DNA of 64,000 bases from Ancylobacter radicis. GTDB taxonomy: Bacteria; Pseudomonadota; Alphaproteobacteria; Rhizobiales; Xanthobacteraceae. Shown here in pieces: positions 1 to 64,000 of this stretch. Position 1 is the stretch's first letter; each line of letters begins with the position of its first letter. The stretch covers positions 124,001-188,000 of the forward strand of contig NZ_JAHCQH010000015.1 of assembly GCF_018449475.1 (NCBI RefSeq). The letters are read 5' to 3'. Below the pieces are notes generated by a model that was not told where the DNA came from, searched no databases, and saw only the letters and a list, made by a program, of their open reading frames with translations. A program made the translations under genes and the position numbers.

Positions 1-987
1 GCTGGTATAGGTCGGCGCGTTCGACACCGCCTTGCGCTGCGTGCCGGTGGCGACATCGAAACGCTGCACGCCGTGATATTTATCGGCCGAGGCCTCGGCG
101 GGGGCGTAGCCCTTGCCCTTCTGGGTGACGACATGGACCAGGATCGGCCCGGTCTCGCTGTCGCGCGCATTGCGCAGCACCGGCAGCAGATGGTCGAGAT
201 TGTGCCCGTCGATCGGCCCGACATAGTAGAAGCCGAGTTCCTCGAACAGCGTGCCGCCGGTCCAGAAGCCGCGCGCGAACTCCTCCGCCCGCGCCGCCTG
301 ACGGCCGAAGAACTTCGGCAGATTGCCGGCGAGCTGCTTGGCGGTCTCGCGCAGCGACCGGTAGGTGCGCCCGGAAATCAGCCGGGCGAGATAGGCCGAC
401 ATGGCGCCGACCGGGGGCGCGATCGACATGTCATTGTCGTTGAGGATGACGATGAGGCGCGAATCCATGGCGCCGGCATTGTTCATCGCCTCATAGGCCA
501 TGCCCGCCGACATGGCGCCGTCGCCGATGACCGCGACCACATTGCGCGGGCTGGTGCCGGCGGCCTTGGCCGCCTCCAGATCGCGCGCCACAGCCATGCC
601 GAGGCCGGCGGAGATCGAGGTGGAGGAATGGCCGGCGCCGAACGGGTCGTAGATGCTCTCGGTGCGATTGGTGAAGCCGGACAGGCCGCCGCCCTGGCGC
701 AGCGTGCGGATGCGCTCGCGCCGGCCGGTCAGGATCTTGTGCGGGTAGCACTGGTGGCCGACATCCCAGATCAGCCGGTCATTGGGCGTGTCGAACACGT
801 GATGCAGGGCGACCGTGAGTTCCACCACGCCCAGGCCGGCGCCCAGATGCCCGCCGGTGACGGATACCGCGTCGATCATCTCCGCGCGCAGCTCCGCCGC
901 CAGTTGCGGGAGCTTGTCGTCGGACAGGCGGCGCAGATCCGCCGGCACCTGCACAGTATCGAGAAGCGGCGTGGAAGGACGGGTCAA
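1..987 (-). CDS. dxs: 1-deoxy-D-xylulose-5-phosphate synthase, 5' part (3' end outside window)
   Basis: Thiamine-diphosphate enzyme that condenses pyruvate and glyceraldehyde 3-phosphate into DXP, the entry step of the MEP isoprenoid pathway, in the cytosol. The 329 codons present carry the classic N-terminal features: [38 protein letters not shown], the thiamine-binding [18 protein letters not shown] segment with NDNDMSI after it, and [10 protein letters not shown]. The start is taken as TTG at 987 because GGAG lies six bases upstream of it; an in-frame GTG 30 bases further upstream is possible. Divergent from the hydrolase gene at 1200. Truncated by the window edge, not broken. Identity is very secure. 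Confidence 0.95.
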
Positions 988-1168
988 GGACGTCTCCGGT
1001 AACGGCTCATCCACGGCAGATGCGATGCAGTGGACGAAGTTCAAGGGCATACACAATGCCCCCAGCAGGCGCAACGCGCGCCCACCGGCGCCCGCTCCGC
1101 AACTGATACGCAGCAAAGCCGAGCAAGAGTGTGGAGACGGCGCGGCGCCATGTCACAAATATTGGATT

Positions 1169-1182
1169 GAACCGTCCGGTTC
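1169..1182. promoter_or_regulatory. GAACCG/CGGTTC dyad, candidate operator
   Basis: Perfect 6-bp inverted repeat GAACCG-TC-CGGTTC in the dxs/hydrolase divergent gap, 17 bp before the hydrolase ATG. The shape resembles small TetR-type operators, but no regulator is next to it. Apart from this dyad I see nothing convincing between 988 and 1199. Confidence 0.25.
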
Positions 1183-1199
1183 GTTTAGAACCGAGCGGC

Positions 1200-2462
1200 A
1201 TGAACGAGGTGGCATCTCAGGCGAGGACCGCAGAGGGCACGGCGCAGGCCGCCGGCACGCGCCGTCTCGTGCTGTTCCTGCCGGGCCATGACCCGACCGG
1301 CATGGACTATCACCATGGTCGCTTCGCCAACCAGGCCGGGCGCTTCGCGCGGCTGTGGTCGTTCAGGGTCGCGGTCTCGCCGCGCCGCGACGACGGCGCC
1401 CTGCCCTTCGCCCGCTGGGACGTCGACACCTCCGGCCCGAACTGGAACACGCGGACCGATTACCGCATCCTCTCCTGGGACGACATCGTGCGCGAGCTGG
1501 ACGACCGGCCCGACCCGGTGCGGCTGTGGCGCGGCCTTGGCGGGCTGACCGATTTCCTGTTCGGCGGCGCCGCGCGGGGCTATTTCCGCGCCAGCCCGCG
1601 CTACGGCTTCTTCTTCTTCTTTCCCTATGTGATGGTCTGGCTGTTCGCCTTAGGCGGGCTCGTCGCCGGGGGCCTCGCCTATTGGCTGCTGGCCGGCACG
1701 CTGGGGGCGGTGCTGGCCGGACTGGCGGCAGGAGTGGCAACGTTTTTCGGCCTGTTCCGCTGGCCGGGCCGCTACTGGCGGCTGCATCAGGCGCTCGATG
1801 ATTGGGACCTTGCCCGCAACTATCTGCATGACGCGACGCCCAGCGTCGATGCGCGGCTCGACGAGTTCGCCGGCGTGCTGGTGGCGGCGGCACAGACCGG
1901 CGCTTATGACGAAATCGTGCTGGTCGGCCACAGCCTCGGGGCGACGCTGATGCTCGGCGTGCTCGACCGCGCGCTCGACCGCCACCCCGGCCTTGCCGAC
2001 GGCCCGGCGCGGCTGTGCCTGATGACCTGCGGGGCGACCATCCCCAAGCTCGCTTTGCACGCGCGCGGGCAGAAGGTGCGCCGGCAGGCCGCGCGCGTCG
2101 CCGGCACGCCCGGCCTCACCTGGGTCGAGTATCAGGGCCGGCACGACGCGATCAATTTCTACAAGTTTCACCCGGTGACGCTGCGTCAGGCGGGATTCGA
2201 CGCCATCGAGGGCAGCCAGCCCTTGCTGCGCAACGCCAACATCAAGCACATGCTCAGCCCGGAAAAGCTCAAGCGCGTGCGCCGACGGCCGATGCGGGTG
2301 CATTACCAGTTCCTGCTGGCCAATGAGCGGCAGGCTTCCTACGATTATTTCATGGTCGCGCTGGGCCCGCTGGCCTTTGCCGACCTCACCGCGCGCGCCG
2401 AAGGACCGCTGGGCCGCTTCGCCCAAGACGGTACGCTAATCGACGGCGCGCTGATCGCCTGA
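1200..2462 (+). CDS. membrane-anchored alpha/beta-hydrolase (lipase/esterase-like)
   Basis: Protein of 420 residues. It opens with a beta-strand and turn LVLFLPGHDPTG like an oxyanion-loop strand. A hydrophobic stretch at about residues 134-185 reads as one or two membrane segments. It is followed by VLVGHSLGATL (about 240-250), the GxSxG nucleophile elbow of serine hydrolases, with Ser as the probable nucleophile. Substrate unknown. The internal membrane insert between the first strand and the nucleophile elbow is unusual. The start is the ATG at 1200; an in-frame ATG at 1131 would add 23 residues with no family support. Followed after 14 bp by the ICMT-like gene, so the two are probably cotranscribed and may act together at the inner membrane. 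Confidence 0.75.
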   Translation: MNEVASQARTAEGTAQAAGTRRLVLFLPGHDPTGMDYHHGRFANQAGRFARLWSFRVAVSPRRDDGALPFARWDVDTSGPNWNTRTDYRILSWDDIVRELDDRPDPVRLWRGLGGLTDFLFGGAARGYFRASPRYGFFFFFPYVMVWLFALGGLVAGGLAYWLLAGTLGAVLAGLAAGVATFFGLFRWPGRYWRLHQALDDWDLARNYLHDATPSVDARLDEFAGVLVAAAQTGAYDEIVLVGHSLGATLMLGVLDRALDRHPGLADGPARLCLMTCGATIPKLALHARGQKVRRQAARVAGTPGLTWVEYQGRHDAINFYKFHPVTLRQAGFDAIEGSQPLLRNANIKHMLSPEKLKRVRRRPMRVHYQFLLANERQASYDYFMVALGPLAFADLTARAEGPLGRFAQDGTLIDGALIA

Positions 2463-2476
2463 ATGACGGGAACTCC

Positions 2477-3064
2477 ATGAACCTCATCCTCGCCGCCAAG
2501 ATCGTCTGGGCCATCGGTGTGATCGGCTGGTACGTCATCCGCCTGCCGTTCGAGCGCAAGGTGAAGCGCGAGCGCGTGGTGGATGCGCGCGACCGGCTGC
2601 GCGAGCTGATACTGCTCTCCTGCTCGACGCTGGGGCTCGGCATCATCCCGCTGTTCTGGGCCACCTCGCATCTGTTCGACGCGGCGGATTATCCCTACAC
2701 GCCCGTGCAGTTCGCGCTGGGCACGCTCACCTTCATCGCCGCGCTCTGGCTGTTCCGCCGCACCCACAAGGACCTCGGCAAGAACTGGTCGGTGACGCTG
2801 GAGATCAAGGACAGCCACAAGCTGATCACCGGCGGCGTCTACCGCTATGTGCGCCACCCGATGTATTCGGCCTTCTTTCTGTGGGCGATCGCCCAGCTGA
2901 TCCTGATCCCGAACTTCATCGCCGGCCCGGCCGGGGTGATCGGCTTCGGCATTCTCTACCTCTTCCGCATCGGCCGCGAAGAGAAGATGATGCTGGACAC
3001 GTTCGGCGAGGAATACCGCGCCTATAGCGCACGCACCGCGCGGCTGCTGCCGGGCGTCTACTGA
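2477..3064 (+). CDS. isoprenylcysteine carboxyl methyltransferase (ICMT)-family membrane protein
   Basis: Protein of 195 residues with four or five hydrophobic segments and the ICMT/PEMT signature near the C-terminus: YRYVRHPMYSAFF, then EEKMMLDTFGEEYRAY, the SAM-binding region of this membrane methyltransferase fold. Bacterial members are mostly uncharacterised; known substrates of the superfamily are lipids, prenyl-cysteines and phenolics. It lies between the hydrolase (14 bp upstream) and the DUF1272 gene (13 bp downstream), so one operon is likely. A second, more distant ICMT-like gene is at 16709-17353. Confidence 0.8.
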   Translation: MNLILAAKIVWAIGVIGWYVIRLPFERKVKRERVVDARDRLRELILLSCSTLGLGIIPLFWATSHLFDAADYPYTPVQFALGTLTFIAALWLFRRTHKDLGKNWSVTLEIKDSHKLITGGVYRYVRHPMYSAFFLWAIAQLILIPNFIAGPAGVIGFGILYLFRIGREEKMMLDTFGEEYRAYSARTARLLPGVY

Positions 3065-3077
3065 TCGGGAGAGAACC

Positions 3078-3329
3078 GTGCTGGAGCTGCGTCCGAACTG
3101 CGAGTGCTGCGACCGCGATCTGGCGCCCGATACGCGCGAGGCGATGATCTGCACCTTCGAATGCACCTTCTGCGCGGAGTGCGCGGGCAATCTACTGGGC
3201 GGGGTCTGCCCCAATTGCGGCGGCGAGCTGGTGCGCCGCCCGGTGCGCCCGCCGGGCCCGCTGGCGCGCAACCCGGCCTCGACCGTGCGGGTGTTCAACC
3301 CGGATTGCCGGGCGGCGAAGGCCAGCTAG
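3078..3329 (+). CDS. DUF1272 small zinc-ribbon-like protein
   Basis: Protein of 83 residues starting at GTG with GGGAGAG a few bases upstream. Four CxxC-type pairs (CECC, CTFC, CAEC, CPNC) in the first half match DUF1272, a short cysteine-rich protein likely to bind zinc. Function unknown. Last gene of the hydrolase/ICMT run. Its stop overlaps by four bases the stop of the convergent DUF1284 gene. Confidence 0.85.
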   Translation: MLELRPNCECCDRDLAPDTREAMICTFECTFCAECAGNLLGGVCPNCGGELVRRPVRPPGPLARNPASTVRVFNPDCRAAKAS

Positions 3330-3766
3330 AGCGGTGACCCGGTCAGCCGCGTGCGGGCAGAGCCGCCGGCCGCGATGTTTGAACACAGCCCGTCCCACTG
3401 ACAGGCGGCGCAGGCCGCGCGAATCGTCCCGGCGGCGAAGTTTTTCCGCAGGCGGGCGACGGTTGGGGCGTCGAGCGGGATCGCGTCGCCCGGCGCGAAG
3501 GCCTGCCCGAGCGCGGCGGCGACCGCCTCCAGTGCGAGGGCGTCCCGCGCCGTGATGCGCGGCTCATGGCAATGATGGGGAGCCACAAGATCGGTTGCGC
3601 CGAGCATGGGCGCGCAGATGTCGTCCGGCCCCTCGACCAGCACTGCGCTCTCGCCTGCGTTCAGCCGGGCGACGATGGCGCTGTACTGGGCGACGAAGGC
3701 GGGGCTGTAGCCCCGCCCGACATAGGTGAGCAGGCAGAGCAGATGATGGGCGCGCAGCCTTATCAT
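3326..3766 (-). CDS. DUF1284 cysteine-rich protein (possible Fe-S protein)
   Basis: Protein of 146 residues. The N-terminus MIRLRAHHLLCLLTYVGRGYS is the hallmark of DUF1284. Further cysteines occur at CAP, HHCH and a C-terminal CAACQWDGLC cluster, a spacing that would suit an iron-sulfur or zinc site; this is inference. Function unknown. Downstream of xseB on the same strand with a 24-bp gap. Confidence 0.8.
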   Translation of the reverse strand: MIRLRAHHLLCLLTYVGRGYSPAFVAQYSAIVARLNAGESAVLVEGPDDICAPMLGATDLVAPHHCHEPRITARDALALEAVAAALGQAFAPGDAIPLDAPTVARLRKNFAAGTIRAACAACQWDGLCSNIAAGGSARTRLTGSPL

Positions 3767-3790
3767 GCGTGGCTCAGGGGCCGGCAGGGC

Positions 3791-4051
3791 TCACTCGCCG
3801 TCGAGCGGCACGGTGCCGGTGGGGCGGCCGTCGGAGCCCTGCGTGATCTTCTCGACCCGCGCCTCGGCGTCCTTCAGCAGCGCGTCGCAGCGGGCCTTCA
3901 GCGCCTCGCCGCGCGCATAGAGGGCGATGGATTCCTCCAGCGGGACATTGCCGCCTTCGAGCTTGCCGACAATGGCCTCAAGCTCGGCCAGCGCCCGCTC
4001 GAAGCTCAGGGCGTTCACTTCCGCCAGATCGGTGGTCGTCGCCGCGCTCAT
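3791..4051 (-). CDS. xseB: exodeoxyribonuclease VII small subunit
   Basis: Protein of 86 residues with the family core FERALAELEAIVGKLEGGNVPLEESIALYARGEAL, the helical region that wraps the XseA large subunit. Exonuclease VII degrades single-stranded DNA in repair and needs XseA, which is not in this window. GGGAGG five bases before the ATG supports the start. Lies 98 bp downstream of the deacetylase-family gene in the same direction. Confidence 0.95.
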   Translation of the reverse strand: MSAATTTDLAEVNALSFERALAELEAIVGKLEGGNVPLEESIALYARGEALKARCDALLKDAEARVEKITQGSDGRPTGTVPLDGE

Positions 4052-4149
4052 CGCTGCCTCCCGCTGTGACTCGCGCCCTTATACAGGCTCGGGCGCGGCA
4101 ACTCACCCCCGAAGGCATGCCGGCCGCGCATCCGTGCCCTCACGCACCG

Positions 4150-5079
4150 TCAGCCGCGCATCAGCGCCATCACATGGGCCGAAGCGGAGCGGGCGAGGCC
4201 TTCGAGATCGTAGCCGCCTTCCAGCACCGAGACTAGCTTGCCGCCGCACTGCTTGTCGGCGAGCTCCATCAGCTTCTTGGTGACCCAGCTGAAATCGTCT
4301 TCCAGCAGGTTGAGATTGGCCAGCGGGTCGCGCGTATGGGCGTCGAAACCGGCGGAGATGATGATCAGTTCCGGCCCGAAGGCGGTGAGGCGCGGCAGGA
4401 TGCGGCTCTCGAACGCCTCGCGGAACTGCTCGCCGCCATCGCCCGAGCGCAGCGGCGCGTTGACGATGTTATCCGTGGTGCCGCGCTCGCCGACCGCGCC
4501 GGTGCCGGGGAACAGCGGCATCTGGTGGGTCGAGGCGTACATCACGCTCGGGTCCGAGAAGAAGATTTCCTGCGTGCCATTGCCGTGATGCACGTCGAAA
4601 TCGACGATGGCGACGCGCCCGAGGCCGTGCACCTTCTGCGCGTGACGGGCGGCGATGGCGACATTGTTGAACAGGCAGAAGCCCATCGGCGTGCGCGTCT
4701 CGGCATGGTGGCCGGGCGGGCGCATGGAGACGAAGGCGTTGGCCGCGCGGCCGGAGAGCACCTCGTCGACCGCCAGCACCGAACCGCCGACGCCGCGCGA
4801 GATCGCCTCAAAGGTGCCGGGCGACATGACCGTATCGCCGTCGATCCGCACCAGCCCCTCGGTCGGAATGGCGGCTTCCAGCGCCTCGACGAAATCCTCA
4901 GGGTGCACGCGGATGATGTCCTCGCGCGCGGCCATCGGCGCCTGCTCGCGCGCCAGCGTGGCGAAGGCCTCGGCCTCGAAGACGCGGTTCAGCACCCGCA
5001 CACGGTCCGGCCGCTCGGGATGGCCGGCGGGGGTGAGGTGGTCGAGGCAGGCGTCGTGCGCGATCAGCAGCGTGCTCAT
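4150..5079 (-). CDS. histone deacetylase-family amidohydrolase (AcuC/HDAC class II-like)
   Basis: Protein of 309 residues, full length for bacterial arginase/deacetylase-fold enzymes. It has the zinc and catalytic motifs [18 protein letters not shown] (zinc Asp and His), [12 protein letters not shown] and ISAGFDAH (second zinc Asp), then LEGGYD. Probable substrates are acetyl-lysine, acetylpolyamines or other acetylamides; the sequence does not decide. AAGGAA before the ATG. Upstream of xseB on the same strand, an arrangement I recall as common in this order. The 278 bp between it and the Sua5 gene (5080-5357) holds the divergent promoters but no motif I can name. Confidence 0.9.
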
Positions 5080-5357
5080 GGAATTCCTTGGGTCGTTTGG
5101 CGTTCGGTGGTTTTTTGCCGTCGGGCAGCGGCGTGGTGCCGGCGGGTCCGTCCGTCTCCCCTGGCCGGCCCCGGAACGGCTCCGGCAGCGGCCAATGGTG
5201 GACGATATGCCACGTCGGCACGCGCCACCAGCCGGGCAAGGGGTGGGGCGCGGTTTTTTCGCGCCGGGCGAGCCTGCCCTACCCTACTCCTGCCCTGCCG
5301 GCAGCGTTGACCCGCGCCGGGCGAGGGCCTATCGAGCCGGCCGGAACGAGAGGACTT

Positions 5358-6359
5358 ATGAGCGCGACGTCGCAGCAACGCACCACCCGACATGTGGCGG
5401 CCGATGAGGCCGGTATCGCCGAGGCGGCACGCCTGCTCGTCGCCGGGGGGCTGGTGGCGCTGCCGACCGAGACGGTCTATGGCCTTGCTTGCGACGCCAC
5501 CGACCCGCGCGCCGTGGCCAGCCTCTATGCCGCCAAGGGCCGGCCGTCCTTCAACCCGCTGATCGCCCATGTGCCGGATATCGCGGCCGCCCGCCGCGTC
5601 GGCCAGCTCACCCACGCCGCCGAGCGGCTCGCCGCCCGGTTCTGGCCGGGGCCGCTGACGCTGGTCGTGCCGGCCCATCTGGATGCGACCAGCGAGCTGG
5701 CCCGCGCTGGGCTTACCAGCGTCGCCATCCGCGTGCCCGCTCATCCGGTGGCTCTGGCGGTGCTGCGCGCCGCCGGACGCCCCATCGCCGCGCCGAGCGC
5801 CAACCGCTCCGGCCATGTCTCCCCCACCTCCGCCGCCCATGTGCTGGCGGACCTTCAGGGCCGCATCGACCTGGTGCTGGATGGCGGGGTGAGCCGCGTG
5901 GGCGTGGAATCGACCATTCTCGACTGCACCGGCGAGGTGCCGGTGATGCTGCGGCCGGGCGGGCTGGCGCGGGAGACCATCGAAGCCGCGCTCGGGGCCC
6001 CGCTCGCCGCGCGGGAGGTGCATGCGCAGACCGAGGACGACGAGGCGCCGCTGGCGCCCGGCATGCTCGCCTCGCATTACGCGCCGAACGCCCGCGTGCG
6101 GCTCGACGCCCTCGAATTGCACCCCGGCGAGGCGCTGCTGACCTTCGCCGGCGCCCACCCGCCCGGCAGCGAGTCCGCCGTGGCGGTGGCCGACCTCAGC
6201 CCGGCCGGCGACCTCACCGAGGCGGCGGCAAACCTGTTCGCGCTGCTGCGGGCGCTCGATGCCAGCGGCGCCGCCGGCATCGCCGTGGTGCCGCTGCCCG
6301 GCCACGGGCTGGGCGAGGCGATCGCCGATCGGCTGCGCCGCGCCTCCGCCCCGCGCTGA
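5358..6359 (+). CDS. L-threonylcarbamoyladenylate synthase (Sua5/YrdC/YwlC family)
   Basis: Makes threonylcarbamoyl-AMP from threonine, bicarbonate and ATP for the t6A modification at position 37 of ANN-decoding tRNAs. Of 333 residues, the first 210 are the YrdC domain: LPTETVYGLACDATD, KGRPSFNPLIAHV, FWPGPLTLVV, SVAIRVPAHP, PIAAPSANRSGHVSPT. The remainder, with PGMLASHYAP, is the C-terminal Sua5 domain, so this is the long Sua5 type rather than short TsaC. Start chosen at the ATG at 5358, preceded by GAGAGGA; an open frame reaching to 5088 has no homology in its extra part. Confidence 0.95.
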   Translation: MSATSQQRTTRHVAADEAGIAEAARLLVAGGLVALPTETVYGLACDATDPRAVASLYAAKGRPSFNPLIAHVPDIAAARRVGQLTHAAERLAARFWPGPLTLVVPAHLDATSELARAGLTSVAIRVPAHPVALAVLRAAGRPIAAPSANRSGHVSPTSAAHVLADLQGRIDLVLDGGVSRVGVESTILDCTGEVPVMLRPGGLARETIEAALGAPLAAREVHAQTEDDEAPLAPGMLASHYAPNARVRLDALELHPGEALLTFAGAHPPGSESAVAVADLSPAGDLTEAAANLFALLRALDASGAAGIAVVPLPGHGLGEAIADRLRRASAPR

Positions 6360-6410
6360 CGCCCCTTCCCCCTGCCTGTTTTGCCCTGCCTGCCGGGAAA
6401 AGCCGCCGGG

Positions 6411-6431
6411 TTAACCGTCGAGCAAGGTTAA
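6411..6431. promoter_or_regulatory. TTAACC-N9-GGTTAA dyad
   Basis: Inverted repeat with 6-bp arms, about 90 bp before the SleB-type gene. The half-site resembles part of a CtrA site, but the spacing does not match the usual TTAA-N7-TTAA, so the cognate protein is unknown. Confidence 0.25.
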
Positions 6432-6522
6432 TGCGCGACAACCATAAGGGTTGGTTCGCGCGGCCTTGCCTGTCTCCCGCAGGTCACGCGCCCCGAACCG
6501 TGTTCTTGCGTAGGCGTTGCCC

Positions 6523-7818
6523 ATGTGGGGTTCGAGAGGCTTTGGCCGCCGGATACGGTGCGGTGCGCTGGCGCTGCTGGTCGCGAGCGGCTGGAGCAGC
6601 AGCATCGGGCTACAGGACATTACCGGGCGGCTCGCGCATCAGCCCGGCGTCGCCGAGCGCGCCCGCCTCTCCATTCTCTCCGGCCCCGTCCACACGCTGA
6701 AGGCCGCCGCCTTCGCCTGGCCGACGCGCTCGGCGCTGATTTCCGGTTCCGCCATTCCCGAGCCGCCCGGCCTTGCCCTCGCGGTGGACATCGACCGCAG
6801 CCAGAAGGGCGACCGGCTGCCGGTGGAGAGCGCCGACGCCATCGAGGCGGACCCGCTGGCCGCCGCCGGCCAGCCGACCGGTCCGAGCCTGGCGGGCGCC
6901 GGCACGGGAACCGGGAGCGGCACCAGCCTCGATCTCAGCACCGGCATCGGGACGGGCACCGGGACCGGCGCCACGGTTCTCGCCGGCATCAGCACGGACC
7001 CGGCGGAAGCCGAGGATGGCCCCGAATCGCGCGACCGCGCCGCGCTCGACCGGGCGGGCGTCGATTCGCTTTCCGCCGGCGACCCGACCGGCGACCCCGC
7101 CCAGCTGGAAGCCCAGTTGGCCGGGCGCGAGGGCACGGGCGATGACGGCCCCGCCCCGCCGGACACGGCGGCGCTTGAATTCGACGAGACCCGGCCGCTC
7201 TACCGGCAGGCGGCCTTCGTGTTCGGCTATGACACGGCGCTGCTGCCGCCGCAGCCCTTCCTGCACCGCGAGGAGCGCGACGGGCCGCCTTTGCCGCCCT
7301 CCCCGCCCGGCGGCACCACGACCGCCGCCAAAAGCGCGGACGGGACCGACGGCGCCCGCCTCGCCAGCGGCCCGAGCCCGGCCGAACGGCTCGGCCTCAC
7401 CGGCAAGCGGCGCGAACGCTCGGAGAAGTGCCTCGCCGAAGCGGTGTATTTCGAAAGCCGGGGCGAGCCGCGCCGGGGGCAGGTCGCGGTGGCGCAGGTG
7501 GTGATCAACCGGGTGTTCTCCGGCTATTACCCCGCCGACATCTGCCGCGCCGTCTACCAGAACGCGCATCGCCGGCTGGCCTGCCAGTTCACCTTCGCCT
7601 GCGACAACATCAAGGACGTGGTGACCGAGCCGCGCCTGTGGAAACAGGCGCAGGAGATCGCGGCGGACATGCTGGACGGGCTGGTGTGGGACGAGAAGGT
7701 CGCCCGCGCCACCCATTACCACGCGCGCTCGGTGCGGCCGAACTGGATCCGCGAGATGCGCAAGCTCGACCGGATCGGCGAGCACACCTTCTACCGCCCC
7801 CGCCGCTGGACCAGCTGA
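6523..7818 (+). CDS. SleB-type cell wall hydrolase with long low-complexity linker
   Basis: Protein of 431 residues. A basic N-terminus precedes a hydrophobic stretch (CGALALLVASGWSSS) that looks like a signal anchor. Residues about 100-290 are rich in Gly, Thr, Asp and Pro, including a GTGSGTS...GTGTGTGAT run. The C-terminal 130 residues are the SleB hydrolase domain: CLAEAVYFESRGE with the catalytic Glu, GQVAVAQVVINRV, CQFTFACD, ATHYHA. Such domains act as lytic or amidase-type peptidoglycan enzymes in the periplasm. The ATG at 6523 is used; an in-frame TTG two codons upstream is possible. Confidence 0.85.
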   Translation: MWGSRGFGRRIRCGALALLVASGWSSSIGLQDITGRLAHQPGVAERARLSILSGPVHTLKAAAFAWPTRSALISGSAIPEPPGLALAVDIDRSQKGDRLPVESADAIEADPLAAAGQPTGPSLAGAGTGTGSGTSLDLSTGIGTGTGTGATVLAGISTDPAEAEDGPESRDRAALDRAGVDSLSAGDPTGDPAQLEAQLAGREGTGDDGPAPPDTAALEFDETRPLYRQAAFVFGYDTALLPPQPFLHREERDGPPLPPSPPGGTTTAAKSADGTDGARLASGPSPAERLGLTGKRRERSEKCLAEAVYFESRGEPRRGQVAVAQVVINRVFSGYYPADICRAVYQNAHRRLACQFTFACDNIKDVVTEPRLWKQAQEIAADMLDGLVWDEKVARATHYHARSVRPNWIREMRKLDRIGEHTFYRPRRWTS

Positions 7819-7866
7819 CGGGCCGGCACGGCATTGGGGAGGCGGCGCGGCGCGTCACTCCAATGG

Positions 7867-7963
7867 CCGTCATGGCCGGGCTTGACCCGGCCATCCACGC
7901 CTTCGGCCGGTCCCCCGGCGTCGACGACGTCAGGGATCCCCGGGTCAAGCCCGGGGATGACGG
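7867..7963. repeat. REP-like palindromic element, copy A
   Basis: A 97-bp intergenic element with ends CCGTCAT and ATGACGG. It holds two hairpins: ATGGCCGGG-CTTGA-CCCGGCCAT at 7872-7894 and ATCCCCGGG-TCAAG-CCCGGGGAT at 7936-7958. After the left hairpin comes CCACGCCTTCG. The same two hairpins occur in reverse order at 14723-14809. Repeats of this type are scattered between genes in Bradyrhizobium-like and Xanthobacteraceae genomes (from memory). Confidence 0.8.
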
Positions 7964-8000
7964 CGTGAGAACGGGAAGCTGGAAGGCCGGGAGGCCGCGA

Positions 8001-8028
8001 TCCCGGATCGGCCGTTGGCCGTCCGGGA
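8001..8028. repeat. short hairpin beside REP element
   Basis: TCCCGGA and its reverse complement enclose an inner CGGCC-GTT-GGCCG stem. It sits 38 bp from copy A, in the 346-bp gap between the convergent SleB and atpF genes. It may be a decayed piece of the same repeat family. Confidence 0.5.
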
Positions 8029-8097
8029 TGACCGCGTACGGGAGCGGCGGCCGGGAGGCCGGCAGGCCAGCGCCGCCGGGCCGCTCTGCAAACCAAA

Positions 8098-8121
8098 ACG
8101 CCCGACCTTGCGGCCGGGCGT
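8098..8121 (-). terminator. rho-independent terminator of the F0 ATP synthase operon
   Basis: Read on the minus strand: ACGCCCGGCC, loop GCAA, GGTCGGGCGT, then TTTTGGTTT. A ten-pair stem (one G-U) with a stable tetraloop and a T-rich tail, 44 bp after the atpF stop. Confidence 0.8.
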
Positions 8122-8145
8122 CTGGAAATTCGTAGGATGAAATCA

Positions 8146-8174
8146 GCTCAGTTGAGCGTACGGCTCAGTTGAGC
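8146..8174. repeat. duplicated GCTCAGTTGAGC across the atpF stop codon
   Basis: The 12-mer GCTCAGTTGAGC occurs at 8146-8157 and again at 8163-8174. Each is a near palindrome (GCTCA/TGAGC), and the second contains the atpF stop. It looks like a small local duplication of the gene end. Confidence 0.6.
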
Positions 8175-8647
8175 TTGGCCTTGACCTCGCTCACCGCCTC
8201 GGCGGTGACACGCTCGGCGGTGTCGCCGACGACATTGGCGGCGAGCAGCAGCTCCGCCGCCTTTACCGCCGCCTCTGCCGCGGCGGCCCGCACATCGGCC
8301 AGCGCCTGCGCCTCGGCCTGAGCGATCTTCTGCTCGGCCATCCGGGTGCGGCGGGCGATCAGGTCCTCAAGCTTCTGCTTGGTCTCGGAAGCGAGGCGCT
8401 CGGCCTCGGCGCGCGCGGTGGTGATGATGGCGTCGGCTTCCGCCTCGGCCTCGCGCTGGCGGCGCTTATACTCGGCGACGAGCTTCTGCGCCTCTTCCTT
8501 CAGCCGGCGGGCTTCCTCCAGCTCCTGGCGGATGCGCTCGCCGCGGGCGTCGAGCTTGGCCGCCATGCCGGAAAAGGCGCCGGCCTTGATCACGATCCCC
8601 ATGAAGATCACGAAGGCGACGGCGACCCAGAGTTCGGCTGTACCCAT
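8165..8647 (-). CDS. atpF: F0F1 ATP synthase subunit b
   Basis: Peripheral-stalk subunit of 160 residues. One N-terminal membrane segment (ELWVAVAFVIFMGIVIKAG) is followed by a long charged coiled coil (LDARGERIRQELEEARRLKEEAQKL and so on). The ATG at 8647 matches the family N-terminus MGTAELWVAVAF; a longer frame to 8692 would overlap the upstream spacing without homology. Last gene of the F0 operon, 10 bp after the b' gene and followed by the terminator at 8098-8121. Confidence 0.95.
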   Translation of the reverse strand: MGTAELWVAVAFVIFMGIVIKAGAFSGMAAKLDARGERIRQELEEARRLKEEAQKLVAEYKRRQREAEAEADAIITTARAEAERLASETKQKLEDLIARRTRMAEQKIAQAEAQALADVRAAAAEAAVKAAELLLAANVVGDTAERVTAEAVSEVKAKLN

Positions 8648-8657
8648 TGTCGCGCCC

Positions 8658-9275
8658 TCAGCTCTTGGTGGCCTGATCGACTGCCGCCTCAACCGCCTGC
8701 GGGGCGGGGGTGGAGCCGATCAGCTGGTGGACGATGGCGCCGGCCGCATCGACCGCGATGCCGTGGACATTGGCCATCGCCGCCGTCTTGGTGGCGGTGA
8801 TCTGCGCCTCGGCCGTCACCAGCTTGGCGGACAGTTCGGCCTCGACCGCCTTGCGGCGCGTCTCGGCTTCCGCTGCCAGCGTGTCGCGGGTTTCGGTGGC
8901 GATGCCGTGCGCCTTGTTGCGGGCGCTGGCAAGCGCCTGCTCATAGGACGCCTGCGCGGCCTCGCTCTCCGCCTTCAGCTTGCCGGCCTCTTCGAGATCG
9001 TCGGCCACACGGTCGTGGCGTTCCTCGAGGATAGTGGCGATGCGCGGCAGCGCGACGCGGCTCATCAGCAGGTAGAGAGCGCCGAAGGCGATCGCCAGCC
9101 AGATGAGCTGCGAGGGAAAGGTCTGCGCGTCGAAGGGCGGGAAGCCCGCGCCGTGCGCCTCGCCCGGCGGGACCTGGATTTCAACGCCGCCATGGCTGGG
9201 CGTTGCGCCATGCGCCGCCGGCGTTTCCGCCTGGGCGATGACGAACGTGCCGGACGGACCCGGGTTCTCGGACAT
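8658..9275 (-). CDS. F0F1 ATP synthase subunit b'
   Basis: Second, diverged peripheral-stalk subunit, 205 residues, typical of photosynthetic and rhizobial alphaproteobacteria (named atpF2, atpG or atpX in different genomes). An N-terminal tail rich in Ala, Gly and His of about 50 residues precedes the membrane segment PSQLIWLAIAFGALYLLMSRVALPRI, followed by a heptad-rich helix (ILEERHDRVADDLEEAGKLKAESE). Pairs with AtpF in the b/b' heterodimer. Upstream neighbour is atpE, 66 bp away. Confidence 0.93.
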   Translation of the reverse strand: MSENPGPSGTFVIAQAETPAAHGATPSHGGVEIQVPPGEAHGAGFPPFDAQTFPSQLIWLAIAFGALYLLMSRVALPRIATILEERHDRVADDLEEAGKLKAESEAAQASYEQALASARNKAHGIATETRDTLAAEAETRRKAVEAELSAKLVTAEAQITATKTAAMANVHGIAVDAAGAIVHQLIGSTPAPQAVEAAVDQATKS

Positions 9276-9341
9276 GGTTCAGGCTTCCTCGATCAAAACG
9301 GAAGGGACGCGCCATGAAGGCGCGCCCGTAACCGCAGGACG

Positions 9342-9569
9342 TCAGACCACGAAGAGCAGGACGAGGGCAACGACCAGCGCGAAGATGCCGAGACCTTCCG
9401 CGAGGGCCGCGCCGATGAAGGCGCGAGCGAACTGGCCATCGGCCGCCGACGGGTTGCGCAGGGCGCCCGACAGGAAGTTGCCGAAGATGTTACCGACGCC
9501 GATAGCGGCGAGGCCCATGCCGAGACAGGCGAGACCGGCACCGAGGAACTTGGCGGCGATCGGATCCAT
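9342..9569 (-). CDS. atpE: F0F1 ATP synthase subunit c
   Basis: Hairpin of two membrane helices, 75 residues, forming the rotor ring. The polar loop RNPSAADGQ joins the helices. Glu58 in [16 protein letters not shown] is the conserved proton-carrying carboxylate; I see no sodium-type ligand pattern. Sits between atpB and the b' gene. Confidence 0.96.
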
Positions 9570-9635
9570 GGTCTTCTCCTATTGAATTCGCAAGATTGAG
9601 TTGAAGGCTGGATGAGTGTCCCGCGACGCGCCCGG

Positions 9636-10400
9636 TCAGTGACCGGGATGAAGCGCGTCGTTGAGATAGATGCAGGTCAACACCGCGAAGACGTAGGCCT
9701 GCAGGAAAGCGACTAGGAACTCGAGCGCGGTCAGCGCCACCACCATGGCGAGCGGCAGGGTCGCACCGAGGATGCCGGCGACGCCCGTGGCGCTCATCAT
9801 GACGATGAAGCCGGCGAACACCTTCATGGCGATGTGGCCCGCCAGCATGTTGGCGAACAGACGCAGCGAGAGGCTGATCGGGCGCGAGAGGAAGGAGATG
9901 ACCTCGATCACGACCATGAAGGGCAGCAGGAAGGCCGGCACGCCCGACGGCACGAACAGGCCGAGGAAGTGGGTGCCGTGGCGCACGAAGCCGTAGATGA
10001 TGACCGTCAGGATGACGACCAGCGCCAGCCCGGCGGTGACCACGAGATGGCTGGTGACCGTGAAGGTGTACGGGATCATGCCAACGAAGTTGGCGACCAG
10101 CACGAAGATGAACAGCGAGAACACCAGCGGGAAGAATTTCATCCCCTCATTGCCGGCCGTGGACCGGACCATCGAGGCGACGAATTCGTAGGAGACTTCC
10201 GCCAGCGACTGCAGCCGGCCGGGCACCAGAGTGCGCCCGCGGGTGGCGAAGGTGAGGAAGAAGAACACCAGCGCCACGATGCCGAACATGAAGGCCGCGG
10301 AATTGGTGAAGGCGAGCTGTACGCCGCCCGGCGCCCCCAGATCCACGATCTTGATGATCTGGAACTGATGGATCGGATCGATCACGCTGCCACTGGCCAT
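9636..10400 (-). CDS. atpB: F0F1 ATP synthase subunit a
   Basis: Stator proton-channel subunit of about 254 residues with six hydrophobic segments. Family motifs: [15 protein letters not shown] at the N-terminus, [27 protein letters not shown], and [15 protein letters not shown] with the essential Arg, then a final helix with [19 protein letters not shown]. The start at 10400 gives the usual N-terminus with GAGGG upstream; a GTG at 10421 is the alternative. Confidence 0.94.
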
Positions 10401-10525
10401 GCCGGTCGCTGCCCTCAACACGCGGCGCTCCGAAGAAGCGCCAGCCCCCGCCTAAAGACACGACCCCGAAGGACCGCACCGTTGATATGCCGCGATCCGC
10501 CCGAAGGCCGACCGCCCAATTCCTG

Positions 10526-10909
10526 TCACGCACCGCCCTGTGGCGGCTTCTTGCGGCCCAGCTCGCCGGAAGCGCGCATCATGTTGATGATGCCGGCGCC
10601 AAAGCCGAGCAGCAGCAAGATGATCATGCCCCACGGCGCGGTGCCGAAGAGACGGTCGACGCCCCAGCCGAGGCCGGCACCGACCAGAACTCCGGCCACG
10701 AACTCGCTCCCCAACCGGAAAGCCAGCGTCATGCCCGCGGTTGCCGACGTCCGATCCGGGACGGCGGACTGCTTCTCCTCGGCCCTGCGTTCGGCGCGCA
10801 CCTTGTCGATGGCGCTGCCCAGCCCGCTCAGCCTGCCGGAGAGCTCGGCGTCGGAAAGATCCGGCTTTCCCGAGTTTGCCTGGCCGTCCGTTTTGTTTCG
10901 GTCGTCCAT
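10526..10909 (-). CDS. atpI: AtpI/AtpZ-family F0 accessory protein
   Basis: Protein of 127 residues: a charged first half, then two membrane helices (FRLGSEFVAGVLVGAGLGWGVDRLFG and PWGMIILLLLGFGAGIINMMRA). AtpI assists assembly of the c-ring and is non-essential in many bacteria. First gene of the F0 operon. The 125 bp between it and atpB carries no gene. Confidence 0.92.
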   Translation of the reverse strand: MDDRNKTDGQANSGKPDLSDAELSGRLSGLGSAIDKVRAERRAEEKQSAVPDRTSATAGMTLAFRLGSEFVAGVLVGAGLGWGVDRLFGTAPWGMIILLLLGFGAGIINMMRASGELGRKKPPQGGA

Positions 10910-10965
10910 TTAATCTGCGCTCGGGCTTTGCCGGAGAAGGTTTTCCCAACCCCGAAACCGGGCGC

Positions 10966-10994
10966 ACCATAGTGTTCGGCCCTAGGGGTGTCAA
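10966..10994 (-). promoter_or_regulatory. sigma-70-type promoter of the atpI-B-E-F'-F operon
   Basis: On the minus strand TTGACA (10994-10989), a 17-bp spacer, then TATGGT (10971-10966). The -10 ends 56 bp before the atpI ATG. The rest of the 275-bp gap to smc has an AT-richer patch (11000-11045) but no gene. Confidence 0.65.
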
Positions 10995-11184
10995 GGATGT
11001 GAAGTCATCTTTTAAGTGACTGTAAAACCTGTGAAAAATTGAAAGGTGGACGCTCTGTCGCAGGGGTCGCGATGCCGCGCCGCACCAAGGGAAGCTGACA
11101 GCGTGGTGTTTGGCATGCCAGCGCCGGCAACGAAATACGGCAAACGCCCCATCGCGAGGACGCGCCATGCCCGCCGCGCGGGTC

Positions 11185-14100
11185 TCAACTGGCCTCGCGG
11201 AAGCTCTCGGCGGTGGCCAGATCGACCGACACCAGCTTGGAAATGCCCCGTTCGGCCATGGTGACGCCGAACAGACGGTTCATCCGGCTCATGGTGATCG
11301 GGTTGTGGGTGATGGTGAGGAAGCGCGTCTCGGTGAGGCGCTGCATCTCGTCCAGCAGGTTGCAGAATCGCTCGACATTGGCGTCGTCGAGCGGCGCATC
11401 CACCTCATCCAGCACGCAAATCGGCGCCGGGTTGGTGAGGAACACGGCGAAGATCAGCGCCATCGCGGTCAGCGCCTGCTCGCCGCCGGAGAGCAGCGAG
11501 AGCGATTGCGGCTTCTTGCCCGGCGGTTTGGCGATGATGTCGAGCCCGGCTTCCAGCGGATCGTCCGAATCGGTGAGAATCAGTTGCGCCTCGCCGCCGC
11601 CGAACAGCGTGCCGAACAGCTGGCGGAAATGACCGTCGACCACGATGAAGCTGGCCTGAAGCCGCTCGCGGGCCTCGCGGTTGAGGCTGTGAATGCCCTG
11701 CCGCAGCCGCTTGATCGCCTCGGTCAGGTCGTCGCGCTCGGCGGTGAGGCCGTGCTGGCGGGTCTCGACCTCGGTGAGTTCTTCCTCGGCGCGCAGATTG
11801 ACCGCGCCGAGCCGCTCGCGCTCGCGCTTCAGCCGGTCGAGATCGGCCTCCACCGCGGCGGCCTCCGGCAGCGGCGAATCGGCGGCGAAGCCGGCGATCT
11901 CGCGGGCGCTCTCGGGCGGGCCGTCCAGCATGTCCGAGACGTCGCGCACCAGATCCTCGCGGCGCTGGCGGGCGGCCTCGACCCGCGCCTCGGCGCGGGC
12001 GCTGGTCTCGCGGGCGGCGGACAGCGATTCGAGCGCGGCGCGGGCGGCGCGCTCGGTCTCGGCCAGCGCGGTCTCGGCAGCGGCGAGGCGGTCGGCCGAT
12101 TCGCGCCGCGCGGCATCCGCACAGGCGGTCTCGTCGAGCAGGGCCCGACGGCGGGCGGCAAAGCGCGCGGGCGCCTCGTCCAGCTCCTCGCGCTCGATCG
12201 CCACTTCCTCGATGCGCGCCTCCAGCGCGGCGACGCGCTCGCCGGTGCCCTCGGCGCGGGCGCGCCAGGATCGGTGTTCCTCGGCAATGGCGAGCAGCCG
12301 GCGGCGGCGCTGCTCGCGCTCGCGCGACAGGCCGTCGGCGCGGGCGCGCAGTTCCGCCAGCCGGGCCCGGTCCTGCGCCACGCGGGCGCGCACCTCGGCC
12401 AGCACCGCCTCGCTCTCCAGCGCCGGGGCGAGGGCTGCGACCTGCGCGCGGGCTTCCTCCAGCGCGATCGCCGCGCTCTCGCGCTCGTCTTCGGCGCGGG
12501 CGAGATTGGCGGCCAGCGCCGAGAGGCGGGCGGCCTGCTCGGCGGCCTGCCGTTCGGTGCGGGCGAGTTCCTCGCGGGCCGTTTCCATGGCGCGCAAGGC
12601 GGCGCGGCGGGCCTCGCGGGCGGCGTTCTCGCGCGAGCCGGCCGCGCGCAGCGCCGCCTCGGCGGCTTCCAGCGCCTTGCGATGGGTGGCGACCTGCGCG
12701 CGGGCGCCGACCAGTTCGGCCTGGATGTCGGCAAGGCGGTTGCGCTCGGCGAGGCGCCGGGCGGCGGCGGTCGGCGCATCGGCGGCGGCGCTGAGACCGT
12801 CCCAGCGCCACAGATCGCCCTCGCGGGAGACCAGCCGCTGGCCGGGCTTCAGCCGCAAAGCGAGGGCCGCGCCGTCCGCGCGGGCAACCACGCCGATCTG
12901 CGCGAGGCGGCGGGCGAGCACGGCGGGGGCCTCGACATGGGCGGCGAGCGGGGACACGCCCTCGGGCAGCGGCGCATCGCCTTCCGCCGGCACCAGCGCC
13001 CAATGGACAGGCGAGGACGGATCGGCCGGGGCGTCGAGATCGTCGCCCAGCGCGGCACCCAGCGCCGCCTCGAAGCCGCGCGCGGCACGGATCGAATCCA
13101 GCACCGGCGCCCAGCGGCGCGGCGTGCCGACATCGAGCAGCTTGGCCAACGTGCGGGCCTCGGTGTCGAGCCGCTGGGCGGTGCGCTCGGCCTCGGACAG
13201 CGGGCGGCGGGTATGGTCGAGCGCGGCGCGGGCCTCGGCATGGGCGGCCTCGACCTCCTGCGCCACGCTCTCGGCCTCGGCGAAAGCGTCCTGCGCGGCC
13301 TCGGCGGCGGCGCGGCACGCCTCCAGCCGGCCGGCCCCGGCAAGGCCTTCCGCCTGGCGATGCTGCTCGGTGAACTGGGCGACCTCGCGCTCCAGCCGGG
13401 CCAGCCGCTCGCCCGATTCGCGCAGCGCCCGCTCCAGCGCGCCGCGCCGGGCGGCCTGCTCGGCATGGGCGGCGGTCGCGTCGGCGAAGGCGCGCTCGGA
13501 TTCGGTGAGTGCCACCGCGGCGTCATCGCGCTCGGCCAGCGCCTGCGCATCCTCGTCGCCCGATTCCTCCAGAGCGGCTTCCAGTTCCTCGGCCTCGGTG
13601 GCGAGGCGGGCGAGCACGCCCTGCGCGTCAGTGGCGAGCGCGCGTTCGCGCTCCATATCGCCGGCCAGCTGGGCGAGGCGGCGGTCCAGCTCCTCGCGGC
13701 GCTGGCCGGCGCGAGCTTCCTCGCGCTCCAGCTCGCCGCGCGCCAGGGTGAGGCGCTGGAGCGTGGCGGCGGCCACCGCGTCGGCCTCGCGCAAGGGGGG
13801 AAGCTCATGGGCGGCGATGGCGGCGGCACGGACCGCCTCGCCCTGCTGCAGCGTGCCATCGGCAACCGCGCGCACCGCGAGATCATGGGCGCGGGCGGCT
13901 TCCTCCAGCGCCCCGGCGGCCTCGCACCAGCGCAGCCAGAGCAGCGCGGCTTCCGCCTTGCGGATGTCGCCGGAGACGACGCGGTAGCGCGCCGCCTGCC
14001 GCGACTGGCGGCGCAGCGCGTCGAGCTGGCCGGTGATCTGGCCGATCACGTCGTCGAGCCGGGTCAGGTTGGTCTCGGCCGCGCGCAGCCGCATCTCCGC

Positions 14101-14637
14101 CTCATGGCGGCGGGCATGAAGCCCGGCGACGCCGGCCGCTTCCTCCAGCAGGCGCCGGCGAGCGGACGGCTTGGCGCCGACGATCTCGCCGATCTGCCCC
14201 TGCCGCACCATGGAGGGCGAGCGCGAGCCGGAGGACGCGTCGGCGAACAGGATCTGCACGTCGCGGGCGCGCACCTCGCGGCCATTGATGCGGTAGGCCG
14301 AGCCGGATTCGCGCTCGATGCGGCGGGAGATTTCCAGCCCGTCGGCATCGTTGAAGATGGCGGGAGCGGACCGGTCGGCATTGTCGACGGTGAGCACGAC
14401 CTCGGCGGTGTTGCGCGCCGGCCGGGTGGTGGAGCCGCCGAAGATGACGTCGTCCATCCCTTCCGCGCGCATCGCCTTGTAGGAGCTTTCGCCCATCACC
14501 CAGCGCAGCGCCTCGACCAGGTTCGACTTGCCGCAGCCATTCGGGCCCACCACGCCGGTCAGGCCGGGCTCGATGAGCATTTCCGTCGGCTCGACGAAGG
14601 TCTTGAAGCCGGTAACGCGCAGCCGGGTGAATTTCAT
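11185..14637 (-). CDS. smc: chromosome segregation protein SMC
   Basis: ATPase of 1150 residues that compacts and separates chromosomes with ScpA/ScpB. Walker A GPNGCGKSNL is near residue 35. Two very long coiled coils rich in Ala, Arg and Glu flank a hinge around the middle. The C-terminal head has LLSGGEQALTAMALIFAVF (ABC signature) and ICVLDEVDAPLDDANVERF (Walker B). The ATG at 14637 gives the family N-terminus MKFTRLRVTGFKTFVEP; a frame open to 14700 adds 21 unsupported residues. The coding strand is so GC-rich that long antisense frames appear, which I discount. Confidence 0.96.
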   Translation of the reverse strand: MKFTRLRVTGFKTFVEPTEMLIEPGLTGVVGPNGCGKSNLVEALRWVMGESSYKAMRAEGMDDVIFGGSTTRPARNTAEVVLTVDNADRSAPAIFNDADGLEISRRIERESGSAYRINGREVRARDVQILFADASSGSRSPSMVRQGQIGEIVGAKPSARRRLLEEAAGVAGLHARRHEAEMRLRAAETNLTRLDDVIGQITGQLDALRRQSRQAARYRVVSGDIRKAEAALLWLRWCEAAGALEEAARAHDLAVRAVADGTLQQGEAVRAAAIAAHELPPLREADAVAAATLQRLTLARGELEREEARAGQRREELDRRLAQLAGDMERERALATDAQGVLARLATEAEELEAALEESGDEDAQALAERDDAAVALTESERAFADATAAHAEQAARRGALERALRESGERLARLEREVAQFTEQHRQAEGLAGAGRLEACRAAAEAAQDAFAEAESVAQEVEAAHAEARAALDHTRRPLSEAERTAQRLDTEARTLAKLLDVGTPRRWAPVLDSIRAARGFEAALGAALGDDLDAPADPSSPVHWALVPAEGDAPLPEGVSPLAAHVEAPAVLARRLAQIGVVARADGAALALRLKPGQRLVSREGDLWRWDGLSAAADAPTAAARRLAERNRLADIQAELVGARAQVATHRKALEAAEAALRAAGSRENAAREARRAALRAMETAREELARTERQAAEQAARLSALAANLARAEDERESAAIALEEARAQVAALAPALESEAVLAEVRARVAQDRARLAELRARADGLSREREQRRRRLLAIAEEHRSWRARAEGTGERVAALEARIEEVAIEREELDEAPARFAARRRALLDETACADAARRESADRLAAAETALAETERAARAALESLSAARETSARAEARVEAARQRREDLVRDVSDMLDGPPESAREIAGFAADSPLPEAAAVEADLDRLKRERERLGAVNLRAEEELTEVETRQHGLTAERDDLTEAIKRLRQGIHSLNREARERLQASFIVVDGHFRQLFGTLFGGGEAQLILTDSDDPLEAGLDIIAKPPGKKPQSLSLLSGGEQALTAMALIFAVFLTNPAPICVLDEVDAPLDDANVERFCNLLDEMQRLTETRFLTITHNPITMSRMNRLFGVTMAERGISKLVSVDLATAESFREAS

Positions 14638-14722
14638 GGCCCTAGCGTGCCGCGCGGGACCCACAAGTTCAAGTGTTTCGCGGGGCGCGATCCACGACAT
14701 GTTGGGATTTTGCCGCCCGATT

Positions 14723-14809
14723 CGTCATCCCCGGGCTCGGCCCGGGGATCCACGCCTTCGACCGCACGCGCCAAGACGTGGATGGCCGGGCCAAGCCCGG
14801 CCATGACGG
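14723..14809. repeat. REP-like palindromic element, copy B
   Basis: An 87-bp element starting CGTCAT and ending ATGACGG. Hairpins: ATCCCCGGG-CTCGG-CCCGGGGAT (14727-14749) and ATGGCCGGG-CCAAG-CCCGGCCAT (14782-14804), with CCACGCCTTCG after the left one as in copy A. The hairpin order is reversed against copy A. Lies in the 299-bp gap between smc and the Lrp gene, near a proposed inversion junction. Confidence 0.8.
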
Positions 14810-14936
14810 TCGAACGGACGGCCGCCCATCAGGTCAGCTTGCTTGACCAAAGTTGAGTTGCGGGACGCCACGCCCTGCCGCCATTCTGACCATAAGCGGC
14901 ACAGCCTGCCGCGCATGACCCTAGGGGAGGCAGAAA

Positions 14937-15488
14937 ATGCGCGTTCCCAGCCTCGATATGTTCGATCTGCGCATTCTCCGGGAATTGCAGGAGGATGGGC
15001 GTCTGACCAATCAGGACCTGTCCGACCGCATCGGCCTCTCGCCCTCGCCCTGCCTACGGCGCACAAGGCGGCTGGAGGAGGAAGGGCTGATCGCCGGCTA
15101 TGAGGCGCGGCTCGATGCCTCAAGACTCGGGCTCGGCGTGATGGCCTTCATCCATGTCCATCTGGAGCGGCAGGTCGAGGAGGCCGCGCGCGACTTCGAA
15201 GCCTCGGTGATCGCCCTGCCGCAGGTGGTCGCCTGCTACAGCGTGACCGGCGACAGCGACTACATGCTGCATGTGGTGTGCGAGGATCTGGAAGGCTTCG
15301 CCCGTTTCGCCCACGACATATTGATGGGCCTGCCCGGCGTGCGCGGCGTGCGCTCCTCGCTGGCGCTGAAGCGGGTGAAGGAACGCTCGCGCCTGCCGCT
15401 CGATCATCTGCGCCCTCTTCCCGCCACGCCGGAGAACCCTGCCGACAAAACAGGCAGCGAAAGCGCGAGCGCAAAAAAGCGCCTCTGA
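14937..15488 (+). CDS. Lrp/AsnC-family transcriptional regulator
   Basis: Protein of 183 residues. The N-terminal winged helix-turn-helix (LDMFDLRILRELQEDGRLTNQDLSDRIGLSPSPCLRRTRRLEEEGLI) is followed by a RAM ligand domain (LPQVVACYSVTGDSDYMLHVV). A 30-residue C-terminal tail rich in Pro, Ser and Lys is longer than usual. GGGGAGG before the ATG fixes the start. It precedes an EamA exporter on the same strand, so it probably controls export of an amino acid or metabolite. Confidence 0.92.
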   Translation: MRVPSLDMFDLRILRELQEDGRLTNQDLSDRIGLSPSPCLRRTRRLEEEGLIAGYEARLDASRLGLGVMAFIHVHLERQVEEAARDFEASVIALPQVVACYSVTGDSDYMLHVVCEDLEGFARFAHDILMGLPGVRGVRSSLALKRVKERSRLPLDHLRPLPATPENPADKTGSESASAKKRL

Positions 15489-15549
15489 CGGCAGAATCTG
15501 CCGCGCGCGCCCGGCTCCAGCCCTCCACAACGCAAGGACATGCCGCGCT

Positions 15550-15568
15550 AGGTCAACTACACTGACCT
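15550..15568. promoter_or_regulatory. AGGTCA-N7-TGACCT dyad, candidate operator of the EamA gene
   Basis: Perfect 6-bp arms, 52 bp before the EamA start, with TATATC directly after it as a possible -10. The adjacent Lrp/AsnC regulator is the natural candidate to bind, though the sequence does not match the E. coli Lrp consensus. Confidence 0.4.
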
Positions 15569-15619
15569 ATATCGGCTGATGTCCCGTCGCGGGGTCGGCA
15601 CGCACTCGGGAGACGCGTC

Positions 15620-16615
15620 ATGGCATTCGTGGCAGACACGCTTACTCCGCTGGTATCGCGCACCGCCCGCCCGGTGCAGGTTCCCCTCTCCGCCGGCCTT
15701 GCGGCGCTGGCGCTGGCCGGTGCGGCCTTGCTGTGGTCCGGCAATTTCCTCGCCGGGCGGCTCGCCGCCGATCTGCTGCCGCCCGCCACCTTCTCGGCCG
15801 CACGATGGCTGCTGGCCTTCGCCCTGCTCGCCCCCTTCACCTTCCGCGAGATCGCCGCGCACCGGGATGAGATCATCCATCGCTGGTGGCTCTGGGCGGC
15901 GGCGGGGGTGCTCAACATCGCCATCTTCACCGTGCTGATCTATGCCGGCCTCGCCCATACCAGCCTGGTCAACGGCTCGATCATCGGCTCGGCCGCGCCG
16001 ATCGTGGTCGGGCTGCTCGGCTGGCTGATCCTGTCCGAGCGCACCAGCGCCCGCGCGCGGCTGGCGCTGGCCGTCTCCACCGCCGGTGTCGCCTTCATCG
16101 TGCTGCGCGGCGACCTCGGCACGCTGGCCCGGCTCGATTTCCACGGCGGCGACCTCGTGCTGTTTCTCGGCATCAGCGCCTTCGCGCTCTATGCGGTGCT
16201 GCTGAAACGCTTTCCCTGCCGGCTCTCGGCCGCTGCCGCCCTCACGGTGAGCATTCCCTTCGGCCTCGTGGCGCTGGCGCCGCTGGCGCTATGGGAACTG
16301 GCCACCACGCCGCTCGCCTTCGACGCGCGGGAAGCCGGGACGGCGGGGCTGCTGGTGCTTTATGTGGCGAGCCTGCCGACGCTCGGCTTTGTGCTGTGGG
16401 CGAAGGGGGTGGCGGTGCTCGGCCCGACGCGGGCCGGCCAGTTCCTCCAGCTCATGCCGGTATTCGGCGCAGGGCTGGCGGTGAGCGTGCTCGGCGAGAC
16501 GCTGCACCTCTATCACGCGCTGGGTTTTGCCCTCGTGCTCGGCGGGCTGGGGCTTTCCGGGCTGAGGTTTGGCGGGCGCGCGCCGCGCAACCGGCCCGTC
16601 CCCACCCTCGACTGA
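15620..16615 (+). CDS. EamA/DMT-family transporter
   Basis: Inner-membrane protein of 331 residues with about ten helices in two EamA repeats, each opening with a small-residue-rich helix (AGAALLWSGNFLAGRLAADLLPP; then LHFHGGD-type linker and LFLGISAFALYAVLLKRFP). Family members export amino acids and small metabolites. Downstream of the Lrp/AsnC gene in the same direction, which suggests regulation by that protein. Substrate unknown. Confidence 0.88.
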   Translation: MAFVADTLTPLVSRTARPVQVPLSAGLAALALAGAALLWSGNFLAGRLAADLLPPATFSAARWLLAFALLAPFTFREIAAHRDEIIHRWWLWAAAGVLNIAIFTVLIYAGLAHTSLVNGSIIGSAAPIVVGLLGWLILSERTSARARLALAVSTAGVAFIVLRGDLGTLARLDFHGGDLVLFLGISAFALYAVLLKRFPCRLSAAAALTVSIPFGLVALAPLALWELATTPLAFDAREAGTAGLLVLYVASLPTLGFVLWAKGVAVLGPTRAGQFLQLMPVFGAGLAVSVLGETLHLYHALGFALVLGGLGLSGLRFGGRAPRNRPVPTLD

Positions 16616-16708
16616 TTTTCTTTTGCCGGCTGCCCAAAAAAAGCCGCTGCACGGGCCTCTTAGGAGTAGAATACTTCTAAATTGGTCAGCCCCTGCACGG
16701 TCACAGCC

Positions 16709-17353
16709 ATGAGTAACGCCCCCAACGCCACGCCCGCCCTCGACATCGGTGCGGTCCAGCATATCCGCAAGCTGGTGCTGTTCGGGCTGGGCGGCCTCGC
16801 GGTCGGCGTGCTGCTGTTCAGCCATTCGCTCTGGGCCGACACGACCGAGCACGGGCTGCATGAGACGATCGAGATCGTCGGCCTCGGGCTGATGCTGCTT
16901 GCCATTGTCGGGCGCACCTGGTGCTCGCTCTATATTGGCGGGCGCAAGAAGAACGAGGTGGTGGCGCTCGGCCCCTACTCGATCTGCCGCAACCCGCTCT
17001 ATGTCTTCTCCTTCATCGGCGCGGCCGGCGCCGGGGCGCAGTTCGGCAGCATCACGGCGGCGCTGGCCGCCACGCTTCTCACCGTGCTGGTCTTCACCAT
17101 CGTGGTGCGTAAGGAGGAGCGTTTCCTCACTCAGAAATTCGGCGAGGCCTATCTCGCCTATAAGGCGCGGGTGCCGCGTTTCATCCCGAATTTCCGGCTG
17201 TGGGAGAATGTCGACGCGCTGGAAATCCGCACCCAGCTGGTCATGCGCACCTTCCTCGACGCCTGCGTGTTCCTGGCCGCCATTCCGCTGGCGGAAGGGA
17301 TCGAGATGGCGCAGGGTCAGGGCCTGCTGCCGGTGCTCTGGCTGGTGCCCTGA
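16709..17353 (+). CDS. ICMT-like membrane methyltransferase-family protein
   Basis: Protein of 214 residues with four to five hydrophobic helices. The signature YSICRNPLYVFSFIGAAGAG, then VRKEERFLTQKFGEAYLAYKARVPRFIP, is the NPLYV...EE...GEAY pattern of the isoprenylcysteine carboxylmethyltransferase family. The tail after residue 165 adds one more helix. The ATG at 16709 is preferred; an in-frame TTG at 16682 has no clear ribosome site. A short dyad TAGAA-TAC-TTCTA (16668-16680) lies just upstream. Substrate unknown. Confidence 0.75.
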   Translation: MSNAPNATPALDIGAVQHIRKLVLFGLGGLAVGVLLFSHSLWADTTEHGLHETIEIVGLGLMLLAIVGRTWCSLYIGGRKKNEVVALGPYSICRNPLYVFSFIGAAGAGAQFGSITAALAATLLTVLVFTIVVRKEERFLTQKFGEAYLAYKARVPRFIPNFRLWENVDALEIRTQLVMRTFLDACVFLAAIPLAEGIEMAQGQGLLPVLWLVP

Positions 17354-17372
17354 CGGGCGGCGCGCGGCCCGC

Positions 17373-18431
17373 TCACGCCCCCCGCCGCGCGAACACACGC
17401 TGGCCGAGCCGGTCGATCCCCAGCGCCACCATGGCGAAGGCGCAGCCGACGCCCATGTCGATCAGGCGCTCCATGATGTCGTGGGCCGCCCCCGCGACGC
17501 CGCCGGCCACAAATTCCAGCAGCAGCATGATGAAGACGGTGAGCGCGGCGGTGCCGAGCGCATTGTTGTATTGCTGCGCCGGCCAGCGCAGCAGCGCCGC
17601 CAGCATCATCCCCGCCAGCGCCGCCTGGTGCGCGGGAAACAGCCAGCCAAAGGCCAGCGCGACCGCGACGCCGAGCGCCGTGCCGAGCAGCATCTGCCCC
17701 ATCAGCGTGCGGCTCGCCAGCGAATCGGCGCGCAGCACCAGGACGACGCCGATCAGCGCCCAGTAGGGCCGGTGCAGGCCCAGCGCGAGACTGGTGAGAA
17801 ACGCCGCCGGAATCGCCACCGCCACCGCGCCGGCGAAGATCCAGCGTTCCCGCTCGGTGGCGCGCAGCCGTGCCAGCAGGTCCCGCAGCTGCGGCGCGGT
17901 CGAGGGCCGCCAAACGCCCACGGCGACATCCCAGCCGAGCGAGACGCCCCAGGCATAGAGAACGAAGAGGCCGACCGCCGCGACATCGACCGGCTGGAGC
18001 GGGGCGTAGAGCGCGCCGATGGCCACTGTCAGGCAGGCGAAGCGCGCCGCCATTGCCGCGCTCTGATGCAGGCTCTCCACCAGCGCGTAGAGCACGCCGA
18101 TCCCGGCGAAGGCGAGCACGGTGAGCGCCATATGGCCGGCCACCAGCGTGCCGAGCGCGGTGCCGAGCAGAACCACGATACCCGCCGCCGCCATCGCCGC
18201 GAGGCGCTGCCCGGCCCGCCCGCCCGTGTCCAGCGTGAAGGCGAGGATGCAGGTGACCATGGCGTAGATCAGCCAGAAATCGATCCCGACCAGCAGCGCC
18301 AGCCCGATCGGCGCCATCAGGGTAAGGGCAAAGCGCACCGAGCGGGCGATCAACCCGTCGCCATGCCAGCGGCCGGGCGGGAGCGATGGCGGCGGCGGGG
18401 CGGCCGGGCGGAGGGCGGCAGTCTCGGCCAC
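17373..18431 (-). CDS. FUSC-family membrane protein (aromatic-acid/fusaric-acid efflux type)
   Basis: Protein of 352 residues in two similar halves of five to six helices each. The second half has the FUSC segment HRPYWALIGVVLVLRADSLASRTLMGQMLLGTALGVAVA and ends with QQYNNALGTAALTVFIMLLLEF, typical of the inner-membrane FUSC/AaeB fold. Family members export aromatic acids and related toxicants. Start chosen at the GTG at 18431 with AGGAG eight bases upstream; an upstream ATG at 18578 overlaps the divergent ccrM and adds 49 unconserved residues. Confidence 0.8.
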   Translation of the reverse strand: MAETAALRPAAPPPPSLPPGRWHGDGLIARSVRFALTLMAPIGLALLVGIDFWLIYAMVTCILAFTLDTGGRAGQRLAAMAAAGIVVLLGTALGTLVAGHMALTVLAFAGIGVLYALVESLHQSAAMAARFACLTVAIGALYAPLQPVDVAAVGLFVLYAWGVSLGWDVAVGVWRPSTAPQLRDLLARLRATERERWIFAGAVAVAIPAAFLTSLALGLHRPYWALIGVVLVLRADSLASRTLMGQMLLGTALGVAVALAFGWLFPAHQAALAGMMLAALLRWPAQQYNNALGTAALTVFIMLLLEFVAGGVAGAAHDIMERLIDMGVGCAFAMVALGIDRLGQRVFARRGA

Positions 18432-18570
18432 GCGGGCGGCTCCTGAACAGCGTGGTTGACGCTTTGATCGTGACTTGGCGACAAAGTAGGGGTGACGCTT
18501 TACCCCGTCTTTACCCTGAGCAGCGGAGATTGTGGAAATCAGTTCTGTTGCGTCATCGAGCGTCGGGTAG

Positions 18571-20375
<1,805 letters not shown>

Positions 20376-20385
20376 CCCAACAAAA

Positions 20386-20406
20386 AGGCCGCCCGGTGGG
20401 GCGGCC
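20386..20406. terminator. bidirectional terminator between gst and csbD
   Basis: AGGCCGCC-CGGTG-GGGCGGCCT stem. On the minus strand it is followed by TTTTTG, a strong terminator for the csbD-like gene; on the plus strand CGTCGTTTT follows, weaker. Confidence 0.8.
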
Positions 20407-20427
20407 TCGTCGTTTTCGTGGGGCGGC

Positions 20428-20616
20428 TCAGAGATTGCCGGCCTTCTTGACCGCATCCTTGATCTCGCCCTTGGCCTGCTGGCCCTCGCCCTTGAGCTCC
20501 TGGACCGCGCCTTCGACGCGCAGGCGATCATTGCCCGTGGCCTTGCCGACGCCCTGCTTCACATTGCCGATGGCCTCATTGGCCATGCCCTTCGCCTTGT
20601 CAGCGGTGCTACCCAT
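20428..20616 (-). CDS. CsbD-family small stress protein
   Basis: Hydrophilic protein of 62 residues: [28 protein letters not shown], then [26 protein letters not shown]. This is the whole CsbD domain, probably largely helical and abundant under envelope or general stress in other bacteria. AGGAG six bases before the ATG at 20616 fixes the start; the open frame to 20661 has no support. Biochemical role unknown. Confidence 0.9.
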
Positions 20617-20698
20617 GATGTGTCTCCTGTTTTTCCGCGTTCGTGCGGCTCGCAGGGACAACGTTCGAGGTCGCTGAGGGTTCGCCGATCACGCCGAT

Positions 20699-21787
20699 TT
20701 AATCGATCCGGGCGAGCACCTTGCGCATCACGCTGGGAAACGCCTCGGCGTCAAAGCCGGCCGGGGCGACCCAGCGATGGCCCGCCGGAGCGGGCGTGCC
20801 GGCGGGCAGATCCGCCCGCCAGATTGTGAGTTCCAGCGCGAAATGGCTGAACACATGGGTGACCGGCGCATTGAGCGCGCGCCACGGCGCCTTCAGCGGG
20901 GAATACCGGGCGGGATCGCCCGCGCTTTCCGTCTCCCACGGGGTGGAGGGAACCTCGCTCATGCCGCCGAGCAACCCCGTGGGCGGGCGCGAGCGCACCA
21001 GAACCGCGCCATCCGCCCGCACGGCGAGGAAGGCAATGCCGTGCCGGGTGGGCCGTGCCGCCTTGGCGGCTTTCAGCGGATAACGTTCCGGCTCGCCGGC
21101 GGCGCGGGCGGCGCAGGGCGCCTGCCAGGGGCAGAGCGCACAGGCGGGCTTGCGCGGGGTGCAGAGGGTGGCGCCGAGATCCATCATCGCCTGCGCAAAA
21201 TCGCCGAAGCGGGCGGACGGCAGCAGCGCCAGCCCGCGCGCGCGCAGCCCCGCCTTGGCCTTCGGCAGCGGTTCCTCGACGGCGAACAGGCGGGCGATGA
21301 CGCGCTCCCAATTGCCGTCCACCGGGGCGGCGCGCTGCTCGAAGGCGATCGAGGCGATGGCGGCGGCGGTATAGGGGCCAATGCCGGGCAGCGCGAGCAG
21401 GCTCGCTTCATCCGGCGGGAAATGGCCGTCATGACGCTCCACCACGGCGCGGGCGCAGGCATGCAGGTTGCGGGCGCGGGCATAATAGCCGAGCCCCGCC
21501 CAGGCGGAGAGCACCTCCTCCAGCGGCGCGGCGGCAAGGTCGCTCACGCGCGGCCAGCGGGCGAGGAAGCCCTCATAATAGGGCCGCACCGTCACCACCG
21601 TGGTCTGCTGGAGCATGATCTCGGAAAGGAACACGCGGTACGGGTCCTGCCGCTCGCCGGGCGGCGCGCGCCAGGGCAGATGCCGCCGATGGCGGTCATA
21701 CCACTCCAGAAGGCGCGCGGGATCGGGCGCCGGCAGGCCGGGGATGGCGGGATTTCGGAGGGTGGCTTTATCGGAGCGGGCAGGCAT
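20699..21787 (-). CDS. mutY: A/G-specific adenine glycosylase
   Basis: Removes adenine mispaired with 8-oxoguanine. Of 362 residues: DPYRVFLSEIMLQQTTV near 50, helix-hairpin-helix LPGIGPYTAAAIASIAF, PVDGNWERVIARLF (catalytic Asp; the family more often has VDGNVERV), and the [4Fe-4S] cluster CTPRKPACALCPWQAPC (C-x6-C-x2-C-x5-C). The last 130 residues are the NUDIX-like 8-oxoG recognition domain. Divergent from the DUF721 gene. Confidence 0.95.
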   Translation of the reverse strand: MPARSDKATLRNPAIPGLPAPDPARLLEWYDRHRRHLPWRAPPGERQDPYRVFLSEIMLQQTTVVTVRPYYEGFLARWPRVSDLAAAPLEEVLSAWAGLGYYARARNLHACARAVVERHDGHFPPDEASLLALPGIGPYTAAAIASIAFEQRAAPVDGNWERVIARLFAVEEPLPKAKAGLRARGLALLPSARFGDFAQAMMDLGATLCTPRKPACALCPWQAPCAARAAGEPERYPLKAAKAARPTRHGIAFLAVRADGAVLVRSRPPTGLLGGMSEVPSTPWETESAGDPARYSPLKAPWRALNAPVTHVFSHFALELTIWRADLPAGTPAPAGHRWVAPAGFDAEAFPSVMRKVLARID

Positions 21788-21885
21788 GCGATCTTCTGTC
21801 TCGGTGCGCCAAGGTGGGCCGGCCCGGCGCGGTCGGCAAGCCCGCCGCGATACGCTCCTGTGAATTGATGCCGGAACCCGCCTTC

Positions 21886-22449
21886 ATGCCCCCCCGTCGC
21901 GGCCCCAAGCCCCTTGCCGACCTGATCGACGCCACCATCGCCGAGAGCTGCCGCCAGCGCGGCCTCGCCTCGGTGGAGATCGTCACGCGCTGGGCAGATA
22001 TTGTGGGCGAGGCGCTGGCGGCGCGCGCGGTGCCGATCAAACTCGCCTGGCCGAGCCGGCAGGACAGCCCGGAGCCGGGCGTGCTGCATGTGCGGGTGGA
22101 GGGCGGCTACGCGATCGAACTCCAGCACGACGCGCCGGTCGTCATCGAGCGGGTCAACCGCTATTTCGGCTGGCGCTGCATCGGCCGGCTGGCCCTGCGC
22201 CAGGGGCCGGTGCCGGTTCTGCGCCCGCCGCGCCGGCGCTTCATCGAGCCGGGCGAGGCCGAATGCGCGGCCATCGCCAGCCGGCTCGGCCCTTTCGACG
22301 ACCCCGGCCTTGCCGCCGCGCTGGCCCGGCTCGGCGCGCTGGTGGAACGCGAGCGCGGCCCGGCGGGAGCGGACGCCACGACGACGCGCGCCGGCGTGGC
22401 CGGCACGGCCCAACCCGCCGCTCCGCGGCAAATCTTCACGCAGCGGTGA
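21886..22449 (+). CDS. DciA-like DUF721 protein
   Basis: Protein of 187 residues. The N-terminal DUF721 domain (PPRRGPKPLADLIDATIAESCRQRG, then VEIVTRWADIVGEALAARAVPIKL and LHVRVEGGYAIELQH) belongs to the family that includes DciA, the replicative-helicase loader of many bacteria. The C-terminal third is a low-complexity Ala/Arg/Pro tail. ATGs at 21868 and 21886 are both possible; the second gives the usual N-terminus. Sits between mutY (divergent) and dsbA (same strand), a grouping I recall from rhizobia. Confidence 0.75.
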   Translation: MPPRRGPKPLADLIDATIAESCRQRGLASVEIVTRWADIVGEALAARAVPIKLAWPSRQDSPEPGVLHVRVEGGYAIELQHDAPVVIERVNRYFGWRCIGRLALRQGPVPVLRPPRRRFIEPGEAECAAIASRLGPFDDPGLAAALARLGALVERERGPAGADATTTRAGVAGTAQPAAPRQIFTQR

Positions 22450-22551
22450 CAGGGGCCATGCCTGCCGTACCGTTGCCATGTTCGCGCGCTGCCTGTAGGC
22501 GCTAGACGTCAACGCCGGCCGCGCGGCCGGCTTTCCCTTCGGAGACCATCC

Positions 22552-23235
22552 ATGATCGACCGTCGCCGCCTTCTCGAAGGGCTGGGAGCCGCCGCCCTCA
22601 CCACCGCCGCGCTGGTCGCGCTGGCGAGCCCGGAGAGCCTCGGCGCGGAGCGTTTCTCCTTCATCGGCCGGGCCGAAGCCCAGACGGTGGACATGACGCA
22701 GCTCATGGCGCCCGGCGCGCTGCCGGACAATGTGCTGGGCAAGGCGGACGCGCCGGTCACCATCGTCGAATATGCCTCGCTGACCTGCGGCCACTGCGCG
22801 CATTTCCACGAGACCACTTTTCCGGTGCTCAAGGAAAAGTACATCGACACCGGCAAGGTGAAGTTCATCCTGCGCGAATTCCCGCTCGACATCGTCGCCA
22901 AGGCCGCCTTCATGCTGGCGCGCTGCGCCGGGGACGGCAAATATTACCCGATGACGGACACGCTGTTCGAGACGCAGAAGAACTGGGCCTTCACCAATAA
23001 TCCGGCGCAGGCCCTGCTCGCCATTGCCAAGCAGAGCGGCATGACCGAGCAGCAGTTCAACACCTGCCTCAACGACCAGAAGCTGGCCGGCGACATCGAC
23101 GCGACCGCCCAGCGCGGGGCGAAGGATTTCGGCATCGATTCGACGCCGACCTTCTTCATCAACGGCAAGAAGGTTTCCGGCGCGCTGAGCCCCGAGGAAC
23201 TCGACAAGGAACTGGCGCCGCTGCTCGCGCAGTGA
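22552..23235 (+). CDS. periplasmic DsbA-family thiol:disulfide oxidoreductase
   Basis: Protein of 227 residues. A Tat-like start (MIDRRRLLEGLGAAALTTAALVALASP) ends near AEAQ. The thioredoxin fold carries the redox motif CGHC in YASLTCGHCAHFHETTFP, the cis-Pro in IDSTPTFFING, and the helical insert between them. It catalyses disulfide exchange in the periplasm; which partners it serves is unknown. Followed by two terminator hairpins. Confidence 0.93.
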   Translation: MIDRRRLLEGLGAAALTTAALVALASPESLGAERFSFIGRAEAQTVDMTQLMAPGALPDNVLGKADAPVTIVEYASLTCGHCAHFHETTFPVLKEKYIDTGKVKFILREFPLDIVAKAAFMLARCAGDGKYYPMTDTLFETQKNWAFTNNPAQALLAIAKQSGMTEQQFNTCLNDQKLAGDIDATAQRGAKDFGIDSTPTFFINGKKVSGALSPEELDKELAPLLAQ

Positions 23236-23240
23236 GGCAT

Positions 23241-23300
23241 GGGGGCTGCGACGCCCCCGCCTTCCGACGCGGCGTGAAGCCCGGCCTTAGCGCCGGGCTT
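23241..23300 (+). terminator. double terminator after dsbA
   Basis: First hairpin GGGGGC-TGCGAC-GCCCCC (23241-23258), then AAGCCCGGC-CTTAGC-GCCGGGCTT (23277-23300) with TTTTTG overlapping its end, a textbook rho-independent terminator for dsbA. It separates it from the convergent VOC gene. Confidence 0.85.
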
Positions 23301-23318
23301 TTTGCATCGCCCTCGCCC

Positions 23319-23804
23319 TCACTCTGGCAAAGTGAGCCGCCCTTCTGGATCTACCGGGAAGAACGGGTTGTAGGCGACCTCCCAGGCATGGCCGTCGAGA
23401 TCGGCGACATAGCCGGAATAGCCGCCCCAGAAGGTCGGCTGCGCGGGGCGAAGGCCGCGCCCGCCGGCCGCCACCGCGCGGATCAGCGTGGTGTCGACCT
23501 CGGCCCGGCTGGGCCGGTTGCACGCCAGCGCGATGCCGCCGAACACGCCGGTCCGACCATCGACCACGCCGGCATCAGCGGCGAGATCGTGGCGCGGGTA
23601 GAGTGACAGCACAACCGCGCCGGCCTGGAAGAAGGCCGCGCCCTTGGCCGCCTTGTCGCGCCGCACCAGGCCAAGTGCTTCATAGAAGGCAACCGCACGC
23701 GGCAGGTCCGCCACGCCCAGCGTGATCAGCGAGACATGGAGCGGCGCCATGCGCGGCGTTGCCGGCACCGCTGCGCCAGCTGCGTTGATTGAGCTTTCCA
23801 TCAT
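23319..23804 (-). CDS. VOC-superfamily protein (glyoxalase-like)
   Basis: Protein of 161 residues with one vicinal-oxygen-chelate domain: HVSLITLGVADLPRAVAFYEALGL opens the fold, FWGGYSGYVADLDGHAWEVAYNPFFP closes it with the metal-binding Glu. A metal-dependent enzyme or ligand-binding protein; substrate unknown. Its ATG overlaps the stop of the radical SAM gene (ATGA), so it is the second gene of that operon and may fall under the same LexA-type site. Confidence 0.85.
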   Translation of the reverse strand: MMESSINAAGAAVPATPRMAPLHVSLITLGVADLPRAVAFYEALGLVRRDKAAKGAAFFQAGAVVLSLYPRHDLAADAGVVDGRTGVFGGIALACNRPSRAEVDTTLIRAVAAGGRGLRPAQPTFWGGYSGYVADLDGHAWEVAYNPFFPVDPEGRLTLPE

Positions 23805-25216
23805 GCGCCTTCCCCGAACAGCGACAATTGCTCGCCCCTCTGCGGGGGGCGGCGGAAATGGCGCGTGGTCAGCCGCAGATGGCGCCGGTTGAGGCCAAGG
23901 CGCTCGCTCGCGATCTCGAAGCGGCGGGCCAGCGTCCAGGCATAGGGGCCGCTGCCGGTCATGCGCTGGCCGAAAGCGGAATCATATTCCTTGCCGCCAT
24001 GAAGTTCCTTCAGCAGCGACAGGACGTGGCGGTAGCGATCCGGGAAATGGGCGAGCAGCCATTCCTTGAACAGGTCGCGGATCTCCAGCGGCACGCGCAG
24101 CATGACATAGCCGGCCTCCGACGCGCCGGCCGCCACGGCGGCATCGAGAATACGCTCCAGCTCCGCATCCGTCACCGCCGGCACGACCGGGGCGACCAGG
24201 ACGGCGGTGGGCACGCCCGCCTCGCTCAGGCGGCGGATCGTCTCAAGACGGCGCTGCGGCGTGGCGGCGCGCGGCTCCATGGTGCGGGCGAGCTTGTGGT
24301 CGAGCGTGGTGACGGAGAGCGCGACCTTGACGAGACCGCGCGCGGCCATTGGCGCGAGAATGTCGAGATCGCGCAGCACCAGCGCCGATTTGGTGACGAT
24401 GCCGACCGGATGGCCGAAATCGCTGAGCACTTCGAGGATGCGGCGGGTCAGCCGCCATTCCTTCTCGATCGGCTGGTAGCCATCGGTGTTGATGCCGAGC
24501 GCGATGGTGCGCGGCTCGTAGCCGGGCTTGGCCAGTTCCTTGGCCAGAAGCTCCGGCGCATCCGGCTTGGCGAACAGCTTGGTTTCGAAATCGAGCCCGG
24601 CGGACAGGCCCTGATAGGCGTGGGTCGGGCGGGCGAAGCAGTAGACGCAGCCATGCTCGCAGCCGCGATAGGGGTTGATCGAGCGGTCGAAGCCGACATC
24701 GGGGGAATCGTTGCGGGTGATGATGGTGCGCGCCTTCTCCACCGTCACGCTGGTGCGGAAGGGCGGCAGCTCGTCGAGGCTCTGCCAGCCATCGTCGAAG
24801 GCCTCGCGCGCCGTCGGCTCGAAGCGGCCGGCGGCATTGGAGAGCGCGCCGCGCCCACGCCGGCGCTCGCCCTCGATAAAGCGCGCCTGCGGCGGCGGCT
24901 CCGGTACGATGTCGATCTCCGACAGGCCGGTGAGGTCGCGGGCGGCGGCGCGGGCCGCCTCCTCCTCGGCGGCGCGGCGCTCCTCCGGCAACCGGCCGAG
25001 ATGCCGGCCGGCGCGCGGAGCCTTTTTCGGTCCCGCCGGCCTGTCCGCCAACTTGTCCGCCGGTTTACCCGCCGGCTTGCCCATCGCCTTGTCCGCCCGC
25101 GGCGGGCGGTCGGGCTGGGGGGCGCGAACAGGCTGTGATCCGTGAACAGGATGGGGCGACGCAGGCGGGGCGGGCGCCGGCCATTCCGGGAGGGGGGCTG
25201 TGGGATGGCGTTGCAT
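23801..25216 (-). CDS. PA0069-family radical SAM protein (SplB-like)
   Basis: Protein of 471 residues. The first 110 are low-complexity Lys/Pro/Ala-rich. Then come ITRNDSPDVGFDRSINPYRGCEHGCVYCFARPTHAY with the CxxxCxxC iron-sulfur motif, TKLFAKP, INTDGYQPIEKEWRLTR, and a TIM-barrel domain with VTKSALVLRDLDIL and SVTTLDHKLARTMEPRAATPQRRL. The family is grouped with spore-photoproduct-lyase-like DNA repair enzymes, but function is not proven. The ATG at 25216 is used; an ATG at 25273 would run through the regulatory site. Confidence 0.88.
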   Translation of the reverse strand: MQRHPTAPLPEWPAPAPPASPHPVHGSQPVRAPQPDRPPRADKAMGKPAGKPADKLADRPAGPKKAPRAGRHLGRLPEERRAAEEEAARAAARDLTGLSEIDIVPEPPPQARFIEGERRRGRGALSNAAGRFEPTAREAFDDGWQSLDELPPFRTSVTVEKARTIITRNDSPDVGFDRSINPYRGCEHGCVYCFARPTHAYQGLSAGLDFETKLFAKPDAPELLAKELAKPGYEPRTIALGINTDGYQPIEKEWRLTRRILEVLSDFGHPVGIVTKSALVLRDLDILAPMAARGLVKVALSVTTLDHKLARTMEPRAATPQRRLETIRRLSEAGVPTAVLVAPVVPAVTDAELERILDAAVAAGASEAGYVMLRVPLEIRDLFKEWLLAHFPDRYRHVLSLLKELHGGKEYDSAFGQRMTGSGPYAWTLARRFEIASERLGLNRRHLRLTTRHFRRPPQRGEQLSLFGEGA

Positions 25217-25241
25217 GGGCCCATTTCTAGGCGCCTTATGA

Positions 25242-25256
25242 GAACATATCAAGAAC
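25242..25256 (-). promoter_or_regulatory. LexA-type SOS box before the radical SAM gene
   Basis: GAAC-ATATCAA-GAAC on the plus strand, that is GTTC-N7-GTTC read towards the gene, the LexA site of alphaproteobacteria. It lies 26 bp before the ATG at 25216, a normal place for an operator. No lexA gene is in the window. Confidence 0.65.
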
Positions 25257-25376
25257 ATATGTCGAAAAACCAAGGGGGACGCTATACGCCCCGGGCATGG
25301 TGCTATAGGCAGAACGACGTTCTCCTAAAGTCCTTTTGCACCAATCCATAACCTTCAGATCGAGGTGGCTGGACGC

Positions 25377-25961
25377 GTGATTTCAGTGGTCATTCCCACG
25401 GGGGCGAGCCCCAATTTGCTGATCCCCACACTCGCCGCGCTGGTACCCGGCGCCGCCGCCGGGCTGGTGCGCGAGGTGCTGCTGGTGGACGGGAGCGAAT
25501 CGTCGGATGTCGCGGAGATCGCCGATGCCGCCGGCTGCGACTATCTGCAGGGCCCGGCCGAGATCGGTGCCCGGCTGCGCCTCGGCGCGGCGGCAGCGCG
25601 CATGTCCTGGGTGTTGTTCCTGGAGCCCGTCGGGCTGTTGCAGGAAGGCTGGACGCGGGAGGTGCGCGGCTTCATCGACCAGATGGAGCGCATGGGCGCA
25701 AACGACCGGCAGGCGGCCACCTTCCGTCTCGCGCTGGATGGCTTCGGCGTCACCCCGCGTCTGCGGGAAGCTGCCGCCGTGGCGCGCCATGCGCTCACCG
25801 GGCGCGCGCGGCCCGAACAGGGGCTGCTGATCCACCGCCGCTTCTATGACGCGCTCGGCGGCCATGAGGCCGGCGCTCAGGCCCCTCGCCGGCTCACCGC
25901 CCGCATCGGACGGGGCGGGCTGGTGCTGCTGCGCTCGCAGATCCTGCTGCCCGCCGCCTGA
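25377..25961 (+). CDS. small glycosyltransferase family 2-like protein
   Basis: Protein of 194 residues. The start MISVVIPTGASPNLLIPTLAAL and VREVLLVDGSESSD give the GT-A nucleotide-binding strands, and RMSWVLFLEPVGLLQEGW resembles the region after the acceptor loop; the usual DxD is not obvious. Start GTG at 25377 has GAGGTGG eight bases upstream; a GTG at 25365 is possible. Cytosolic, no membrane segment. Convergent with moaB, four bases apart. Substrate unknown. Confidence 0.65.
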   Translation: MISVVIPTGASPNLLIPTLAALVPGAAAGLVREVLLVDGSESSDVAEIADAAGCDYLQGPAEIGARLRLGAAAARMSWVLFLEPVGLLQEGWTREVRGFIDQMERMGANDRQAATFRLALDGFGVTPRLREAAAVARHALTGRARPEQGLLIHRRFYDALGGHEAGAQAPRRLTARIGRGGLVLLRSQILLPAA

Positions 25962-25964
25962 CCC

Positions 25965-26540
25965 TCAGACCGGCGCCGGCGCCTTCAGCTTGCCGCGCTT
26001 GAGATGCTCGTCGAGCCGGGGAAGGATTTCCACAAAATTGCAGGGCTTGTGCCGGACGTCGAGCTGATGGGCGAGGATGCCGTCCCAGCCATCGCGGCAG
26101 GCGCCGGGCGAGCCGGGCAGGCAGAAGATGTAGGTGGAATTGGCGACGCCCGCCGTGGCCCTGCTTTGTAGCGTCGAGGTGCCGATCTTCTGGAAGGAGA
26201 TCATGTGGAACACGGTCGAGAAGCCTTCCATGCGCTTCTCGAACAGAGGCTCCACCGCCTCCGGCGTCACATCGCGGCCGGTGAAGCCGGTGCCGCCGGT
26301 GGTGATGACCACATCGACCGCCGGGTCGGCGATCCAGCCCGCCGCCTGCGCGCGAATGGTGTCGACATCATCGGGTACGATGGCGCGGGCGGCAAGGCGG
26401 TGGCCCGCGCCCTCCAGCCGCTCCACCAGCGTGTTGCCAGAACGGTCATCGGCCGGTGTGCGGGTGTCGGAGATGGTCAGCACCGCGATGGCGAGCGGCA
26501 CGAAGGGCTTTTCGGCGGGCGTGTTGGCGTCGGCGCTCAT
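25965..26540 (-). CDS. moaB: molybdenum cofactor biosynthesis protein MoaB
   Basis: Adenylyltransferase-fold protein of 191 residues that acts on molybdopterin (MogA-like). Motifs: IAVLTISDTRTPADDRSGNTL, then VVITTGGTGFTGRDVTPEAVEPLFEKRMEGF with the GGTG nucleotide loop, and FCLPGSPGAC. GAGGAA before the ATG at 26540. Eight bp downstream of the zinc metallopeptidase gene, so the two are cotranscribed. The open frame upstream of 26540 is antisense to conserved coding and discounted. Confidence 0.93.
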   Translation of the reverse strand: MSADANTPAEKPFVPLAIAVLTISDTRTPADDRSGNTLVERLEGAGHRLAARAIVPDDVDTIRAQAAGWIADPAVDVVITTGGTGFTGRDVTPEAVEPLFEKRMEGFSTVFHMISFQKIGTSTLQSRATAGVANSTYIFCLPGSPGACRDGWDGILAHQLDVRHKPCNFVEILPRLDEHLKRGKLKAPAPV

Positions 26541-26548
26541 GATGTTCC

Positions 26549-27442
26549 TCAGATGCGGCCCTGGAAGGCGTTGCACTGCTTCATCGAACCGGTGTCGAGC
26601 CCCTTGCGGAACCAGCTCACGCGCTGGGCCGAGGTGCCGTGGGTAAAGCTGTCCGGCACCGTATAGCCCTGCGCCTGCTTCTGCAGCCGGTCGTCGCCGA
26701 TCGCGGACGCCGCGTTCATCGCCTCCTCGATATCGCCTTCCTCGAGAATGCGCCACTTCGCGTCGGCGTGATGCGCCCAGACCCCGGCGAGGCAGTCGGC
26801 CATCAGCTCGACGCGCACGGAAAGCGCGTTGGCCTCGGCGCGCGAGGACTGACGCTGGCGCTCCTGCACCTGCGCGAGAATGCCGATCTGGTTCTCGACG
26901 TGATGGCCGACCTCATGGGCGATGACATAGGCGGCGGCGAAGTCGCCCGGCGCGCGGAAACGGCGCTTCATCTCGTCGAAGAAGGTGAGGTCGAGATACA
27001 CTTTCTGGTCGGTCGGGCAGTAGAACGGGCCCATCGCCGACTGCGCCGCGCCGCAGCCCGAGCGCGTGCCACCGGTGAACAGGACGAGGCCGGGCGGGCG
27101 GTAGGTCGCGCCTTGCGCCTTGAAGATCGGCGTCCAGACATCCTCGGTCTGGGCGAGCACGACGCTGGCGAACTGGCCCATCTCGTCCTTCGGCGGGGTG
27201 CCGCGGGCGGTCTGGGAAGGCGCCGGCTGGCTGGTGCTGCTGTCGCCGCCACCCATCAATATTTCCGCGCCGCCGATCAGCACCGCCGGGTTGATGCCGG
27301 TGGCCCAGGCGATGAGGCCGACAATGATCAGCCCGCCTATGCCGAGGCCGCCACGGCCGCCGGGCAGGCCGCCGCCGCCAGAACCACCGCTGCCGCGCCG
27401 GTCCTCCACATTGCTGCTGCGCCGGAAATCCCCCCACCTCAT
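26549..27442 (-). CDS. YpfJ-type neutral zinc metallopeptidase-like membrane protein
   Basis: Protein of 297 residues. The N-terminus MRWGDFRRSSNVEDRRG precedes a Gly-rich hinge and one membrane helix (LGIGGLIIVGLIAWATGI). The periplasmic part has SGCGAAQSAMGPFYCPTDQKVYLDLTFF and the zinc motif AYVIAHEVGHHVENQIG (HExxH), then RVELMADCLAGVWA with a third ligand region. Family members are called putative neutral zinc metallopeptidases; substrates unknown. Upstream of moaB. Confidence 0.9.
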   Translation of the reverse strand: MRWGDFRRSSNVEDRRGSGGSGGGGLPGGRGGLGIGGLIIVGLIAWATGINPAVLIGGAEILMGGGDSSTSQPAPSQTARGTPPKDEMGQFASVVLAQTEDVWTPIFKAQGATYRPPGLVLFTGGTRSGCGAAQSAMGPFYCPTDQKVYLDLTFFDEMKRRFRAPGDFAAAYVIAHEVGHHVENQIGILAQVQERQRQSSRAEANALSVRVELMADCLAGVWAHHADAKWRILEEGDIEEAMNAASAIGDDRLQKQAQGYTVPDSFTHGTSAQRVSWFRKGLDTGSMKQCNAFQGRI

Positions 27443-27551
27443 GCCCGTTCTCCGTCCCGTATCCTGCCGCCGCGGTGCGATGGTGATGCACCCGCACCGT
27501 GGCGGCAATGCGTGGGGAGCCCGGCGGTTCCGTCAGGAAACGCAGGAAACG

Positions 27552-28214
27552 TCAGGCGGCGCTGGTGGGAACGGTGGCGAGCCAATCGCGCGCCAGCGTC
27601 AGGTCGGCCTGCGACAGGCCGTGACCGACAGAGAGCGTGCGATGATCGAGCCGCGCCCCGGCATTGCGGAGCTGACCGGCAAGCCGCGCCGCGTTCTCCT
27701 CCGGCACGATCGGGTCCATGCCGCCCGAGAGCAGCAGCACCGGCGTGCCAGCGAGGTCCGCCTTGGGCGGTTCGGCCAGAGGTACCATGGCCCGCAGCAG
27801 AACCGCGCCGGCAAGCACGCCCGGCCGGGTGAGCAGCAGGGCGGCGGCGATGTTCGCGCCATTGGAGAAGCCGACCGCCACCGGCGCGGCGAGACCATAG
27901 GCTTCGCGGGCCTCGCGGACGAAATCCGCAAGTTCGGCGGCACGCAGGCGAACATCCGCCTCATCGAACACCCCTTCGCGCAGGCGGCGGAAGAAGCGCG
28001 GCATGCCGCCTTCCATCACCTTGCCGCGCGGCGAGAGCAGCGGCGCGTCCGGCGCGATCATGCGGCCGAGCTGGATCAGGTCGTTCTCGTCGCCGCCGGT
28101 GCCGTGCAGCAGCAAGAGCGGCGCGGCAGCCGGATCGCGGCCCGGCTCGAAGCGATGGAGGAAGGAGAGTTCGGCATTGGCGGATGCGCGGGACAGCGGA
28201 GCGTTGACGCTCAT
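27552..28214 (-). CDS. alpha/beta-hydrolase, phospholipase/carboxylesterase family (MhqD-like)
   Basis: Protein of 220 residues: LLLLHGTGGDENDLI forms the oxyanion loop, VGFSNGANIA the nucleophile elbow, GGMDPIVP the acidic residue and VGHGLSQADL the catalytic His. This size and the GFSNGA motif match the esterase group that includes Bacillus MhqD of methylhydroquinone resistance. AGGAGG precedes the ATG. Downstream of the ring-cleaving dioxygenase (MhqO-like) on the same strand, 63 bp with a hairpin between. Confidence 0.85.
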   Translation of the reverse strand: MSVNAPLSRASANAELSFLHRFEPGRDPAAAPLLLLHGTGGDENDLIQLGRMIAPDAPLLSPRGKVMEGGMPRFFRRLREGVFDEADVRLRAAELADFVREAREAYGLAAPVAVGFSNGANIAAALLLTRPGVLAGAVLLRAMVPLAEPPKADLAGTPVLLLSGGMDPIVPEENAARLAGQLRNAGARLDHRTLSVGHGLSQADLTLARDWLATVPTSAA

Positions 28215-28239
28215 GACGGCCTCCTGGCGGGAAAAATAT

Positions 28240-28265
28240 CCCGCCCGCCGGAAGTGGCGGGCGGG
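28240..28265 (-). terminator. terminator or attenuator between dioxygenase and esterase
   Basis: CCCGCCCGCC-N6-GGCGGGCGGG, a perfect ten-pair stem; on the minus strand ATATTTTT follows. It would end or thin out transcription from the dioxygenase gene into the esterase gene. Confidence 0.7.
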
Positions 28266-28277
28266 TAGAGATTGGGT

Positions 28278-29210
28278 TCAGGCGATTTCGGGCAGCACGG
28301 CCTCGATCTGGGCGCGGCGGCTCTCCAGGAAATCGGGGAGCTTCAGCGCCTGCCCGAGCTGGGCGGCCGGCTCGTCCGCGGCGAAGCCGGGAACGTCGGT
28401 CGCGATCTCGAACAGCACATGGCCGGGCTCGCGGAAATAGACGGACCGGAAGTAGTTGCGATCCTTCTGCTCCGTGGTGCGGATGCCGTGGTTCTCCTGC
28501 AGCTTCTTCACCATGGCGAACTCGGCCGCATCGTCCGCCGCGCGGAACGCGATGTGATGCACCGAGCCGCCGCCCATGCGGGCGGGGAGGAAGCCGCCGG
28601 CCTCATGAATATCGACGATGCCGCCGATCTCCGTGCCCTCGGCCTTGAAACGCACCAGCGACCCCTCGCGGCCGATCTCGGTGAAACCGAAGATGTCGGT
28701 GAGGATGGCGCCGGTCGGCGCGGCCTCGGCCAGCAGCAGGTTCACCGAATGGAAGCCGCGAATGGCGTGCTCGGCCGGCACATCCGTGCCGATCCAGGCC
28801 GGGCTGTTCTCGATGCCGGCGACACCGACCAGCGCGAGGCGCATGCCGTGCGGGTCCTTGAAGGACAGCACGGTCTCGCCGAAACGCTTCACCGGGGCGC
28901 TATGGGCGACGCCCTTCTCGACGAAACGCTGCGTCCAGTAACCGATCGAGCCCTCCGGCACGCGGAACGCGGTCTCCTGCGTCTCGCCGACGCCGAGCCG
29001 GCCCGGCGCCACATGATCCCACGGGAAGAAGGTGAGGATGGTGCCGGGCGCGCCGACCTCATCGCCATAATAGAAGTGATAGGTGCCGGGATCGTCGAAA
29101 TTGACGGTCTTCTTCACCAGGCGCAGGCCGAGCGTGCGGGTATAGAATTCGACATTGCGACGCGCATTGCCGGCGATTGCCGTAACATGATGGATGCCAT
29201 TGCGGTTCAT
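28278..29210 (-). CDS. ring-cleaving dioxygenase of the VOC superfamily (MhqO-like)
   Basis: Protein of 310 residues made of two VOC repeats: GIHHVTAIAGNARRNVEFYTRTLGLRLVKKTVNFDDP at the start, and IRGFHSVNLLLAEAAPTGAILTDIFGF in the second half with SVHHIAFRAADDAAEF. Conserved metal ligands are His in GIHH, His in VHHI and Glu in HVLFEIATD. Family members such as Bacillus MhqO act on quinones or hydroquinones. Transcribed divergently from the LysR gene across twin operators. Confidence 0.88.
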   Translation of the reverse strand: MNRNGIHHVTAIAGNARRNVEFYTRTLGLRLVKKTVNFDDPGTYHFYYGDEVGAPGTILTFFPWDHVAPGRLGVGETQETAFRVPEGSIGYWTQRFVEKGVAHSAPVKRFGETVLSFKDPHGMRLALVGVAGIENSPAWIGTDVPAEHAIRGFHSVNLLLAEAAPTGAILTDIFGFTEIGREGSLVRFKAEGTEIGGIVDIHEAGGFLPARMGGGSVHHIAFRAADDAAEFAMVKKLQENHGIRTTEQKDRNYFRSVYFREPGHVLFEIATDVPGFAADEPAAQLGQALKLPDFLESRRAQIEAVLPEIA

Positions 29211-29266
29211 GATCGTGCCCTCATCCGAGCGCCAACCGCGCTCTGTTGGGAACATAGATAACCCGG

Positions 29267-29309
29267 CATTGGCGCAATGCCATCCACTATCAATTGCATT
29301 GACGCAATG
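29267..29309. promoter_or_regulatory. twin CATTG-N3-CAATG operators
   Basis: CATTG-GCG-CAATG at 29267-29279 and CATTG-ACG-CAATG at 29297-29309, identical except one base and 30 bp apart centre to centre, on the same face of the helix. They lie between the dioxygenase (start 29210) and the LysR gene (start 29396). A further half-site GCAATG is at 29364-29369. Probable binding sites of the divergent LysR regulator. Confidence 0.65.
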
Positions 29310-29395
29310 ACGTTATGGCTGCTATGGTGCGATCACCTGCTCGATCGAACATATCCTTTTAATTGCAATGCCTTGCAGGATGGGTGGAGAGCCGT

Positions 29396-30346
29396 ATGGC
29401 GGAGCCGTTCAAGAATCTGGCCTGGGACGACTTCCGGCTGATCAAGGCCGTGGCCGATGCCAAGGGCCTTCCGGCGGCGGCGGCGGCCATCGGCGTCAAC
29501 CATTCCACGGTGTTCCGCCGGCTGAAGCAGGTCGAGGAGCAACTCGGCGCGCTGCTGTTCGAGCGTCACCGCACCGGCTACGCTCTCACCCCCGCCGGCG
29601 AGGAACTGGTGGCGCTGGCCAACCGGCTCGACGAGGAGATCACCTCGGTCGGGCGCAAGCTCGCCGGCCGCGAGCCGGCGCCCTCCGGCGAACTCCGGGT
29701 CACCACGCCCGATTCGCTGCTGATCCATCTGCTGATGCCGATGCTCGCCACCTTTCGCGAACGCTATCCCGAGGTGCGGCTCGACATCGTGCTGAGCAAC
29801 CAGCCGCTCAATCTCTCCAAGCGCGACGCGGATGTCGCGGTACGCGCCACCGACCATCCGCCGGAAAACCTCGTCGGCCGCCGTGTCGCCCGCATCGCCT
29901 GGGCGCTGTATGGCCGGGCCATCGACTTCCCCGATCCGGCGGCAGCGACGCCGGAGGAACTAGAGGCCCGCAACTGGGTGTCGCTGGGCGACACGCTCGG
30001 CACGCTGAAAGCGGTCAAATTCGTGCAGGAGAACGTCACCCCGGACAGGGTCGCCTACAAGATCAACAGCGTGCTCGGTCTTGCCGAGGCGGTGGAGGCG
30101 GGCATCGGCATCGGCCATCTGCCCTGCGTGATCGGCGATGCCCGCCCCTCGCTGGTGCGGCTTGCTCCGCCCAATGAGGACTATGCCGCCGATCTCTGGC
30201 TGCTCACGCACCCCGATCTGCGCCATTCCCCGCGCGTGCGGGCCTTCCTCGATTTTCTGGCGGTGGAGATTGCCCGCCACCGCCGCTTCATCGAGGGCGA
30301 GGCCGGCCATCAGGCGGAGCCGCCGGAAGCGCCGCCTACGGCTTGA
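29396..30346 (+). CDS. LysR-family transcriptional regulator
   Basis: Protein of 316 residues. The helix-turn-helix DFRLIKAVADAKGLPAAAAAIGVNHSTVFRRLKQVEEQLGALLFERHRTGYALTPAGEEL leads into the effector-binding domain (GELRVTTPDSLLIHLLMPMLATFRERYPEVRLDI). Divergent from the dioxygenase/esterase pair, so it is the probable sensor of their substrate. ATG at 29396 with a GGTGGAG site upstream; the longer frame to 29363 lacks support. Its stop overlaps the convergent OhrR-like gene by 11 bp. Confidence 0.9.
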   Translation: MAEPFKNLAWDDFRLIKAVADAKGLPAAAAAIGVNHSTVFRRLKQVEEQLGALLFERHRTGYALTPAGEELVALANRLDEEITSVGRKLAGREPAPSGELRVTTPDSLLIHLLMPMLATFRERYPEVRLDIVLSNQPLNLSKRDADVAVRATDHPPENLVGRRVARIAWALYGRAIDFPDPAAATPEELEARNWVSLGDTLGTLKAVKFVQENVTPDRVAYKINSVLGLAEAVEAGIGIGHLPCVIGDARPSLVRLAPPNEDYAADLWLLTHPDLRHSPRVRAFLDFLAVEIARHRRFIEGEAGHQAEPPEAPPTA

Positions 30347-30782
30347 CGCGGGCCAGCAGCGTGTTGCGCATCCGCGTCAGTTCGCCGGTCAGCTCGGCGA
30401 TGGCGGCGGCATCGCGGTCGAGGCACAGACTGATCTCGGCCGGCACGCCCTCGGCCTCGCAGCGCAGCGCCCGGCCCTTCTCGGTGAGGAAAATGCGCAC
30501 CTGCCGCTCATCCGCCGCGTCGCGCACCCGGCGCACGAGGCCGGCGCTTTCCAGCCGCTTGAGCAGCGGCGTCAGCGTGTTGGTCTCCAGCAGCACCCGC
30601 TCGCCGATCTGCCCGACGGTGGGCCCATCCTCGGCCCACAGCGTCACCATGGCGATGAACTGCGGATAGGTGAGGCCCAGACGGTCGAGGATCGGCTTGT
30701 AGACCCGGTTGAACGCATGGTTCGCCGAATAGACCGCAAAGCAGAGGAACTGATCGAGCTTCAATGGTTCGTCTTTGGACAT
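30336..30782 (-). CDS. OhrR-like MarR-family redox regulator
   Basis: Protein of 148 residues. The start LDQFLCFAVYSANHAFNRVYKPILDRLGLTYPQFIAMVTLW matches OhrR, with the peroxide-reactive Cys at residue 14. A winged helix (TVGQIGERVLLETNTLTPLLKRLESAGLV) and a second Cys pair in RCEAEGVPAEISLCLD could form the two-Cys switch. OhrR represses the peroxiredoxin-like Ohr, which is not next to it here. It may control genes elsewhere or the neighbouring electrophile cluster. Confidence 0.85.
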   Translation of the reverse strand: MSKDEPLKLDQFLCFAVYSANHAFNRVYKPILDRLGLTYPQFIAMVTLWAEDGPTVGQIGERVLLETNTLTPLLKRLESAGLVRRVRDAADERQVRIFLTEKGRALRCEAEGVPAEISLCLDRDAAAIAELTGELTRMRNTLLARVKP

Positions 30783-30900
30783 CGGCGATCGGAAACCTGC
30801 TTCCCCGGAGGGCGGGACGTTCGATCAGCGTGCCCCGCGCGCGATGCAACGACAAGCGGGATTTTGCGTAACCGCCGCTCCCCGCCACTGCCCGCGTGAT

Positions 30901-30929
30901 TTGATGAAGATCGCTGCGTCATCTATAGC
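30901..30929 (+). promoter_or_regulatory. sigma-70-type promoter of the SorC-type gene
   Basis: TTGATG, 17-bp spacer, TATAGC, ending 31 bp before the ATG at 30961. Good spacing and partial box matches; nothing else of note in the 178-bp gap. Confidence 0.5.
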
Positions 30930-30960
30930 AGGGTGAACTCATGTCTCCGGGGGAATGCGA

Positions 30961-31983
30961 ATGTCGGGAGGAGCCGCCACGACGAAGCCGAGCGGCATGG
31001 CCGAACCGGCACCCGGCGGCGACATCAGCGCCACGGGCCGACGCTCCGCGCGCCTGCGGCTGCGGGCGGCCTGGATGTACTATGTCGAGGGCATGACGCA
31101 GAGCGCCATCGCCGAGGCGCTGGACATCGGCCGTGTCACCGTGGTGCGCCTGCTGGCCGATGCCCGCCAGCTCAACGAGGTGAAAATCTCGCTCAGCCGC
31201 GAAATCGCCGAGCTGCCCCGGCTGGAAATGGGCCTGCAAAAGGCCTTCGGCCTGCGCGAGGCGATTGTCGCGCCGCTCTCCGGGCCGCTGGCCGACCCGA
31301 CCAGCGCCATCGGCGCCGCCACCGGGCAGTTCATCTCCGATCTGATCCGGCCGGACATGAAGATCGGCTTCGGCTGGGGCCGCACGCTGATGCGCGCGCT
31401 CGGTTTCATCGACGAGAAGGCGGTCGCCAATGTCTCGGTGATCTCGCTGCTTGGCGGCATCACCAAGGCGCGCCAGTACAACCCGTCGGAATTCGCCTGG
31501 CAGCTCTCGCGCATCTTCCAGGCCGACTGCCACCTGATCGCCGCCCCCGCCATCGTCGACAGCGTGGAGACCAAGAAGGCGCTGATCGAGCGTTGCGGTC
31601 TCGGCACCGTCTACGCCCTCGCCCGCGAGATGGACGCGGTGGTGCTCAGCGTCGGCGAGATGGAGGCGGAAAGCACCTCGCTGCGCTTCGGCTTCTTCTC
31701 GCAGGCCGACTGGGCCTCGCTGATCGCCGCCGGCGCGGTGGGCGACGTCGTTTACAATTTCATCGATGTCGAGGGCCGGCCGGTCGACCACCCGGTCAAT
31801 AGCCGCGTCATGTCGATCCCGATCGAGACGCTGCAGGCGACACCCGAACGCATCCTCACCTCCGGCGGGCCGGGCAAGACGGCGGCGGTGCTCGGCGCGC
31901 TGCGCATGCTGCGCCCGACCGTCTTCATCACCGACGAGGTGACGGCCGCCGCCGTGCTGAACGCGGTCGGCGCGGATTACTGA
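30961..31983 (+). CDS. SorC/DeoR-type sugar-binding transcriptional regulator
   Basis: Protein of 340 residues. The N-terminal helix-turn-helix (AAWMYYVEGMTQSAIAEALDIGRVTVVRLLADARQLNEVKI) is followed by a sugar-phosphate-binding domain related to deaminase/isomerase folds: KIGFGWGRTLMRAL, VSVISLLGGITKARQYNPSEFAWQLSRIF, CHLIAAPAIVDSVETKKAL. ATG at 30961 is spaced from the GGGGGA site better than the ATG two codons earlier. Followed after 109 bp by the DRL/SAF oxidoreductase, so it probably senses a sugar phosphate of that pathway. Confidence 0.88.
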   Translation: MSGGAATTKPSGMAEPAPGGDISATGRRSARLRLRAAWMYYVEGMTQSAIAEALDIGRVTVVRLLADARQLNEVKISLSREIAELPRLEMGLQKAFGLREAIVAPLSGPLADPTSAIGAATGQFISDLIRPDMKIGFGWGRTLMRALGFIDEKAVANVSVISLLGGITKARQYNPSEFAWQLSRIFQADCHLIAAPAIVDSVETKKALIERCGLGTVYALAREMDAVVLSVGEMEAESTSLRFGFFSQADWASLIAAGAVGDVVYNFIDVEGRPVDHPVNSRVMSIPIETLQATPERILTSGGPGKTAAVLGALRMLRPTVFITDEVTAAAVLNAVGADY

Positions 31984-32092
31984 CGGCAACTCACCTCGGC
32001 CCACTTTGCCTCCGGCGAATTGTCGAGTACCGAAAGAACGGAGTGCGCCGGCCTCACGGCAGGCGCCAGGGCCTTAAGGAAGGGTTGAGCGT

Positions 32093-33427
32093 ATGCTCGG
32101 GGCTAGCGGCATCGTGCGGTCGGGCTTCGCCGCCGAACTGGAACAGTGGACCGCCAAGCATGGTCCGGTGACGATCGGCCTTGCCGGCGCCGGACAGATG
32201 GGCACCGATCTCATCGTGCAGGCCGCGCTGATGCCGGGCGTGCGTATCGGCGCCGTGGTGGAGCTGAACGCGCAGACCGCGATCGACGCCGCGCTGATGG
32301 CCGGCCACCGGCGCGAGGACATCGTGTCCGTCTCGTCCAGCAGCCAGATCGACCGCGCCATCGAGACCGGCCATTTCGCCATCACCGACGACTACCGCGC
32401 CATGTGCGCGGCCGGGCATATCGACGTGGTGATCGACGCCACCGGTAGCCCGAACATCGGCACGCTGGTGTCGCTGGAGGCGATCCGCAACGGCAAGCAT
32501 GTGGTGCTGCTGAGCGTCGAGGCCGACATCACCATTGGCCGCTTCCTCAAGCAGGAAGCGCGCAAGGCCGGCGTGGTGCTGACCGGCGCGGCGGGCGACG
32601 AGCCGGCCGCGACCATCGAGCTGATCGGCTTCGCCCAGTCGCTCGGCTTCGAGATCGTCTGCGCCGGCAAGGCCAAGAACAATGCCTTCAAGCCGGACGC
32701 CATCCCCGATGAATTCATCGAGGAGGCGAAGGCGCGGAATATGAACCCGCGCATGCTGGTCGAGTTCGTCGACGGCTCCAAGACCATGGTGGAGATGACC
32801 GCCCTCGCCAACGCCACCGGCCTGGTGCCGGACGTGCCGGGCATGCACGGCCCGGCGGCGGATCGCGACGTGCTGGCGCAGGTGCTCTGCACCAAGGAGG
32901 ATGGCGGCATCCTCTCGCGGTCGGGCGTGGTCGACTTCACCCTCGGCAAGGGCGTGGCGCCCGGCGTGTTCTGCATCGTGCGCCCGCGCCATCCGCGCGT
33001 GATCGAGCGCATGGCCGACCTCAAGGTCGGTCCCGGCCCGTGCTTCGCGCTGATCCGCCCCTATCACCTGACCAGCCTCGAAGTGCCGCTCTCGGCGGTG
33101 CGGGCAGTGATGCACGGCACGCCCGACATGGAGGTGCTGGACCATCCCGTCGCCGAATGCACCGCGCTCGCCAAGCGCGACCTCAAGCCGGGCGACGTGC
33201 TCGGGCGTATCGGCGAGTATGATTATCGCGGCTACACGATGAGCTGGCGCGACGCGCGTGACAGTGTCGCCCTGCCGCTGGGCCTTGCCGAGCAGGCCCG
33301 CGTGGTGAAGCCGGTGCGCAAGGGCGAGCGGCTGACCTATGACAATTGCGTGCCGGACGACCAGTTGATCGTCACCCAGATCCGCCGCCGGCTCGACCAG
33401 GCCGACGCGCAATATCTGGCGGCGTGA
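32093..33427 (+). CDS. DRL-family oxidoreductase with SAF domain (DXR-like, possible second DXP reductoisomerase)
   Basis: Protein of 444 residues with a Rossmann domain (TIGLAGAGQMGTDLIVQAALMPGVRIGAVVE), VVIDATGSPNIGTLVSLEAIRNGKHVVLLSVEAD, a catalytic part with GAAGDEPAATIELIGFAQSLGF and VEFVDGSKTMVEMTALANATGLVPDVPGMHGP, and a C-terminal SAF-type domain (LAKRDLKPGDVLGRIGEYDYRGY). This architecture is that of homoserine-dehydrogenase-like DRL proteins; in Brucella a DRL member acts as 1-deoxyxylulose-phosphate reductoisomerase. AAGGAAGGG eight bases before the ATG. Downstream of a SorC regulator. Other DRL proteins may act on other sugars, so the activity is open. Confidence 0.75.
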   Translation: MLGASGIVRSGFAAELEQWTAKHGPVTIGLAGAGQMGTDLIVQAALMPGVRIGAVVELNAQTAIDAALMAGHRREDIVSVSSSSQIDRAIETGHFAITDDYRAMCAAGHIDVVIDATGSPNIGTLVSLEAIRNGKHVVLLSVEADITIGRFLKQEARKAGVVLTGAAGDEPAATIELIGFAQSLGFEIVCAGKAKNNAFKPDAIPDEFIEEAKARNMNPRMLVEFVDGSKTMVEMTALANATGLVPDVPGMHGPAADRDVLAQVLCTKEDGGILSRSGVVDFTLGKGVAPGVFCIVRPRHPRVIERMADLKVGPGPCFALIRPYHLTSLEVPLSAVRAVMHGTPDMEVLDHPVAECTALAKRDLKPGDVLGRIGEYDYRGYTMSWRDARDSVALPLGLAEQARVVKPVRKGERLTYDNCVPDDQLIVTQIRRRLDQADAQYLAA

Positions 33428-33429
33428 GG

Positions 33430-33450
33430 GGCGGGCGGGACTCGCCCGCC
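33430..33450. terminator. hairpin after the DRL gene
   Basis: GGCGGGCG-GGACT-CGCCCGCC, an eight-pair stem just after the stop at 33427 and before the convergent 93-residue gene. No T-run on either side, so its terminator role is only likely. Confidence 0.45.
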
Positions 33451-33463
33451 GGCCCGTCAGCCG

Positions 33464-33745
33464 TCACGCATTGCCCGGACCCGAGGTGGCGAGCGCGGTG
33501 AAATGCGCGTCGGCGAGGCGCGCTTCCGCCTCCGCCAGGGCTTCCGCGAGCTGGCGCACCTGTGCGGGATCGAGCACGAGCTGGAGCGCGGGCACCGGCT
33601 CGCCGGGCTTGGGCGCGCTGATGCCGATCTCGATGCGCAGGCCGACTTTCTCCGTGCCGAACAGCGCGGTGGTGAAGGCCTGCATCGGCCACACCTTGAG
33701 ATGTCCGTTGTCGTCTTTGTCCCAATCGTCGAAACGGCCGGCCAT
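33464..33745 (-). CDS. conserved-looking 93-residue protein of unknown function
   Basis: Small soluble protein starting MAGRFDDWDKDDNGHLKVWPMQAFTTALFGTEKVGLRIEIG and ending in an Ala-rich helix (RQLAEALAEAEARLADAHFTALA). Good codon use and GAGGAG six bases before the ATG at 33745 support a real gene; the longer open frame to 34399 is antisense to other genes. I do not recognise the family. Single gene between convergent DRL and the gtrA operon. Confidence 0.7.
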   Translation of the reverse strand: MAGRFDDWDKDDNGHLKVWPMQAFTTALFGTEKVGLRIEIGISAPKPGEPVPALQLVLDPAQVRQLAEALAEAEARLADAHFTALATSGPGNA

Positions 33746-33885
33746 GATGTCTCCTCGCCTGTGATCGGGCGCTCGGGCGCCGGTTGCCCCCGGTCTAGCA
33801 TCAATGCGCGGGGGCGCGACAGGGCCCCCGAGCGCGCCTGTGCCGCAAGGCCGTTCCGGGAGAGCGCAGCGGCGGGCGGGAGCGG

Positions 33886-34314
33886 TTAGCGGCTCTGCCG
33901 GAAGGTCCACACCGCGTTGCCCGCATAATGCCAGAGCACGAGAAGGCCGGTGACGAGGATCTGCGCCGGCAGATAAGGGGCACCGAGCGGCCCGGTCAAC
34001 AGCGCCATCAGCGCGGCATTGAAGACCAGCCCGAGGGCGGCCACCGTGAAGAACTTGCCGGCCGCCTCGACATGGCGCTTGTCCGAGCGGAAGACGATGC
34101 GCCGGCTGAGCTGGTAGTTGACGAGGCCGCCGACCAGAAAGCCGGCGGTGGAGCCGGCCACGGGGCCGGCGAACCCGCTTTGAACAAGCCCGATCAGCAC
34201 CGCGTAATGAGCGAGCGTGCCGAGCGCGCCAAGCGCGGCGAAAAGCAGGATATGCCGCGCCCGCGCCAGCAGCGCCGCGCGGGAGGCAAAACCCGGCGGC
34301 AGCGGCCCGGTCAT
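33886..34314 (-). CDS. GtrA-family membrane protein
   Basis: Protein of 142 residues with four membrane helices: RHILLFAALGALGTLAHYAVLIGLVQSG, AGSTAGFLVGGLVNYQLSRRIVFRS with the GtrA signature, AALGLVFNAALMALL and LVLWHYAGNAVWTF. GtrA proteins work beside membrane glycosyltransferases, probably flipping the polyprenyl-linked sugar. Its ATG overlaps the stop of the GT39-like gene (ATGA). Confidence 0.88.
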   Translation of the reverse strand: MTGPLPPGFASRAALLARARHILLFAALGALGTLAHYAVLIGLVQSGFAGPVAGSTAGFLVGGLVNYQLSRRIVFRSDKRHVEAAGKFFTVAALGLVFNAALMALLTGPLGAPYLPAQILVTGLLVLWHYAGNAVWTFRQSR

Positions 34315-36098
34315 GGCCGGGCCTTGGCCACCAGCGGGCCGGTCGCCTCCTGCAGGGAGACGGCGGGTGCGTTGAAGTCGAGCCCCCAGCCATCCTCATC
34401 GGGTATCTGCACCGGCAGTTCGATCGGCGGGTGCTGGCCGCGCACGTCGAACACGCTGGCCATGGGAATGCCCATCCGGCTTACCGTGGCATAGGTGAGG
34501 CCCGGCACGTTGTCGCAGCCGACATTGCGGGCGGAGAGCACGAAATCGGCGTCGTCCCAATCTTCCACCATCTCGAATTCCGGGCCGAGATGGGTCGAGA
34601 CCTGCACGTCCTCGGCACAGACCGCCACCTTGTAATGCAGCGGCGCGCGGCCGGGCGCGAGGGCAGCTTCCTGCTGAAGGCCGTGCAGCAAAGTGAGCGA
34701 GGCCTCGCGCAGGCTGGCGCCCCAGTAATCGCCCTCAAAGCGTCCCCAGGCGCCGGCGGTGCCGCCGACCAGCTGGTTATAGGCGACATATTGATAGGGG
34801 TGCAGGCGCGCGAACGTATCGGCATTGATGCCGAACACCGCAACCGCGATCCCGGCGAAGGCGGTGGCCGGCAGCGGGCTCACCGCCATCAGCGCCCGCC
34901 CGGCGGCCATCAGGCCAAGCGCGGCCAGCACCGTCACCGGCGGCAGGACAAAGAGGAAATGGCGGATGCCATTATAGAGCGGGGGATTGTCGAGAAGGGT
35001 GAAGACCACCGGCACGGCGACCGCCAGCAGAACCGGCAGCAGGGCCAGCAGCCGGCGCGGGTGATGCGCCAGCAGGCTGGCCACGCCATCCCGGCGCAGT
35101 TCACGCAGCAGGCGCACCAAGCTCAACCCCACCATCGCCAGCGCCGCGACGAGGCCGAGCAGGGTGATCTCCGGCAGCTTGATCAGCAGATATTCCGACA
35201 TATAGGTCGGCGGCAGCCGGTCGATCGGCAGCGCCTCGCCATTGATCAGGGTCTTCAGGTCGAAGGCGAAATTGTTGAAGGCGCCCATCGCCTTGAGGAA
35301 ATTGCTGGGCGGCAGCACCGACCATGGCCAGGCCGCCGCCATCACCGCGAGGGCGATCAGCCCGGCCACCATGAGGCGCGGCAGCAGGCGCACCGGCAGC
35401 CACAGATCGCGCAGCAGCAGCGTACCGGCGGCGAGCGTGACCAGCAGGTAGAAGACGGCGAAGACGCCACCCACGCGCAGGCCGAGGGCGCAGCCGACCG
35501 ACAGGCCGAGGCCCACCACCAGCCGCCAGCTCGGGCGCTCCGGCAAGCGTGCGGCCAGCGCGGCGACACAGTACAGGCTCCACAGCATGGCCGCGGCGAA
35601 GGGCACGTCCTTGGTGTGGGTGAACATCGCCCCGCCATACATGCCGGTAACCGCGAGCATCAGCACAGCAAGGATGCCGGCCTTCTCCCCGCCCAGCAGC
35701 GTGCCGAGGCGCCAGACGCCGATCAGCCCGACAAAGCCGAAGCCGGCCGAGAGCAGGTGCCGCCATTCATAAAGCGGCAGCGGCACATAGGGCTGGAAGC
35801 CGGCGGCGATGAGATCGAACAGGCCGCCATAAAGATAGAGGTTGATGTAGTGGAACGCGCTCTCGTCGGAGAAGCCGCTGGCGTACCAGTTCAGCAGAAG
35901 CTGGCCATAGGTGTGCTGCACCGGCTCGTCATTGCTGATGCCATAGTCGCGGAAGGTCAGCAGAATGAAGACGGCGATGCCGGCGAAGGCCAGCAGGCTC
36001 GCCGCGCGGGTGAGCGCCACTGAGCGCCAGAGGCGCGCCAGCGACAGGCGCGGCTGTTCGGGGGCGGCAACCGCGACGTCCGACGGAGGAAAGCTCAC
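34311..36098 (-). CDS. GT39/ArnT-like membrane glycosyltransferase
   Basis: Integral membrane protein of 595 residues with at least ten hydrophobic helices. FRDYGISNDEPVQHTYGQLLLNWYASG near residue 50 has the acidic first-loop motif (DEP) of polyprenyl-phosphate-sugar-dependent transferases; the C-terminal 150 residues are soluble, probably periplasmic. Placed between the GT2 gene and gtrA with four-base overlaps on both sides, so one operon. Together they would make and use a polyprenyl-linked sugar to modify a lipid or polysaccharide. Confidence 0.75.
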   Translation of the reverse strand: MSFPPSDVAVAAPEQPRLSLARLWRSVALTRAASLLAFAGIAVFILLTFRDYGISNDEPVQHTYGQLLLNWYASGFSDESAFHYINLYLYGGLFDLIAAGFQPYVPLPLYEWRHLLSAGFGFVGLIGVWRLGTLLGGEKAGILAVLMLAVTGMYGGAMFTHTKDVPFAAAMLWSLYCVAALAARLPERPSWRLVVGLGLSVGCALGLRVGGVFAVFYLLVTLAAGTLLLRDLWLPVRLLPRLMVAGLIALAVMAAAWPWSVLPPSNFLKAMGAFNNFAFDLKTLINGEALPIDRLPPTYMSEYLLIKLPEITLLGLVAALAMVGLSLVRLLRELRRDGVASLLAHHPRRLLALLPVLLAVAVPVVFTLLDNPPLYNGIRHFLFVLPPVTVLAALGLMAAGRALMAVSPLPATAFAGIAVAVFGINADTFARLHPYQYVAYNQLVGGTAGAWGRFEGDYWGASLREASLTLLHGLQQEAALAPGRAPLHYKVAVCAEDVQVSTHLGPEFEMVEDWDDADFVLSARNVGCDNVPGLTYATVSRMGIPMASVFDVRGQHPPIELPVQIPDEDGWGLDFNAPAVSLQEATGPLVAKARP

Positions 36099-37141
36099 GA
36101 AACCTGACCATCCGGCACGAGCGAGGGGAGATGCGCGGCGCGATCGGCAGCGGCATAAGCCGGCCGTGTCAGGCCGAGCGCGGCCGGGGTGAAGCCGATC
36201 TCGTCGGCGACGAGGTAGAGCGGCCGGCGCTTCACCTCGGTGAAGATACGCCCGATATACTCACCCATCACGCCAAGGCTGATGAGCTGGACGCCGGAGA
36301 CGAACAGCATGCTGACCATGATGGTGGGGAAGCCCGGCGTGCGCACGCCGAACACCAGCGCCTCGGCGATGAGATAAAGCCCGTACAGCCCCGACAGGCC
36401 CGCCAGCAACACGCCGATAAAGGACCAGACGCGCAGCGGCACCATGGAGAAGGAGGACAGCCCGTCAAAGGCGTAGCGCAGCAGGCGCAGCATGTTGAAG
36501 GAACTGACGCCGCCGGCGCGTTCGGCCACCTCGAACGCGATCTCTTCCTGACGGAAGCCGACCCAGCTCGTGATGCCCTTCATGAAACGGTTGCGCTCCG
36601 GCAGGGCATTGATGGCGTCCACCACGCGGCGGTCGAACAGGCGGAAATCGCCGGCTCCCTCGGGAATATCGACCTCGGAGAGGGCGTGGAAGAAATGGTA
36701 GAAGCCGCGCGTCAGCAGCCGGCGGGAGAAGGGATCGGTCGCGCGCGAGCGGCGCACCGCGATCACCATCTGGGCGCCGTCGCGCCAGCGCGCGATCATC
36801 TGCGGGATCACCTCCGGCGGGTGCTGGAGATCGGAATCCATCAGCACCACGATGTCGCCCACCGCGGCACGCAGACCCGCCGCCATGGCGGCCTCCTTGC
36901 CGAAGTTCCGGGCGAAGCGCAGCGCCTTCACCGTCGGATCGGCCCGGCCGATCTCGGCCAGCGTCTCGAAGCTGGCATCGCGGCTGCCGTCGTCGACGAA
37001 GATGAACTCGCGGCGCATATCCGGCTCGGCATCGAGCACGGCGCAGAGTCGGGCGTGGAGCGCGCGCAGGCATGCCGCCTCATTATAGACGGGCACCACG
37101 ATCGAAATCAGGCGAGCTTCCCTTGGGTCCATGTGCGGCAT
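36095..37141 (-). CDS. GtrB/DPM-like polyprenyl-phosphate glycosyltransferase (GT2)
   Basis: Protein of 348 residues. The GT-A domain ISIVVPVYNEAACLRALHARL, FIFVDDGSRDASFETL, RFARNFGKEAAMAAGL, VLMDSDLQHPPEVIPQMI (with DSD) and VAVRRSR is followed by two C-terminal membrane helices. Such enzymes transfer a sugar from UDP-sugar to undecaprenyl or dolichyl phosphate. First gene of the operon with GT39-like and GtrA genes. An ATG three codons in (37132) is an alternative start; ribosome site is weak at both. Confidence 0.88.
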   Translation of the reverse strand: MPHMDPREARLISIVVPVYNEAACLRALHARLCAVLDAEPDMRREFIFVDDGSRDASFETLAEIGRADPTVKALRFARNFGKEAAMAAGLRAAVGDIVVLMDSDLQHPPEVIPQMIARWRDGAQMVIAVRRSRATDPFSRRLLTRGFYHFFHALSEVDIPEGAGDFRLFDRRVVDAINALPERNRFMKGITSWVGFRQEEIAFEVAERAGGVSSFNMLRLLRYAFDGLSSFSMVPLRVWSFIGVLLAGLSGLYGLYLIAEALVFGVRTPGFPTIMVSMLFVSGVQLISLGVMGEYIGRIFTEVKRRPLYLVADEIGFTPAALGLTRPAYAAADRAAHLPSLVPDGQVS

Positions 37142-37265
37142 GTTTTCGTCACTGGTTTTACTTGACGCCTACCGTCAGGGAAGGCCACCTGTCAAATCTT
37201 TAAGACAGTTTTGGCTGTCCTGAAGCTTGCGGACACGTATATTCAGATTGTGAAATTTCTTTGGC

Positions 37266-38147
37266 GTGACAAAACCGATGGATGATGGCGTCAGACCCAT
37301 AGTAATTTGTGCTGATGACTATGGATTGAGCATGGGCGTTTGCGATGCAATCGAGCGCCTGATCGAGCAGAGGCGGCTTTCCGCGACCGGCGCGATGACC
37401 GGCATGGCGGGCTGGCGCCGCCGGGCGGGCGATTTCCGCTGCCTCGTGCGTGCGCATCCCGCCGATGTCGGCCTGCACTTCACCCTTACCGGCCAGCGCC
37501 CGCTCACCGCCGCGCGGGATCTGGCGCAGGACGGCCGGCTGCCGGACATCGGGGTGCTGGTGCGGCGCGCGCTGACCGGGGCGCTGCCGCGCGACGCCAT
37601 TCGCGACGAACTGCGCGCCCAGCTTGATGCCTTCGAGGATGAATGGGGCGCGCCCCCGGATTTTCTCGACGGGCACCAGCACGCCCATGCGCTGCCCGGC
37701 ATTCGCGACATCGTGGTTGAGGAACTCGTCCGCCGTTATGCTGCGACGCCTCCCTGGCTGCGCAATTGCCGCGAGCCGCTCGCCTGGGTGCGGCGCCGGC
37801 GACTCGGCTGGCGCAAGGCGGTGCTGATCGGCACGCTCAGCGCCGGAGCGGCGCCGCGCGCGCAGGCGGCGGGCCTCGCCACCAATGACAGCTTTCGCGG
37901 CCTCTATGATTTCGGGCCGGAGCCGGGCTACCGCACGATCTTCCGGGCGGCTCTCGACGGGCCGGGCGAGCGGGTGCTGGTCCATTGCCATCCAGGCCAT
38001 GTGGACGAGGAACTGCGTCGGCTCGACCCGCTGCTGGAGCCGCGCGAGCACGAACTCGCCTATCTCGCCTCGGCGGCCTGCGGGGAGGATCTGCATGCCG
38101 CGCGGGTGCGGCCGGCCCGTTTTCGCGAGACGGGCCGCCCGCGCTGA
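37266..38147 (+). CDS. ChbG/HpnK (YdjC)-family deacetylase
   Basis: Protein of 293 residues with ICADDYGLSMGVCDAIERLI (metal-binding Asp pair), HPADVGLHFTLTG and LDGHQHAHALPGIRDIV (metal-binding His), the pattern of ChbG-like deacetylases. Members remove acetyl groups from chito-sugars or from the glycan part of hopanoids (HpnK). Divergent from the GT2-GT39-GtrA operon, so probably a tailoring step of the same lipid or polysaccharide. GTG at 37266 is uncertain; an ATG follows at 37278. Confidence 0.85.
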   Translation: MTKPMDDGVRPIVICADDYGLSMGVCDAIERLIEQRRLSATGAMTGMAGWRRRAGDFRCLVRAHPADVGLHFTLTGQRPLTAARDLAQDGRLPDIGVLVRRALTGALPRDAIRDELRAQLDAFEDEWGAPPDFLDGHQHAHALPGIRDIVVEELVRRYAATPPWLRNCREPLAWVRRRRLGWRKAVLIGTLSAGAAPRAQAAGLATNDSFRGLYDFGPEPGYRTIFRAALDGPGERVLVHCHPGHVDEELRRLDPLLEPREHELAYLASAACGEDLHAARVRPARFRETGRPR

Positions 38148-38150
38148 CGC

Positions 38151-38603
38151 TCAGCCGCGCGTCCCGTCACCAACCGCTTCGGCAACCGCTTGGGGTGCCG
38201 CCTCGGGGCGCTCGGCGGGGGACAGGCGCCCCTCCTCGGCCTTGTAGTAGTACTGGCTCGCCACCAGCCAGCCCTTGAGCGGGCGCAAGGGTGGAATGCA
38301 GGTGATCAGCAGCACCGGCAGGGTGGTGAACAGGTGAACCCAATAGGGCGCCTGAAAGGCCACTTCCAGCCACAGGCCAAACAGCACCGCCGGAATGCAG
38401 ACGAAGCAGATGACGAAGAAGGCCGGGCCGTCGGCGGGGTCGGCGAAGGAGTAATCCAGCTCGCAGACCTCGCAGCGCGGCGCGAGCGCCAGGAAGCCGT
38501 TGAACAGATGGCCCTGCCCGCAGCGCGGGCAACGCCCCCGCACACCCGTCTCAAAAGGCGTGAGCCTCGACCATTCGCGTGCGGACATGGCTGGATTCTC
38601 CAT
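38151..38603 (-). CDS. DUF983 membrane protein
   Basis: Protein of 150 residues. RGRCPRCGQGHLFNGFLALAPRCEVCELDYSFADPADGPAFF has two CxxC pairs like a zinc ribbon, then two membrane helices. In alphaproteobacteria DUF983 proteins are often linked to cytochrome oxidase gene sets, but no such gene is here. GGAGGG before the ATG at 38603; the upstream frame lacks support. Confidence 0.85.
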   Translation of the reverse strand: MENPAMSAREWSRLTPFETGVRGRCPRCGQGHLFNGFLALAPRCEVCELDYSFADPADGPAFFVICFVCIPAVLFGLWLEVAFQAPYWVHLFTTLPVLLITCIPPLRPLKGWLVASQYYYKAEEGRLSPAERPEAAPQAVAEAVGDGTRG

Positions 38604-38673
38604 CGGTAACGACCCTCCGGGGGCAGTTTGGACTTCCCCTTGGAAATGCGCGCGCGAATGGATGAAGTCAATA

Positions 38674-38701
38674 AATGACTGCAAACATTAATGCAGTCAT
38701 T
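38674..38701. promoter_or_regulatory. 28-bp inverted repeat in an AT-rich gap
   Basis: AATGACTGCA and its exact reverse complement, separated by the 8-bp AACATTAA. It lies 70 bp before the DUF983 ATG and 117 bp before the small gene at 38818. The 214-bp gap is markedly AT-richer than its surroundings. Probable operator or stable hairpin. Confidence 0.5.
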
Positions 38702-38817
38702 ATCCATACATTTGAGCATCAGCTGCAACCCGGACAGCCGGCATGGCGGTAGGGGAGGATGACGTTAACCAATTAAGGCGAAGCTCGTCTCAGCCCTGAT
38801 TTGTCGATTCGCCGCGC

Positions 38818-39042
38818 ATGAGTTTTGTGATGAGTAACGTCATTCCCTTCCCTGCCCGCCTCCCCGAGCCCGCGTTCGAGGACGATCTCGACATCGACCT
38901 GTTCACGGCCGTGGATGTCGCCATTCGCGACCTGTACGATCTCGCCCAGCGGCTGCGCGGCGACGAGACCGGCCATGAGCAGGCGCGCGAATGCATGGCG
39001 ATGCTCGCCCGCGCCCTCGAACAGGCGCGCGTTCCCGGCTGA
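38818..39042 (+). CDS. small acidic protein of unknown function
   Basis: Protein of 74 residues (MSFVMSNVIPFPARLPEPAFEDDLDIDLFTAVDVAIRDLYDL and a helical tail). NVIPFPARLP is a recurring start of small uncharacterised rhizobial proteins. An in-frame ATG at 38830 may be the true start. Convergent with exoD, three bases apart. No function assigned. Confidence 0.65.
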   Translation: MSFVMSNVIPFPARLPEPAFEDDLDIDLFTAVDVAIRDLYDLAQRLRGDETGHEQARECMAMLARALEQARVPG

Positions 39043-39045
39043 GGC

Positions 39046-39741
39046 TCAGCCCAGAAAACTGTGCAGCAGATAGAGCCCGGTCTGGACGAAGGCCCAGATC
39101 ACGCCGGACACCACGCCGAGCGATCCGACGGCCAGTGCCATGCCGGCGACAATCCAGATGCCGTCGCGCTCCAAAATGCCGAGCCCGAGGATGCAGATCG
39201 CCAGCGCCGGCAGCATGTTGCCGAGCGGAATCGGCAGCACCAGTATCACCGCCAGCACGAAGCACATGATGCCGACGACATATTCCGCCGGCGGATGTGC
39301 CAGCATCCCGAAACGCGGCTGAAGCAGGCGCTCGGCCTTTGACAGCCAGGGTGACGCCTTGGTGATGAAGTTCGCGAAATCCTGACGCGGGATGGAACGG
39401 CCGGCGATCAGCCCCGGCAACCAGGGCTGCATGCCCAGGGCGAGCTGGGCGGTCAGGAAGATCAGCGGCGCCCCGAGAATGGTGGAGGTGCCGGGCGGGG
39501 TCGGTAGAACATTCGGCAGCGCGAAGATCAGCATCAGCGGCCCGAAAGCGCGCTCCTCCATGGCCCCCAGAAGATCGCCAATGGCGATGCGTTCACGCGA
39601 CGTGTCGCCGGCGATGCGGCTGAGCACGTCCGAGAGCCGTGACGCCTCCTCCGGTCCGTCTGCCTGGGCGCGGCCGGTGCTGTCGTCGGACGAAAAGTCG
39701 CTTGGCACGGCGGATGAAACTCCTCGTGGATACCCGGCCAC
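39046..39741 (-). CDS. ExoD-family membrane protein
   Basis: Protein of 231 residues. A polar N-terminus of about 45 residues precedes SDVLSRIAGDTSRERIAIGDLLGAMEERAFGPLMLIFALPNVLPTPPGTSTILGAPLIFLTAQL, the ExoD hallmark, then three to four membrane helices. ExoD affects exopolysaccharide production and alkali tolerance in Sinorhizobium; its biochemical role is unknown. Confidence 0.88.
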   Translation of the reverse strand: MAGYPRGVSSAVPSDFSSDDSTGRAQADGPEEASRLSDVLSRIAGDTSRERIAIGDLLGAMEERAFGPLMLIFALPNVLPTPPGTSTILGAPLIFLTAQLALGMQPWLPGLIAGRSIPRQDFANFITKASPWLSKAERLLQPRFGMLAHPPAEYVVGIMCFVLAVILVLPIPLGNMLPALAICILGLGILERDGIWIVAGMALAVGSLGVVSGVIWAFVQTGLYLLHSFLG

Positions 39742-39819
39742 GATCCGGGCGGCACGTTGGGTCTCAGATAGGAGCCGAATGTGACATTAGCCAGCACGGC
39801 GCACGATTTTGCCGGCAGA

Positions 39820-39912
39820 TCAGGTCCAGCTGAACAGGAAAGCGCCCACCGCCACCAGCAATATCACCACCGCCGCGATCGAGTGCTTCATCGTCCAGTC
39901 GTGCATCGTCAT
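39820..39912 (-). CDS. 30-residue single-helix membrane protein
   Basis: Short frame reading MTMHDWTMKHSIAAVVILLV then AVGAFLFSWT: a short charged head and one clean membrane helix ending three residues before the stop. AGGAG lies eight bases before the ATG at 39912, and the first ATG is followed by two more in frame. Missed by length cut-offs. No family recognised. Confidence 0.5.
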   Translation of the reverse strand: MTMHDWTMKHSIAAVVILLVAVGAFLFSWT

Positions 39913-40032
39913 GGTGGCGTCTCCTGTTTCCTGTCCGGTTTGACGGCTCCTCAACCGCACGTCAATTGATCAATCGCGACGAAGCGGCTAGCGAGTGCCC
40001 CCTTTGCGCGCACGCGCCTCCAGGAGACCCCC

Positions 40033-41319
40033 ATGGCGTTTTGCGGCCTCGATTTCGGCACCTCCAACACCACGCTCGGCATCCGCGTGGCCGGCGCGCC
40101 CGTGCTGGCCCCTCTGGAGGATGGCAAGACGACCGTGCCGAGCGCCGTTTTCTACGACCCCGCCGGCACGCTCACCATCGGCCGCGCCGCCATGGCCCGC
40201 TATGTCGCCGGCGAGGACGGGCGGCTGATGCGCAGCCTCAAGGCCGTGCTGGGTAGCCCGCTGATCGAGGAAAAGACGCAGATCGGCCGGCGCGCTATCG
40301 GCTTTAGCGATGTCATCGGCGATTTCATCGGCGCGGTGAAGGCGCGGGGCGAGGCGAGCACCGGCGCGCCGCTGGACGCGGTGGTGCTCGGCCGTCCGGT
40401 ATTCTTCGTCGATGACGACGAGGCCGCCAACCGCCGCGCGGACGAGGCGCTGCGCGCGATTGCCGCCTCGGTCGGCTTCCGCACCATTTCCACGCAGTAT
40501 GAGCCCATCGCCGCCGCTCTCGACTACGAGCAGCAGGTGCGGGCCGAGGAGATTGCGCTGATCGCCGATATCGGCGGCGGCACGTCGGATTTCTCCATCG
40601 TCCGGCTGGGACCGGGACGGGCGGGCCGCGCCGACCGCGCCGACGACATTCTCGCCAATGACGGCGTGCGCATCGGCGGCACGGATTTCGACCGGCAGCT
40701 CTCGCTCGGCACGATCATGCCGCTGCTGGGCTTCCGCAGCCCGATGAAGCGGGCCGGGCGGGATGTGCCGAGCGGCTATTTCCACGAACTCGCTACCTGG
40801 TCGAGCATCAACCGGCTCTACACCTCCAAGACGCTGCGCGAATTGATCGAGGTGCGGCGCGAGGCGGCGCGGCCGCACCTCGTGGAGCGGCTGATCCATG
40901 TCATCGAGGAGCAGCGCGGCCATACGCTGGCCATGGCGGCGGAAGAGGCGAAGATCGCGCTTGCCGAGGCGACGCGCACCGAGATCACCCTCGCCTGGCT
41001 GGAAGCCGGGCTGTCGGTCGGCATCACGCCGGAGGAACTGGTGGCGCATACCCAGTCGCTTGCCGAAAAGGTTGCCCGCCGTGTCGGCCTCTGCCTCGAA
41101 CAGGCGGGACTGGCCGCCGCCGACATCGATGCGCTGTTCCTGACCGGTGGCTCGACGCGGCTCGCCCATGTGCGCGGTGCCATCATCGGCGCCCTGCCCG
41201 GCGCGCGGGTGGTGGAGGGCGACACGTTCGGCTCCGTCGGCACGGGGCTCGCCCTTGAGGCGGCGCGGCGCTATGGCGCGCTCAGCCGTGCCGCCGATGA
41301 AAGGATTTCCGCCGGGTGA
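40033..41319 (+). CDS. YegD-type Hsp70-family protein
   Basis: Protein of 428 residues: only the actin-like ATPase domain, with phosphate-1 loop GLDFGTSNTTLGI, phosphate-2 IADIGGGTSDFSIV, and adenosine motif LFLTGGSTRLAHVRGAI. The peptide-binding domain of DnaK is absent, as in E. coli YegD. CAGGAG before the ATG. Client or partner unknown. Confidence 0.9.
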   Translation: MAFCGLDFGTSNTTLGIRVAGAPVLAPLEDGKTTVPSAVFYDPAGTLTIGRAAMARYVAGEDGRLMRSLKAVLGSPLIEEKTQIGRRAIGFSDVIGDFIGAVKARGEASTGAPLDAVVLGRPVFFVDDDEAANRRADEALRAIAASVGFRTISTQYEPIAAALDYEQQVRAEEIALIADIGGGTSDFSIVRLGPGRAGRADRADDILANDGVRIGGTDFDRQLSLGTIMPLLGFRSPMKRAGRDVPSGYFHELATWSSINRLYTSKTLRELIEVRREAARPHLVERLIHVIEEQRGHTLAMAAEEAKIALAEATRTEITLAWLEAGLSVGITPEELVAHTQSLAEKVARRVGLCLEQAGLAAADIDALFLTGGSTRLAHVRGAIIGALPGARVVEGDTFGSVGTGLALEAARRYGALSRAADERISAG

Positions 41320-41501
41320 GTTTCTCGCAGCCGATGCGTGAGCGCGCGGCGCCGCGCGCCGGCACTGGGCCGGGAGGCTCATGCCATCAAGTTGCGCCCT
41401 GAGGTGCCGGAGTAGTGCCGGAATCGCCTCGACATTGGATATACAGTTTAACTATCGCCGATTGTCCGACGCGCCGCGCCGGTGCTACGAGTGGTTACTC
41501 G

Positions 41502-42980
41502 ATGCTCAAGTTCCAAGACGATGCGGCGGCCGCGATGATGATCGCCCCACGCGACAGTGCACAGATGTTCGACCTCGCGCCGGTGTCGCTCTGGCTCGAA
41601 GACTTCAGCGCGGTCGGGCAGTTATTCGCGCAATGGCGGGCCGAAGGGGTGACATCGCTGCGCGAACACCTGCGCGGGCGGCCCGACCGGGTGGCGGAAT
41701 GCTCGCGGCGCATCCGGGTCATCACGGTCAACCGCCGCACGCTGGAGCTGTTCGAGGCGACGAGCCAGGAGCATCTGGTCGCCAATCTCGCCCAGGTCTT
41801 CCGCAACGACATGCTGAAGACCCATATCGAGGAACTGACGCAGCTCTGGGACGGCAAGCTCAACTTCGCCAGCCAGACGGTGAATTACACCCTCTCCGGC
41901 CAGCGCCTCGACATATTGCTCAAAGGCACCGTGCTGCCGGGTCATGAGGAGAGCCTCGACCGGGTTCTCCTCTCGATCGAGGACATTACCGAGCGCGAGA
42001 CCGCCCGCCGCCAGACGGCGCAGGCCGAGCTTTATGCGCGCGGCCTGTTCCAGCACTCGCCCGTTTCCCTGTGGGTGGAGGACTTCTCCAGCATCAAGCG
42101 GCTGATCGACGATGTGCGCCTGCGCGGTATTGTCGATCTGCGCGTGTTCACCGATGTGCATCCCGAATTCGTCGAGCGTTGCATCAGCGAGGTTCGGGTC
42201 ATCGACGTGAACCAGCACACGCTCGACATGTTCGGGGCATCGAGCAAGGCGGATCTGATCGCCAATATCGGATCGGTGTTTCGCGACGAGATGCACCGGC
42301 ATTTTCGCGAGCAACTGATCGAACTCTGGAACGGCAAACTGTTCCACCAGCGCGAAGTGGTGAATTACACGCTCGCCGGCGAGGAACTGCACGTCCACCT
42401 GCAATTCTCGGTGCTGCCGGGCCATGAGCATGACTGGTCGCTGGTGCAGGTCGCGCTCACCGACATCACCGCCCGCAAGAAGGCCGAAGCCTATCTCGAA
42501 TATCTCGGCAAGCACGATGTGCTGACGCAGCTCTACAACCGCTCCTTCTATGCCGACGAGCTGAACCGGCTGGAGCGCAAGGGCCCCTTCCCCGTCACCA
42601 TCATCATGATCGATCTGAACAATCTGAAGCTGGTCAACGACCAGCTCGGCCATGCCGCCGGCGACACGCTGCTGCGGCGGGCGGGCGAGGTGCTGTCCAA
42701 GGCGGTGGACCGGCCGAGCTGCGCCGCGCGGATCGGCGGCGACGAATTCGCTATCCTGCTGCCCGGCATCGACGCGGCCGGCGGGCAGGCGGTGATGGAG
42801 AACATCGGCAAGCTGATCGAACTGAACAACCAGTTCTATTCGGCCACCGCGCTCTCCGTCTCCATCGGCATGGCGACCAGCCTGACCGGCGAGCGGCTGG
42901 AACAGGTGGTCAAGCGGGCCGACTTCGCCATGTATCAGGACAAGCGCAACCAGGAGCCGTCCGAGCGGACGCTGGCCTGA
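41502..42980 (+). CDS. diguanylate cyclase with two tandem PAS-like modules
   Basis: Protein of 492 residues (ATG at 41502). Two repeated sensor modules: LAPVSLWLEDFSAVGQLF... and HSPVSLWVEDFSSIKRLIDD..., each ending in a PAS-associated ITERETARRQ or ITARKKAEAYLEYL. The GGDEF domain starts HDVLTQLYNRSFYADELN and has IGGDEF at 412-416, so it should make c-di-GMP. The usual inhibitory RxxD site before GGDEF is not visible. No membrane helices, so a cytosolic sensor; ligand unknown. Confidence 0.9.
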   Translation: MLKFQDDAAAAMMIAPRDSAQMFDLAPVSLWLEDFSAVGQLFAQWRAEGVTSLREHLRGRPDRVAECSRRIRVITVNRRTLELFEATSQEHLVANLAQVFRNDMLKTHIEELTQLWDGKLNFASQTVNYTLSGQRLDILLKGTVLPGHEESLDRVLLSIEDITERETARRQTAQAELYARGLFQHSPVSLWVEDFSSIKRLIDDVRLRGIVDLRVFTDVHPEFVERCISEVRVIDVNQHTLDMFGASSKADLIANIGSVFRDEMHRHFREQLIELWNGKLFHQREVVNYTLAGEELHVHLQFSVLPGHEHDWSLVQVALTDITARKKAEAYLEYLGKHDVLTQLYNRSFYADELNRLERKGPFPVTIIMIDLNNLKLVNDQLGHAAGDTLLRRAGEVLSKAVDRPSCAARIGGDEFAILLPGIDAAGGQAVMENIGKLIELNNQFYSATALSVSIGMATSLTGERLEQVVKRADFAMYQDKRNQEPSERTLA

Positions 42981-42989
42981 GCGTCGCCG

Positions 42990-43415
42990 TCACGCACCGC
43001 CGCGCAGGGTGAGGTGTTCCAGCGCGGCCAGATGCACCACGCAGAGCTTGTTGCCCTCGGGATCGCGGAAATAGGCGCCGTAATAATCCGCCCCGTAGTT
43101 CGGGCGCAGGCCCGGCTTTCCCTCGTCGACGCCGCCCGCCTCCATCGCCGCCTGCCAGGCCGCATCGACCGCGGCGGGGGACGGCGCGGCAAAGCTCACC
43201 TGTGTCCCGTTGCCCCAGGTCGCCGGCAGACCATTGAACGGGAGCTGGACGAAGAACTGGGGGAAATAACTGCCGGGCATCACCCACATGGAGCCGGCGG
43301 GCCCGCCATCGGACGGCTCGTCCAGCCGTGTGAGACCGAGCGGGGCGAGCACCTTGTCATAAAAGCCCGTGAGCAGAGCGAGGTCGCGGGCGCCGAGGAT
43401 GATGTGACTGAACAT
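42990..43415 (-). CDS. VOC-superfamily protein (glyoxalase-like)
   Basis: Protein of 141 residues with one VOC domain: FSHIILGARDLALLTGFYDKVLAPLGLTRL at the start, AAPSPAAVDAAWQAAMEAGGVDEGKPGLRPNYGADYYGAYFRDPEGNKLCVVHLA with the metal-binding Glu region. Lactoylglutathione-lyase-like in many annotations, but substrate unknown. Convergent with the diguanylate cyclase gene, ten bases apart. Confidence 0.85.
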   Translation of the reverse strand: MFSHIILGARDLALLTGFYDKVLAPLGLTRLDEPSDGGPAGSMWVMPGSYFPQFFVQLPFNGLPATWGNGTQVSFAAPSPAAVDAAWQAAMEAGGVDEGKPGLRPNYGADYYGAYFRDPEGNKLCVVHLAALEHLTLRGGA

Positions 43416-43565
43416 TGACCTTGCTCATGGACCGGAGGATGTGGGCCCGAGACTGTGGGCCGGACGACGTGAACCGCCATGGTGAGCCGACAAGGCCCAC
43501 CCGCGCAAGCGAGGGTCGACAGCGCGCGATTTGCGCAGTAAACGGTGCGCCAGCGAATTACATAG

Positions 43566-43585
43566 ACTTCCGTTGGTTTGGAAGT
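43566..43585. promoter_or_regulatory. ACTTCC-N8-GGAAGT dyad before fpr
   Basis: Perfect 6-bp arms 21 bp before the fpr ATG, where no ribosome-binding site is obvious. Candidate operator or 5'-leader hairpin of the fpr transcript. Confidence 0.35.
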
Positions 43586-43606
43586 TTTCACTTAGACGGT
43601 TTGTAA

Positions 43607-44380
43607 ATGAGCAACCTGCATCACGAGCGCGTCCTGTCGGTGCATCACTGGACCGACAACCTCTTCACCTTCACCACCACCCGCGACCCGGCACTGCGCT
43701 TCAAGAACGGGCAGTTCGTGATGATCGGCCTCCCGGTGGATGGCAAGCCGCTGCTGCGCGCCTATTCCATCGCCAGCGCCAATTACGAGGAGACGCTGGA
43801 GTTCTTCTCGATCAAGGTGGCGAATGGCCCGCTCACCTCGCGGCTCCAGCACCTGAAGGTCGGTGACGAGGTGATCGTCGGCCGCAAGCCAACCGGCACG
43901 CTGCTGGTGGACTATCTGGTGCCCGGCCGCCGGCTCTATCTGCTCGCGACCGGCACCGGCCTCGCGCCCTTCATGAGCCTCATCAAGGACCCGGAGACCT
44001 ACGAGAATTACGAGAAGGTGATCCTGGTCCACGGCGTGCGCAGCGTGGCGGAGCTGGCCTACCAGGACTTCATCGAGAACGAGCTGCCGGACAACGAGTA
44101 TTTCGGCGAGTTGGTGCGCGAGAAGCTGGTCTATTACCCGACCGTGACGCGCGAGCCCTATCGCAACCAGGGCCGCATCACCGACCTCATCACCTCGGGC
44201 AAGCTGTTCGAGGACCTCGACCTGCCGCCGCTCGACAAGCAGGATGACCGCGTCATGCTGTGCGGCAGCCCGCAGCTGCTGGACGACATGCGCGTGATCC
44301 TCAAGGAGCGTGGCTTCGAGGAAGGCTCGACCACGGAGCCGGGCGACTTCGTGATCGAAAAGGCCTTCGTCGAGAAGTGA
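43607..44380 (+). CDS. fpr: ferredoxin--NADP+ reductase
   Basis: FAD flavoprotein of 257 residues that shuttles electrons between NADPH and ferredoxin/flavodoxin. Motifs: LLRAYSIASANYEETLEFF (FAD), GPLTSRLQHLKVGDEVIVGRKPTGTL, LYLLATGTGLAPFMSLI (nicotinamide), VILVHGVRSVAEL, VMLCGSPQLLDDM and the C-terminal VIEKAFVEK. Typical of bacterial subclass I Fpr. The usual oxidative-stress link is plausible but not shown here. Confidence 0.95.
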   Translation: MSNLHHERVLSVHHWTDNLFTFTTTRDPALRFKNGQFVMIGLPVDGKPLLRAYSIASANYEETLEFFSIKVANGPLTSRLQHLKVGDEVIVGRKPTGTLLVDYLVPGRRLYLLATGTGLAPFMSLIKDPETYENYEKVILVHGVRSVAELAYQDFIENELPDNEYFGELVREKLVYYPTVTREPYRNQGRITDLITSGKLFEDLDLPPLDKQDDRVMLCGSPQLLDDMRVILKERGFEEGSTTEPGDFVIEKAFVEK

Positions 44381-44399
44381 CGGGAAGCCGGCGCCGCGT

Positions 44400-44708
44400 T
44401 CAGCGCAGGCGCCGGTCCGGGTCCCAGGCGGATTCCCGCGCGCGGGCGGCTTCTTCCGGCGAGAGGATGCGGTATTCGGCATCGATCACGGTCGGGCCAC
44501 CGGCACCGGGGCGCTTGCGGCCGCCGAACAGGCGATAGGCCAGCCCCGCAATGGCGATGACGGGAAAGACCACGAGGAAGACGCTCGCCGCCACCAGCGC
44601 CAGCGCAATGCCGACAGCCAGCGCCACGGCGACGACCACCGCGACCTGCCACCAGCTGATGCGGCGGACCGTGAAGCGCATGCGGTCGAACGAATCGGTC
44701 GGGTTCAT
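44400..44708 (-). CDS. 102-residue membrane protein of unknown function
   Basis: Starts MNPTDSFDRMRFTVRRISWWQ, then a double-pass hydrophobic region (VAVVVAVALAVGIALALVAASVFLVVFPVIAIAGLAYRLF) and a charged tail with GPTVIDAEYRILSPEEAARA. ATG at 44708; the upstream frame overlaps the divergent GNAT region and is discounted. No family recognised with certainty. Confidence 0.7.
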   Translation of the reverse strand: MNPTDSFDRMRFTVRRISWWQVAVVVAVALAVGIALALVAASVFLVVFPVIAIAGLAYRLFGGRKRPGAGGPTVIDAEYRILSPEEAARARESAWDPDRRLR

Positions 44709-44872
44709 CCTTTTGGTCTTTCCTCCTGAGCGGGTCGGCCCGCTTTCCACCGATATGGGGGACGGGCCGCCGACATTCCAGAAGACAGGGTATAGATTCA
44801 CACCGGGGCCGGAATCGGGCGCCACCGCGATGACCTTGCGGCAGGGCTCGCCACCCCGCCGGAGACAACGAC

Positions 44873-45361
44873 ATGATCCTGCGCGACGCAACGGCCGACG
44901 ACCTGCCCGGCATTCTCGACATCTACAACCATGCGGTGCTCCACTCCACCGCGATCTGGAACGACACGCCGGCCGATCTCGCCAACCGCAGCGCCTGGCT
45001 CGCCGACCGCCGGGCGAAATCCTACCCCGTGATCGTCGCCACCGAGGGCGAGACGGTGCTCGGCTATGCCAGCTTCGGCGATTTCCGCCCCTTTGACGGC
45101 TTTCGCATCAGCGTCGAGCATTCGGTCTATGTGGCCGAGGCCGCCCGCGGGCACGGCATTGGCGGGCGTCTGGTCGAGGCGCTGTTCGAGCCGGCCCGCG
45201 CCATCGGCAAGAAGGTGATGATCGGCGGCATCACCGGCGGCAACGCGCCCTCGCTCGCCCTCCACGCCCGGCTCGGCTTCGTCGAGACCGCGCGCATGCC
45301 CGGCATCGGCACCAAGTTCGGGCAGCGGCTCGACCTGGTATTCATGCAGAAGGATCTGTGA
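44873..45361 (+). CDS. GNAT-family N-acetyltransferase (phosphinothricin acetyltransferase-like)
   Basis: Protein of 162 residues: ILRDATADDLPGILDIYNHAVLHSTAIWNDTPADL, then EHSVYVAEAARGHGIGGRLVEALFEPARAIGKKVMIGGITGGNAPSLALHARLGFVE, the PAT/BAR-like pattern with the acetyl-CoA-binding GHGIGG loop. These enzymes acetylate small amines, including L-methionine sulfoximine and phosphinothricin in some members. Exact substrate unknown. Divergent from the 102-residue protein, convergent with ahcY. Confidence 0.9.
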   Translation: MILRDATADDLPGILDIYNHAVLHSTAIWNDTPADLANRSAWLADRRAKSYPVIVATEGETVLGYASFGDFRPFDGFRISVEHSVYVAEAARGHGIGGRLVEALFEPARAIGKKVMIGGITGGNAPSLALHARLGFVETARMPGIGTKFGQRLDLVFMQKDL

Positions 45362-45366
45362 ACGAA

Positions 45367-45392
45367 AAAGGGGCGCCACAGGGCGCCCCTTT
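45367..45392. terminator. bidirectional terminator between GNAT gene and ahcY
   Basis: AAAGGGGCGCC-ACAG-GGCGCCCCTTT, an eleven-pair stem flanked by A and T runs on both sides, serving both convergent genes. Confidence 0.85.
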
Positions 45393-45415
45393 GAACGATC
45401 GGCAGCCCGCAGGGC

Positions 45416-46822
45416 TCAGTAGCGGTAGTGATCCGGCTTGAACGGCCCCTCGACCGGCACGCCGATGTAATCGGCCTGCTCCGGGCGCAGCTTGGTGAGC
45501 TTCACGCCGAGCTTGTCGAGGTGGAGGGCGGCAACCTTCTCGTCCAACACCTTCGGCAGGGTATAGACCTTGTTGTCATACTTGCCGGGGTTGGCCCAGA
45601 GGTCGATCTGCGCCAGCGTCTGATTGGAGAAGGAGGACGACATCACGAAGGACGGGTGACCCATGGCGTTGCCGAGGTTCACCAGACGGCCTTCCGACAG
45701 CAGGATGATGCGGTTTCCGCTCGGGAACTCGATCTCGTCGACCTGCGGCTTGATGTTGTTCCACTTGAAGTTCTTCAGGCCGGCGACCTGAATCTCGTTG
45801 TCGAAATGGCCGATGTTGCAGACGATGGCCCGGTCCTTCATCTGCCGCATGTGCTCGACGGTGATGATGTCCTTGTTGCCGGTCGCGGTGACATAGATGT
45901 CGGCGCGCGAGAAGGCGTCCTCGATGGTCGCCACCTCATAGCCTTCCATCGACGCCTGAAGGGCGCAGATCGGATCGACTTCGGAGACGATGACGCGGGC
46001 GCCGGCCTGGCGCAGCGAGGCGGCCGAGCCCTTGCCGACATCGCCGAAGCCGGCGACGAAGGCGACCTTGCCGGCCAGCATCACGTCGGTGCCACGGCGG
46101 ATGGCGTCGACCAGCGATTCGCGGCAGCCATAGAGATTGTCGAACTTCGACTTGGTGACCGAGTCGTTGACGTTGATCGCCGGGAACAGCAGCTTGCCCT
46201 GTTCGGCCAGCTTGTAGAGGCGGTGAACGCCCGTGGTGGTCTCTTCCGACACGCCCTTGATCGACTTCGCCACCTGCGCGAACCAGCCCTTCGGCTTTTC
46301 GGCCAGCAGCTTCTTGATCAGCGCGAAGAAGATTTCCTCTTCTTCCGAACCGGGCGTTTCGAGGAAGGCGACATCGCCCTGCTCGGCGCGCAGGCCGTAA
46401 TGGACGAGCATGGTGGCATCACCGCCATCGTCGAGGATCATGTTCGGCACGCCGCCGTCATGCCAGTCGAACAGCTTGGCGGTGAAGTCCCAATATTCCT
46501 GCAGCGTCTCGCCCTTGAAGGCGAACACCGGCGTGCCGCCCGCGGCGATGGCGGCGGCGGCGTGGTCCTGCGTCGAGAAGATGTTGCAGGAGACCCAGCG
46601 CACATCCGCGCCGAGCGCCTTCAGCGTCTCGATCAGCACGGCGGTCTGGATGGTCATGTGCAGCGAACCGGCGATGCGCGCGCCCTTGAGCGGCTGCGCG
46701 GGGCCGTACTCGGCGCGGATGGCCATCAGACCGGGCATCTCGGTCTCCGCGAGTTCGATTTCCTTGCGGCCGAAATCGGCGAGACCGATGTCCTTGACGA
46801 TGTAGTCGCTGGCGAGGGCCAT
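45416..46822 (-). CDS. ahcY: adenosylhomocysteinase (S-adenosylhomocysteine hydrolase)
   Basis: NAD-dependent enzyme of 468 residues splitting S-adenosylhomocysteine to homocysteine and adenosine, the recycling arm of SAM methylation. [36 protein letters not shown] opens it; [61 protein letters not shown], the NAD loop [26 protein letters not shown] and the C-terminal PFKPDHYRY are all intact. AGGAAGAG just before the ATG at 46822. A strong operator-like palindrome lies 69 bp upstream. Confidence 0.97.
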
Positions 46823-46890
46823 GAAACTCTTCCTGACGGGTAACGGGTTTAGCAATGCGGTTTACCAGCTACAGCCTGGCATAGCAATAA

Positions 46891-46914
46891 CGACATAAAG
46901 ATGTCTTTATGTCG
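46891..46914. promoter_or_regulatory. 24-bp palindrome before ahcY, SahR-type operator candidate
   Basis: Perfect arms of 11 bp, CGACATAAAGA and its reverse complement, around a central TG. AT-rich core in a GC-rich region, 69-92 bp before the ahcY start. The core CATAAAGA...TCTTTATG resembles the site I recall for SahR, the ArsR-family SAH-responsive regulator of Proteobacteria. The rest of the 237-bp gap to the HPr gene has no gene and no riboswitch fold I can see. Confidence 0.65.
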
Positions 46915-47059
46915 CTGCTGATCGCGTCGCTGTGACGGGCCGCGAGCTTAAGGGCGCGCCACGGCGACCGCCATGAGAGACGGTTCCACTTCGGTAGAGG
47001 TTTCGGAAAGCGAGGCGCAGCGGATTGCCGGGACGGACGGGCGGGCGCGTGAGCGCGGC

Positions 47060-47347
47060 TTATTCTTCTTCGCCGAACCGGTCGGCGATGAGGCTCGTCA
47101 GCGCCTCCAGCACGGCGACCGCCTCGCGGCCGGAGGCCACAACCTGGATCGTTGTGCCGGGGGCCGCCGCCAGCATCATCAGGCCCATGATGGAGGTGCC
47201 GCCAACGGTCTCGCCGCAGCGCGTCACCCGGACATCGGCGTCGAAACGCTCCACGGTCTGCACGAATTTGGCGGAGGCGCGCGCATGCAGGCCGCGACGG
47301 TTGACGATGGGCAGTTCGCGCGTGAGGGCGACCGAGGTGTCCATCAT
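47060..47347 (-). CDS. HPr-family phosphocarrier protein
   Basis: Protein of 95 residues. RRGLHARASAKFVQTVERF has the phosphorylated His (position 21 here) and GGTSIMGLMMLAAAPGTTIQVVASGREA holds the Ser phosphorylated by HprK in the family. In rhizobia this HPr belongs to the regulatory PTS with EI-Ntr rather than a sugar-uptake system. Overlaps the EIIA stop (ATGA), so translationally coupled. Confidence 0.93.
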   Translation of the reverse strand: MMDTSVALTRELPIVNRRGLHARASAKFVQTVERFDADVRVTRCGETVGGTSIMGLMMLAAAPGTTIQVVASGREAVAVLEALTSLIADRFGEEE

Positions 47348-47745
47348 TTCCCGGCAAGCACCCGGCTGGCGATGTTGATGTATTTGCGCCCGGCGTCCTG
47401 CGCCTGGACCACGGCCTCGGCCATCGGCAGTTCGCCGCGCACCGTGGCGAGCTTGACCAGCATGGGCAGGTTGATCCCGGCCACCACTTCGATCTCGGGC
47501 GACGTCATGACCGAGATGGCGAGATTGGACGGCGTGCCGCCGAACATGTCGGTGAGAATCACCACGCCGCCGCCACTGTTCACCACAGCGACCGCATCGA
47601 CGATATCCTTGCGACGCTGCTCGATGTCATCGTCGGGACCAATGGTAATGGCTTCAAGCTGGGACTGGGGTCCCATGACATGTTCCAGAGCCGAACGGAA
47701 CTCGCTGGCCAGGCGTCCGTGCGTTACGAGTACGAGACCTATCAT
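47344..47745 (-). CDS. PTS EIIA-Man-type protein
   Basis: Protein of 133 residues: MIGLVLVTHGRLASEFRSALEHVMG with the phosphorylated His at position 9, AVAVVNSGGGVVILTDMFGGTPSNLAIS, GINLPMLVKLATVRGELPM. Matches the mannose-type EIIA found in the rhizobial regulatory PTS cluster without a permease. ATG at 47745. Lies downstream of hprK and upstream of HPr. Confidence 0.92.
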   Translation of the reverse strand: MIGLVLVTHGRLASEFRSALEHVMGPQSQLEAITIGPDDDIEQRRKDIVDAVAVVNSGGGVVILTDMFGGTPSNLAISVMTSPEIEVVAGINLPMLVKLATVRGELPMAEAVVQAQDAGRKYINIASRVLAGK

Positions 47746-47800
47746 TCTGCTCCGCCGCGCCCGCATTACGGCACGAGTGCATGTCTGCGCAGAGGGCACC

Positions 47801-47817
47801 CGAATGATGAATTCGGA
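47801..47817. promoter_or_regulatory. CCGAAT-N5-ATTCGG dyad before the EIIA gene
   Basis: Perfect 6-bp arms, 56 bp before the EIIA ATG in the 165-bp gap after hprK. Possible operator of the EIIA-HPr pair; no regulator is implied by context. Confidence 0.3.
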
Positions 47818-47910
47818 TGCACCTCTTTCGTGGGGCGCCCATCATCGTTGCAGCGCACACGAATGGCAAGTGCGTAAGGGCATAACTCGAAGCATATTCG
47901 GGTGATGGGC

Positions 47911-48366
47911 CTAGTCGACACCGGGCTGCGTCAACAGCCGGGCCAGCACCTGCTGCACCGCATCGCCCGGCGCCAGCACCGGCAGCCGGGCCAGTTCCAC
48001 ACCGGAAATCATGCAGCGGCAGGCCTCCGGCTCGGGAAGCCGGGCGGCGTCGGCGGCGGCGAGGTCGACCACGAGCCGCACCGGAACCGCCTCGGCATGG
48101 GGCAACCGGCGCACGCCCGCGCCGCGGACCTCGATCAGCCCCGCGAGCGTGTGCGGCGCGGTCGCGAACAGGTCGCCGCCGTTCGGTGTCAGGCTCACCC
48201 GGTCATCGGCGACCAGAAGCGTCGGCGGCACGATTCCCGAACCGCCGAGGAGGATCAGGGCAAAGGCCAGATGCGACTTCCCCGCTCCCGACGGCCCCCG
48301 GATGAGAACGCCGCGCCCGCCGACGCTGACGCAGGAGGCGTGGATGGTCGCCGCCGCCCCCATCAC
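47911..48366 (-). CDS. hprK: short HprK-type HPr kinase/phosphorylase
   Basis: Protein of 151 residues, only the C-terminal catalytic half of Firmicute HprK, as usual in alphaproteobacteria. IHASCVSVGGRGVLIRGPSGAGKSHLAFALI has the P-loop, LVADDRVSLTPNGGDLFA the catalytic Asp, and IEVRGAGVRRLP the family signature. It sets the Ser-phosphorylation of HPr. Overlaps the chvG stop (ATGA). Confidence 0.93.
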   Translation of the reverse strand: MMGAAATIHASCVSVGGRGVLIRGPSGAGKSHLAFALILLGGSGIVPPTLLVADDRVSLTPNGGDLFATAPHTLAGLIEVRGAGVRRLPHAEAVPVRLVVDLAAADAARLPEPEACRCMISGVELARLPVLAPGDAVQQVLARLLTQPGVD

Positions 48367-50237
48367 ACGGCCGGCAGGCGCACGATGAAGCGGGCGCCGG
48401 CCGACTTGGGCACCGGCGCCGCCTCATCGGGGACTTGGGCGACCGGCTTGCGGGCGCGCGATTTGGGCTTGGCCGCCGCTTTGGCCGCCAGCCGGTTCTC
48501 GGCCCAGATGCGACCGCCATGGGCCTCGACGATCTGCTGGGAGATGGACAGGCCGAGACCGGAATTCTGGCCAAAGCCCTGCTCCTCCGGCCGGTCGGTA
48601 TAGAAACGCTCGAAGATGCGGGAGAGCGCATGCGGGGGAATACCCGGCCCATCATCGTCGACAATGACCTCCACCGCATCCTTCAGCCGGCGGCAGGTGA
48701 CCCGCACCTCCCCGCCCTGCGGCGAGAAGGAGCGGGCATTGTCGATCAGATTGTTGATGACCTGGCCGAGGCGGGAATCATGACCCGGCACGACAAAGCC
48801 GCCGCTTGCTCCGGCCGCGTGCTCGAATCCCAGCTTCACGCTCACCCCATCGCTGCGCACGACATCATTGTGCACGCCGGTCACGGTGTTGAGCAGCCGC
48901 GTCAGGTCCACCGGCTCGGCCTCCTGACGCTGGAGTTCGGCGTCGAGGCGCGAGGCATCGGAAATGTCGGTGATGAGGCGATCGAGCCGTCTCACATCAT
49001 GCTGGATGACCTCCAGCAGCCGGGCGCGCGAACTGTCGGACTTGGCCAGCGGCAGGGTCTCGACCGCCGAGCGCAGCGAGGTGAGCGGGTTCTTCAGCTC
49101 ATGCGACACATCGGCGGCGAAGCTCTCGATCGCCTCGATGCGGGAATACAGCGCATCCGTCATGTCGCGCAGCGCGCCGGACAAATGCCCGATCTCGTCC
49201 GAGCGGCGGGTGAAATCGGGAATCTCGACACGCGAGCGGGTGCGCCGCCGCACTCTTTCGGCGGCATCGGCGAGCTTGCGCACGGGGCCGGCGATGGTGC
49301 TGGCGAGCAGCAGCGAGAGCACCACCATCACCGCCATGGCGACGAGGAAGACGCGCACGATGACGAGGCGCTCGGCCGCCACCGCCTCGTCGATCTCGCC
49401 GCCCTGGGTGGAGAGCAGCAGCACCCCGAGAATGGCGCGGAAGCGTTGCACCGGCACCGCGACGGAGACGATCACCTGACCGCGGTCATTGACCTGAACG
49501 GCGCTCGACTTCTGCCCCTGAAGCGCCGCCACAACAGCAGGGTAGCCCTTGCCATTGTTCGGCCCAAGCTCCTTGTAGAGCGGCAGGTCGCCCCGCTCGA
49601 ACCACATCTTCAGGCTGTTCCAGCCGCGCTCCATCCAGTTCGGCTTCGGCGCGTTGGGGGCCGACATCTCGAAGCGCAGGATCTCGCCCCGCGAATAGAG
49701 CGAGCGCGAATCAACGAGCAGCGAGCCGTCGCGATCATAAATCCGTGCGCGCGTGCCGGTCGGCTCGACGAGGCGCTTCAGCACCGGAGCCACGCGCTCG
49801 GGATTGATCGGAAATTCCAGCGGCGCGAAGCCCTCTTCACCCGGGCCGTAGCTCTCGCCGGCCTGAAGTTCCAGCAGGCGCTCGGGGTCGATGCTGATGG
49901 CGTTGGTCTCGACCTGCGCCGAGGCGGCGATCGCGCTGGCGATAATTTCGCCTTGCACGAGAAGGCTTTGGACGCGCGCGTCGATGAGGCCGGCGCGGAA
50001 CTCGGACAGATACAGGATACCCGACACCAGCACGCCCATGCCGGCGAGGTTGAGCAGGACGATGCGGCGCGTGAGGCTCGAAAAGCTCTTGAAGGCGACA
50101 AAATTTCGCAGCCGCCCGAACGCACCGAGCAGCCGGGTCAGGCGGCCCAGCTTGGGCGCTCCCTCCTCCGGTGCATCGGCCGCGTCGCGCGGATCCTCGT
50201 CCTCGGTCACCGGCCGGGCGGATGCTGGGTCGAGCAA
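48363..50237 (-). CDS. chvG: ChvG-type sensor histidine kinase
   Basis: Membrane sensor of 624 residues that responds to acid and envelope state in rhizobia. TM1 (RRIVLLNLAGMGVLVSGILYLSEF), a periplasmic domain of about 200 residues with RIYDRDGSLLVDSRSLYSRGE, TM2 (RVFLVAMAVMVVLSLLLASTIAG), HAMP, HisKA SFAADVSHELKNPLTSL with the phospho-His at about 379, then N and G boxes (NLIDNARSFS, DDGPGIPPHALSRIFERFY, SGLGLSISQQIVEAHGG). TTG at 50237 has AGGAG nine bases upstream, inside the chvI end; a TTG at 50267 is the other candidate. Confidence 0.93.
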   Translation of the reverse strand: MLDPASARPVTEDEDPRDAADAPEEGAPKLGRLTRLLGAFGRLRNFVAFKSFSSLTRRIVLLNLAGMGVLVSGILYLSEFRAGLIDARVQSLLVQGEIIASAIAASAQVETNAISIDPERLLELQAGESYGPGEEGFAPLEFPINPERVAPVLKRLVEPTGTRARIYDRDGSLLVDSRSLYSRGEILRFEMSAPNAPKPNWMERGWNSLKMWFERGDLPLYKELGPNNGKGYPAVVAALQGQKSSAVQVNDRGQVIVSVAVPVQRFRAILGVLLLSTQGGEIDEAVAAERLVIVRVFLVAMAVMVVLSLLLASTIAGPVRKLADAAERVRRRTRSRVEIPDFTRRSDEIGHLSGALRDMTDALYSRIEAIESFAADVSHELKNPLTSLRSAVETLPLAKSDSSRARLLEVIQHDVRRLDRLITDISDASRLDAELQRQEAEPVDLTRLLNTVTGVHNDVVRSDGVSVKLGFEHAAGASGGFVVPGHDSRLGQVINNLIDNARSFSPQGGEVRVTCRRLKDAVEVIVDDDGPGIPPHALSRIFERFYTDRPEEQGFGQNSGLGLSISQQIVEAHGGRIWAENRLAAKAAAKPKSRARKPVAQVPDEAAPVPKSAGARFIVRLPAV

Positions 50238-50244
50238 GAAGCCG

Positions 50245-50943
50245 CTACTCCTTGAAGCGGTAGCCAACGCCGTACAGCGTCTCGATCATCTCGAAATTGT
50301 CGTCCGTCACCTTGAACTTCTTGCGAAGCCGCTTGATGTGGCTGTCAATGGTGCGGTCGTCGACATAGACCTGGTCGTCATAGGCCGCATCCATCAGCGC
50401 GTTGCGGCTCTTGACCACGCCCGGACGGGTCGCAAGTGCTTGCAAGATCAGAAATTCGGTGACGGTGAGGGTGACGTTCTCGCCCTTCCAGGTGCAGGTA
50501 TGGCGCTCGGGATCCATGCGCAGCAGGCCGCGTTCCAGCACTTTGGCGCTGTCGGTCTCGCGCGGCATCGTGCCGTCCTTGGGCGCAACACGGCGCAGCA
50601 CCGCCTTCACCCGCTCGACCAGCAGGCGCTGCGAGAAGGGCTTCTTGATGAAGTCGTCGGCGCCCATTTTCAGGCCGAACAACTCGTCGATTTCATCATC
50701 CTTGGAGGTGAGGAAGATCACCGGCATGTCGCTTTTCTGGCGCAGGCGACGCAGCAGTTCCATGCCGTCCATGCGCGGCATCTTGATGTCGAAGATGGCG
50801 AGGTCCGGCGGGCTGGTCTTGAAACCGTCAAGCGCCGTCGCCCCATCCGTGTAGGTCTGGATGCGATAACCCTCGGATTCCAGGGCGATCGACACGGATG
50901 TGAGAATGTTGCGATCGTCGTCGACGAGAGCGATGGTCGGCAT
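50245..50943 (-). CDS. chvI: ChvI-type OmpR-family response regulator
   Basis: Protein of 232 residues. Receiver domain with [26 protein letters not shown] (acidic pocket), [18 protein letters not shown] (phospho-Asp) and [15 protein letters not shown] (conserved Lys); DNA-binding winged helix ends [42 protein letters not shown] before the ATG at 50943. Controls envelope and succinoglycan-type genes in relatives. First gene of the chvI-chvG-hprK run. Confidence 0.95.
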
Positions 50944-51003
50944 CTGGACACTTTCCTGTTCGGCGGCGGTAAGGGCAGCCTGCGGGTCAACCGTGCCGCC
51001 GTG

Positions 51004-51032
51004 GCCATAATGTGACAGGCAAACTGATTCAA
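51004..51032 (-). promoter_or_regulatory. sigma-70-type promoter of chvI
   Basis: On the minus strand TTGAAT (51032-51027), 17-bp spacer, TATGGC (51009-51004), ending 61 bp before the chvI ATG. The -10 resembles the atpI promoter. Confidence 0.4.
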
Positions 51033-51088
51033 CAGAAATAGCGCGTTTCAAGGCACATAGCCAATCGCCCCTGCGAGGAAGGATCCTC

Positions 51089-51871
51089 ATGCCCGCCCTG
51101 CAACCTGCCAGCAAGCCCCCCATGCCCCCCAGCACGACGTTCGACGCCCCCGCGGCGACACGCCGGCTGATGCGCGAGGCCCGCTTCGGCGCGCTCGCCA
51201 CGCTCGACGCCGATGGCGGTCCCTATGCCTCGCTGGTACAGGTGGCGACATTGCCGGACGGCACGCCCATTCTCCTGCTTTCCGATCTGGCGCGGCATAC
51301 GCGCAATGTCGCGCGAGACCGCCGGGTCTCCCTGCTGGTCGATGAGCGGCGCACCGGCGACGAGCTTCAGGGCGCGCGCGCCGGTTTGATCGGGTGGACA
51401 GTCAGGTTAAGTCAGGCCGATGAGGTTGAGATCGCGCGCCGCCGTTTCCTGGCCCGCCACCCCGACGCCGCCGGCTTCGCCGGGTTCGCCGATTTCGCCT
51501 TCTACCGGGTGGAGGTGTCGAGCGCCCACCTCGTCGCCGGCTTCGGCCGCATCACCGATGTGACGCGGGACGACCTCATCCTCGACATCTCGGACGCCGG
51601 CGAGGTGCTGGCGGCGGAGGAGAGCACGGTCGCCCACATGAATGAGGACCACCGCGACGCGATCGAGCTTTACGCGATGCAGCTCATCGGCACGGGGCCG
51701 GGCGACTGGCGGCTGATCGGCATCGATCCGGCCGGCTGCGACCTGATGTCCGGCACCGAGGTCCGCCGGCTGGATTTTCCGCGCCGGGCGACCAATGCGC
51801 GGATCATGCGGGAAATTCTGGTGGAACTGGCCGCAAAAGCCCGTGGAGCCCCGGTGGATTCGCCGCAATAG
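51089..51871 (+). CDS. HugZ-type pyridoxamine-phosphate-oxidase-fold protein with DUF2470
   Basis: Protein of 260 residues. The split-barrel domain [60 protein letters not shown] is followed by the C-terminal DUF2470 ([17 protein letters not shown]). This is the layout of haem-utilisation protein HugZ and relatives, which bind haem or flavin; the substrate here is not shown. AGGAAGG before the ATG. Sits between chvI and the pckA-like gene. Confidence 0.85.
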
Positions 51872-52012
51872 GTAGGGGGATCGGGTCGGCCCTTAACCTA
51901 TGACCATCGGTTCGGCCCGGTTTCGTCACACAATCGACCCGGAAGATCGGCCAAAACCGCGCGTGGGAGCACCCGGTGCCCCCTGTCTGTCCCGCGTCAG
52001 GAGGAGCCGACC

Positions 52013-53611
52013 TTGCAACAGTCTGGCACGCGTAACGAACAGCATGGCCTTGAGGCCATTGGCCTCGACGGCAGCGGAAAGCTGTTCTGGAACCTTGGCG
52101 ACGCCGCCCTGTGCGAGCGATCCATCGCCCGCGGCGAGGCGCGCCTGTCCGCCGCCGGGGCGCTGGCCGCCGAAACCGGCGCGCATCGCAGCCCGAACCC
52201 GGCCGACCGCTTCATCCTGCGCGAGGAGCGCACGCAGGACAGCGTCGATTGGGACAAGGCGAACGCCCTCACCCGCGACCATTTCGACGCTCTCAAGACC
52301 GATTTCCTCGCTTATGCCGGCGCGCGCACCCTGTTCGCGCAGGATCTCGACGCCGGCGACATCCCGGTGCGGGTGCTGACCGAGCATGCCTGGCACGCGC
52401 TGGTGATGCGCAATCTGCTCGGCCGGCCGGATGCGGCAGCGATTGCAACCTTTGCCCCCCGCCTCACCGTGATCTGCGTGCCGAGCTTCAAGGCCGAGCC
52501 GGAGAAACACGGCGTGCGCTCCGCGACCGTCATCGCCTGCGACCTCGCCGAAGGGCTGGTGTTGATCGGCGGCACGGCGCTGGCGGGCGAGATTCGCGGC
52601 GCGGTGCACACCTATCTCGGCCACGCCCTGGCGGCGCGCGGGACGCTGGCGCTGAACGCCGCCGCCACGACCGGGGTCGACGGCAATACCGCCCTGTTCC
52701 TCGGCCTGCCCGGCACCGGCAAGACCGCCCTCGCCGACACGCCGGAGCGGGCGCTGGTCGCCGACGGTGTTCTTGGCTGGAGCGCGGACGGCATCCGCGC
52801 GCTGGAAGCGGGTTGCTACGCCCGCGCCGAACATGTGACCGCCGCCGGCACGCCGGTGCTGTTCGCCGCGCTCTCGCGCTTCGGTACGGTGCTGGAGAAT
52901 GTCCCCCTCGATGCCGAGACCCGCCAGCCTCTGATCGAGGGCGAGACCCCGGCCGAGAGCGCCCGCGCCGCCTTCGCGCTCCCCGCACCGGCCACGGCGC
53001 GGCCGGAGGGAAGCGGTGTCCATCCGAAGGCGCTGTTCCTGCTGAGCTGCGACACGCTCGGTGTGCTGCCGCCGATCGCCCGGCTGACCCCGGCGCAGGC
53101 GATCTATCATTTCCTCTCCGGCTACAGCGCCACCCTGCCCGGCACCGAGGCGGGAATCGAGGAGGCGCAGATCGCCTTCGCCCCCGGCTTCGGCGCCCCC
53201 TTCCTGTCCGGCGCCCCGGCGGCCGCCAGCGGCATGCTGCGCGACCTCATCGCCCGCCAGGAGGTCACCTGCTGGCTGGTCAATAGCGGCTGGATCGGCG
53301 GCAAGGCCGGCACGGGCCGGCGGGTGCCGGTGGAGACGACGCGCGCGCTGGTCGGCGCCGCGCTCGACGGCACGCTGGACGCGGGCGAATGGCGCACCGA
53401 CCCGCATTTCGGCGTCGAGGTACCCAAGGCGGTGGAGGGCGTCGATGCCCGCCTGCTCGACCCGGCGCGGAGCTGGGCGAGCCGGATGGACTACGCCAAG
53501 ACCGCCCGGCAGCTCGTCTCCCATTTCAGCCGCCATTTCGCGCGGTTCGAGAGCCTGGTCGATGACGAGGTGCGCGGCGCCCAGCCCAGTCTGGCGATCG
53601 CCGCCGAGTAG
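52013..53611 (+). CDS. PEP-carboxykinase (ATP) homologue lacking the metal-binding active site
   Basis: Protein of 532 residues from a TTG start with AGGAGGAG upstream, full length for ATP-PEPCK, at the usual pckA place beside chvI. Fold motifs are present: LIGGTALAGE, P-loop GLPGTGKT (231-238), HPKALFLLSCDTLGVLPPIARLTPAQAIYHFLSGY, WLVNSGWIGG. But against E. coli PckA the Mn2+ ligands K213, H232 and D269 are G196, N215 and G252; K212 is R195, Y207 is L190, and the R65 region is rearranged. P-loop Lys and R333 equivalent remain. No frameshift. So likely a pseudoenzyme or new activity, not normal PEPCK. Confidence 0.85.
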   Translation: MQQSGTRNEQHGLEAIGLDGSGKLFWNLGDAALCERSIARGEARLSAAGALAAETGAHRSPNPADRFILREERTQDSVDWDKANALTRDHFDALKTDFLAYAGARTLFAQDLDAGDIPVRVLTEHAWHALVMRNLLGRPDAAAIATFAPRLTVICVPSFKAEPEKHGVRSATVIACDLAEGLVLIGGTALAGEIRGAVHTYLGHALAARGTLALNAAATTGVDGNTALFLGLPGTGKTALADTPERALVADGVLGWSADGIRALEAGCYARAEHVTAAGTPVLFAALSRFGTVLENVPLDAETRQPLIEGETPAESARAAFALPAPATARPEGSGVHPKALFLLSCDTLGVLPPIARLTPAQAIYHFLSGYSATLPGTEAGIEEAQIAFAPGFGAPFLSGAPAAASGMLRDLIARQEVTCWLVNSGWIGGKAGTGRRVPVETTRALVGAALDGTLDAGEWRTDPHFGVEVPKAVEGVDARLLDPARSWASRMDYAKTARQLVSHFSRHFARFESLVDDEVRGAQPSLAIAAE

Positions 53612-53648
53612 TGGCAGCATGGGGCCTCCAAGCGACGGAGGCCCTGTC

Positions 53649-54161
53649 ATGCGCCGTGCCGGAACCGCTCTCGTCCTGACCGCCCTTTTCGGCATCCTGC
53701 CGGCCACAGCCGAGGCGGGGACGGCGACGGTGACCTTCGTCGCGCCCGAAACCTACAGGGACGGCAATCTCGGCTGGGGGCCGGTGGACCAGCGCCTCAC
53801 GCTGGAGGGCCTCACCCGCATCCTCCAGCGCCTCGCCGCCGCCCGCCTGCCGGCCGGCGACACGCTGGAGGTGTCGGTCCGCGACATCGACCTCGCGGGC
53901 GCCATCAACCCGCTCGCCTCCCGCACCGGCACGCTGCGGGTGATGCGGCAGGACACCTGGCCCTCGATCACGCTCACCTACACGCTGCGCCGGAACGGGC
54001 GGGTGATGGCGCGCGGTGAAGAGACCGTGCGGGCGATGAATTATCTGATGGACCCGGTGGCGGTCCGCTCGGTCGAGCCGCTGCGTTTCGAGACGGCGCT
54101 GCTGAGCAAATGGCTGACGACCACCCTGCGCCCCTATCTGGCGACACAGGCGCAGGGCTGA
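53649..54161 (+). CDS. exported DUF3016-like protein
   Basis: Protein of 170 residues. Signal peptide MRRAGTALVLTALFGILPATAEA, then VTFVAPETYRDGNLGWGPVDQRLTLEGLTRILQRLAAARLPAGDTLEVSVRDIDLAGAI, fitting DUF3016. Probably periplasmic; function unknown. ACGGAGG before the ATG. Downstream of the pckA-like gene by 37 bp, so possibly cotranscribed. Confidence 0.75.
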   Translation: MRRAGTALVLTALFGILPATAEAGTATVTFVAPETYRDGNLGWGPVDQRLTLEGLTRILQRLAAARLPAGDTLEVSVRDIDLAGAINPLASRTGTLRVMRQDTWPSITLTYTLRRNGRVMARGEETVRAMNYLMDPVAVRSVEPLRFETALLSKWLTTTLRPYLATQAQG

Positions 54162-54177
54162 GGGCCGGCCGACCGGC

Positions 54178-55620
54178 TCAGAGGAAATAGAGCCAGGTCA
54201 GCAGGGCGAAGCAGGGCAGCAGGAAGATGCCCGACCAGGCCATGTAGCCGAAGAAGCTCGGCATCGCGACGCCTCGACTCTTGGCGATGGCCAGCACCAT
54301 GAAGTTCGGCGCGTTGCCGATATAGGTGAGCGCGCCCATGAACACCGCGCCGGCCGAGATCGCCTCCAGCGTCACCGCGTATTTCGTCATGAGGGACTGC
54401 GGGTCGCCACCGGCGAGATTGAAGAACACCAGATAGGTCGGCGCGTTGTCGAGGAAGCCGGACAGCAGGCCGGTCATCCAGAAATAGCCGGCATTGACCG
54501 GCTCGCCCGCCGAATCGGTGACGAGGGCGACCAGCGGGGCCAGCGCGCCGTTCGAGCCGGCCTTGAGGATCGCGATCACCGGGATGATGGTGAGGAAGAT
54601 GGCGGCGAACAGCTTGGCCACTTCGCGGATCGGCTCCCAGTCGAAGCCGTTGCGCTCGCGGATGAAGGCGGGCGTGATCCAGATCGACACGCCGGCCAGC
54701 ACGAGAAGCGAGATGTCGCGCACCACCGAGGGCAGCGGCACATGGGTGCCGAACACGTCGAACTCGATGCCGGGCTTCCACAGCGCGCTCATCAGAATGG
54801 CCGCGATCACGCCGCCGAGCAGCGGGATGTTGCGCTTGCCGCGCAGGCCGAGGCTCTCCGTCTCCGGGGTCGGGTCGGCCTTGGGCGGCAGCCTGTCCTC
54901 GCGCGAATAGAAATAGCGGTCGAGCAGATAGAACACGACCAGCAGGATCGCCCCGATCACCGCCGTGTCGTGGAACAGGTGCTTGGTGGTCCAGAAGAAG
55001 TCGACGCCCTTGAGGAAGCCGAGGAACAGCGGCGGATCGCCGAGCGGGGTGAGCGAACCGCCAATGTTCGACACCAGGAAGATGAAGAACACCACCGTGT
55101 GCACATTGTAGCGCCGGTCGTCATTGGCGCGCAGCAGCGGGCGGATCAGCACCATGGAGGCGCCGGTGGTGCCGATGACGCTCGCCAGCAGCGTGCCGAT
55201 GGCCAGCAGGCTGGTGTTCACCCCCGGGCTGCCGCGCAGATTGCCGGTGAGCAGGATGCCGCCGGAAATGGTGAACAGCGAGAACAGCAGGGTGATGAAG
55301 GGGATGTATTCGAGCGTCGCCGCGTGCACGACCTCGTAGATCGTCAGCCCGGCGCCATAGACCGCGACGAAGGGCACGAGGAAAGCAAGCGCCCAGAACA
55401 GCGCCACCTTGCCGTAATGATGGTGCCAGAAATGGCCGGCCAGCAGCGGCATGATGGCGATGGAGAGCAGCATGCCGAGAAACGGAATGCCCCAGAGCAG
55501 CGGCAGGGTCGCCCCCTCGATCCCGGCGCCCGGCGCGGCCTGGGCGGGAATGGCGGCGCAGCACAAGAGCAGCGCGGAGGCGAACAAGGCGGCGGTGGCG
55601 GCGGCTTTCGTCGTCGGCAT
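54178..55620 (-). CDS. NhaD-like sodium:proton antiporter family protein
   Basis: Protein of 480 residues with a signal-like start and about twelve membrane helices, in the ArsB/NhaD (ion transporter) superfamily. Motifs LVSNIGGSLTPLGDPPLFLGFLKG and GFLDNAPTYLVFFNLAGG with the DNAPT segment match the sodium-proton exchanger branch. No operon partner on the same strand. Exact ion not proven. Confidence 0.82.
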   Translation of the reverse strand: MPTTKAAATAALFASALLLCCAAIPAQAAPGAGIEGATLPLLWGIPFLGMLLSIAIMPLLAGHFWHHHYGKVALFWALAFLVPFVAVYGAGLTIYEVVHAATLEYIPFITLLFSLFTISGGILLTGNLRGSPGVNTSLLAIGTLLASVIGTTGASMVLIRPLLRANDDRRYNVHTVVFFIFLVSNIGGSLTPLGDPPLFLGFLKGVDFFWTTKHLFHDTAVIGAILLVVFYLLDRYFYSREDRLPPKADPTPETESLGLRGKRNIPLLGGVIAAILMSALWKPGIEFDVFGTHVPLPSVVRDISLLVLAGVSIWITPAFIRERNGFDWEPIREVAKLFAAIFLTIIPVIAILKAGSNGALAPLVALVTDSAGEPVNAGYFWMTGLLSGFLDNAPTYLVFFNLAGGDPQSLMTKYAVTLEAISAGAVFMGALTYIGNAPNFMVLAIAKSRGVAMPSFFGYMAWSGIFLLPCFALLTWLYFL

Positions 55621-55861
55621 CGGTGTTCCCTACGGCTCGATGAGGTGGCCCCCCGGTTAGCAACCCCCTCCCCCGGTGTCGAGCAAAACCGGATTTGCCT
55701 GCTGCCGATGTGATCGCGATTGGGGCTCCCACTGAGCCGTGGCGCGGGTTCCGCGCCGGACTCGCACGCACGTGGTGCGGGTTTGGCGCGGGCTTGGCGC
55801 CGATGGCCGCGCTGCGCTAGACAGGGCGGTCGCCGTGCCGCCGCACGGCCGTGAGGTTTGC

Positions 55862-56467
55862 ATGTCCCGCGCCGTTGCCGGTCCCGAGATCGAACGCCTG
55901 ATCCAGCTGCTCGCCCGCGTGCCCGGCCTCGGCCCGCGCTCGGCCCGGCGCGCCGCGCTCCAGCTCATCAAGAAGCGCGAGCAGTTGATGAGCCCGCTCG
56001 CCGGGGCGATGCAGGAGGTGCTCGGCAAGATCAGCACCTGCCGGGTCTGCGGCAATCTCGATGTGCGCGATCCCTGCTCGGTCTGCACCGACGCGACGCG
56101 CGACCCGACGCTGCTGATCGTCGTCGCCGACGTGGCGGATCTGTGGGCGCTGGAGCGGGCCGGCGCGCTCAATGCCCGCTACCATGTGCTGGGCGGCACG
56201 CTCTCCCCGCTCGACGGCATCGGCCCGGACGATCTGAACATCCCCGCGCTCATCGCGCGCGCCCAGGACGAGGCCGTCGGCGAGGTGCTGCTGGCGCTGG
56301 GGGCGACGGTGGATGGCCAGACCACCGCCCATTACATCACCGAATTGCTGCGCGAGAGCGGGGTGAAGGTGACCCGCCTCGCCCATGGCGTGCCGGTGGG
56401 CGGCGAGCTGGACTATCTCGACGAGGGCACGCTGTCGGCGGCGATCCGCTCGCGCACCAGCCTTTAA
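55862..56467 (+). CDS. recR: recombination mediator protein RecR
   Basis: Protein of 201 residues: helix-hairpin-helix [23 protein letters not shown], zinc finger [16 protein letters not shown], Toprim [18 protein letters not shown], and Walker-like [14 protein letters not shown]. Works with RecF/RecO to load RecA on single-stranded gaps. ATG at 55862 chosen for the usual start; the upstream frame is unsupported. The usual dnaX and ybaB neighbours are not here. Its stop overlaps that of the AmpG-like gene by four bases. Confidence 0.95.
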
Positions 56468-57840
56468 CCGGTCGCGGCCAGCGTGCGGAAATGCCCGCGC
56501 GCCTGGAGATAGGCCAGCAGGACGAGGCTCGGCACGGCGGCGATCAGCGAGCCGGCGAAGAACCAGAACCAGCCGAGTTCGGTCGCGACATAGCCGGCCG
56601 AGGCGGCGAGATAGGTCCGCCCGGTCGCCGCCAGCGCGGTCAGCAGCGCGTATTGCGTCGCGGTGTGCAGCGGGTTGCGGCACAGGCCCGAGAGATAGGC
56701 GACGAAGATCACCGTGCCGATGGCGCCGGTGAAATTCTCCGCCACGATGGCGATGGACAGGGCGGTGTAGTCGTGCCCCTGCGTCGCCAGCCAGGCGAAG
56801 GACAGGTTCGAGCCGCTCTGCAGGATGGCGCCGATCCACAGCATGGTGGGAAGCGGCAGGGTCCGCGCCGCCATGCCGCCGACAATGCCGCCGACCAGCG
56901 TCGCGCCGAGGCCGAGGCCCTTCACAATGGTCGCGTAATCCGTGCGGGTGAAGCCGAGATCAATGACGAAGGGCGCGGTCATGGCGCCGGCAAAGGCGTC
57001 GCAGAATTTGTAGAGCACCACGAAGGCGAGGATGGCGATGGCGAGCGGCTGGCCGAGAAACTCGGTGAAGGCGCTGATCGCCGCGCGCAGCACCCGCTTC
57101 ACCGGGGATTCCGCCGCCTGCGCCGCCGTCTCGCGCCCGGCCGGCGGGGTGGGCTCGCCCGAACAGAGCGTGGTGATGAGGCCGATGCCGACGCAGCCGG
57201 CCATGGCGAGATAGCCCCAGCGCCAGGCGGCCGCCGCGTCGAGGCCGAACCCGTCCTGGATGAAGGTGACAAGGAACAGCGCCCCGGCGGTCGAGACCAG
57301 CATGCCGACCCGGTAGGCGAAGACATAGGCGGCCATGCCGGCAGCCTGTTCGGACAGGTCGAGGCGCTCGACGCGGTAGGCGTCGATCACGATGTCCTGC
57401 GTCGCCGAGGCGGCGGCAACCAGCAGCGCGGCGAGCGCGACCAGCCATGGCGCGGTGCGCGGATCGACGCTCGCCAGCAGGCAGATGGCGCCGGCGAGCA
57501 GCAACTGGGCGAACACCATCCAGCCCCGGCGGCGCCCGAGCCAGCGCGACAGCAGCGGAACGGGCAGCGCGTCGACCACGGGGGCCCAGAGGAACTTGAT
57601 CGCGTAGGGCGTGCCGACCAGCGCGAACAGGCCGATGGTGGTGAGATCGACCCCCGCCTCGCGCATCCAGATCAGCAGCGTCGAGCCCGACAGCGCCAGC
57701 GGCAGGCCGGAGGAGAAACCCAGCAGCAGGATGGCGATGACGCGCGGGCGCAGATAGACGGCGAGGCCGGCGAGGAAGCCCTTCTCACGCGGGTCGGCGG
57801 CCAGGGGAGGGCCGGCCTGTTGGCGGGCAGCGTCGGTCAT
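56464..57840 (-). CDS. AmpG-like muropeptide MFS permease
   Basis: Protein of 458 residues with twelve to fourteen helices. [58 protein letters not shown] is the AmpG signature that brings in GlcNAc-anhydroMurNAc peptides from peptidoglycan turnover; [15 protein letters not shown] and [15 protein letters not shown] are typical too. ATG at 57840. Fits with the SleB-type hydrolase in the same genome, but they are not clustered. Confidence 0.9.
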
Positions 57841-57977
57841 GGCGGGGCGCATCCGTCGAACAGCCCGATTCGCCTCGGGCAGCAAATGTCTAGCGCGGAC
57901 GCGAAAACCTGTCGCGGACGGCGGGAACAGGGGGCGCGCTCAGGCGCCGGGCGCGATGCCAGAAACAAGCGCCCGAA

Positions 57978-58898
57978 TCAGACGCCCGTCGGGGTGGATG
58001 GGGACGGTGTCTCGCCCTTGGCCGTCACCGGGATGACGTCGACCGCGACGGAGAGCTTCTGCCGGCCGGAGCCGAGCAGCACGCCGCCGATCGGCGCCAC
58101 GTCGGAATAATCGCGCCCCACCGCCAGCACGACATGATCGGTGGAAACGCGCAGCGCGTTGGTCGGATCGAGCCCGACCCAGCCAATGGCCGCCCCGCAC
58201 CACACCGCGACCCAGGCATGGGTGGCATCCGCGCCCTGCAGGCGCTCCTTGCCCGGCGGCGGCTCGGTGCGCAGGAAGCCGGAGACATAGGCCGCCGGCA
58301 GGCCAAGCCCGCGCAGGCCGGCGATCATGATATGGGCGAAGTCCTGACAGACGCCGCGCCGGATGGTGAAGGCCTCCAGCGCCGGGGTGGTCACCTCGGT
58401 GGCGCGGGAATCGTAGGTGAATTCCTCATGCAGCCGGTGCATCAGGTCGATGGCGCCGGCGATCATCGCCCGGCCGGCCGGGAAACTCGCCGCCGCCCAG
58501 TCGGTGATCGGCGCGCTGAGCGGCACGATGTGGCTGGGAAAGACATAATGCACCGGCGAGGCGGGCGACATGTCGAGCGTCGCCGCGACCGCCTCGCGAA
58601 CCGCCTCCCAGCCCGGCGCGGTGTCGGCGTCCCAGTCCGGGGAAGGCTGCACCTCGACCCGCGCACGGGTGCGCACCCGGAATTCGGTGTGCGGCGTCTC
58701 GATGCGGATATGCACCACCTGATTGCCGAAGAAGTCGCGCGTCTCGGTCCATTCCACCGGTTCGGGCTCGACGCTGAAATGACTGGCCACGACGCGCTGG
58801 CCGGGACGGTCGACCGGCACCATGCGCACCACATGGCGCGCCACCGGCACCGCGAAGGCGTAGGAATAGGCGGTGGTCTGGTGGATGTCGTAGAACAT
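57978..58898 (-). CDS. transglutaminase-like cysteine protease-fold protein
   Basis: Protein of 306 residues. The N-terminal beta domain (YDIHQTTAYSYAFAVPVARHVVRMVPVDRPGQRV) leads to the transglutaminase core: TIRRGVCQDFAHIMIAGLRGLGLPAAYVSG (catalytic Cys), GADATHAWVAVWCG (His) and VGLDPTNAL (Asp). Third gene of the operon with DUF2126 transglutaminase and ATP-grasp/alpha-E protein, ten bp after the latter. The triad suggests peptide or isopeptide cleavage or transfer. Confidence 0.9.
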   Translation of the reverse strand: MFYDIHQTTAYSYAFAVPVARHVVRMVPVDRPGQRVVASHFSVEPEPVEWTETRDFFGNQVVHIRIETPHTEFRVRTRARVEVQPSPDWDADTAPGWEAVREAVAATLDMSPASPVHYVFPSHIVPLSAPITDWAAASFPAGRAMIAGAIDLMHRLHEEFTYDSRATEVTTPALEAFTIRRGVCQDFAHIMIAGLRGLGLPAAYVSGFLRTEPPPGKERLQGADATHAWVAVWCGAAIGWVGLDPTNALRVSTDHVVLAVGRDYSDVAPIGGVLLGSGRQKLSVAVDVIPVTAKGETPSPSTPTGV

Positions 58899-58908
58899 GC
58901 CCGCCCCC

Positions 58909-61416
58909 TTACGCCAACAGGTCCCAGGGTGTCTCGACCGGCAGGCGGTGAATGAAATACCGCTCGGCCACCTCGTCGGACAGCTCCATCAGATGGGCCT
59001 CGACCTCGCGCAGCCGCTCATCGTCGAACTCGATGGCGTCGAACGCCTTCATCGAGGCGGCAAGGCGCGCGGCCAGGCGCTCCTCGGGCGGGGGCGGCTC
59101 GTCGCCGATATGGCCGGGCAGCTGGTCGAGATGGGCCATGATGGCGTCGATCTGATAGGCCAGCGAGCGCGGATTGACCGGCTCCAGCAGCACCAGATCG
59201 AGCACCGGCGCGCGGCTTTCCACCATCACATAGCGCGAGCGATAGGTGATCTGGCTGTCGCAGAGCTCCAGCAGCACGTCGAGCGTGCCGGCGGTCGGCG
59301 CCTCGCCGACCAGCGCGCGGGCAAAGCGGCAGGTGGCGATGGCGCGCTCGATGCGGCGGCCGAGATCGAGAAAACGCCAGCCGGCCAGCCGGTTCATGTT
59401 CTCCGAGGCAAGGCCGGAGAAGGCGGCGAGCGCGCGCAGCGCCCGGTCGGTGCGCTCATAGGTGTCCGGCTCGGCGGTGGAGACCGGCTCAGTCATCATC
59501 AGGGACAGATCGGCCAGGGTGCGCCACGCATCCGGGGAGAGGCGGTCGCGGATGACCGAGGCCGCCTGACGGGCGGATTCGATGAGGTTCGGCACGGCGC
59601 CGGGCAGATCGCGCCGGGTGAGCGCGGCCAGCGCGTGGCGCGCCGGGCGGATGCGGGCCAGATCGGCCGGCACCGCGCCCCAATATTGCAGCAGCCCCAT
59701 CAGCTTGGCGACCGACGAGCCGCCGCCCTCGGCGGAGGAGGACAGGCGCCCGACCAGCGTGCGCAGCAGGCGCAGCGTCATCTCGGCGCGCTCCACATAG
59801 CGCCCGAGCCAGAAGAAATTATCCGCCGCCCGGCTGGGCAGCGGCCCGGTCTGGCGCTTGATCTCCACCCGGTCGACCATCGGCAGCAGCGTGGTCTGCT
59901 CGACCGGGCTGTCGTCGAGCACCCAGACATCGGCCGAGCGCCCGCCGCCCTGCATGGTGACGGCGCGGGCATCGAGGCTGTCCGAGACACGGCAGAAGCC
60001 GCCCGGCATCACCTTCCAGCCATTCTCCGTCGCCGCCGCGAAGATGCGCAGGATGAAGGGGCGCGGCTCCAGCTTGCCATTGTGCCAGACCGGCATGGTG
60101 GACAGGCGCGCCGCCTCCTGCCCGACAAAGTCGACGCCGCGGGTGCGGATGGCCGCCTCCAGCGCCGCGCGGGCCTCCCGGTTGAGATCGGCGCCGATCA
60201 CCGAGCCCTTGTCGAGCAGGCCCGGCAGGGTGCGCTGGAAGGCCGGCGAGAGGACGAGATCGTCGAGCCCAGCGATGACCCGGCGGCGCTCGGCCTCCTG
60301 CCCGCACCACCAGGTGGCGACATTGGGCATCAGCAGGTTCTCGCCCAGCACGCGCGGGCCGAGGCGCGGCAGGAAGCCCATCAGCGCGGGCGCTTCCAGC
60401 ACGCCGGCGCCCACCGCATTGGCCACCGCCACGCCGCCCGAACGGATCGCCTGGACGAGGCCGGGAATGCCGAGCCGCGAGCGCGGGTTGAGCTCCAGCG
60501 GGTCGGTATAGTCGGAATCGAGCCGGCGCAGCAGCACGTCGACGCGCTTCAGCCCGGCCACGGTGCGGACATAGACGAGGTTGTCGCGCACCGTCAGATC
60601 CTCGCCCTCCAGCAGCACGAAGCCGAGATAGCGGGCGAGATAGGCGTGTTCGAAATAGGTCTCGTTGAGCGGGCCGGGGGTGAGCAGCCCCACCCGGCCC
60701 TCGCCGGAGCGGTCGAGCCGGGTCAGCCCCGCCCGCATCGCCTGGAAATAGCCGGCGAGCCTGACGACGTTGAGCGAGCGGGACAGGTCCGGCAAAGCGC
60801 GCGAGATGGCGATGCGGTTCTCCAGCGCATAGCCCGCGCCCGAGGGCGACTGGGTACGGTCGGAGATCACCCACCAGCGCCCGTCCGGCCCGCGGCCGAT
60901 GTCGACGGCATAGATGCGCAGGAAGCTGCCGCCATGGGGATCGACGCCGACCAGCGGGCGCAGGAAATCGGGGCTGCCGGCAATGGCCGCCGCCGGCAGC
61001 GCGCCGGCGCGCACCAGATTGCCGGGACCGTAGATGTCGCTGAGCACGCCCTCCAGAAGCTGCGCGCGCTGGATGATGCCGCGCTCGATGGCCCGCCATT
61101 CGGTCGCGTCGATGACCAGCGGCAGATGCGAGATCGGCCAGGGCCGCTCGCCGCCATTGGGATCGTCATAGACGCGGTAGAACACGCCGGAGCGGTAGAG
61201 ATGGCGGTCGGCGGCCTGAAAGCGGCGATTGACCTCTTCGACGCCCATCTCCGCCAGCGCCGCCAGCAGCGCGTGCCAATGCGCGCGCGGGTGCCCCTCG
61301 GCATCGACGAGCTCGTCGTGGACGCCGGGAAGCGGCTGGTATCCCGCCAGCAGCGCGTCGACCGCCTCCTCCTGGAAGCGGCGCGTGAGCGCCTGCGGGT
61401 CACTGCGTCTGGGCAT
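58909..61416 (-). CDS. circularly permuted ATP-grasp protein fused to alpha-E domain
   Basis: Protein of 835 residues. The first about 480 are a circularly permuted ATP-grasp ligase domain (GVFYRVYDDPNGGERPWPISHLPLVIDATEWRAIERGIIQRA; DGRWWVISDRTQSPSGAGYALENR; LLTPGPLNETYFEHAYLARYLGFVLLEGEDL). The rest is an alpha-helical alpha-E domain (ADNFFWLGRYVERAEMTLRLLRTL...RGRRIERAIATCRFA region). Fusion of the two parts is common; in other genomes they are separate. Predicted to ligate amino acids or peptides with ATP. Central gene of the transglutaminase operon; substrate unknown. Confidence 0.88.
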   Translation of the reverse strand: MPRRSDPQALTRRFQEEAVDALLAGYQPLPGVHDELVDAEGHPRAHWHALLAALAEMGVEEVNRRFQAADRHLYRSGVFYRVYDDPNGGERPWPISHLPLVIDATEWRAIERGIIQRAQLLEGVLSDIYGPGNLVRAGALPAAAIAGSPDFLRPLVGVDPHGGSFLRIYAVDIGRGPDGRWWVISDRTQSPSGAGYALENRIAISRALPDLSRSLNVVRLAGYFQAMRAGLTRLDRSGEGRVGLLTPGPLNETYFEHAYLARYLGFVLLEGEDLTVRDNLVYVRTVAGLKRVDVLLRRLDSDYTDPLELNPRSRLGIPGLVQAIRSGGVAVANAVGAGVLEAPALMGFLPRLGPRVLGENLLMPNVATWWCGQEAERRRVIAGLDDLVLSPAFQRTLPGLLDKGSVIGADLNREARAALEAAIRTRGVDFVGQEAARLSTMPVWHNGKLEPRPFILRIFAAATENGWKVMPGGFCRVSDSLDARAVTMQGGGRSADVWVLDDSPVEQTTLLPMVDRVEIKRQTGPLPSRAADNFFWLGRYVERAEMTLRLLRTLVGRLSSSAEGGGSSVAKLMGLLQYWGAVPADLARIRPARHALAALTRRDLPGAVPNLIESARQAASVIRDRLSPDAWRTLADLSLMMTEPVSTAEPDTYERTDRALRALAAFSGLASENMNRLAGWRFLDLGRRIERAIATCRFARALVGEAPTAGTLDVLLELCDSQITYRSRYVMVESRAPVLDLVLLEPVNPRSLAYQIDAIMAHLDQLPGHIGDEPPPPEERLAARLAASMKAFDAIEFDDERLREVEAHLMELSDEVAERYFIHRLPVETPWDLLA

Positions 61417-61507
61417 GGGCTCCTCTATGCGCGCGCAAGCTTGCTTGAGGCAAGCCGGCGGCGCTGATGGCGCACCGCTTCACCACAGAAAGACGGGCCG
61501 GCAGGCC

Positions 61508-61526
61508 GGCGGGGATCTCCCCCGCC
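61508..61526. other. hairpin between the DUF2126 and ATP-grasp genes
   Basis: GGCGGGG-ATCTC-CCCCGCC seven-pair stem directly after the DUF2126 stop, in a 111-bp gap. It has no T-run, so it more likely modulates or protects the transcript than ends it. Confidence 0.4.
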
Positions 61527-61527
61527 C

Positions 61528-64000
61528 TCACTGCCGGGGTGGGCGCCGCAGATCGAGCGTGGTCGGGAATTCGCCCGACGGCTCCTCCGGCGGCACGAAC
61601 ATATAGCCGGGCGTGTGGCCGAAATCCTGGAAACGCGCGAGCCGGCGGGCCTGCGCCTCATAGGAATTGACCGGGAACGTATCGTAATTGCGTCCGCCCG
61701 GATGCGCCACATGATAGACGCAGCCGCCGAGCGAGCGGTTCGACCACAGATCGACGATGTCGAAGGTCAGTGGGGCATGGACCGGAATGGTCGGGTGCAG
61801 GCCGGAGGCCGGCTGCCAGGCCTTGAAGCGCACGCCCGCGACATATTCGCCGAACCGTCCGGTCGGCATCAGCGGCAGGCGGCGGCCATTGCAGGTCACG
61901 ATGTGGCGGACCGGGTTCAGCCCCTCCATCCGGGCCTGCAGGCGCTCGACCGAGGAATCGACGAACCGCACCGTGCCGCCGACCGCCCCCTCCTCGCCCA
62001 GCACATGCCAGGGCTCCAGCGCCTGCCGCAGCTCGAGCGACACGCCGCCATGCTCGACCTGCCCGAAATAGGGGAAGCGGAACTCGCGCTGCGCCTCGAA
62101 CCACATCGGGTCGATGCGATAGCCGGCGCGGCCGAGGTCGTGCAGCACGTCCATGAAATCGGCCCAGACGAAGTGCGGCAGCATGAAGCGGTCGGCCAGC
62201 GCCGTGCCCCAGCGCACCAGCGGGCCTTCCTGCGGCTCGCGCCAGAACCAGGCGATGAGCGCGCGCAGCAGAAGCTGCTGGGCCAGACTCATGCGCCAGT
62301 CCGGCGGCATCTCGAAGGAGCGGAACTCGACAAGGCCGAGGCGCCCGGTCGGCCCGTCCGGGGAGAACAGCTTGTCGATGCAGATTTCCGAGCGATGGGT
62401 GTTGCCCGTCACATCGGTCAGCAGGTTGCGGAACAGCCGGTCGACCAGCCAGGGCGGCGGGGTCGGTCCCTTGCCCGGATTGGGCACCTGGGACATGGCG
62501 ATTTCCAGCTCATAGAGCGAATCGTGGCGCGCCTCGTCGATGCGCGGCGCCTGGCTGGTCGGGCCGATGAACAGGCCGGAGAACATGTAGGACAGCGAGG
62601 GGTGGCGCTGCCAGTAGGTGACGAGGCTCTTGAGCAGGTCCGGCCGGCGCAGGAACGGGCTGTCCGCCGGGGTGGCGCCGCCGACCACCACATGGTTGCC
62701 GCCGCCGGTGCCGGTGTGGCGCCCGTCGACCATGAACTTCTCGGTGCCGAGGCGCGAGAGCCGGGCCTCCTCATAGAGATCGCGGGTGATCTCGACGCAG
62801 GTCTTCCAGTTGGCGGCCGGATGGACGTTCACCTCGATCACGCCCGGATCGGGCGCGACGCGGATGACGTTGAGGCGCGGGTCGACCGGGGGCGTGTAGC
62901 CCTCGATATGCACGGGCATCTTGAGCTCGGTCGCCGTCACCTCGACGGCGGCGAGAAGCTCCAGATAATCCTCCAGCCGCTCGGTCGGCGGCATGAACAC
63001 GCACAGCCGCCCGTCGCGCGGCTCGATCGATATGGCGGTGCGCACCGAGCCGGTGCCGGTGAGCACCTGATGGATCTTGTCCTGCTGGCCCTCATCGGTC
63101 GCGGTGCGGCGGTAGAGCTGGTGCAGCGTCTCGGCATCCGGCAGATCGCCGGAGATCGCCATCGGGTCGGCGGGATGAACGTAAGGGTAAGCCGCCGGCG
63201 GCACCCAGGGCAGGCTGGCGAGCGGCAGGCGGAAACCGACCGGGCTGTCCCCCGGCACGAGGAACAGCTTACCCCTGCGGAAGCTCCACTTCTCGCTGAC
63301 CCAGCCGCGCACGGAGCGGGCCTGCCAGCGTTGCACGGGCAGCACATAGCCGGTGGGACGGCCGAGGCCGCGCTCGAAGATGCGGGCGATGCGCGAGCGC
63401 TCCTCCGGGTCGTCGAGCCTCGACTCCTGCGTGGTGACATTCTCCGGCAGGTCGCCCTCTTTCAGGATCCAGTGGCCGGGATCCTCATAGGCGGGCTCGA
63501 CATAGACCGGATCGAGGCCCAGCCGGGTGGCGAGGTTCTCGGTGAAGCCATGCGCCTGATCGACGGTGGCGCCGGTGACGTTCTCGGTGGCGACGAGGGT
63601 CGGATCGCGCCAGATCGGCTTGCCGTCCTTGCGCCAGTAGAGCGAGAAGGTCCAGCGCGGCAGGCTCTCGCCGGGATACCACTTGCCCTGGCCGTAATGC
63701 AGCATGCCGCCGGGCGCGAAACGCTTGCGCAGGCGCCGGATCAGGTCGTCGGCGCGCATCCGCTTGGTGGGGCCGACGGCCGAGGTGTTCCACTCGGCGC
63801 CCTGATAATCATCGATCGAGATGAAGGTCGGCTCGCCGCCCATGGTCAGGCGCACATCCTGCGCCGCCAGATCCGCATCCACCCGGTCGCCGAGCGCGTC
63901 GAGCGCCGTCCAGGCCTCGTCCGAGAAGGGCAGCGTGACGCGCGGCTTCTCGGCGACGCGCGTCACGCGCATGTCGAACTCGAAGCTGGTCTGGGTGCCC
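61528..64000 (-). CDS. DUF2126 transglutaminase-family protein, C-terminal part (start outside window)
   Basis: At least 823 residues, in frame to the right edge. The part here is the DUF2126 region: [152 protein letters not shown]. The N-terminal transglutaminase domain should lie beyond 64000. First visible gene of the operon with the ATP-grasp/alpha-E and small transglutaminase genes. Confidence 0.88.

What the first reader, a model, noticed from the sequence alone, without database searches (positions are those of the whole stretch)
52013..53611. Full-length PEP-carboxykinase homologue with all Mn2+ ligands replaced, at the pckA locus
Aligning by eye to E. coli PckA, the metal ligands K213, H232 and D269 fall on G196, N215 and G252; K212 becomes R195, Y207 becomes L190, C233 becomes A216, and the substrate Arg65 region is rearranged. 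Yet the reading frame is open, the P-loop GLPGTGKT, the R333 equivalent and the C-terminal core are kept, and the gene has a strong ribosome site. That pattern suggests a selected pseudoenzyme or a new kinase-like role rather than decay. Its place by chvGI and the HprK/EIIA/HPr set hints at a regulatory role in carbon flow.
Basis: partly seen in the sequence, partly recalled or inferred. Interest (0 to 1): 0.85.

Follow-up and report, generated by a model that had tools for sequence, protein, structure and literature searches.

The report
Dead PEP carboxykinase kept by selection
In one genus of bacteria the gene for a textbook metabolic enzyme, PEP carboxykinase, appears to have lost its catalytic site several separate times, yet the gene stays unbroken and under selection, which suggests that the protein has a second job worth finding.

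Summary
The window's PckA homologue (52013-53611, 532 aa) has G196, N215 and G252 where E. coli PckA has K213, H232 and D269. It is the only PEPCK gene found in a 99.97% complete genome. The genus is Ancylobacter (inferred: G011's chromosome length equals that published for Starkeya novella). All 30 genomes searched carry this gene at the same locus with an open frame: 7 have an intact core, 23 have lost catalytic residues (18 all three metal ligands). Outside the genus, 178 of 180 loci had the full 12-residue core; the other two are split frames. Marker-gene and PckA trees both reject a single origin of the defective state; 3-4 origins fit. Codon models give omega 0.05-0.24 in ten close pairs of defective copies: purifying selection. 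Loss is selective: recalled oxaloacetate/Mn residues are 12% retained, recalled MgATP residues 97%. PPDK (30/30) and malic enzyme (28/30) offer a bypass. Best reading: a recurrently evolved, selected pseudoenzyme that probably still binds MgATP and acts through its fold, N-terminus and C-terminal part. Its role is unknown; ancestral gene order gives no special support to a PTS/ChvGI role. Binding and activity are untested; no structure model was obtained.

The parts
52013..53611 (+). pckA-locus gene, 532-aa PEPCK homologue with defective oxaloacetate/Mn site (TTG start)
   Evidence: open and syntenic in 30 of 30 genus genomes
51999..52006 (+). Shine-Dalgarno-like AGGAGGAG before the TTG start
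   Evidence: read directly; similar sequence in most genus members
51921..51944 (+). upstream block TTTCGTCACACAATCGACCCGGAA, similar block before intact and defective copies in most of the genus; function unknown (promoter/operator suspected)
   Evidence: alignment of 30 leaders; one match with up to 2 mismatches in the own genome, this one
52598..52600 (+). codon of G196 (E. coli K213, Mn ligand)
   Evidence: K213 lost in 20 of 23 defective copies
52655..52657 (+). codon of N215 (E. coli H232, Mn ligand)
   Evidence: H232 lost in 18 of 23
52766..52768 (+). codon of G252 (E. coli D269, Mn ligand)
   Evidence: D269 lost in 18 of 23, Gly in 17
52703..52726 (+). P-loop GLPGTGKT (residues 231-238), kept
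   Evidence: Lys kept in 21 of 23, T or S at 255 in 23 of 23
52763..52765 (+). codon of D251 (E. coli D268, Walker-B-like Asp), kept
   Evidence: kept in 30 of 30
52964..52966 (+). codon of R318 (E. coli R333), kept
   Evidence: kept in 30 of 30
53321..53323 (+). codon of R437 (E. coli R449), kept
   Evidence: kept in 30 of 30
53120..53191 (+). region aligned to the active-site lid (about E. coli 386-410, role recalled); full length in the window protein, shortened in several relatives
   Evidence: omega of window 370-410 is 0.026 in intact and 0.225 in defective copies
52013..52135 (+). N-terminal residues 1-41, the most constrained window in defective copies
   Evidence: omega 0.037 over 10 pairs
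53243..53611 (+). C-terminal part (residues 411-532), pooled constraint as in intact enzymes, weaker in clade 4
   Evidence: omega 0.073-0.080 pooled, 0.112-0.192 in clade 4, 0.070-0.085 in intact
47060..51201 (-). HPr, EIIA(Man), HprK, ChvG and ChvI ORFs: ancestral neighbourhood, context only
   Evidence: gene order described in PMC2937029

Best explanation
The gene is the vertically inherited pckA of Ancylobacter. PEP formation through PPDK with malic enzyme makes the carboxykinase reaction dispensable (inferred). In at least three, probably four, lineages of the genus the oxaloacetate and Mn2+ site was dismantled; Tyr207 is gone in every defective copy and the metal ligands in most. The folded protein was kept under purifying selection for another function (shown at sequence level). 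The MgATP site residues, the N-terminal 40 residues and the C-terminal part are what selection keeps most. The likely mechanism (inferred) is a MgATP-binding pseudoenzyme whose ligand-dependent shape or surface acts on a partner: a second role that intact PckA of these bacteria may already have had and that does not need catalysis. The partner is unknown. The stated confidence is for a selected pseudoenzyme of several origins; for the MgATP-dependent mechanism itself I would say about 0.4.
For: Only one PF01293 gene in the genome; 0 of 30 genus genomes have PF00821; PPDK over cut-off in 30 of 30, malic enzyme domain in 28 of 30, PEPC in 30 of 30. Same locus in 30 of 30, all frames open. Core of 12 residues intact in 7 of 30 genus genomes and in 178 of 180 loci outside the genus, the other two being split frames. 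NCBIfam NF006822 (cut-off 806 bits): 5 of 5 intact genus copies tested score 920-967; the window (618) and 5 of 5 other defective copies tested (398-692) fail. Single origin of the 23 defective copies rejected on marker genes (p-AU 3.8e-7) and on PckA with 163 trait columns removed (2.9e-8; 7.5e-4 for 21 of them). omega 0.047-0.235 in 10 defective pairs, 2dlnL against omega 1 of 63-269. Retention 12% for the OAA/Mn set and 97% for the MgATP set against a mean of 61% for 165 invariant columns. Recurrent identical changes: M231L in 23 of 23, K288R and S258A in 20 of 23 each, 0 of the 179-180 outside loci with a letter there. Windowed omega rises most at the lid and stays low at both ends.
Against: Nothing was measured: no ATP binding, activity or expression data. 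Two of 23 defective copies (G007, G020) lack the Walker A Lys, and E297 (recalled ATP contact) is lost in 14 of 23, so ATP binding may not be universal. Selection is weaker in the most derived clade (omega about 0.2, lid window 0.42) and PckA there evolves 9.5 times as fast as the unlinked markers, so some relaxation is real. A simpler method gave omega 0.228 for one intact pair (G010-G011), as high as the defective pairs; the likelihood fit gave 0.078 for it. The residue sets for the permutation test rest on recalled roles and were fixed after I had seen the residue table. No partner was identified. The predicted structure did not return.
Confidence: 0.72

Rival explanations
1. Slow decay: a redundant enzyme under relaxed selection that has not yet collected stops or frameshifts.
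For: PckA is accelerated 3.8-9.5 fold over unlinked markers on defective branches, against 1.33 on intact ones; PPDK and malic enzyme give redundancy. In Brucella a similar redundancy went with truncated pckA (PMC5896264, passages).
Against: omega 0.05-0.24 after the loss, in all four defective clades, no stop or frameshift in 30 genomes, no gene loss in 30 while 17 of 121 non-genus relatives had no match, leader conserved in most, non-random retention.
Confidence: 0.1
2. Neofunctionalised kinase or ATPase: the MgATP half-site is used on a new substrate, in the manner of the structurally related HPr kinase.
For: Walker A, T/S255, D268, R333 and R449 kept while the oxaloacetate/Mn site is lost; some identical substitutions recur; hprK is a neighbour. 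The HprK-PEPCK fold relation is recalled.
Against: Walker A Lys lost in 2 of 23; new pocket residues differ among lineages (H232 becomes N, C, E, S, A, R or D), unlike a shared new chemistry; no HprK family match (one search lists only PF01293 at E up to 0.001).
Confidence: 0.12
3. Still a PEPCK, with an unusual or metal-independent active site.
For: Five of 23 defective copies keep H232 and D269 (three of them also K213), so early stages may retain some activity.
Against: The window protein lacks all three metal ligands, K212, Y207 and probably R65; no substitute Lys nearby; Y207 lost in 23 of 23.
Confidence: 0.04
4. One defective allele arose once and spread by recombination, so the repeated losses are not independent.
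For: A PckA tree with all columns groups 21 of 23 at support 74; identical changes such as M231L are shared by 23 of 23; the two marker sets disagree about G010.
Against: With trait columns removed PckA follows the outline of the marker tree and monophyly is rejected; sister lineages differ in which ligands remain (G009 against G015; G001/G028 against G000/G023/G026).
Confidence: 0.1

Closest known systems
ATP-dependent PEP carboxykinase PckA of Rhizobiales (PF01293; NCBIfam NF006822)
   Same: Full-length homology, ancestral locus, P-loop, D268, R333 and R449 equivalents, N- and C-terminal conservation
   Different: No K213, H232, D269, K212, Y207; under the cut-offs of all six NCBIfam PEPCK models listed (618 against 806 bits for NF006822), while 5 of 5 intact genus copies tested pass NF006822; accelerated evolution
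pckA of Brucella abortus, B. melitensis, B. ovis (PMC5896264, abstract and passages)
   Same: PckA dispensable where PPDK and malic enzyme supply PEP; same gene neighbourhood
   Different: There the gene is truncated by a frameshift; here the frame stays open in 30 of 30 genomes and is under selection
HPr kinase/phosphorylase HprK
   Same: P-loop phosphotransferase of related fold (recalled); neighbour gene at this locus
   Different: No sequence-family match to HprK; no Walker A Lys in 2 of 23 defective copies
Pseudoenzymes in general (for example pseudokinases that keep ATP binding; recalled)
   Same: Catalytic residues lost, fold and nucleotide-site residues kept, selected
   Different: Here the single-copy orthologue of a central metabolic enzyme, converted repeatedly within one genus with no active paralogue found in the same genomes

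Membership tests
ATP-PEPCK (PF01293) | full-length sequence homology | tested here: met
   452 bits, profile positions 3-464 of 465
ATP-PEPCK (PF01293) | Mn ligands Lys213, His232, Asp269 and substrate residues Tyr207, Lys212 | tested here: not met
   G196, N215, G252, L190, R195
ATP-PEPCK (PF01293) | substrate Arg65 | tested here: inconclusive
   P61 in the column, R59 two residues earlier
ATP-PEPCK (PF01293) | P-loop, Asp268, Arg333, Arg449 | tested here: met
   residues 231-238, D251, R318, R437
ATP-PEPCK (PF01293) | curated equivalog score (NF006822, TIGR00224) | tested here: not met
   618 against 806 and 386 against 590 bits; control: 5 of 5 intact genus copies tested pass both
ATP-PEPCK (PF01293) | PEP carboxykinase activity | not testable with these tools
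   needs purified protein
pseudoenzyme of the PEPCK family | catalytic residues lost while the protein is under purifying selection | tested here: met
pseudoenzyme of the PEPCK family | absence of catalysis; ligand binding | not testable with these tools
   needs assay
HprK-like kinase | sequence-family match to HprK | tested here: not met
   only PF01293 at E up to 0.001
GTP-PEPCK (PF00821) | sequence-family match | tested here: not met
   no match in the protein; 0 of 30 genomes
decaying pseudogene | stops or frameshifts, omega near 1 | tested here: not met
   0 of 30 disrupted; omega 0.047-0.235 in 10 defective pairs

The most novel reading that the evidence does not exclude
PckA of these bacteria has, beside catalysis, a conserved ATP-dependent regulatory or structural role, encoded by its MgATP site, N-terminus and C-terminal part. 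Ancylobacter has repeatedly stripped away the catalytic half and kept the regulator, giving a natural set of parallel experiments that includes intermediate stages.
Probability: 0.4. Interest if true: 0.85.

Novelty: new variant of a known kind. Interest (0 to 1): 0.74.

Why it matters
Pseudoenzymes are usually met as paralogues beside an active copy (general knowledge). Here the only copy of a central metabolic enzyme appears to have become one several times in one genus, with early stages (metal ligands kept, substrate residues gone) and late stages (lid shortened) alive side by side. That makes two questions testable: in what order an active site is dismantled, and whether ordinary PckA has a hidden non-catalytic role. 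It also warns that annotating pckA as gluconeogenic is probably wrong for most species of this genus, and with it flux models built on that annotation.

Tried and rejected
Gene-neighbour coevolution: HPr and HprK have a slightly higher defective/intact length ratio (3.24, 3.25) than the other neighbours (1.73-2.36); rate correlations with PckA run from rho 0.01 to 0.40 (highest ChvG, p 0.003 uncorrected), those among the neighbours from -0.09 to 0.55, so no partner is claimed. Extra small malic enzyme in 10 of 23 defective and 0 of 7 intact genomes: Fisher p 0.064 and not phylogenetically independent. Upstream block as a regulon: only its own site in the genome. No published consensus letters were obtained to test it as a ChvI site (passages of PMC9491525 and PMC3687685). 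PEPCK metal ligands in print: one search listed nothing useful and the passages of PMC6241538 did not help, so residue roles are recalled. Print searches for a PEPCK pseudoenzyme or an Ancylobacter PckA: (1 paper; 0; 1; 4; 0), seen as listings only; by title and abstract start none is about this. One search read minus-strand loci on the wrong strand; its rows for them are void and one search replaces them.

Full report
What is there. The frame 52013-53611 (+) encodes 532 aa and matches PEPCK_ATP, PF01293, end to end (452 bits). It falls under the cut-offs of all six NCBIfam PEPCK models that it matches (best 618 against 806 bits). As a control I scanned 5 of the 7 intact and 5 of the other 22 defective genus copies: the intact ones reach 920-967 bits for NF006822 and pass, the defective ones 398-692 and fail. 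No substitute Lys lies between residues 165 and 237. His at the column of H199 occurs in this protein alone of 30; at that of H204 it occurs in 7 of 23 defective and 0 of 7 intact copies, with other letters in the rest. The R65 column holds Pro, but an Arg sits two residues before it, so that one point is ambiguous.

Genome and genus. The own genome (4.22 Mb, 99.97% complete) has no other PF01293 gene. All 30 genomes of the genus that were searched, the own one included, have one pckA-like locus (in 7 genomes the match is split into two pieces of one gene). One of them, G011, has a chromosome of 4,765,023 bases, the length published for Starkeya novella (PMC3570799, passages), now Ancylobacter novellus; the window is therefore from Ancylobacter (inference). 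The gene lies in the same place in 30 of 30, facing away from the HPr-EIIA-HprK-ChvG-ChvI cluster. Of 11 named Rhizobiales loci, 8 show the whole cluster beside pckA, 1 lies on a stretch that ends inside it, and 2 Labrys loci showed only PckA. The order is described for alphaproteobacteria in PMC2937029 (passages). BvrR, the ChvI orthologue, binds upstream of pckA in Brucella (PMC9491525, passages).

How common is the defect. I compared 12 core positions (R65 Y207 K212 K213 H232 K254 T255 D268 D269 E270 R333 R449). Outside the genus I read 180 loci: 100 of the 104 relatives with a match (four fragmentary ones were not fetched), plus the 80 named loci, which were chosen for similarity to the genus (one of these, L132, appears to be the same record as a fetched relative). 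The full set is present in 178. The other two are genes split into two frames whose pieces show no core substitution; in one of them (L301) four positions, Y207 to H232, are not covered. Within the genus the set is present in 7 of 30 and altered in 23 of 30. Of those 23, 18 have lost all three metal ligands, 2 have lost K213 only, and 3 keep all three but have lost substrate residues. Y207 is gone in 23 of 23, K212 in 22, K213 in 20, R65 in 19 or 20 by alignment, H232 in 18, D269 in 18 (Gly in 17). D268, R333 and R449 are kept in 23 of 23, the Walker A Lys in 21.

Not random. Of 165 columns that are at least 97% invariant among 127 intact sequences (120 of the outside loci and the 7 intact genus copies), the defective copies keep on average 61%. 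The seven oxaloacetate/Mn positions are kept 12% (P printed as 0.0000 in 20,000 random sets), the eight MgATP positions 97% (P 0.0003). I had seen the residue table before fixing these sets and allowed S for T255, so the P values are descriptive. By region, invariants near R65, at 211-240 and in 391-420 are mostly lost; those at both ends are mostly kept. In clade 4 the 25-residue lid region is down to 4-10 residues in 7 of its 10 members. Some replacements recur: M231L 23 of 23, S214A 22, S234A 21, K288R 20, S258A 20; outside the genus these letters occur in 0 of 179, 3 of 179, 1 of 179, 0 of 180 and 0 of 180 loci with a letter there. S234A also occurs in one intact genus member (G006). Most of these are common exchanges, so recurrence need not mean a shared new function; D269G is less easily explained so.

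Several origins. A tree of PPDK, PEPC and six neighbour proteins (3729 columns, quick search) needs 4 changes of state, at least 3 forced by well-supported branches, and rejects one clade of the 23 (p-AU 3.8e-7). PckA itself, with 163 trait columns dropped and 381 kept, follows the same outline, needs 3 changes and rejects one clade of 23 (2.9e-8) and of 21 (7.5e-4). A PckA tree with all columns had drawn 21 together at support 74, which I take for long-branch attraction. If regain is excluded, Y207 was lost 4 times, D269 4, H232 4, K213 5. These counts use a fixed topology in which the places of G006 and G010 are weakly supported, and the two marker sets disagree about G010.

Selection. In 10 pairs of defective copies (some share a species) maximum-likelihood omega is 0.047-0.235 and omega = 1 is rejected with 2dlnL 63-269; two intact pairs give 0.030 and 0.048; PPDK 0.008-0.041 and PEPC 0.014-0.070 over the same 12 pairs. 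A first run with a simpler method gave 0.047-0.220 for 8 defective pairs, but also 0.228 for one intact pair, G010-G011, for which the likelihood fit gives 0.078. On the fixed topology PckA evolves 1.33 times the unlinked markers on intact branches, 2.4 times on the backbone, and 3.8, 7.3, 4.4 and 9.5 times in the four defective clades. In windows, omega in defective copies is 0.037 for residues 1-41, 0.073-0.080 for 411-533 (0.112-0.192 in clade 4) and highest, 0.225 (0.42 in clade 4), for 370-410, which in intact copies is the lowest at 0.026. The deeper pairs there are saturated at silent sites, so absolute values are rough. No frame of 30 is broken. The leader with its Shine-Dalgarno sequence and a block about 70-90 bases upstream of the start are conserved in most intact and defective members, and the block is unique in the genome.

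Why catalysis could be lost. PPDK is over cut-off in 30 of 30, the malic enzyme domain is found in 28 of 30 (missing in G006, intact, and G022, defective), PEPC in 30 of 30, GTP-PEPCK in 0 of 30. In Brucella, where PPDK supplies PEP, pckA is truncated in several species (PMC5896264, passages). Of 121 non-genus relatives 17 had no pckA match at all, 15 of them in genomes at least 90% complete and at most 5% contaminated. Ancylobacter is different: the gene is kept open and selected.

How it probably works. Shown at sequence level: single copy, repeated selective loss of the oxaloacetate/Mn half, selection on the rest. Inferred: no PEPCK activity in the window protein; MgATP binding; a role through shape or surface. 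Neighbour genes give no specific hint: rate correlation with PckA is rho 0.01-0.40 (highest ChvG), within the range among the neighbours themselves. Two species without the Walker A Lys (G007, G020) argue against ATP turnover as the common function.

Limits. No structure model came back (last asked). Nothing was measured in cells. Literature searches covered only the held open-access library and were read as listings; they showed no report of this case.

Noticed in passing
G001, G002, G012, G013, G014, G016, G018, G020, G027, G029: A second, shorter malic enzyme (open frame 547-768 aa, E 4e-68 or better) occurs in 10 of 23 genomes with defective PckA and in 0 of 7 with intact PckA; Fisher p 0.064, clades not independent.
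   Followed up: partly
G006 and G022: No malic enzyme domain was found although PPDK is present; G006 has an intact PckA core, G022 a defective one.
   Followed up: no
window 51921-51944: A 24-base block upstream of pckA is conserved in most of the genus and found once in the own genome.
   Followed up: partly
window 47060-48366: HPr and HprK have somewhat higher defective/intact branch-length ratios (3.24, 3.25) than the other neighbours (1.73-2.36); HPr was cut at the locus edge in G003 and G008.
   Followed up: partly
G112, G125, G143; L301, L302: In other genera of the order some pckA matches hold an in-frame stop or are split into two frames, the usual picture of decay or assembly error.
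   Followed up: partly
window 53445-54161: A downstream ORF overlapping the pckA end (orf238) has a counterpart in some genus members and none or a short match in others.
   Followed up: no
window 51926-53707 (-): A 593-codon open frame runs antisense to pckA; the omega results fit coding on the + strand, so this is probably a GC-rich artefact.
   Followed up: no
PMC3570799, substrate table: A. novellus, whose PckA core is intact, is listed as not using malate, fumarate or citrate and weakly using succinate.
   Followed up: no
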